Positions 1 through 27,096 of a stretch of DNA of 27,096 nucleotides are shown piece by piece. The stretch's first letter is position 1. Every line of letters begins with the position of its first letter. The stretch is from a virus, in the IMG/VR virus record IMGVR_UViG_3300030117_002972, positions 1 to 27,096 of that record; one strand, 5' to 3'. Under the pieces are notes generated by a model. That model had not been told where the DNA came from. It saw only the letters and a list, made by a program, of their open reading frames with translations, and did not search any database. Both the position numbers and the translations under genes were made by a program.

Positions 1-255
1 GAAGGTATAGCAGAACTAGGGTTTGCAGGTCTTGCTGCAATACTGCTATTTGGTGTATTTAAATGGATGACTGGTGAGTTAACTAAAAAGATTGACAACC
101 TACAAGACATCATAATTAAACTTATTGATGCTAAAAATGAAATGAAAAATGAGTTTAAAGAATTAAATGATGAAGTTACTGACCAGCTTAATTACATAGA
201 AGCAAAGTTAGGCAATGGGCGTGGTAGTAAACAAAGAAGAAAATCAGGAACATAA
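1..255 (+). CDS. Holin-like small membrane protein, 5' truncated by window edge
   Basis: The frame is open from base 1, so the true start lies outside the window; the ATG at 67 is probably internal. The visible part begins with one hydrophobic helix (roughly the first 20 residues, with GFAGLAAILLFGVF). A hydrophilic, Lys/Glu-rich helical region with heptad-like spacing follows (DNLQDIIIKLIDAKNEMKN), then a basic tail (SKQRRKSGT). A short N-terminal membrane segment plus a charged coiled coil is the layout of BhlA/UviB-type holin-like proteins. It is followed closely by other small membrane-type genes, which fits a lysis cassette, although no endolysin gene is visible in this window. Assignment to holin is by architecture only; a membrane-anchored structural or spanin-like role is possible. 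Confidence 0.55.
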   Translation, partial: EGIAELGFAGLAAILLFGVFKWMTGELTKKIDNLQDIIIKLIDAKNEMKNEFKELNDEVTDQLNYIEAKLGNGRGSKQRRKSGT

Positions 256-259
256 TAGT

Positions 260-379
260 ATGAAAACTATTAAAATTGTAAATAATAATACAAAATACAC
301 AACTACACCAAAGAATGTAACGTTTGTATTTTTAGACAAAGAAAGATATTATGAGCGTTCAAGAAAACCAATGGCGTGA
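260..379 (+). CDS. Very small hypothetical protein (39 aa)
   Basis: This short frame starts at ATG 260, just after the stop of the preceding gene, with AGGAA about 9 bases upstream as a plausible ribosome binding site. It ends at TGA 377-379 and overlaps the start of the next gene (351) by 29 bases in another frame. The product begins MKTIKIVNNNTKYTTTPKN and continues with an aromatic and charged stretch (FVFLDKERYYERSRK). It has no membrane segment, and I recognise no family. Without it there would be a gap of about 95 bases in an otherwise tightly packed operon, which favours a real gene. Its length makes chance occurrence possible. Confidence 0.4.
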   Translation: MKTIKIVNNNTKYTTTPKNVTFVFLDKERYYERSRKPMA

Positions 380-566
380 GGGTATAAGTTCAGACTTATC
401 TGAGTTAAAAACAGATGTCAAATGGATTAAGGAAAATCTTGGACGAATGGATGGTAACCAACGTATCCTTGAGAAAAAGGTATCGTGGCTTAAAGGGGCT
501 GGCACATTTGTTAGTATCCTTCTTAGTAGCATTCTTGCTTTGGTTGCTTCTATGATGTTTAATTAA
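351..566 (+). CDS. XhlA-like coiled-coil protein with C-terminal membrane anchor
   Basis: The product is 71 residues. Residues 10-40 are predicted helical and coiled-coil (ISSDLSELKTDVKWIKENL). The last 22 residues form one hydrophobic helix (GTFVSILLSSILALVASMMF). A short cytoplasmic coiled coil with a single C-terminal transmembrane segment is the layout of the haemolysin XhlA/phage lysis-accessory family, and the LKTDVKWIKENL region resembles those proteins. The orientation is the mirror of the first gene, which has its hydrophobic segment at the N-terminus, so the two may work as a pair in the lysis step. The start has a purine-rich AAAGAAAGA upstream. The lysis role is inferred from architecture and position. 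Confidence 0.55.
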   Translation: MSVQENQWREGISSDLSELKTDVKWIKENLGRMDGNQRILEKKVSWLKGAGTFVSILLSSILALVASMMFN

Positions 567-587
567 AATGAATTGGAGAATATTTTA

Positions 588-809
588 ATGAGTAAACAAA
601 AATCAAAAGCATATATTGTTACATTAAAAAAGAAAGCTGCTAACTCTAAGTACTCCTACAGTACCTTATTAAAAGTGTACAAAAGAGGATTAGCTGCTTA
701 TTTATCTGGTGGAAGTAAAAGAGGAATGAGTCAACACCAATGGGCTATGGCTAGAGTAAATTCTTTTTTACAAGGTGACCCTAAACATGATACAGACTTA
801 AGAGCGTGA
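588..809 (+). CDS. Small phage protein resembling DUF5824
   Basis: I choose ATG 588 because GGAG at 575-578 precedes it by about 9 bases; the in-frame TTG at 573 would include that ribosome binding site in the coding region. The 73-residue product is basic. It contains a segment of the form VYKRGLAAYLSGG followed by QHQWAMARVNSFLQG (about residues 27-61). This matches the pattern I recognise from small phage proteins called DUF5824, in which VYxRGxxAY and WAMARVxSFL are conserved. Such genes often sit among structural or late genes in marine and cyanobacterial phages. No catalytic residues are evident and the role is unknown. The gene ends four bases into a GTG that could start the next frame. 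Confidence 0.6.
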   Translation: MSKQKSKAYIVTLKKKAANSKYSYSTLLKVYKRGLAAYLSGGSKRGMSQHQWAMARVNSFLQGDPKHDTDLRA

Positions 810-835
810 GTTCTTTAGGAGGATTATTTTTATAT

Positions 836-1060
836 ATGAGTAGATTAGATAAAGCGTTAAAAGATGTTGGTGGTAAAAGAACACAAAACTATAGGTTAAA
901 TCACCCTGCTAAATATTTAAAAGGTTCACAAGATGAAGAAAAAGCTGCAAAAGAAATGACAGAAACAGCAAAAAGATATAATGAAGGTACTTTAACTAAT
1001 GCTTATATAGAAGAAGTTGAAGACTATCGAAAAAAAGATAAAAAGAAAAGGAACGCATAG
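836..1060 (+). CDS. Small charged hypothetical protein
   Basis: The start is taken as ATG 836, downstream of a strong AGGAGG at 818-823. The frame is also open from GTG 806, but that codon lies upstream of the ribosome binding site. The product has 74 residues and is highly charged and helical, beginning MSRLDKALKDVGGKRTQNY and ending with a run of Lys/Arg (YRKKDKKKRNA). It has no membrane segment or cysteine pair. I do not recognise a family. Its stop codon TAG overlaps the GTG start of the next, very basic gene, so the two are probably translationally coupled. It could belong with that DNA-binding-like pair, but this is inferred only from adjacency and its basic C-terminus. Confidence 0.5.
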   Translation: MSRLDKALKDVGGKRTQNYRLNHPAKYLKGSQDEEKAAKEMTETAKRYNEGTLTNAYIEEVEDYRKKDKKKRNA

Positions 1061-1383
1061 TGAGAGCAAAATCAGTAAAAGCAAAATCGGTAAAACCAAA
1101 ATCAGTTGGAGCAGGTCCAAAAAAAACAAAACCAGCATCATCTGGAACGTCAGGTAGAGTAGCAAGAAGAGCAAAGCTACAAGAGGCTGCAAAAGCACGT
1201 AAAGCTATGAAAAAAGCTTTACCAGAAATAAAAAAAATAACCTATAAAAGTCAAGGTGGAGGTTTAAAGAGTCAGTTAAAAAAGAGAACTGCTGGACCAA
1301 AGCCAATGAAAAAAATAACACCAACTAAAACACCAAGAAAAGCTAGAAGCCCAAGAAAAACAGGCGGAGCTAGAAGGAGATAA
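1060..1383 (+). CDS. Histone H1-like, extremely basic protein
   Basis: The gene starts at GTG 1060 within TAGTG, overlapping the previous stop. The 107-residue product is dominated by Lys, Arg, Ala, Pro, Ser and Gly and has almost no acidic residues. It opens with near-repeats of AKSVK/PKSV (residues 3-16) and has the motif GTSGRVARRAKL at about 29-40. A helix-prone Ala/Lys stretch (QEAAKARKAMKKA) follows, and the tail is rich in Thr/Ser-Pro-Arg-Lys elements (KTPRKARSPRKTGG). The S/T-P-x-K tail resembles the DNA-binding tails of linker histones and bacterial Hc1-type proteins. The GRVxRR motif recurs twice in the following gene, so the two look related. A role in nucleic-acid condensation or binding is inferred from composition; a structural scaffold-like role remains possible. 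Confidence 0.6.
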   Translation: MRAKSVKAKSVKPKSVGAGPKKTKPASSGTSGRVARRAKLQEAAKARKAMKKALPEIKKITYKSQGGGLKSQLKKRTAGPKPMKKITPTKTPRKARSPRKTGGARRR

Positions 1384-1387
1384 CAAT

Positions 1388-1690
1388 ATGGGATATGGAA
1401 CAAAAGGTAGAGTTAAAAGAAGAGCAACGCTAAAAACTGCTGCTGCAAAAAAGAAGATAGCAAAATCACCTGCAAAAAAGTTAGGTAAAAGTATAACTAC
1501 TCTTAAAAAAACAGTAGGTGTTACTTCTAAACCAAAAAAAACACAAGGAACAGCAACAAACGTACGCAAAATGTCTCAACGTATTTTTGCAAAGGGAACT
1601 GCTGGTGTTCTTCCTTCTAGAAAACAAACAGGGCAAACAGCTGGAACAGCTGGTAGAGTTAAAAGAAGAAATGCAAACAAAAGGAAATAA
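1388..1690 (+). CDS. Second histone-like basic protein, relative of the preceding gene
   Basis: The gene starts at ATG 1388 with AGGAG at 1375-1379. The 100-residue product is again nearly free of acidic residues and rich in Lys, Arg, Ala, Thr and Gly. The motif GTKGRVKRRATL is near the N-terminus (residues 4-15) and GTAGRVKRRNAN is at the very end (86-97). Both match GTSGRVARRAKL of the upstream gene. Between them is an Ala/Lys stretch (KTAAAKKKIAKSPAKK) of the kind seen in H1-like tails. Terminal motif repeats suggest duplication of a short basic module. The protein presumably binds nucleic acid or another polyanion. Neither protein has a recognisable folded domain, and the codon usage matches the neighbours. 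Confidence 0.6.
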   Translation: MGYGTKGRVKRRATLKTAAAKKKIAKSPAKKLGKSITTLKKTVGVTSKPKKTQGTATNVRKMSQRIFAKGTAGVLPSRKQTGQTAGTAGRVKRRNANKRK

Positions 1691-1692
1691 AG

Positions 1693-1842
1693 ATGGAACT
1701 ATTAACTAATAACTGGGAATTGTTTGTAATAGGAGTACTAGTAATAGATAAGGTTGTTGCATTAAGTCCAACACCTTATGATGATATGCTATGGACAACT
1801 ATTAAGAACATGATAAGTAAAGCTACAGGAAAGAAGATATGA
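1693..1842 (+). CDS. Tiny membrane-associated protein (49 aa), paralogue A
   Basis: ATG 1693 follows the preceding stop by two bases, with AAGGAAATAA as ribosome binding region; the stop TGA is at 1840-1842. The product has an N-terminal hydrophobic helix (WELFVIGVLVI, residues 8-18) and then the motif LSPTPYDDMLWTTIKNMI. The next gene ends with a closely similar arrangement (ATPDVKDDLLWNKVKAIL), so the two are paralogues with pattern TPxxDDxLWxxIK. Small phage proteins with a membrane helix followed by such a TP-DD element are familiar to me from marine phages, but I know no assigned function. The location between lysis-type and virion genes would suit a lysis or assembly accessory protein. 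Confidence 0.5.
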   Translation: MELLTNNWELFVIGVLVIDKVVALSPTPYDDMLWTTIKNMISKATGKKI

Positions 1843-2006
1843 GTATAGTATCAAAACTAATCAAGAAACAAGTTAAGAAAAAAGGAGGACTTGCAGGTAT
1901 CCTTATATGGGTAGGAGATATAGCAGTAAAAGCTACTCCTGATGTAAAGGATGATTTGCTCTGGAATAAAGTAAAAGCAATTTTAAAAAAATCTATGGAT
2001 AAATAG
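1839..2006 (+). CDS. Tiny membrane-associated protein (55 aa), paralogue B
   Basis: ATG 1839 overlaps the previous stop (ATGA) and the stop TAG 2004-2006 overlaps the next GTG start, so it sits inside a translationally coupled run. The product has a basic N-terminus (KLIKKQVKKKGG), one hydrophobic stretch (LAGILIWVGDIAVKA, residues 18-32), then TPDVKDDLLWNKVKAILKK. The last part mirrors the preceding protein (TPYDDMLWTTIKNMI). A positively charged N-terminus before a single helix suggests an inner-membrane association with the N-terminus in the cytoplasm. The function is unknown. The paired arrangement resembles two-component small membrane systems but gives no direct clue. Confidence 0.5.
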   Translation: MSIVSKLIKKQVKKKGGLAGILIWVGDIAVKATPDVKDDLLWNKVKAILKKSMDK

Positions 2007-2290
2007 TGGAATTAGCTTTTAACATTAAGGAACTATTAGACGACATAAAAGATAAAGTATATCCTGATAAACCACCTATATGTCCTACATGCTTATCAAT
2101 AGATGTTGATGAAGTAGAAATAATAGGTGCACATGATAAAGCTTTATTTTGGGAGTGTTTAAATTGTAGTGAGTTCTTTTTACGATATGACAAAGAAAAA
2201 ACAAAAAAGTATTTAGACAAAGCTAATGATTTATTCATTGATGTTAACGATGATACAATGGAGGCTTTATGCCAAGAAAGACCAAACTAG
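2006..2290 (+). CDS. Small zinc-ribbon protein
   Basis: The gene starts at GTG 2006 inside TAGTG. The 94-residue product contains two CxxC knuckles, C26/C29 (CPTC) and C51/C54 (CLNC), separated by 21 residues. These are expected to bind one zinc ion in a zinc ribbon fold. The N- and C-terminal parts are acidic and helical. Its 3' end overlaps the metallophosphoesterase gene by 22 bases, and the GGAGG of that gene lies within its coding sequence, so the two are probably co-translated. Zinc ribbons in phages commonly mediate nucleic-acid or protein contacts. No catalytic domain is present, and the partner is unknown. Confidence 0.6.
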   Translation: MELAFNIKELLDDIKDKVYPDKPPICPTCLSIDVDEVEIIGAHDKALFWECLNCSEFFLRYDKEKTKKYLDKANDLFIDVNDDTMEALCQERPN

Positions 2291-3060
2291 ATAAGGGGGT
2301 TGTTAAAAGAGGAGTTGTATGTCCAGATAAACATTTTCCTTTAGCAGACCCTAAAGCTATTAGTTGTTTTTTACAAGCAATAGCTATTATCAAACCAGAC
2401 TTCTATGTAGATATAGGAGATGTAGGCGAATGGGAAAGTGTATCTCATTGGCAATGGAAGAAAAAGAAAAGACCACCTTTAGAATATCAATTACCTTTTG
2501 TTACTGATGAAATAAAAAAGGTAAATGAAGAGTTAGATAAGGTAGATGAAACATTAGACAAAGCAGGTTGCAAAACTAAATATATGTGTGAAGGCAACCA
2601 TGATGATTGGCTAAATAGGTTTCACGAAGAAAACCCTTACCTCGACTTTGTGGCTTTTCCAAAAGCAATTAAACTAAAGGAAAGAGGTTACAAATACTAT
2701 CCTGCAGGTGAGTATCTAAAGATAGGTAAACTACACTACTATCATGGACATCACTTTTCAGGGGTACATCACACTAGGAATCATTTAATGAAACTTGGTG
2801 CGAATGTAATGTACGGTCACTATCATGACCTACAACAAACAAGTGTCACTCATTTGGATGGAGTTAAATCAGCTTGGTCTATTGGGTGTCTTAAAAAGAT
2901 GGATGCACAGTCAAACAGCTTTTTATTAAATAGAAGACATAACTGGAGCCATGCGTTTGCAGTTGTAGATTACTTTGATAATGGTCACTTTACTGTACAT
3001 ATAGTTCAAATAATAGAAGGTAGAACCTCATTATGGGGTCAACTAATAAGGAGTAAATAA
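2269..3060 (+). CDS. Calcineurin-like metallophosphoesterase
   Basis: The 263-residue product carries the full ordered metal-binding signature of the family: D20-x-H22 (PDKH), G50-D51 (DIGDVGEW), G109-N-H-D112 (CEGNHDDW), H159/H161 (YYHGHH) and G183-H-Y-H186. These residues coordinate a two-metal centre that hydrolyses phosphomono- or diesters. The length fits a stand-alone catalytic domain. The start ATG 2269 has GGAGG just upstream (2260-2264). Related phage enzymes lie near virion or replication genes, and their substrates are mostly unknown. Cleavage of nucleotides, cyclic nucleotides, RNA ends or DNA is possible. Loss of host nucleotide signals is one idea for a phage-encoded member, but nothing in the sequence fixes the substrate. 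Confidence 0.85.
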   Translation: MPRKTKLDKGVVKRGVVCPDKHFPLADPKAISCFLQAIAIIKPDFYVDIGDVGEWESVSHWQWKKKKRPPLEYQLPFVTDEIKKVNEELDKVDETLDKAGCKTKYMCEGNHDDWLNRFHEENPYLDFVAFPKAIKLKERGYKYYPAGEYLKIGKLHYYHGHHFSGVHHTRNHLMKLGANVMYGHYHDLQQTSVTHLDGVKSAWSIGCLKKMDAQSNSFLLNRRHNWSHAFAVVDYFDNGHFTVHIVQIIEGRTSLWGQLIRSK

Positions 3061-3061
3061 A

Positions 3062-3586
3062 ATGGCAAGTTTTAAAGGAATGCAGTTTGGAATAGGTTCT
3101 GCTCTAGGAAATGCTTTTAACTTTATGAAAAATCGTAAACAACAAAGAAATTTACTAGATGAAGCAAGACAAGCTGCACAAAGAGAAAATCAAAGAGCTG
3201 AAAATTTAGGCTTTGAAGAACAAACAACTTTAGGTGAAGAGCCTGTTTTTGAAACACAAATACAAAATATAGAACCACCTACAGCTTTTTCTGCACAAGC
3301 ATTAGATAATACAGGTAGAGCTAATTTACCACAAGCTATGGATATGGCAAGAATGGTAAAAACTATAGATGTTAGTGACCCTAACCAAGTTATGGCTTTT
3401 CAACAAGCGTTTAATGAAATGGGTGGCAATTTAAAAGTAGATGGTAAATTTGGTCCTAATACATTATCTGCTTTAAGACAAGCACAAGGTGAAGCTCAGC
3501 CTACTAATAGTCGTATGGAAGCAGTAGAAAGTGGAACAAATATAGGAGATAATAAGCCTGACCCATTAGCACGTCCTCTGTTTTAA
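3062..3586 (+). CDS. Virion-associated protein with peptidoglycan-binding-like segment
   Basis: The product has 174 residues. It starts MASFKGMQFGIGSALGNAF, with a Gly/Ala amphipathic N-terminus like that of ejection-type virion proteins. A Gln/Arg/Glu-rich helical stretch follows (residues 25-50). Residues about 105-143 read as a PG_binding_1-like repeat, with NQVMAFQQAFNEMGG and then VDGKFGPNTLSALRQAQG; the VDGxFGPxTxxAL core is the hallmark of this fold. The C-terminus is low complexity and acidic. The family normally binds cell-wall peptidoglycan. Here, upstream of the nozzle and fibre genes, the protein may help the virion contact or cross the cell wall. No hydrolase domain is fused, so enzymatic activity is unlikely. 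Confidence 0.6.
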   Translation: MASFKGMQFGIGSALGNAFNFMKNRKQQRNLLDEARQAAQRENQRAENLGFEEQTTLGEEPVFETQIQNIEPPTAFSAQALDNTGRANLPQAMDMARMVKTIDVSDPNQVMAFQQAFNEMGGNLKVDGKFGPNTLSALRQAQGEAQPTNSRMEAVESGTNIGDNKPDPLARPLF

Positions 3587-3608
3587 CTTTAAAAGGAATG
3601 TAATTTAA

Positions 3609-6600
3609 ATGCCAAAAGAAGTAATAGAACTTAATAACTTTAATGTAGGTACTGTAACTACACCTGATGTTAGAGATATACCTGTAGAATCTGCAGCGTA
3701 TTCTTTAAACTTAGATAGTGTAGTTGAAGATGGATTGTTACGTGGTGTTCCTGCTGATGCAACTAAAGAAACTGATGATGCAACTAGTAGTACTGCTATG
3801 ATAGCAACTGCTACATCTACAATACAAAGAAACAGCTCAACTAGAGATGTTGTGTATTATGATAGTACTAATAATAAGCTTAATATGATAAAAGACTTTG
3901 AAGGTACTACTGATACTATAGATAGTTATGAAGGTTCTGTTTCTAGTGTTATAGTAAGTGGCAGTGATGAAGTATGTTTAGAAACTAATAATAGAGAAGT
4001 ACATGCAGGAACAGGTAGTGCAAGTACTGATGTGCCTAAATGGCTAGGATGGATAGATTTTGGACAATTTGGGGGTAGTGCTCCTTCTAACCCCGTATTA
4101 GAGAATGCTGAGCTAAGTGCATTAGATTCTTTCCCTGCCTTATATAAAACAATATATAAACAAGTAAGTAGTGTAGATTATATATATGGTATTGAATATA
4201 AAGGTAATTATCTCTATAAAATAAAAATTAGTGATGGAACTATTACTAAGTCTACTAAAAGATTTACAAGTACACAAGGTTTAGCTGAATGTGGTGATGG
4301 TACATTTTGGGTATATGATGGTAAAGCTGGTACTGAAGGTACCTTGTATAAGTTAAATACAACTACTATGGCAGTAACACAAACTAATAGACTTGCATGT
4401 TCTGCTGCATTAGCTGATAATATTATTACAGATGGTTTATTAACAGATATACAAGAAACAGGGTCAGTAATATGGTGGTCTGCATATACAGCAAATGCAC
4501 AGCAAAAAAATACAGATACAGGTAATGTACATTGGTTATTTAAATGTACAGAACCTACAGATAACTCTAATATAGATGTAGTACCTATAACTCCTACATG
4601 GGTTAGTGTAGCAGAAGATACAGATGAAGCAAGCACTAGAGGTAAGTGGACAGCACATTCTAATGGTGCTCTTATAAGTGGTGGTCCAACATTAAGATTT
4701 TATAAAACACCTTTAGTTCCTATAACAAGCAGTACTACAAAGGTAGGATGTTTAGTACGTTCTACAACAGGAACAGCGACATTAATAGATAATAATAACC
4801 ATAGTGGTCAAACAGGTAGTGGTAGTAACCATTATAGTAGAGCTGAACCTTATGGTAGTACTACAGACCATTTAGCATTAGATAGTTTTTTTGTAATAGC
4901 AACAACTAGCAGTACAGATGGTAATACATACTTTAATAGTAGTAATGGATTTGGTGTAGTTAGTTTGCTAGCAAATGGAGGTAGTGCTGTATCTACTGTA
5001 CCTGGTAATGCTTATTTATCAGCAGTAAATACTAGTCAAGGACTACATATAACTAACTTTGATGCTACACCATTAACAACTAACTTTATTGTTTGGGATG
5101 ATTTAAATGATACTAACGCATTAACAACAGGAGATGGTAGCTCTGCTCCTAGAGGTTTTAATAAGATAGAAGCTAAAGCTGCAGCAAGTAATGTAGATGA
5201 ACATATTAAAGGTGTACTAGCATATTCAAGTGATGATAGTACAAATACAACTATTTATTTTACAAACTCAGAACAAGGTGGTAAAATATCTGAAGCTACA
5301 TGGACTGTAAGTGGAGCATCATTAGGTTCTAGAACAGCTAAAACAACATCAGGTATTGATATTATACCTGTTGCTACAGCAGATAGCACTTTAACATTAG
5401 GAGCTACAGGAACATTTTTATCAACTAAAAAATATTATTATAAAGCATCTGCAGTATATGATGGATATCAAGAAGGTACATTAACAACATCTTTTACTAT
5501 TATACCTGATACAGGGACAACTACAAATAGTATGAAAGTAACTATAAATGTAAGAAGTATCTCTTCTTTAAGTAAAAGAATTAGTCATATAAATTTATAT
5601 AGAGCAGAAAGTAGTGATTTAACTTCTGATAAACCAGATACATTTTATAGATTAGTTACATCATTACCATTAGACTCTTCTTGGTCTTCTGTTACAGATA
5701 GTTTTTGGGAATCAGCATCTAGTAATACTTATAGACAATATGAGTATAGTGATAATTCTTTACTAGGAGCTACATATGAAGCTATTAATGGTATATCAGA
5801 AGTAATAGATAGTAGCATAGTAAACTATGCATTGAGCACACAATTAAATGGACATCATGTAGTAGCTAAATGTTTTCATGCAGATTTACCTGATGCAGAA
5901 AGATATATATTTAAATCTAAGCCAGGTAAGTTTGACCAGTTTGATTGGACTGCAGATTTTGTAAGATTACCTTCTATACCTACTGCTATTACAGCATTTG
6001 CTGGTAGAATATATGCATGGAATGAAAATACTATGTACAGAATAAATTTAGATGGTATGTATATAGAAGATACTTATGAAGGTATAGGATGTATAGGTAA
6101 TCAAGCGTTTGCAGTTACAGAGTATGGTATGTGTTTTTGTGACCATCAAAATATATATCTACATGATGGTAAACAACCTATGATTATATCTGAGAATATA
6201 AAAGATGGTGATTCTGTACCTAGACCTACTACATTAGATGGTGCAACAGTTGTTAGCTTAGATTTAAGTTGGGATGGTAAAGCTGTAGCAGGTGCAAACA
6301 AAGCTGCTATATGTATAGAGTTTGATAGCACAAGAGGTTCTTTTTTAATATTCTGGTCACATGCTGCATCTTCTGACCCAAGCAGGGCATATGCCTGGGC
6401 ATATAACTTAGCTAGAAAAAGATGGGATTTACTTGCAGTTACAACAAGTAGTACATCAAGTTATGTAAGAACTACTTTCCAAGATAGCACTGGTGAAATA
6501 TATTACAGTGACTTAACAAACTGTTATAAACTATTTGGTGGTACTACAAGAAAGTCTTGGGAGTATATGACTAAAACATTAAGTATGGGAATGCATACAC

Positions 6601-6956
6601 AACCTAAAAGAATGTATGGTTGGGAACTAAGATACAAACGTGGTGGTAGTTCTAAAACACCTCTTGTATATTGGAGCATAGAGAATGGTGCTGTATGGAC
6701 ACATGGTACGCATAGTGGAGACTTTGCAGAATCTAGTACAGTACAAAATAGTAGTACAGTATATACGCATATGCAAGGTAAGTTAAGAGCAAGTAATGGT
6801 GGCTCTGTACAAACACAAGAAGCTAGAGATATTAAATACTTTATATGTGAAAACAATACAGCAGGTAGTAGAGTTGGTGGTACTGTAGCTGAAACAGAAG
6901 TAGACAGTTTAGCAGTTGTATATAGAAGAATTAAATTTCCAAAACATAATATTTAA
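3609..6956 (+). CDS. Large tail protein, nozzle / tail-tube-B or DNA-stabilisation-like
   Basis: The 1115-residue product begins with INxGTVTTPDVRDIP-like spacing (LNNFNVGTVTTPDVRDIP), then a segment on AAYSLNLD and GLLRGVPAD. This opening is typical of phage tail proteins assigned to the nozzle or packaged-DNA-stabilisation group. The body is Thr/Ser/Gly-rich and beta-strand-rich. Residues about 770-870 hold short repeated propeller-like segments (GRIYAWNENTMYRIN and GMCFCDHQNIYLHDG) that resemble the blade motifs of T7 gp12-type nozzles. The C-terminus returns to beta structure. The gene is followed immediately (TAATG overlap) by a fibre gene and then ejection-type genes, the usual neighbourhood of a podovirus tail. 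The exact position in the tail cannot be fixed from sequence alone. Confidence 0.6.
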   Translation: MPKEVIELNNFNVGTVTTPDVRDIPVESAAYSLNLDSVVEDGLLRGVPADATKETDDATSSTAMIATATSTIQRNSSTRDVVYYDSTNNKLNMIKDFEGTTDTIDSYEGSVSSVIVSGSDEVCLETNNREVHAGTGSASTDVPKWLGWIDFGQFGGSAPSNPVLENAELSALDSFPALYKTIYKQVSSVDYIYGIEYKGNYLYKIKISDGTITKSTKRFTSTQGLAECGDGTFWVYDGKAGTEGTLYKLNTTTMAVTQTNRLACSAALADNIITDGLLTDIQETGSVIWWSAYTANAQQKNTDTGNVHWLFKCTEPTDNSNIDVVPITPTWVSVAEDTDEASTRGKWTAHSNGALISGGPTLRFYKTPLVPITSSTTKVGCLVRSTTGTATLIDNNNHSGQTGSGSNHYSRAEPYGSTTDHLALDSFFVIATTSSTDGNTYFNSSNGFGVVSLLANGGSAVSTVPGNAYLSAVNTSQGLHITNFDATPLTTNFIVWDDLNDTNALTTGDGSSAPRGFNKIEAKAAASNVDEHIKGVLAYSSDDSTNTTIYFTNSEQGGKISEATWTVSGASLGSRTAKTTSGIDIIPVATADSTLTLGATGTFLSTKKYYYKASAVYDGYQEGTLTTSFTIIPDTGTTTNSMKVTINVRSISSLSKRISHINLYRAESSDLTSDKPDTFYRLVTSLPLDSSWSSVTDSFWESASSNTYRQYEYSDNSLLGATYEAINGISEVIDSSIVNYALSTQLNGHHVVAKCFHADLPDAERYIFKSKPGKFDQFDWTADFVRLPSIPTAITAFAGRIYAWNENTMYRINLDGMYIEDTYEGIGCIGNQAFAVTEYGMCFCDHQNIYLHDGKQPMIISENIKDGDSVPRPTTLDGATVVSLDLSWDGKAVAGANKAAICIEFDSTRGSFLIFWSHAASSDPSRAYAWAYNLARKRWDLLAVTTSSTSSYVRTTFQDSTGEIYYSDLTNCYKLFGGTTRKSWEYMTKTLSMGMHTQPKRMYGWELRYKRGGSSKTPLVYWSIENGAVWTHGTHSGDFAESSTVQNSSTVYTHMQGKLRASNGGSVQTQEARDIKYFICENNTAGSRVGGTVAETEVDSLAVVYRRIKFPKHNI

Positions 6957-8554
6957 TGACATTTATAGGACAAATAGAATTAACTAAAAAGAAACCTCCT
7001 AAAGTATCTGGAGATGAAAGAGCTTGGCAAGATTTATATGATACTCTTAATCATCTAATAGATGCAGTAAATAGTAAAAAAACTACAGAAGTTAGAAGAC
7101 CTGGTAACTTACAAGGTAGTGTAGGTGACCTAAAAGTATTTAAAGATAAAACTGATGGTAAATATTACCTTGAAGCTATGACCGAAGATGGTAGTGCAAG
7201 AAGAGAATTAGCTATTAATGACAAAGATGTAAGAACAGGTCAAGGTTACTATAGCACATCAGGTATACCTGGTGAAGGTGGTACTGGTGGTTCAGATGAC
7301 ACAAGAAATATAGAACAACAATTATTCGAAGCAGTACCTTGGACAAATGGTACACCTAACAATATAGCTATAGATAGTGATGGTAAGATTGTTATTGATA
7401 ATACTGCAGGAGCAACAGTTAGTAATGCTAATATTGCAGAAACAGATATAGTAGGTAGTGGTAAAACATTTGCTGCTGGTCAAAAACCTAATAAGATAGA
7501 GATTGATAGTGATGGTAAATTTGTTTCTGATGGTACAACCTCAAGCACTGTAATTTCAAATGGTAAAATAGCTGTAGCAGATGTAGTAGGTAGTGGTAAA
7601 GCATTTGCAACAAATCCATTAACAGTTGCTGAAAGTAAAATAAAAACAACTATATCTGGTAGTGCACCTACTGCTACTGCAGTTGGTGATTTATGGATTA
7701 ATACTTCTACAGATGATAATCAAATGTATAGAGCTGAATCTATTGGTGCTGACAACATAACATCTGGAGAATGGGTTAAAGCTACACCTACAGACCCAGA
7801 TAGAACAGCAACATTAATAGGTAATACTGTAACTGCATCTTTTGTTAATGCTCTAAGTGTTACAGCAGGTTCAGTAAGTGCTAGTAATATTACTGCTGGT
7901 ACTATGACAAGTGGTGCTATAAATATTGGTAGTGGTAAAGCTCAAATAACATCAGGTGGTGATGCTATATTTTCTAGTGGGGCTATAAAGTTTGATAGTA
8001 ATGGTAATGTACATTTTCAAGGAGATGCTAGTGCAGGTGGAGTTATATACTTTCATGCAGGTAATGATACTAAGAACTATACAGACTCTGCTTTTAGATT
8101 ACATCACAATGAATCAGGGAATGTACTAACTATTAATTATGATGGTAGCAATAAATTTCTTTTAGAAAACGATGGTGATTTACATGTGGCAGGTGGATTT
8201 CGATTTGGTGATATAGGTAATAACGATATAGGATTTGACCAAGATGGTGGAAACTCTATATCTGTTCAAATGAATGTAAATGGTAGTGCATTAATGCCTG
8301 CAGTTCATGGTTCAAGTACTACAGTTGGTTATGATTTAGGTAAAAGCACACAAAAATGGAGAAAAATATTTGTAGTTCAATTAAACACAGGTGACTTAGT
8401 TATGGATAACCAAGATGATGCTAGATGGATATTACGAGAACAACCAGATTGTATTTTAGCTAGAAATTGTAAAACACAAAAAACATTTAAATTAAATATG
8501 ACAGAAACTTCTGATTATAATGATGAAGTATGGGAAGATGAACAAACAACTTGA
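6956..8554 (+). CDS. Tail fibre / receptor-binding protein
   Basis: The product has 532 residues, starting at ATG 6956 inside TAATG. An N-terminal helical attachment-like segment (ERAWQDLYDTLNHLIDAVN, about residues 21-39) precedes a Gly-rich linker (GIPGEGGTGGSDD). Two tandem related blocks of about 43 residues follow at 131-173 and 175-217. A shaft with VSASNITAGTMTSGAINIG (about 303-321) resembles the xAxxITAGT elements of tail fibres. Near the end, YDLGKSTQKWRKIFV (LGxSxxKWxxIF) is a recurrent phage-fibre motif. The final segment (GDLVMDN, then CKTQKTFKLNMTE) resembles a conserved C-terminal module in marine phage fibres. It likely makes host contact outside the cell. No intramolecular chaperone or glycanase motif is visible. 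Confidence 0.7.
   Translation: MTFIGQIELTKKKPPKVSGDERAWQDLYDTLNHLIDAVNSKKTTEVRRPGNLQGSVGDLKVFKDKTDGKYYLEAMTEDGSARRELAINDKDVRTGQGYYSTSGIPGEGGTGGSDDTRNIEQQLFEAVPWTNGTPNNIAIDSDGKIVIDNTAGATVSNANIAETDIVGSGKTFAAGQKPNKIEIDSDGKFVSDGTTSSTVISNGKIAVADVVGSGKAFATNPLTVAESKIKTTISGSAPTATAVGDLWINTSTDDNQMYRAESIGADNITSGEWVKATPTDPDRTATLIGNTVTASFVNALSVTAGSVSASNITAGTMTSGAINIGSGKAQITSGGDAIFSSGAIKFDSNGNVHFQGDASAGGVIYFHAGNDTKNYTDSAFRLHHNESGNVLTINYDGSNKFLLENDGDLHVAGGFRFGDIGNNDIGFDQDGGNSISVQMNVNGSALMPAVHGSSTTVGYDLGKSTQKWRKIFVVQLNTGDLVMDNQDDARWILREQPDCILARNCKTQKTFKLNMTETSDYNDEVWEDEQTT
7346..7606 (+). repeat. Tandem ~43-residue repeat inside the fibre gene
   Basis: Residues 131-173 (NGTPNNIAIDSDGKIVID onward to VGSGKTFA) and 175-217 (GQKPNKIEIDSDGKFVSDG onward to VGSGKAFA) align with conserved PN-I-IDSDGK, SN-xI-x-DxVGSGK and FA positions. 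The copies are diverged at both the DNA and protein level, so the duplication is not recent. Such repeats usually set the length of a fibre shaft. Confidence 0.65.
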
Positions 8555-8597
8555 CGATAACAAATTTTATAACTAAATTACACACGGAGAAATAAGT

Positions 8598-9149
8598 ATG
8601 AGTATACTAAGAGACATGTTTGGAATTGGGGCAAAAGACCCTAATGTATATCAAGGTTTAATGGGTGGACAAGTTGGTGCAATAACTCAACAACAACAAG
8701 ACCTAGCTAATCAAATGTTACAAGGGGTTCCACAACAGCAACAACAACAAATATATAGCACAGCTGCTGATGAAGCCGCTATGCAAAATCAAATGGCTCA
8801 ACAGAATTTAGCAATGTCAGGTATGGGCGGTGGAGGTAATTATGGAAATATGCTGTCTGCTATAACACAGAATAGAATGCAAGGTGGGGCAGCACAACAA
8901 ATAGCAGCTTTGCAACCATCATATCAACAAATGGGTGCAAATATGTTAGGTGAAGTTAGAGGTGTTTATGAAGGTGCTAATCAAGCAAACTTACAAAACG
9001 AACTAGCTAAAAGACAAAGGCAAAGAAATAATTTAGGATTAATAGGTGGAGCATTAGGAACATTAGCTTTTCCAGGTGCTGCACAAGCATTAGCAGGCGG
9101 TGCACCATTAGGACAAGGTTTATTAGGTATTCTTAGAGGGCAACGTTAA
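8598..9149 (+). CDS. Gln-rich internal virion / ejection-type protein
   Basis: The product has 183 residues; the start ATG 8598 has GGAG (8586-8589) upstream. The N-terminal half is rich in Gln and Ala, with a run near residue 45 (GVPQQQQQQIYS) and helix-forming QNQMAQQNLAMSG. A Gly-rich turn (MGGGGNYGNM) follows. Near the C-terminus is a hydrophobic Gly/Ala stretch (LGLIGGALGTLAF, about 146-158). Size, composition, the membrane-like C-terminal segment and position before other large internal proteins resemble the T7 gp14 type, which is ejected and inserts in the outer membrane. Sequence identity to gp14 cannot be judged here. It overlaps the next gene by one base (TAATG). Confidence 0.55.
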   Translation: MSILRDMFGIGAKDPNVYQGLMGGQVGAITQQQQDLANQMLQGVPQQQQQQIYSTAADEAAMQNQMAQQNLAMSGMGGGGNYGNMLSAITQNRMQGGAAQQIAALQPSYQQMGANMLGEVRGVYEGANQANLQNELAKRQRQRNNLGLIGGALGTLAFPGAAQALAGGAPLGQGLLGILRGQR

Positions 9150-10633
9150 TGGCATCTTTTAAAAATTTTAACCCCTCAATAGGTCCTTCTGCATTACAAA
9201 CAGCAATAGGTACTGCACAAAATTTAGCTGATAGAAGCTTACTTGCACAAGATAAAATACGTAGACAAGAAAGTGAAGACTTAAGAAATCAAGCTTTAAC
9301 AGCAAGCATAGCTTATCAAGCTGAAGATAGAAAACAAAAACAAAAAGTATTAAAAGGACAAGAACTTAGTCAAAAATTTGCAGCTACAGCTGTTGATGAT
9401 TTTATTAATAATCCATTTCGATTTGTAGATGAAGACGGTAATTTTGATGTAAGTGCATTAGCTGAAACTAAATATGGTCCATTTAATTTACAGTCAAGCT
9501 ATAATCAGTATAAAAATTTAATAGATACAGAAGGTGTGGATGCTGAAGGCAACTCATTAGGTTTAATACCTGATGTAAATACTTTTCAAAATACTTATGA
9601 TACTCTTAGCAATATGGAATCTATGAATAAATTAAATTCTATTATGCAATATGCACAAGAAAAAGAGATGAGTAAAGACACATTTAATAAATTTTTAAGA
9701 GGTGCTGGTGGGTCACAAGGTTTTACTGGTTCTAATTTAATAGAAAATTTATTAAACCAAACAACTCCTGAGTATTATCAAACATTTGTAGCAAATACAG
9801 GTTTTGAACCAAGGTATCAAACTTTTGGTGAAAGTATAAATCCTTTTGCAGGTCCAAAAAAAGCTACTCCAGGTCAAATAATTACAACTGGAGGTGCTGC
9901 AATAGGTACTGGTATAATTGGTAAAAAAGTTTTAGGAAGTGAAGCTTTTAGAGGAAAGCCTAGTCAATTTACTGCTTATAATGTAGACCCAAAAGAAACA
10001 TTAAAAGTGTTAAGACAACAAGCAAAAGATTTAGGTGTTAAGACAACAGATAAAGGTGGTAAAAATTTAGGTAAAGCAGACTTACTTGAGGCAATTAGAA
10101 GAGGACCTTTACCTCGAAATTTTGACAAAGCATCAGCTAAGCAATTACATGATTGGATTGATAAAAATGCTCCAGACATGAAAAAAGCTGTAACACCAGA
10201 AGGAAAGCCAGATTTAAAACAATTAAGAAAAGATATGATTAAACGTGCTAACGATTTAATAGATGGTAAAAGGTTTGGGGGTTTTAATACAAAGATTGGT
10301 GGAACTATTAAAGGTATTGGTCTACCAACAGCAGCTTATTATGCAGCAGGAGAAGCAGGTGAAGCATTAGGTGGAGAAACAGGAAGAAGTAGTGCTAATA
10401 TTTTTACTTCTTTAGCAACTAGTCCTAGATTAAGAAAACAGTTTTTAAAATTTGTAGGAACAAAGTTTCCTCAAATTGCTACAAGATTTGCTCCTTTAGC
10501 AGTAGTTGACGGACCTGTTCCAATTGGAGATATTATGGCAGGAATTGGTGTAACTCTTGAAGTTTTTAGACCAGGAGGTTTAATTGACCAATTTAAACAA
10601 GAGCAAAATTTAACAACTAGTACCCCACCATGA
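9149..10633 (+). CDS. Internal virion / ejection-type protein with SAP or Rho-N-like segment
   Basis: The product has 494 residues, starting MASFKNFNPSIG; a MASFK start also occurs in the gene at 3062. The first 100 residues are helical and charged (LADRSLLAQDKIRRQESEDL). A hydrophobic Gly segment is near 245-260 (TTGGAAIGTGIIGKK). Residues 282-318 fit the pattern of a SAP/Rho N-terminal-like helix-turn-helix: KETLKVLRQQAKDLGV, a loop, then GKADLLEAIRR. That fold often binds nucleic acid. A second Gly/Ala-rich amphipathic part (IGLPTAAYYAAGEAGEALGG) precedes the C-terminus. Between the Q-rich protein and the giant protein, it is probably part of the ejection apparatus. I cannot place it in a named family. 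Confidence 0.5.
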   Translation: MASFKNFNPSIGPSALQTAIGTAQNLADRSLLAQDKIRRQESEDLRNQALTASIAYQAEDRKQKQKVLKGQELSQKFAATAVDDFINNPFRFVDEDGNFDVSALAETKYGPFNLQSSYNQYKNLIDTEGVDAEGNSLGLIPDVNTFQNTYDTLSNMESMNKLNSIMQYAQEKEMSKDTFNKFLRGAGGSQGFTGSNLIENLLNQTTPEYYQTFVANTGFEPRYQTFGESINPFAGPKKATPGQIITTGGAAIGTGIIGKKVLGSEAFRGKPSQFTAYNVDPKETLKVLRQQAKDLGVKTTDKGGKNLGKADLLEAIRRGPLPRNFDKASAKQLHDWIDKNAPDMKKAVTPEGKPDLKQLRKDMIKRANDLIDGKRFGGFNTKIGGTIKGIGLPTAAYYAAGEAGEALGGETGRSSANIFTSLATSPRLRKQFLKFVGTKFPQIATRFAPLAVVDGPVPIGDIMAGIGVTLEVFRPGGLIDQFKQEQNLTTSTPP

Positions 10634-10645
10634 AAGAAAGAAGAC

Positions 10646-10987
10646 GTGTATAAAACTGTTTTTGATATAGAGTCAGGAGATAGAGCTTCAAGGCATAATA
10701 ATCCAGGTGCTCATATGTTTACCAAATCATCACAAGATAGATTGTTTGATTCAACAGGAGTAAAAGGAACTATAGGTGATGCTTTTGTAGGGGAAGATGG
10801 TAATACTTATTATACTGCACAATATAACACACCACAAGAAGGAAGGAAAGCTTCTGAGTTTTTTATAGACGAAATACTTAGCAAAAGTAATAATAATTTA
10901 GAATTATTTTATAGTATGTACTCTGGTAAATCTCCAAATGATAGCATTGTAAAAGAAGTAGCAAAAAGAATAAAAGATGCCTCATAA
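10646..10987 (+). CDS. Small NNPG-type protein, predicted virion cell-wall-active or wall-binding domain
   Basis: The product has 113 residues and starts at GTG 10646, preceded by the purine-rich AAGAAAGAAG. It contains SRHNNPGAHMF (residues about 15-25), then TIGDAFVGEDGNTYYTAQYN and PQEGRKASEFFIDEIL, ending in a segment with MYSGKSPNDS. The order (NNPGN/A, a Gly-Asp turn, an aromatic strand, a helix after xPxEGxxA, then YSGxS) matches small phage domains associated with cell-wall lysis proteins. Those domains are commonly found next to or fused with internal virion proteins that open the peptidoglycan during DNA entry. The catalytic residue is not evident, so wall binding without cleavage is possible. 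The stop overlaps the GTG/ATG region of the giant gene (ATAATGG), supporting co-expression. Confidence 0.5.
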   Translation: MYKTVFDIESGDRASRHNNPGAHMFTKSSQDRLFDSTGVKGTIGDAFVGEDGNTYYTAQYNTPQEGRKASEFFIDEILSKSNNNLELFYSMYSGKSPNDSIVKEVAKRIKDAS

Positions 10988-13900
10988 TGGTGCAAAGAAA
11001 TCAACAGTTTGCAGCTTTCCAAACAGAAGAAGAATTAGATAATCAACTAGGATTAAACGCTCCTAATTGGCAACCTTCTTTTAGCAAAAAACAAACACAA
11101 GATTATATAAAAGCTTATAAGCAGGATGCTAGACAATTTAACCCACCTATGTTAAGGTTGGTTACTAAACATGCAAAACATCATAGAATACCTTTTGCTT
11201 ATAATGCTGCAGATAATGAAGCAAGTCTTCAAAGTATAATAGGTAATTTTAGTACTTCTTTAGTAGAAGGTTTTACAACTGCTAAAATTTCTAATAATCC
11301 TCCTACAAATACAGCAGATGCTATAGCTAAAAACTTAGGACACCTTGCAGGTTTTATTGGGTATATACCTGTAATAGGTAAAGGACCAATAGCAAGATTT
11401 TTAAGAGAACAAAGAGGCAAATCAATTCCTTTACGTGTTGGTAAATTTGCTAGAAGAAAAGCAACTAAATACGCAAATAAAGCAATAGATAGTAAAACAA
11501 ATGCTTTAATAGATGGATTTACTGTTTTTAATCAACCTGTTGGTGCAATAGGTAAAGATATGGCACAAGGTGCTTTAGAGCTTGGAGTGGCAAGTGCTTT
11601 TAGTTCTTGGCGTGAAGGTGTAGATGGTGCATTTCAAGCTTTAATTGGTGGTGGTTTAACAGGTGGTGCATTTAGAGGATTAGGAAATCTTATCCAAGGG
11701 TTTGGACCACAAGGAGACAAAGCACTTAGAGGTATAGCTTCTTCTATATTTGAAGGGTTACCTGCACAACAAGCAGGTTTAACTACTCCAGAGATTATAT
11801 ATTCGTATTTGTTAGGTGCATATTTTGGTTACAATGAAATGCCTTTTCATGTTAGAAAAGGAGGTAGTTTTTTAAAAAAAGCTTTTAATAAAGATAATAG
11901 AGATAAACCTGTAGAAGAAGTACCAGGTTTTGAAAGATTAGATAATGTAACACAAAAGTATGTTATTAGAAAACATGCTGAAATACCAAAAGGTACATTT
12001 ATTACAGAAGCATTTCTAAAACAATTAGAAAGAGAAGGGTTATTAAAACTTCCTACAGAAAAAGAAATAAATAAAAGATTAGAAGAGATTAGAAAACTAG
12101 AACAAGACCAAAGATTAGCAGAACAAAAAGATATAAAAATAGAAGACCTTGTAGAAACAGAACGTGCAAGAGCTGATAAAGAGGGTACAAAAGATTTTGA
12201 ACAAGATAACTATGACTTTGAAGTACCTACTATAAAATTAAGTATAAAGAATTTTGTAGATAATAGAATGAAAACAGTTCTAGATGCCTCTGTAAAAAAA
12301 GAAGGTTTTTATGGTAAAATAAAAACTTATCAAAAAGTACAAAAAGAATGGGATAGATTAGTAGAATTAGAGTTAGCTAAAGATAAACCTGGTAACCCTT
12401 CTGATAAGATGTTAGAATGGATGTCATCTAGAAAAGGTTTTAATACATCTTTTACAGATTTAAAAGATATTAATTTTTGGAGAGGATGGGGTAACAGAAC
12501 TATAAAAGCAGAACCTGTTAGTATATTTAGTATTAATATATCTAATGTAAAAAATAATAAAGTAGTTGGTATAAAAACAAAAAATTATGATAAACGACAA
12601 TTTACTATTATCTCTTCTAAAGAACTTATAGATAGCCAAGGCAATGAACCTGTTTTATTAGAAGAACCTAAAATAATTGATATAGTTTATAATAGAGCTT
12701 TTGATAATTTTGTTTCTCAAATAAGAGCAACTGAAGAAGGTAGTCTTTCACAACAAAAAGGACAAAGAGCTTATCAAGTATTAGACACAGTACAAATAAC
12801 TAGAGGCATTAAAAAAGATGGTACTCCTATTTTAGATACAGTATCTTTAGGTGATTTAGAAGGTTATTTTGGTAAAAATATTTATAAAGGTCAAGCAAAT
12901 CTTCAAAAAGAAGGGTATAAAGATTTTCTAAGCAATATACAAGCATCATTAAGAAATGAAATGGCTAAGCAAGGTTATTACTATTTTGGTGGTAAAGGCG
13001 ATGCACATAGACAATACTTTGTTAAGTTACATCCTTTAGCTGATATGCAAGTAAGGAAAAAACTTACTTCACAAAAATTTTTAGGTCTTAGAGGTACTGA
13101 AGAACAAATAACAAGAGAGTTTCAGCAAAGACCAGGAATAAAAAATCTTAGTAAATCAACAAACATAAAAACAATATTAAAAGATGAATTTGGTTTTACT
13201 TCTAAAGAATTAAGAGGTGTAGATGCAGATGCTGATTTTCTTTCTAATTTATATTACGCTAAAGAATTAAATTATGGAGAAAGTTTTTTTAATGCTAACA
13301 TTCCTAAAAGATTTTGGGCTAGAAATAGCAATATGAATAACCCTAATCTAGTTGTTAAGAATGTTAAAGATTTTAATAAACGTCAACAAATATGGTTTAC
13401 ATCTGGTCATGAAGCTGAGTTACAATTTCTAAGAAGGCATATAAATGATTTAACACCTGATGGTAAATTTAGATACGCATTAGTTATAGGTCCAGAAACA
13501 GAATTTATAAACCAAGATAAATTAACAAATAAAGCTAAGAATAGTCAATTTAATGAAAGTGAAGATGGTGGTATCCCTGCAAGGTATGATGTCATAGAAG
13601 GCTTAAATCGTGAGGCAGGCATCCCATTTGATGGTTTCTTTAATAAAAGTTTTATCGTCTCACCTGATGCTGTTTATGGCGGTTTAATTGGAAAGTATGG
13701 TATGCATTCTGTTACAGAAGCTGAGAATGCTTACATGATGAAGAAAAATATACATTTTATAGTAAATGCTTTAAGTGCAAAAGCATCAGGTACAAGAACA
13801 TATCAATCTTATGAGTGGAATAACAAAACAAAAGAATATGATTGGTTTGATTTAAAGTTTGATAGAAAAGGTGAGAAAATTATATCTCGTAAACCATCTA

Positions 13901-16900
13901 AGAATAATGAACCAGTTATATATGAAATGGATGTATCTCATGTAAAGACTGTACCTAGTGAGATTGCAACAGAAAAAGCTAAGTTTGCACAAAGAATACC
14001 TAAACAAATATATACAAATTTAACACGATATTCTAAAGAACCTATAGACCAAAAAGATATTGATGATTTTATAAGAACAACTATGACTCAAAGAATAGCT
14101 GGTTTAGATGAATCTAATAAATTAATGAATGCATTTTTAGCTAACCCTGATAGGTATTTAAAAACAGATTACATTGATAATCTTGTAGATAATCATATGG
14201 ATAGAATGGGTATAAGTTTATTTTTAGATGGATTATCTAATAATACAAAAGGTGGTCATGAGTTTGCATCAAAAGCATATGCTAAAATATTACGTGTTAA
14301 TAAAGTAATAGAAGCAGAAAAATTATTAGAAGATGGAGAAACTGCAAAAAGAGTTGAGACTGAGTTAAAAAACTTATCTGACTTTGAATCTATACATGAA
14401 AGATTGTTACGTATAAATGAAGGTAAATTATCTGGTTCTCTTCACAAGTTTGTTACACCTATGAGAGGTGCTGCTATAAGAAACTATGTTATAAATGAAT
14501 TAACAAAACCAAAAATGGATAATAGTCTTAGCGTAAGAATGCGTATAATGACTAGAGCTATGAAATTTGGAGAATTTACAAGTGTATTAGAAAAATCAAA
14601 AGGAGATGAATACTTTTTTTTAGATGAAGGCTTTAGAGATTTTAGATTAAAAACAGATTTTACCAATCAAACTAACGCATTTACTTTAGGTGAGCTATGG
14701 GATGTAATACAAAAATATAAAAAAACTCCTACAGAAAAAGTTTTTGGAAAAAATATAAAAGGAAGAACTGATGTTGATGCTTCATTTATCCGTAAAGCTA
14801 ATGAAGTTTTAAATGCTCTTGCTGTTAGAGTACCAATGGATAGTATGTCAGGTGCTGCAGTATTAAAATTTGGAGGATTTACTGGGGCTAGAGGTTTAGG
14901 TGGTTTAATACATGGCAGAACTATGAAAAAGTTAGGTGGTGCTGATTTAGATGGTGATAAGATGACTATCTTTTTTGGAGATGAAACACATGGTTTCCAT
15001 AAAAAATGGAAAAATATGTTTAAAAAACAACGTGATGAATACTTAAATAAAGATGGTACAGAAAAAAATAATAAAACAACTATTATAGAAGTTGATGGTA
15101 AAAAAATAAAAGTTAAAGATGTATTTACTGATACAGATGAATTTTTAGAAGAGATTGTATCAAACCCTGTATATGCTTATTCATCTTCAGCTAGGCTTGC
15201 TATTTCTCGTGCAGCAGCTACTGGTAGAGAAAGATTAGGAAGTGCTGTTAGTAATAAAGCAGCTATTACTGCAGTACATTCTGAAGTTGGTGGATTACCT
15301 GCAAGAAAAATAAAACTTGTTGATAAAAAAGGTAAGACACAAACTGTAAACGTTCCTAAAGATACTTATGTTTATGAAGTAGAACATATAGTTAGACAAG
15401 GTCCAAATAAAGGTAAAAAAATAAAAGTACCTATTTTTATGACAGCTAAAACAGACCCAAAATCATTAGAAGAATTTAGACTTAGAGCTAGAGCAGCTAT
15501 TGCATTAGGTTCTGACCCTATGGATGAAGCAGGTCTTGCAAGTAGAGAACGATTTTTCCAAGAATTAGTTAAACCAATGTTTACTTTTAAACATGTTAAT
15601 CCAAAAAAACATGATAAAATAAATTTAGATGATTATAAAGAAATTCCTTTTTTAAGAATGAAAGGGATTAATAATGTATTATATGGTAGAAATCATCCTG
15701 CTAATAGAAGATGGTATGCTTTTGAAATACGTAATTCATTAGAAGCAGCATTTACAGACCCTGCTGTAGGTCCTGATTTTTTATACTATGATTCATTTAA
15801 CAATAGAAATTCTTTTTTAGCTAAGATTGGTGATGAAGGTAGAAGATTAGATTTTAGTGAAAGTATTTTTAAAAGATTAAATTTTGAAGGTAAGGGTGGT
15901 TATTTTGAATTATATAATCAGTTCCAAAAAGATTTAAAAAGTAAAAATTATAAATGGTTACAAGAAATATTGCAAAGAAGAAGCATGGCAGTGCCTCATA
16001 ATCAACATATAAGAAGAGTATTAGAACATGAATTGTTTACATATGAAGGATATCAACGTCAATTAAATCCTAATGTTACTAACAATAAAGATAAAAGAAT
16101 GAACTATAACCCTGAGTTATTTAAAGGTTATGGACCTATTGAAGATACTAAAGCATATAAAGAATATTTAGAAACAGGTTTTATGAGTAGAAAAGTTAGA
16201 GAAAACTTTTTAAATGACTATGTAAAAGCTGCAGAAGATTTTATTATAAATGATTTAGCAGATTTTACTAGTATAAAATTAATAAAACAATATGCAGATA
16301 TAGTAGGTAACCCAGAAAGAATATTAAAGATACATAGAGATAGTGAATCTTTTAAAAATGCTAGTGCAGATTTATATAAAGAAGGCAAAACAGATATTGA
16401 TTTAGCAAAAAATTTAGTAGCCTCTATTGAAGACCCAGCAAATAAAAAAATTAAAACAGAGTTAGAATCTATATTAGACATGTTACCATCAGTTGATAAA
16501 GAATCTTCTATTACAAAACGTGCAGATATGGATTCTCGTATTAAAAGGTATAAAAATAATGAATTAGAAACTAAAGCAGAAAGAGATTTGTTTGACCAGT
16601 TTATGCTTGGTACTTTAAATAGAGGAAGAATGGAATCAATGAATACTGTTTTAAAAAGGTTACAAAATTTAACAGGTGTTAAAGTTGATTTTAAACCAGG
16701 TACTAAAAGATTTGACGAATTAAGTGATGCAGACTTTCTTAAAATACAAAAGATTGATGGTGCAAGAGCTTTATATAACTCTGCTTATTCTATGTATTTA
16801 AATTCTGCTGGTACTAGTTTAGTTAGATTAGGTTTTTCATCACCATCTATATCAGAGAATAGTTTAAAAACATATTTTAATGATTATAATAAATTATTTA

Positions 16901-19900
16901 GTTCTGTTGAATTACCTAAAGAAAAAATAATTAAAGAAGCTGAAACAGTTGTAGAAAATATAGATAAAAAACAAACAATTACAGATGCTGATGGTAATAA
17001 AATTAAAATTGGAGTTTTAAGTAGTAATGATTTTGATATAAAAACACAAAAGTATTTAGATGAGATAGCACCTTTTGAAGGACTTGCTAAAGGAACTTTA
17101 ACTAAAGAAGAAGCTACTGTAAAAAATGAAATACTAGACAGTATAAGACATTACTTTGGTGGAAGAGGAGCATTGCCTGGTGTAGAATTAAATGGATTAG
17201 CTAGACATTTAGTAGGTAAAGATTTAAATGCTATGAATTATAAAGATTATGTAGTGTTTAATAACTATTTAAAAGATTTTAGAGAAGGACATTTTATTGC
17301 TAAATTGTTTGGTTCTGCTAAATATTTTCCTGAGTATGGTAAAGACCCAAGTAAACCTTTAAAAGGTTTTCCTGAGCTTGGTAGAAGGTTTTATTATCTA
17401 TTTCCTGAAGCAGTTAATAAAGAATTACAAATGTTTGAGTTAAATCTAGTAGACAAAACAGGTGTTTATAAAGATAAACTTGGCAATACATTTTCTGGTA
17501 ATGTTAAAAAACCAACACAAATTATAAATCAAATTAGAGATACACATCATTATGCACAACAAAGTGTAACAGCAGAGTATGAAAAACAAATAGCCTCTAT
17601 GGACAATGATTTAAGTCATTATATATCTGTTGAAGATGGTGTAAGCCTATATAAAGTACAAGCTGCTATGAGAGAAAGATTTGGTTTGATATCAGAAGCA
17701 AGTAATCTTGATAAAGTTACTCCTGAATATGGTTTTTTAAATGATGGCAAAAGAGGGTCAAATGAAAAACAAGCTAAATTGTTTGAGTATAACAAAGTAT
17801 TTAGAGAAACTATTAATAGTGCAAATTGGCATAAAATAAAAAATAAAATTTATATTGTTAATCTACCTAAAGAATTAGGTGGTACTAAAAAAATGACTGG
17901 TTTAGAAATATCACAAAAAATATTTGAACAAGTAACTAAACATAATAAAAGATTTTATGACATATTAGTTGGTAAAGAAGAAGTTTATAGAAAGTACACT
18001 GATATAGTAGAAAAAGAAACAGACCCTAAAAAAATTATTCAATCATTAGATAAATTAGCTGAAGTATTTGCTAAAGATGTACAAGATGCTATTAATACTG
18101 AGACACCATTGAATCCTAATATTGGTATGGACCCATTACGTAGAATCACTAAGTACCTACAACTAAGGCAGTTAAAGGATTCATTTCAAGGAAAAAATAT
18201 CTTAGACCCTGAGACTGGAGAGCTATTTGGAACTGATGCTTTTGTAAGAGAAATACAAAATGTTCCTAAACAAATAGAAAAAACAGGTGAAATACCTTTT
18301 GATTTTTATTTTCCGCATATGATGTTTGAAAGAAAAGCTGTAGGGGAAAGCTTACGTAGGCAAATAAAAGCTATTATTAAAGATTTAGATAGTAATAATC
18401 CTGCTATTGTTAGAGCTAAAAGAAAAGAATTAACAAACATAATGATTAGACACAAACAATTAACAGGTGATTGGTTTACTGATACTGAATTAACTAATAG
18501 ATATACTGATATAAACAAAATATTATCAGGCATAGGAGAAAAAAGAAAAGATTTATTAGATGAAGGTTTTAAAAACTTTTTAAAGAATAGAAGAGTAGGT
18601 AATCAATTTAAAAGAGAATCACATTTAGGTGGTTTTAGCTATGACCCATTAGCTTATAATAATTATGTTAAGAATATATTAAATACTTTTTATAGACAAA
18701 TTGGTGAGATATCATCTAATGATGCAATATATACTTTTAGAAAACAAAAATCATCACAGATTGGTCAAGAATTAACAAATAGATGGACTGAATATTTACA
18801 ATTATATTCTAACGAAGCTTCTGGTGCTCCTGTAAATATACCTAATCATGTATTAAATGACCCTGGTATGAAGATAAAAGGTACATTGTATGCACAGTTT
18901 GCTGACAATCTTTGGGTTAAAAGAATGAATAAACTTAGAGATAAGTTAGGATTAAGAGGTAAAACTGTAACAGAGTTTGTTGAAGTAGTTGAAAAAGCTA
19001 ATAATCCAATAATAAAAGTTATATCAGGTGGACAAACAGGTATAGATGAAATGTTTTTAAAAATAGCTAAAAGTAATAATATAAAAACAGGTGGTACTGC
19101 CCCACCAGATTGGGAAAGAAGTGGAAGAAGAGATGGTGTTAAAGAAACTAGAGAAGAAAGAAAAAAACTTTTACAAGGATATGGATTAGTTGAAGGTGAA
19201 CCAGACCGTAAAAAGTACCCTAAAAGGACTAAAAAAAATGTAAGAGATGCTGATGGAACTATTGCTTTTATGCCTCAACCTAGTGTAGGCACAGGTGCAA
19301 CTATACGTTATGCAGAAACAGGACGATGGGGAAAAGAAAGCATAGACAAAGATGGTATAAAGCCAATATTAGTAATAAAAAATTTACAAGATAAAAAACA
19401 AGCAGTAAAAGATATACAAGATTTTATTGAAACAAATAATTTAAAAACAATTAATGGTGCAGGACCAAGAGAAGATAAGTTTACAAAAAATCAAGAACAA
19501 GATGTTCAATCAATTTTAAATGATGTTTTTAAACGCAAAATAGATAAAGTAGAAAGAAAAGAAGTAAGAAAACAAACTGACGATACTATTCCTCCAGAAT
19601 TAAAAGATTGGGACTTTGGTTCGTTAAAAGCATTTAGTTCTTTTGATGCAAGATACAATCTTATGTCATTGTTAGCTCATCCAAAAAGTGCAGTGACTAA
19701 CTTGTTTGGTGGTACTGTACATACATTAGCAAGTACAGGGTTAGAAAATTTTAGAAATGCTAGAGATATAAACTATTTACGTTCTAAAGTAAATAAAGAA
19801 TGGACAAGTATGGGAGATGTTTATAACTGGGTAAAAAGTCATGGTGTTGTAGAAGACTTTTTATTATATGAGTTACAAATTAATCCTAATGTTCAAGGTA

Positions 19901-20805
19901 GAAAGATGCAAACTGCATTAAAAGAAGCGTTTCAAAAAATAAAAAAGAATCCTGATTTTAAAGATAAAGATTTATTAGATATAGCAAAAAGAAATGGTAT
20001 ATCAGCTACTGTATTTAACAAAGCTGCTTGGTTTATGAGAGCTCCTGAAAGAATATTAAGAAGAGATGCTTTTGTTGCACATTACTTACAAGCTAAAAGA
20101 AAATTTGATGGATTAATACAAGACTACAACAACCCTTACTTAATTGACATGGCTAAAAAGGGTGTAAAAGGAACACAGTTTTTATATAGTGCACCATTTA
20201 GACCAGCATTTGCTAGAAGTAGTATGGGTAAAATATTTAGTCGTTTCCAATTGTGGGGTTACAATTCTGTAAGATTTAGAAACGATGCTTTAAGAGAAGC
20301 TAAGATATATGGCTTTGAAGGTGAAGCAATGAAAAGAGCTGAAAGAATTTTTATGGCAGACATGATGATGTTTGGACTAGCTGGTATGTTTCCTCTATCT
20401 ATATTTGAAACAGCATTACCAGCACCTTGGAACTATATGCAAGACATGAGTGACCTTATGTTTGGAGATGAAAAAGAAAGAGATAGGGCTTTCTATGGTA
20501 CATATCCAAGAGCATTAGCCCCATTACAAGTAGTTACTCCACCAAGTTTAAGATTGTTACCACCACTATTTAAAGCTATTGTAGAGGATGATTATGGTAG
20601 ATTGTCTGATTATCATATGTGGGCAGCTGCACCTTATGGAAGACTAGCAAGAAGTGTTGTTGGTCCAGGTGGTATATTAAATAACCCAACAAGAATGGTA
20701 GAAACAATGACAGGATTTCCATTATTAAGTTTAAGTAAAATAACTAGGGATGCTAAGAAAATTGATTTACCATCACCAGGAGATGACGCAAAGTATGTCT
20801 ATTAA
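10987..20805 (+). CDS. Giant virion protein: predicted two-barrel (DPBB) RNA polymerase with SLOG insertion and membrane-active ends
   Basis: The product has 3272 residues and starts at ATG 10987. The N-terminal 300 residues hold Gly/Ala amphipathic helices (GHLAGFIGYIPVIGKG near 118; ALIGGGLTGGAFRGLGN near 218) typical of ejected virion proteins. Residues ~859-1440 carry RNA polymerase signatures: DG882-883 before FNKSFIVS, candidate Lys at 932 and 987, PKQIYTNL near 1005, RVP1281-1283, GGADLDGDKM with D1320, D1322 and D1324, and RERLGSAVSNKAAI near 1415. The xADxDGDxM core binds catalytic Mg2+ in multisubunit RNAP beta-prime, YonO, crAss-like gp66 and QDE-1 enzymes. A SLOG domain is inserted at ~2674-2848. 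The C-terminus has conserved giant-protein segments (SPF-like APFRPAFARSSMGKI; FQLWGYNSVRF near 3088; FGLAGMFPLSIFETALPAPW near 3129). It probably travels in the virion and enters the cell. The polymerase call is motif-based. Confidence 0.75.
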   Translation: MVQRNQQFAAFQTEEELDNQLGLNAPNWQPSFSKKQTQDYIKAYKQDARQFNPPMLRLVTKHAKHHRIPFAYNAADNEASLQSIIGNFSTSLVEGFTTAKISNNPPTNTADAIAKNLGHLAGFIGYIPVIGKGPIARFLREQRGKSIPLRVGKFARRKATKYANKAIDSKTNALIDGFTVFNQPVGAIGKDMAQGALELGVASAFSSWREGVDGAFQALIGGGLTGGAFRGLGNLIQGFGPQGDKALRGIASSIFEGLPAQQAGLTTPEIIYSYLLGAYFGYNEMPFHVRKGGSFLKKAFNKDNRDKPVEEVPGFERLDNVTQKYVIRKHAEIPKGTFITEAFLKQLEREGLLKLPTEKEINKRLEEIRKLEQDQRLAEQKDIKIEDLVETERARADKEGTKDFEQDNYDFEVPTIKLSIKNFVDNRMKTVLDASVKKEGFYGKIKTYQKVQKEWDRLVELELAKDKPGNPSDKMLEWMSSRKGFNTSFTDLKDINFWRGWGNRTIKAEPVSIFSINISNVKNNKVVGIKTKNYDKRQFTIISSKELIDSQGNEPVLLEEPKIIDIVYNRAFDNFVSQIRATEEGSLSQQKGQRAYQVLDTVQITRGIKKDGTPILDTVSLGDLEGYFGKNIYKGQANLQKEGYKDFLSNIQASLRNEMAKQGYYYFGGKGDAHRQYFVKLHPLADMQVRKKLTSQKFLGLRGTEEQITREFQQRPGIKNLSKSTNIKTILKDEFGFTSKELRGVDADADFLSNLYYAKELNYGESFFNANIPKRFWARNSNMNNPNLVVKNVKDFNKRQQIWFTSGHEAELQFLRRHINDLTPDGKFRYALVIGPETEFINQDKLTNKAKNSQFNESEDGGIPARYDVIEGLNREAGIPFDGFFNKSFIVSPDAVYGGLIGKYGMHSVTEAENAYMMKKNIHFIVNALSAKASGTRTYQSYEWNNKTKEYDWFDLKFDRKGEKIISRKPSKNNEPVIYEMDVSHVKTVPSEIATEKAKFAQRIPKQIYTNLTRYSKEPIDQKDIDDFIRTTMTQRIAGLDESNKLMNAFLANPDRYLKTDYIDNLVDNHMDRMGISLFLDGLSNNTKGGHEFASKAYAKILRVNKVIEAEKLLEDGETAKRVETELKNLSDFESIHERLLRINEGKLSGSLHKFVTPMRGAAIRNYVINELTKPKMDNSLSVRMRIMTRAMKFGEFTSVLEKSKGDEYFFLDEGFRDFRLKTDFTNQTNAFTLGELWDVIQKYKKTPTEKVFGKNIKGRTDVDASFIRKANEVLNALAVRVPMDSMSGAAVLKFGGFTGARGLGGLIHGRTMKKLGGADLDGDKMTIFFGDETHGFHKKWKNMFKKQRDEYLNKDGTEKNNKTTIIEVDGKKIKVKDVFTDTDEFLEEIVSNPVYAYSSSARLAISRAAATGRERLGSAVSNKAAITAVHSEVGGLPARKIKLVDKKGKTQTVNVPKDTYVYEVEHIVRQGPNKGKKIKVPIFMTAKTDPKSLEEFRLRARAAIALGSDPMDEAGLASRERFFQELVKPMFTFKHVNPKKHDKINLDDYKEIPFLRMKGINNVLYGRNHPANRRWYAFEIRNSLEAAFTDPAVGPDFLYYDSFNNRNSFLAKIGDEGRRLDFSESIFKRLNFEGKGGYFELYNQFQKDLKSKNYKWLQEILQRRSMAVPHNQHIRRVLEHELFTYEGYQRQLNPNVTNNKDKRMNYNPELFKGYGPIEDTKAYKEYLETGFMSRKVRENFLNDYVKAAEDFIINDLADFTSIKLIKQYADIVGNPERILKIHRDSESFKNASADLYKEGKTDIDLAKNLVASIEDPANKKIKTELESILDMLPSVDKESSITKRADMDSRIKRYKNNELETKAERDLFDQFMLGTLNRGRMESMNTVLKRLQNLTGVKVDFKPGTKRFDELSDADFLKIQKIDGARALYNSAYSMYLNSAGTSLVRLGFSSPSISENSLKTYFNDYNKLFSSVELPKEKIIKEAETVVENIDKKQTITDADGNKIKIGVLSSNDFDIKTQKYLDEIAPFEGLAKGTLTKEEATVKNEILDSIRHYFGGRGALPGVELNGLARHLVGKDLNAMNYKDYVVFNNYLKDFREGHFIAKLFGSAKYFPEYGKDPSKPLKGFPELGRRFYYLFPEAVNKELQMFELNLVDKTGVYKDKLGNTFSGNVKKPTQIINQIRDTHHYAQQSVTAEYEKQIASMDNDLSHYISVEDGVSLYKVQAAMRERFGLISEASNLDKVTPEYGFLNDGKRGSNEKQAKLFEYNKVFRETINSANWHKIKNKIYIVNLPKELGGTKKMTGLEISQKIFEQVTKHNKRFYDILVGKEEVYRKYTDIVEKETDPKKIIQSLDKLAEVFAKDVQDAINTETPLNPNIGMDPLRRITKYLQLRQLKDSFQGKNILDPETGELFGTDAFVREIQNVPKQIEKTGEIPFDFYFPHMMFERKAVGESLRRQIKAIIKDLDSNNPAIVRAKRKELTNIMIRHKQLTGDWFTDTELTNRYTDINKILSGIGEKRKDLLDEGFKNFLKNRRVGNQFKRESHLGGFSYDPLAYNNYVKNILNTFYRQIGEISSNDAIYTFRKQKSSQIGQELTNRWTEYLQLYSNEASGAPVNIPNHVLNDPGMKIKGTLYAQFADNLWVKRMNKLRDKLGLRGKTVTEFVEVVEKANNPIIKVISGGQTGIDEMFLKIAKSNNIKTGGTAPPDWERSGRRDGVKETREERKKLLQGYGLVEGEPDRKKYPKRTKKNVRDADGTIAFMPQPSVGTGATIRYAETGRWGKESIDKDGIKPILVIKNLQDKKQAVKDIQDFIETNNLKTINGAGPREDKFTKNQEQDVQSILNDVFKRKIDKVERKEVRKQTDDTIPPELKDWDFGSLKAFSSFDARYNLMSLLAHPKSAVTNLFGGTVHTLASTGLENFRNARDINYLRSKVNKEWTSMGDVYNWVKSHGVVEDFLLYELQINPNVQGRKMQTALKEAFQKIKKNPDFKDKDLLDIAKRNGISATVFNKAAWFMRAPERILRRDAFVAHYLQAKRKFDGLIQDYNNPYLIDMAKKGVKGTQFLYSAPFRPAFARSSMGKIFSRFQLWGYNSVRFRNDALREAKIYGFEGEAMKRAERIFMADMMMFGLAGMFPLSIFETALPAPWNYMQDMSDLMFGDEKERDRAFYGTYPRALAPLQVVTPPSLRLLPPLFKAIVEDDYGRLSDYHMWAAAPYGRLARSVVGPGGILNNPTRMVETMTGFPLLSLSKITRDAKKIDLPSPGDDAKYVY
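13561..15306 (+). other. Predicted double-psi beta-barrel RNA polymerase core within the giant protein (residues ~859-1440)
   Basis: Upstream barrel: IPFDGFFNKSFIVSPDAV (879-896) parallels the DG-x-x-x-S element of QDE-1/crAss-type enzymes. K932 (SAKASGTRTY) and K987 (VSHVKTVPSE) are candidate counterparts of the two barrel lysines, and PKQIYTNL resembles the NRQIIxLL helix after that barrel. Downstream barrel: RVPMDSM (1281-1287), IHGRTMKK (from about 1307), then GGADLDGDKMTIFF (1317-1330). The pattern matches RxP, a His, then NADFDGDQMAVH of cellular beta-prime. A helix with GRERLGSAVSNKAAI follows, in the position of LGxIxNxH of two-barrel enzymes. The lysine assignments are inference and need structure prediction. 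Confidence 0.7.
19006..19530 (+). other. SLOG / YpsA-type (putative molybdenum-carrier family) domain inserted in the giant protein
   Basis: Residues ~2674-2848 contain KVISGGQTGIDEMFLKIA (SGGQTG at 2680-2685), NIKTGGTAPPDW, YPKRTKKNVRDADGTIAFM (2744-2762), VGTGATIRYAE, KPILVIKN and INGAGPREDKF (2822-2832), followed by a final helix. The order SGGQTGxD, GGxxP, RTxxNVRDxDGT, GGT/GTGxT, NxAGPRES is the signature of the PF12694 putative molybdenum-carrier group of the SLOG superfamily, which has a Rossmann-like nucleotide-binding fold. Flanking sequence (LWVKRMNKLRDKLGL before; DWDFGSLKAFSSFDARYN after) looks like continuous giant-protein backbone, so the domain reads as an insertion. Confidence 0.8.
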
Positions 20806-22459
20806 TCCAGAAGTATTTTATAAAAAACCTGATACTCAACCTAATCTTGCAGAAAGAATAAGAAAAGAAAAAGAAAATACTCTTGCAAGAAGAATAGGTA
20901 CAGGAGCTGCTATTGGATATGGTACAGCTCTTGGTGTTAAAGAAGGTATAAGATATGTAGACCCTGTATCTAAAACTTTATTAGATAGGGCTGCTTTAAA
21001 AAGTATACAAATACCTGATTTTTATTCTAATAAAGATTATGACCCTAAAACAATGTTAGGTAAAGTAACTAAAAAAGGACTTGGCTCTAAAGTTGCAAGA
21101 GCAACAGAACATTTTGCAGATGTTTTTTTACCTGGTGATGTAGAAAAAAAAGATATAGAAACATTGTTAAAAGGTGGTTCAAAAAATGTTAGTTATTCTG
21201 GCTATTTAAATAATGTTTTAGGTATAGAAAATGAAAAACAATTAAGAACATTTATGAGAAGAGCAGGGATAAGAACTGCTCCTGAACTTATGAGAGGGAT
21301 TGAACTTGAAGCTAAAATTGCAAGAGCTAATTTACCAAGAAAATTTAAAGAAAGAATAGATTATGTTAAAAGAAATGGTAAAACTTTTGTTAGATTAAAA
21401 AAAGCAGGTATTTTTACAGAGTTAGATAGGTATGGATTTATTCCACATGAAACATCAGCAAAAAGAGCTATAGCTCATGAACGTTTACTTGGTCGTATGG
21501 CACAAGTAATTAGTGCTTCAAATATAGATAAATTAAATAAAAAACAAGTTAATCATCTTGGCAAAAAAATGACATTTGCAGAAGCTATGAAAAAAGATGG
21601 TTTATCTAAAGTTATTGAAACAGATTATAAAACATTATTTAAAGGTCATGAAGGTGCAATTAGTAGATGGGGAGCTACTTCAAAACATAATAAAATAACA
21701 GCATCTTTAATAACAGGTGCTAATAATGATAAAAGAGCTATTGTTACTGCTGGTAAAAAAGATATTTTATACAAAGCAACTGAATATGCTATGGGTGCAA
21801 CAGGTAAAAATGCTTCTAAGAAACAAATAGATAATGCTGTTGAAAGGTATTTTCGTGCATTAACAAATGAAGACATTAAAAAATTACCTACTGACCATAG
21901 TGTAAAATTACAAAATATAAAAGGTCAAAAAGTATATGTAAAATTAACTAAAGAAGAAATAATTCAAAATTTAATTAATAAATACAAAAAAGGTAGAACA
22001 ATAACTAACAATAAAGTTAATCTTAATTTTAGTGCAGCAAATAAGCCTCATTTTTTATCAGGTGGTATGAATTATAGTGTTAATTTTTTTAGAGGAAACC
22101 AAGAAATAAAAGTAAAAGGTATAAAAATAAAAGATAGATTTAAAGTATTTCATGATATGTTAATATCAGATGATTTTGATATGTATAGAGGTATAAAACC
22201 ATTACAAAAAAATGTACATTTTAATATTGCACATTCTACAAATATTAATACTAAATATGGAAAAAATGTATTACAAAATTTAACAGGATATAATGCTCAA
22301 AGAAATAATATAGATGATTTTAGTAGACTAGGAACAAGAAGACAATTTTTAAAAGCTGTATCAGATAAAAATTATAAACTTGCTGTTAAGCTTGGACAAA
22401 GATTATTTGGCAAAGGGGCAATGAAAGCATTAAGGATTGCTATTCTTAAAGGTAGATAG
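20795..22459 (+). CDS. Large basic virion-associated protein, companion of the giant protein
   Basis: The start is taken at ATG 20795, since AGGAG (20778-20782) lies upstream and the open frame to 20750 would place that site inside the gene. It overlaps the end of the giant gene by 11 bases. The 554-residue product is rich in Lys and Arg, with one Gly/Ala segment near residues 34-47 (IGTGAAIGYGTALGVKEG). It contains helical stretches such as ARANLPRKFKERIDYVKR and a C-terminal basic helix (LAVKLGQRLFGKGAMKAL). I do not recognise a family. Coupling to the giant gene and its ejection-protein-like N-terminus suggest a packaged protein, perhaps DNA- or wall-contacting. It is the last gene of the rightward block. 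Confidence 0.55.
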   Translation: MSINPEVFYKKPDTQPNLAERIRKEKENTLARRIGTGAAIGYGTALGVKEGIRYVDPVSKTLLDRAALKSIQIPDFYSNKDYDPKTMLGKVTKKGLGSKVARATEHFADVFLPGDVEKKDIETLLKGGSKNVSYSGYLNNVLGIENEKQLRTFMRRAGIRTAPELMRGIELEAKIARANLPRKFKERIDYVKRNGKTFVRLKKAGIFTELDRYGFIPHETSAKRAIAHERLLGRMAQVISASNIDKLNKKQVNHLGKKMTFAEAMKKDGLSKVIETDYKTLFKGHEGAISRWGATSKHNKITASLITGANNDKRAIVTAGKKDILYKATEYAMGATGKNASKKQIDNAVERYFRALTNEDIKKLPTDHSVKLQNIKGQKVYVKLTKEEIIQNLINKYKKGRTITNNKVNLNFSAANKPHFLSGGMNYSVNFFRGNQEIKVKGIKIKDRFKVFHDMLISDDFDMYRGIKPLQKNVHFNIAHSTNINTKYGKNVLQNLTGYNAQRNNIDDFSRLGTRRQFLKAVSDKNYKLAVKLGQRLFGKGAMKALRIAILKGR

Positions 22460-22492
22460 CTGCTTAATTTTAATTACATATATAAAAAAAAT

Positions 22493-22523
22493 AAAAGGAA
22501 TAGGTTATTTACCCATTCCTTTT
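22493..22523. terminator. Bidirectional hairpin terminator between convergent blocks
   Basis: AAAAGGAATAGG (22493-22504), a 7-base loop TTATTTA, then CCCATTCCTTTT (22512-22523) form a 12-bp stem with one mismatch (a G-U pair in the leftward transcript). The A-run before and T-run after give a U-tract in both directions. It lies 33 bases after the stop of the last rightward gene. The last codons of the first leftward gene lie within its loop and 3' arm. Confidence 0.75.
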
Positions 22524-22699
22524 ACTACTACATTTTCGAAGAACTCACATTTTTTATCTTCTACTACGCAAGGTTTATTAGCATATTTCTTATCTATCCA
22601 TTGGATTAATTTGTTATTCTCACTCTTCATCATCCAACCAGCACAGTTACCTAAATTCCAATTAGAACAATGTTTTTTTGCTATATCTAATCTTCGCAT
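22505..22699 (-). CDS. Small Cys-rich phage protein
   Basis: The product has 64 residues if read from ATG 22699; the frame also opens at GTG 22708 (67 residues), and neither start has a strong ribosome binding site. Cysteines occur at CSNWNLGNCAGW and NKPCVVEDKKCEFFENVV, an arrangement (CxNW-x-x-GxC, then PCxV-x-x-x-x-C-x-x-FExxV) that I recognise from small uncharacterised marine phage proteins. It may bind a metal through four cysteines. No function is known. Its stop codon lies in the terminator hairpin. It overlaps the preceding 82-residue gene by about 13 bases, and it is the last gene of the leftward operon. Confidence 0.5.
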   Translation of the reverse strand: MRRLDIAKKHCSNWNLGNCAGWMMKSENNKLIQWIDKKYANKPCVVEDKKCEFFENVVVKGMGK

Positions 22700-22935
22700 T
22701 CTGCACACTTAATATGACCGCTTCTTGCTCTAGGATATTCGTAGTCACTATCCATTTGCACAGTCATTTTAGATAACAACCTTTTTGCTAACAATATTTC
22801 TTTATCTACACTATCGTTTTCTTTACGTAGTCTTGACTTGATATCTTCCATATCTTTTAGATAATCTTGTGTTAATTCTAGCATAAGGTCGTGTTCTTCT
22901 TGTTCTACACTTGCTATACGTTTTGCTACTGCCAT
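22687..22935 (-). CDS. Small coiled-coil protein with C-terminal CxxC
   Basis: The product has 82 residues. ATG 22935 overlaps the stop of the HNH gene (TAATG) and has AGGAGGG upstream within that gene. The sequence is a long charged helix (EQEEHDLMLELTQDYLKDM and SRLRKENDSVDKEILLAKR), suggesting a coiled coil. It ends with a short segment HIKCAECED containing one CxxC. No family is recognised. A regulatory or accessory role in the early operon is possible, but nothing specific is visible. Confidence 0.5.
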   Translation of the reverse strand: MAVAKRIASVEQEEHDLMLELTQDYLKDMEDIKSRLRKENDSVDKEILLAKRLLSKMTVQMDSDYEYPRARSGHIKCAECED

Positions 22936-23375
22936 TAGTATTTCCCTCCTTTTGACAATTTAGTTAATATATACTTACTTATTTCTTCTGTTTGTTCTGA
23001 TAACCAAGATAAGATATATTTAAAATCTTTTTCTCTCAATGCACCTTTTCTTGTGTTACAGGTTTTACATATCATTTGTAAGTTTTTTGGTATTGACTTA
23101 CCTTTTTTAGACAAAGGTATTATATGGTCACATACCATATTTCTAACATTTAGAGTTTTATCACAATACTTACATTGTTTGTTATATGCTAAATAAAATA
23201 ATTTTTTTATATCATTTAAACTAATATCAAACAATACATCGTATTCTTCTGAACGTTTTTTAAGTGATTGTTTTAAAGCACTTGCTTTACGTGATAGTCT
23301 TTTCCAGGCACGGTTCCATTGACGACCGTGTACCTCAACTAACTTTTCTCTAAATTTATTTTTTTTGTATTCCAT
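22935..23375 (-). CDS. Free-standing HNH endonuclease
   Basis: The product has 146 residues. A basic N-terminal helical part (NRAWKRLSRKASALKQ) is followed by the HNH signature: C68-x-x-C71 (CKYC), DH83-84 (VCDHIIPLSKKGKS), N98 (PKNLQMICKTC) and C103-x-x-C106 with N107 (CKTCNTRKG). The His-Asn-Asn/His beta-beta-alpha metal core cleaves double-stranded DNA; the two CxxC pairs bind a structural zinc. The domain resembles the HNH_5/HNH_3-type enzymes common in phages as homing endonucleases or packaging nicking enzymes. Distance from any terminase gene in this window favours a selfish or accessory role. The start ATG 23375 has no clear ribosome binding site and lies just downstream of a two-tier palindrome. 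Confidence 0.8.
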   Translation of the reverse strand: MEYKKNKFREKLVEVHGRQWNRAWKRLSRKASALKQSLKKRSEEYDVLFDISLNDIKKLFYLAYNKQCKYCDKTLNVRNMVCDHIIPLSKKGKSIPKNLQMICKTCNTRKGALREKDFKYILSWLSEQTEEISKYILTKLSKGGKY

Positions 23376-23387
23376 ATAAGAAAGGGA

Positions 23388-23434
23388 GGCAGGTACATAT
23401 AATTATCCTAGTCAATTATAAGGAGGTACCTGCC
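23388..23434. promoter_or_regulatory. Two-tier palindrome in the gap between HNH and winged-helix genes
   Basis: GGCAGGTAC (23388-23396) pairs with GTACCTGCC (23426-23434). Inside, TATAATT (23398-23404) pairs with AATTATA (23414-23420) around a 9-base loop. There is a single base on one side and AGGAG on the other between the two stems. In leftward transcripts this would form a hairpin upstream of the HNH start, followed by a short pyrimidine run (TCCCTTTCTT). It is an RNA structural switch, weak terminator, processing site or protein-binding operator; the sequence does not decide which. Confidence 0.55.
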
Positions 23435-23455
23435 CCTACTATCTATCAAGGTCTT

Positions 23456-23671
23456 TTATGCTAAATAATATTCAGCATACTTTCCATTATCAAGACGTGA
23501 TACCTTTTCTTGTGTCTTGATATTCATGTTGTGACGATTACGTAACTCAAATATAATAGCACTTAATCTAGTTGCATTGAACTTTTTAAATGCTTGCATT
23601 GATGTAATCTTACCACCTCTTTCAAGGTGACGTTTTACTTTTTCTGTTTTAGTTAATCTTGTTCTTGACAT
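23456..23671 (-). CDS. Small winged-helix (HTH_39-like) DNA-binding protein
   Basis: The start is taken at ATG 23671, since GGAGAG lies in the preceding sequence (TTGGAGAGATTAATG); the in-frame TTG four codons earlier would include it. The 71-residue product has the pattern TEKVKRHLERGGKITSMQAF, then KKFNATRLSAIIFELRNRH, then NGKYAEYYLA. This matches the HTH_39 helix-turn-helix domain of phage proteins: a helix, a short turn with ITSxxA, a recognition helix with RLSAxIxELR, and a beta wing. Such proteins usually bind DNA as regulators or modulators. It is part of the early leftward operon, with a one-base start/stop overlap with the upstream gene. Confidence 0.7.
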   Translation of the reverse strand: MSRTRLTKTEKVKRHLERGGKITSMQAFKKFNATRLSAIIFELRNRHNMNIKTQEKVSRLDNGKYAEYYLA

Positions 23672-23880
23672 TAATCTCTCCAATCAATTGTAATTTGGTA
23701 AGTAAACATTACTTTCCAAACAGTTAACGAAATATGTATATGCTCCACATTCTTAACTTTTTTGCCAAACTCAAATATAAATCCAATGAAATTAAAAAAC
23801 AATATTTTAAATCCATATATCTTTTTATCTTTGCTTGGAAACCAGTATTGAATCTGTAACAGATACGCTAGTATACTCAT
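23671..23880 (-). CDS. Small aromatic-rich, possibly membrane-associated protein
   Basis: The product has 69 residues, starting at ATG 23880 overlapping the stop of the primase-helicase gene (ATGA) and ending one base into the next ATG (TAATG). It is rich in Phe, Tyr, Trp and Ile, with a hydrophobic stretch of roughly residues 22-38 (YGFKILFFNFIGFIFEFGK) and a later strand-like segment (EHIHISLTVWKVMFTYQI). The translational overlaps on both sides argue for a real gene. I recognise no family with confidence. A small membrane or membrane-proximal protein of the early operon is the simplest reading. Confidence 0.5.
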   Translation of the reverse strand: MSILAYLLQIQYWFPSKDKKIYGFKILFFNFIGFIFEFGKKVKNVEHIHISLTVWKVMFTYQITIDWRD

Positions 23881-25670
23881 ATTCGCTTTAAACGAAATGA
23901 ATCATTGAACTCAAGTTGAACTTCCCATAGTTCACCATCTGTACTTTTTACCATTTTGAGTCTCCTCTCTCTTGTTTTAGAATCACCTTCTAAAACCATT
24001 AACTTACGTGATGCATTTTCTATTGCACCACTACCTTTACCTGCGTAAATATCTAGCGTACCGCTTCTTGCATATTCTCTTGATGTTTGAGATAATTGTA
24101 TGATAATTAAATCATAATTAACTGCAAGGTTACTTAACGCATGTGATATATGACGTAATGATTCGTACTCACCTCTTGTATGTTTAGGTGGTTCTACTAA
24201 ATCAATATAGTCTATAATGATACACGCTGGTGATACCTCTCTTATCTTTTTTCTTATGTCTTCTATAGTTGGACTAATAGTTTGTAACATAAGATGGTCT
24301 AGTTTATCTCTGTGTATATCATACAATGTTCTTACACTATCTCTTTTCATATCCTCACTTGTTGTATTAGATACAACTTGGATATTTCTTCTGTGCATTA
24401 ACCAAGGTGCAAGTTCTAAAGATAGATATAATGTAGGAATTTGTAGTTCTTTTTCTATTTTATCTTCTACTGCATTATAAGCCAATGCAATGTTTTGTGC
24501 TAATGTAGTTTTGTTTGTACCTGTTGGTCCAACAATAGTAACTAACTCGCCTGGATATATAATAGATTCAGTTCCAACTAAACCATATAGTTTAGATAAG
24601 TTAATGCTTACACCTGAAAAGTCTTTTTCCATACGTGTATTTAGTAACGCTTGTAAGTCATCAACGTTAAATACGTCCATAAGATAATCCTTCCTTTTAA
24701 AATGTATACAATTAGGTTGACAATACTGCATCATTATGTTATCCATACAACCGTATTGATACCCTTTTGTGTAAACATCATTTATGTTTGTTATTAATTG
24801 AGATTCTGATAAACCATTATTTTTATTCCAATGGAACATTGCTGCTTTTGTAGCGTTTAATGGTATACCATTTCTTTTAAAGTGAGATATAATACGCATA
24901 GAAGTTATATGTCTTTGTCCTTCTTGTGGATTACTATTATACATATCTTGTACGCAAGGAACAACATTACTAGATACAGTAACATTATTAAATGCTTTTA
25001 CATTAGGTGAATCAAAACTAACTAAGTTCTCTAACTTACCAGTTTGTTCATCTGATGGATATGTATATAAATCATTTCTATCCCACTTTTTACCTAGATT
25101 AGATATTGCTTTATAAGACATACCAAAGAACTGTTCTTCACTTATATATGTTTTATATAAATTAGATTTAAAGTTCTTACTACCTGCACATCTATATAAT
25201 GCTGACCTAGAATACACTGACATATCAGCGTTAGGTATAAGTTTCATCATAGTATTTTTAACTATATAAGGTAAGTTGTTACCAAAATGATTCTCAAAAC
25301 CAAATACATTTGCTGAAACGTCAAAGTGAAAACCTGTACCACTAAAGAACACACATATGCTTTCAGCATCTAAATGTTTTTTTAATAAATCATATACATC
25401 ATGTGCTTTGTCAAGTGTTTTATCACCTGAGTTTTCAACCATATCTATGTCTATAGGTACATAGTCTATACTCCTATAACCGTTATATCCTTTTACACTT
25501 TTATGTTTTTTTACAAAGTCATAGCCTTCATTATCGTATAGATAAACAGAACGGTATACAGGAAAGTTTTTCCCATATACCGCTACTGTTTCTTCTAACT
25601 TGTCAAGTGGAAATAACGAACCTCTTGACATAGGATTACGTAAGGCTATTTCTACATAGCCTGTTTGCAT
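23877..25670 (-). CDS. Fused AEP-type primase and DnaB-like (SF4) replicative helicase
   Basis: The product has 597 residues. The N-terminal third has the archaeo-eukaryotic primase motifs: D74-I-D76 (VPIDIDMV), SGTGFH at 110-115, and R160 with GSKNFKS at 163-169. A PriCT-like helical link (ITSMRIISHFKRNGIPLN) and a Cys cluster (C308, C317, C321) follow. The C-terminal part is a RecA-like DnaB helicase: Walker A GPTGTNKTT (381-389), YLSLEL (415-420), Walker B IIIDYIDL (484-491), a sensor QLSQTSR (525-531), and GAIENASRK, with a late arginine-rich segment (RERRLKMVK). It would unwind DNA and lay down primers in one chain during phage replication. The fusion differs from the TOPRIM primase-helicase of T7. 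Confidence 0.8.
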   Translation of the reverse strand: MQTGYVEIALRNPMSRGSLFPLDKLEETVAVYGKNFPVYRSVYLYDNEGYDFVKKHKSVKGYNGYRSIDYVPIDIDMVENSGDKTLDKAHDVYDLLKKHLDAESICVFFSGTGFHFDVSANVFGFENHFGNNLPYIVKNTMMKLIPNADMSVYSRSALYRCAGSKNFKSNLYKTYISEEQFFGMSYKAISNLGKKWDRNDLYTYPSDEQTGKLENLVSFDSPNVKAFNNVTVSSNVVPCVQDMYNSNPQEGQRHITSMRIISHFKRNGIPLNATKAAMFHWNKNNGLSESQLITNINDVYTKGYQYGCMDNIMMQYCQPNCIHFKRKDYLMDVFNVDDLQALLNTRMEKDFSGVSINLSKLYGLVGTESIIYPGELVTIVGPTGTNKTTLAQNIALAYNAVEDKIEKELQIPTLYLSLELAPWLMHRRNIQVVSNTTSEDMKRDSVRTLYDIHRDKLDHLMLQTISPTIEDIRKKIREVSPACIIIDYIDLVEPPKHTRGEYESLRHISHALSNLAVNYDLIIIQLSQTSREYARSGTLDIYAGKGSGAIENASRKLMVLEGDSKTRERRLKMVKSTDGELWEVQLEFNDSFRLKRI

Positions 25671-25671
25671 A

Positions 25672-26316
25672 CTATGCTCGTATAGAAGGAGAGTGTGAAT
25701 TTTGATTAGATTCTTTTACTGCATCGCTTAAGAAATCTAAATCATTCTTTTCGTTGTATTCTACAATCACCTCATTTTTCTTTGCCCATTCGATATAGGA
25801 TTTTAAATCTGCTACACTTTTAGGGTTATCAGTTCTAGCCATACGTGAATCTACTCTAGTATATACATTCTTTTCACCAGTATTTTTATTAGTGACCTCT
25901 GTTTTATATACATATACAGTAAATGGATATATTTCTGCACCTGTAGTATCAGTATAGTTATTGTTTAAGAAAGTTGCTATATCTGTAATAGGTTCATCTA
26001 CCTTGTTTACCCAAGCACCTTCCTTATTTATACCACCACCAAAACTAATAGCATCAAATAAACTATATAATTTTCGTAGCAATGAAGAATCTTGTATTAC
26101 ACCATCTTCTTTATCAAATGAACCTGTGATTCTTAATTTATTAGAATACTCACTGTTCCTTGTTTTTATTTCTACTATAAGATAGACGTCTGCCCACTCA
26201 TAATTACTAGACATATCTTCAAAAGACAATATCTTAGCATCTTGGAAACCTAACCAAGGTGGTGGTCCATCTAATTTACCGTTACTTGTTTTTTCTTTCT
26301 GTGGTCTATAAGGCAT
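25672..26316 (-). CDS. Putative ssDNA-binding (OB-fold-like) replication protein
   Basis: The product has 214 residues, starting two bases after the previous stop with GAGAG upstream. The sequence is strand-rich in its first 100 residues (GFQDAKILSFEDMSSNYEW, then ADVYLIVEIKTRN and KLRITGSFDK), followed by a Gly-rich turn (FGGGINKEGAWV), YPFTVYVYKTE and a final helical, acidic part (EKNDLDFLSDAVKES). Alternating hydrophobic strands and an acidic, flexible tail fit an ssDNA-binding protein. The position between a predicted annealing protein and the primase-helicase supports that role. There is no diagnostic motif, so a different replication accessory protein is possible. Confidence 0.45.
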   Translation of the reverse strand: MPYRPQKEKTSNGKLDGPPPWLGFQDAKILSFEDMSSNYEWADVYLIVEIKTRNSEYSNKLRITGSFDKEDGVIQDSSLLRKLYSLFDAISFGGGINKEGAWVNKVDEPITDIATFLNNNYTDTTGAEIYPFTVYVYKTEVTNKNTGEKNVYTRVDSRMARTDNPKSVADLKSYIEWAKKNEVIVEYNEKNDLDFLSDAVKESNQNSHSPSIRA

Positions 26317-26318
26317 TC

Positions 26319-26714
26319 TTAACTCTCTTTCTTGCTATTTTGTTGATGCATTGCGTTCATTACCTCATTAGCACTTGCAATGCTTTCTGCACTACCATAT
26401 CCAGCGTTACCTAACGCTCTACCAATAGCACTTGTTTCACAGTTCTCTAATGCACTTGTACCATTTACTTGTCCTTTACTTTCATCTTCTTTAGCATGAC
26501 CTGTAAAGAAACATTCTGGTTGAGTAATATCAGGGATTACTGTTGCTTTTACAATGTATATTCCACCCTCTGCATAAACAATTTTAGTGTCTATGCTTGG
26601 TCCTGGCATATCATTGCTAACAGATAAATGTAACTGACGCAATCTTTCTGCAACAGTTACATACTGTTTACCTCTTATACTTATTGTTTTAATTGAATCT
26701 AAGTTATCGTTCAT
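26319..26714 (-). CDS. Predicted single-strand annealing recombinase (ERF/RAD52-like)
   Basis: The product has 131 residues, starting at ATG 26714 that overlaps the previous stop (ATGA). It has RGKQYVTVAERLRQLH (about residues 14-29), a central beta part (IYIVKATVIPDI), FFTGHAKED, and then NGTSALENCETSAIGRAL and GNAGYGSAESIASANEV. The NxTSALExxETSAIGRALxxxGYG-SIASAxEV pattern is recurrent in phage proteins considered single-strand annealing or RAD52/ERF-like recombinases. They pair complementary ssDNA in recombination-dependent replication. It lies next to the putative ssDNA-binding and primase-helicase genes. The size is at the small end for the family, and the match is by motif memory, not alignment. 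Confidence 0.55.
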   Translation of the reverse strand: MNDNLDSIKTISIRGKQYVTVAERLRQLHLSVSNDMPGPSIDTKIVYAEGGIYIVKATVIPDITQPECFFTGHAKEDESKGQVNGTSALENCETSAIGRALGNAGYGSAESIASANEVMNAMHQQNSKKES

Positions 26715-26944
26715 GGTGTATCTCCTGCAAATTCTCTTGCTCTGTTTAATCTCTCTATTTCATCTTCTATTTTTTCTTTTGGTTCATTTAGAAAAGGACT
26801 ATCTTCTAATTGTAATTTTAATTTTACAATGTTTTTAGATAACTTATCTAATATTTGAAGATGAGTTGTTAATATATCGGAAATATTTCTAACAGAAGAA
26901 CTTATTAGTTGTAAAGATTCAATATCTTTATCTTTTAGGCTCAT
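26711..26944 (-). CDS. Small coiled-coil early protein
   Basis: The product has 77 residues, starting at ATG 26944 with AGGAGG about 11 bases upstream (26954-26959 on the complementary strand). It is an uninterrupted charged helix with hydrophobic heptads (SLQLISSSVRNISDILTTH and LQILDKLSKNIVKLKLQLE), so a coiled-coil dimer is likely. It is the first gene of the leftward operon in this window, its stop overlapping the annealing-protein start. I recognise no family. Confidence 0.5.
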   Translation of the reverse strand: MSLKDKDIESLQLISSSVRNISDILTTHLQILDKLSKNIVKLKLQLEDSPFLNEPKEKIEDEIERLNRAREFAGDTP

Positions 26945-26971
26945 ATTTATGATACCTCCTCTAGTTTTAAG

Positions 26972-26988
26972 TTGTTTAATTTAAACAA
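26972..26988. promoter_or_regulatory. 17-base palindrome upstream of the leftward early operon
   Basis: TTGTTTAA-T-TTAAACAA is a perfect inverted repeat with a single central base, 28 bases before the ATG of the first leftward gene and about 12 bases before its ribosome binding site. The symmetry and place suit a repressor operator or a small RNA hairpin near the 5' end of the early transcript. I see no convincing sigma-70 promoter pair beside it. Confidence 0.45.
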
Positions 26989-26992
26989 GTTA

Positions 26993-27024
26993 GAGCACTT
27001 TTACAATGAAAAATGCTCCTTTTT
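26993..27024 (+). terminator. Hairpin with T-run, rightward orientation
   Basis: GAGCACTTTT (26993-27002), loop ACAATG, and AAAAATGCTC (27009-27018) pair over 10 bases with one C-A mismatch. CTTTTT follows at 27019-27024, giving terminator shape for rightward transcription. There is no rightward gene ending nearby. In the leftward direction the mismatch becomes a G-U pair, but no U-tract follows. Confidence 0.45.
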
Positions 27025-27096
27025 CATCTTATGATTACCAAGACTGTGCCATATATATTTGTGATAACCTCTGTTTGAGATTGCACAAAACAATTG

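Follow-up and report, generated by a model that had tools for sequence, protein, structure and literature searches.

A pair of adjacent genes for small basic proteins sharing a GTxGRVxRR module in a virus that is probably a marine phage

The window, that is, the whole stretch of DNA analysed here, comprises 27,096 bases with 31% GC and is classed as linear by IMG/VR. It belongs to a virus of bacteria that is probably marine, judging by its relatives. Two adjacent genes on its plus strand encode basic proteins, as the first-pass annotation had reported: P1 (1060..1383, GTG start, 107 aa) and P2 (1388..1690, ATG start, 100 aa). P1 contains 25 Lys and 12 Arg and has a net charge of +35, and P2 contains 21 Lys and 10 Arg and has a net charge of +31. 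The earlier description of the two proteins as almost free of acidic residues is literally true of P2, which has no Asp or Glu, and needs slight qualification for P1, where 2 Glu and no Asp are found among the 107 residues.

The ribosome-binding-like sequence AGGAAC lies upstream of P1, whose GTG start has one base in common with the stop codon of the preceding gene (806..1060), and a similar site, AAGGAG, is found 8 nt ahead of the ATG of P2. The codon use of both genes fits the rest of the genome to a degree that is reached, for each gene, by none of 1000 synonymous base-composition nulls. One antisense ORF, at 992-1198, was rejected as a gene by its codon use. A second one, at 1276-1569, scores 0.059 versus 0.067 for P1 and is not dismissed by codon use alone; the gene case for P1 and P2 therefore leans partly on the ribosome sites and the gene order. 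Codon use and ribosome-binding-like sites together support P1 and P2 as real genes.

Immediately upstream of P1, an 84-aa charged protein without a family match is encoded (806..1060, plus strand), the last base of the gene falling within the P1 start codon. It is preceded by a DUF5824 protein (573..809, plus strand; Pfam PF19141, E = 8.2e-11), which has only 19% K+R and does not pass the basic filter used below; in pelagiphages, the relatives of this protein are basic and belong to runs of basic genes. A small gene with a hydrophobic segment, judged by eye, is located at 351-566, and on the other side of the cassette a 49-aa gene with a hydrophobic segment occupies 1693..1842 (plus strand), similar-looking genes being seen by eye in two related stretches (L044 and L045). 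The metallophosphoesterase gene at 2269..3060 (plus strand; phrog_221, E = 1.6e-25) was used as the anchor for finding relatives. A 1115-aa protein and the proteins following it have no strong family match, and we take them, by eye only, for tail or virion parts. Elsewhere in the window, a 3272-aa ORF (10987-20805) covers 36% of the sequence and looks like the giant multi-domain "polyvalent" kind, and an HNH endonuclease gene is found on the minus strand (22935-23375; Pfam HNH, E = 1.2e-12), with a closely similar ORF in a sister contig. Among the genes of the window, whose start is near the P1/P2 cassette, none was recognised as encoding an endolysin.

The sister contig (L004) encodes a 1115-aa protein that is 56% identical, and its partial phosphoesterase agrees at 71 of the 73 residues present. 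It starts inside the phosphoesterase gene and so lacks the stretch equivalent to P1/P2. In its remainder, only two ORFs of at least 50 aa pass a basic filter of K+R ≥22% and D+E ≤10%, and these match, by eye, the HNH gene at 22935-23375 and the gene at 23456-23683 of the window. Searching with a profile built from two sequences of the 1115-aa protein recovered only this already known contig.

P1 and P2 share a short module, GTxGRVxRR, which occurs once in P1 and at both ends of P2, in agreement with the first-pass annotation. Copy 1 is GTSGRVARR, in P1 (1144..1179, plus strand, GTSGRVARRAKL), copy 2 is GTKGRVKRR, near the N-terminus of P2 (1397..1432, plus strand, GTKGRVKRRATL), and copy 3 is GTAGRVKRR, near the C-terminus of P2 (1643..1669, plus strand). 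Six-frame translation of the window gives these three copies, all within P1/P2, and no fourth one in either the strict or a relaxed form; the reversed DNA pattern of the module has no match in the window. The module recurs more than would be expected from composition. Within P2, the best 9-mer match, between the two ends, is 8/9 and is reached by none of 1000 composition shuffles. Between P1 and P2, the best 12-mer match is 9/12 (GTxGRVxRRAxL) and is reached by 2 of 1000 shuffles. The best 9-mer alone, at 7/9, is equalled in 31 of 1000 shuffles; the link between the two proteins therefore depends on the 12-mer match. Local alignment of the whole proteins yields a score of 75, equalled in 25 of 2000 shuffle pairs.

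At the DNA level, an exact 18-base repeat, GGTAGAGTTAAAAGAAGA, underlies both P2 copies and is one of two 18-mers present twice on the plus strand of the window. Copies 1 and 2 are identical at 29 of 36 bases and both carry the AxL extension, which is absent from the C-terminal P2 copy. The genome is biased towards GGT (66%) and AGA (76%) codons, a bias that contributes part of the third-base agreement between the copies. Allowing for this part, the copies likely arose by duplication of DNA. The suggestion that the module might be a cleavage signal was rejected, as nothing was found in its support.

The first-pass annotation had also pointed to S/T-P-R-K elements in the P1 tail. Three S/T-P-x-K/R motifs, TPTK at residue 87, TPRK at 91 and SPRK at 97, are indeed located in the tail segment encoded at 1318..1359 (plus strand), with a shuffle P of 0.008 (0.010 and 0.037 for alternative wordings of the motif). 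P2 has one such motif, SPAK, which is not significant (P = 0.17). The shapes of the two proteins were modelled with single-sequence AlphaFold, at low confidence: the mean pLDDT and the pTM are 75 and 0.30 for P1, and 68 and 0.21 for P2. In P1, the prediction consists of a long basic helix (31-64), which starts in the module and has a mean pLDDT of 86-95 across blocks 31-60, a short helix (69-77), and basic arms flanking the long helix. In P2, helices are predicted at 5-20, 28-44, 55-68 and 90-96. The two outermost ones start in modules 2 and 3, respectively, and the C-terminal one falls in a block with a pLDDT of 65. The two weak models thus agree in placing the beginning of a predicted basic helix at the module. 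Six stretches were tested for amphipathicity. P2 28-44 has a moment of 0.52 and a shuffle fraction of 0.008, and P1 31-64 is marginal (fraction 0.044); the other four are not unusually amphipathic, including the P2 module helix 5-20 (fraction 0.82).

These features bear on the label "histone H1-like" that had been given to the pair. Like the C-terminal tail of linker histone H1, the proteins are Lys-rich, carry S/T-P-x-K and have hardly any acidic residue; a Lys-rich tail with S/T-P-x-K, as in H1/H5, is found in P1 with its three motifs, and P2 has a single, non-significant one. However, linker histones H1/H5 possess a winged-helix globular domain, whereas neither of the weak single-sequence models of P1 and P2 contains such a fold or any globular core, and neither protein matches a Pfam family. 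The likeness therefore extends to tail-like composition, and P1 and P2 were rejected as true linker histones.

Relatives of the two proteins were sought in several collections. Pfam gave 0 families for P1 and P2 up to E = 1, and PHROGs, NCBIfam and the PDB sequences gave nothing usable, a PDB match to P2 at E = 0.57 being discounted. A tblastn search of phages with both proteins returned nothing with E up to 10, which is a weak test, as BLAST masks low-complexity sequence. Scans of IMG/VR with P1 and P2 yielded 91 and 45 pattern stretches, respectively, and no relatives; they relied on exact 8-mers, which detect close relatives only. A search of five related records with P2, run without a positive control, gave no match, and the relaxed module was found in plus-strand ORFs of at least 40 aa at none of the best 80 of 209 phosphoesterase loci, many of which end nearby.

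The module itself was searched for in IMG/VR as a DNA pattern with AGR arginine codons, which gave 18 stretches. Three of them (L005, L020 and L021) form one family, with GTAGRVLRR within a frame of ~1650 residues. In another (L015), the module lies within a 462-residue frame, and in two (L012 and L018) a stop codon interrupts the motif. The remaining 12 occupy chance-looking stop-to-stop frames of 11-232 residues. Of the 18 stretches, only those of the three-member family have the motif, GTAGRVLRR, embedded in basic sequence. A K/R pattern that was looser but included the A-x-L extension had no match; the looser motif was scanned in viruses with other arginine codons with this extension only. 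The extended pattern with all arginine codons gave 13 stretches, 7 of which code the module uninterrupted, in chance-looking frames, 1 has an internal stop and 5 do not code the module. In GTDB genomes, the extended AGR pattern gave 4 stretches, 3 of them coding the module. Two of the coding frames are related and 84 residues long, and the third (L127) has 483 residues and is not basic. The first-pass annotation had regarded confinement of the module to this genome, by chance low complexity, as an argument against its proposal. By sequence the module is largely so confined, but its repetition still exceeds composition.

Small basic genes as such do recur in related marine phages. At the best 80 of the 209 phosphoesterase loci in IMG/VR, ORFs of 60-220 aa with K+R ≥24% and D+E ≤10% were collected. 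Twenty ORFs pass this filter. Eleven of them, spread over 9 of the 80 loci, are no more than 1 kb away from the phosphoesterase; among small plus-strand ORFs in general, 320 of 1030 are this close. The remaining 71 loci, many of them ending early, have no basic ORF within that distance. The 11 nearby ORFs represent few families and are not independent, L054 and L055 sharing one protein; L064 has one further basic ORF. In L028 and L031 a basic ORF comes after the counterpart of the 1115-aa gene, and the basic proteins of L031 and L048 belong to DUF6321 (PF19846). For the 95-aa family of L050, a family label considered at first was not confirmed by Pfam and was dropped.

Seven annotated phage records were treated with the same K+R and D+E thresholds, without a size limit and excluding end-truncated genes. 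They were picked through matches to the phosphoesterase, DUF5824 or the L050 95-aa family and are not a random sample; in 6 of the 7 the gene that served as bait is counted among the basic ones. The longest run is found in HTVC033P, with 7 consecutive basic genes out of 46. It corresponds to gp36-gp42 (L104:14594-15939) and lies beside an amidase gene. HTVC202P has 3 consecutive of 14 genes, HTVC111P 3 consecutive of 13, HTVC026P 3 of 15 (two of them adjacent), Roseobacter phage CRP-5 3 of 12, and HMO-2011 4 of 12, with gp68 annotated as overlapping gp69. Cyanophage MED4-184 has 4 consecutive of 9 (L110:2372-3246), a run bordered at each end by a hypothetical gene, beyond which lie the head morphogenesis gene on one side and the major head protein gene on the other. 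By eye, the MED4-184 run includes a DUF5824-like gene and relatives of pelagiphage basic proteins. A set of basic genes thus appears to be common to cyanophages and pelagiphages. The run adjoins a lysis-type gene in all 4 pelagiphages (peptidase M15 in HTVC202P and HTVC026P, lysozyme in HTVC111P, amidase in HTVC033P) and an annotated lysis gene in 0 of the other 3. Of the 27 genes of the window, only P1, P2 and 23456-23683 satisfy the filter, and P1-P2 is the sole adjacent pair, forming a run of at least two adjacent short genes with K+R ≥24% and D+E ≤10%. No paper on such runs was found among the open-licence literature searched; in passages of PMC9038755, the strings "proteom", "histone" and "basic" do not occur.

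Like P1 and P2, the members of these marine-phage runs (DUF5824, DUF6321 and unnamed families) are short, mostly 36-130 aa with one of 345, have 24-40% K+R and at most 10% D+E, and often stand several in a row. Unlike P1 and P2, they do not show the full module, and 54 comparisons with P1/P2 revealed no significant similarity, the best score being reached by 6 of 300 shuffles. Neither protein matches the DUF5824 or DUF6321 profiles in Pfam, and pairwise scores against members are at chance. P1/P2 is an orphan pair within a descriptive group, the small basic proteins of marine phages, and the open-licence papers searched yielded no functional test of this group. Regarding bacterial histone-like proteins, Pfam, which presumably includes profiles of chlamydial Hc1/Hc2, gave no family for P1 or P2. 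Hc1/Hc2 are likewise Lys-rich with repeated short units, pentamers in Hc2 (PMC2848022); the P1/P2 unit is longer, contains Arg and Gly and is present in three copies. In chlorella virus PBCV-1, basic virion proteins have been proposed to bind and neutralise the packaged DNA, but this is an algal virus with a lower DNA density, and two of its six proteins are of 63-69 kDa (PMC3281028, in part).

The proposal that the proteins bind DNA or RNA is in keeping with their charge, with the basic helix seen in the models and with the S/T-P-x-K arms, from which we infer that P1 and P2 quite probably bind nucleic acid. Starting from the observed genes, charge, triplicate module and neighbourhood, our preferred reading, held tentatively at nearly even chances, is that they are late, nonspecific DNA-binding proteins that coat or compact the phage DNA, either while it is being packaged or for its transport inside the virion. 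They would be expressed late in infection. Each would form at least one helix beginning at GTx-GRVxRR, with Thr or Ser as N-cap and Arg/Lys on the helix, and Lys/Arg-rich arms would flank the module helices, the S/T-P-x-K motifs lying on the P1 arm. P2, with its two terminal modules, could form a bridge between two stretches of DNA. On AT-rich DNA, the minor groove is the favoured site of the S/T-P-x-K motifs of linker histones, and the target would be the AT-rich DNA of the phage itself. The recurrence of small basic genes in related marine phages, close to the phosphoesterase or to lysis or structural genes, argues for such a DNA coat, and PBCV-1 virions, by the same source, contain basic proteins that remain DNA-associated, which is an analogy only. 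Arguments against it are the failure of the searches to find a homolog, the low confidence of the single-sequence models, the lysis-type neighbours of the pelagiphage runs (4/4), the lack of detectable relationship between P1/P2 and the other basic proteins, and the presence of a basic gene within 1 kb at only 9 of the best 80 of 209 phosphoesterase loci. An objection to packaging is that many phage heads offer little room (PMC3281028, in part).

The lysis-type neighbours would be expected if the basic proteins were cationic lysis helpers, made with the lysis genes and disturbing the outer membrane in the final phase of infection, much as is said of the "disruptin" reported for phage phiKT. 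The genes with hydrophobic segments (by eye) flanking the pair at 351-566 and 1693-1842 would suit this role, as would the amphipathic P2 28-44 and, marginally, P1 31-64. The other four stretches tested, the P2 module helix among them, lack this property, however, no annotated lysis gene adjoins the basic genes of CRP-5, HMO-2011 and MED4-184, an endolysin gene was not recognised in the window, which starts near the cassette, and S/T-P-x-K arms are better suited to nucleic acids; we consider this explanation rather unlikely. Slightly more doubtful is a role in host takeover, in which the proteins would bind the host nucleoid, RNA or ribosomes. The module, common to both proteins, is a short Arg-rich predicted helix amid abundant Lys/Arg and may be an arginine-rich RNA-binding helix resembling that of lambdoid N proteins, but its arginine spacing is one residue off that of the N peptides, such resemblance arises easily by chance, and P1 and P2 have lysis-type and structural-looking genes as neighbours rather than the replication genes.

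That P1 and P2 share the module, which P2 carries at each end, would also be explained by a docking peptide that takes P1 and P2 into the head, like the common targeting peptide of the T4 internal proteins. This is improbable, since the module is in no other reading frame of the window and is itself basic, which makes nucleic-acid binding the simpler explanation. That P1 and P2 are fast-evolving low-complexity ORFs of little function would agree with the failure to find homologs among phage records and in IMG/VR; this is very improbable given the codon use, the ribosome sites, a repeat beyond composition and the recurrence of basic genes in other phages.

The DNA-coating reading can be carried further to marine phages at large, SAR11 phages above all, in which a shared, dedicated and fast-replaced set of small basic proteins would constitute a chromatin-like coat around the AT-rich genomes, P1 and P2 being newly invented members and P2 a bridging one; we regard this extension as speculative and distinctly unlikely. 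Packed phage DNA is neutralised by ions and polyamines. Tailed phages are thought to achieve this neutralisation mostly without proteins (PMC3281028, in part), and HTVC033P is abundant in the ocean (PMC9038755, in part). What is new here is the context of small basic gene runs across related marine phages. Up to seven adjacent basic genes in ocean phages would challenge the notion of protein-free neutralisation, or else indicate a cationic lysis step, and P1/P2, with its defined module, offers a simple test case.
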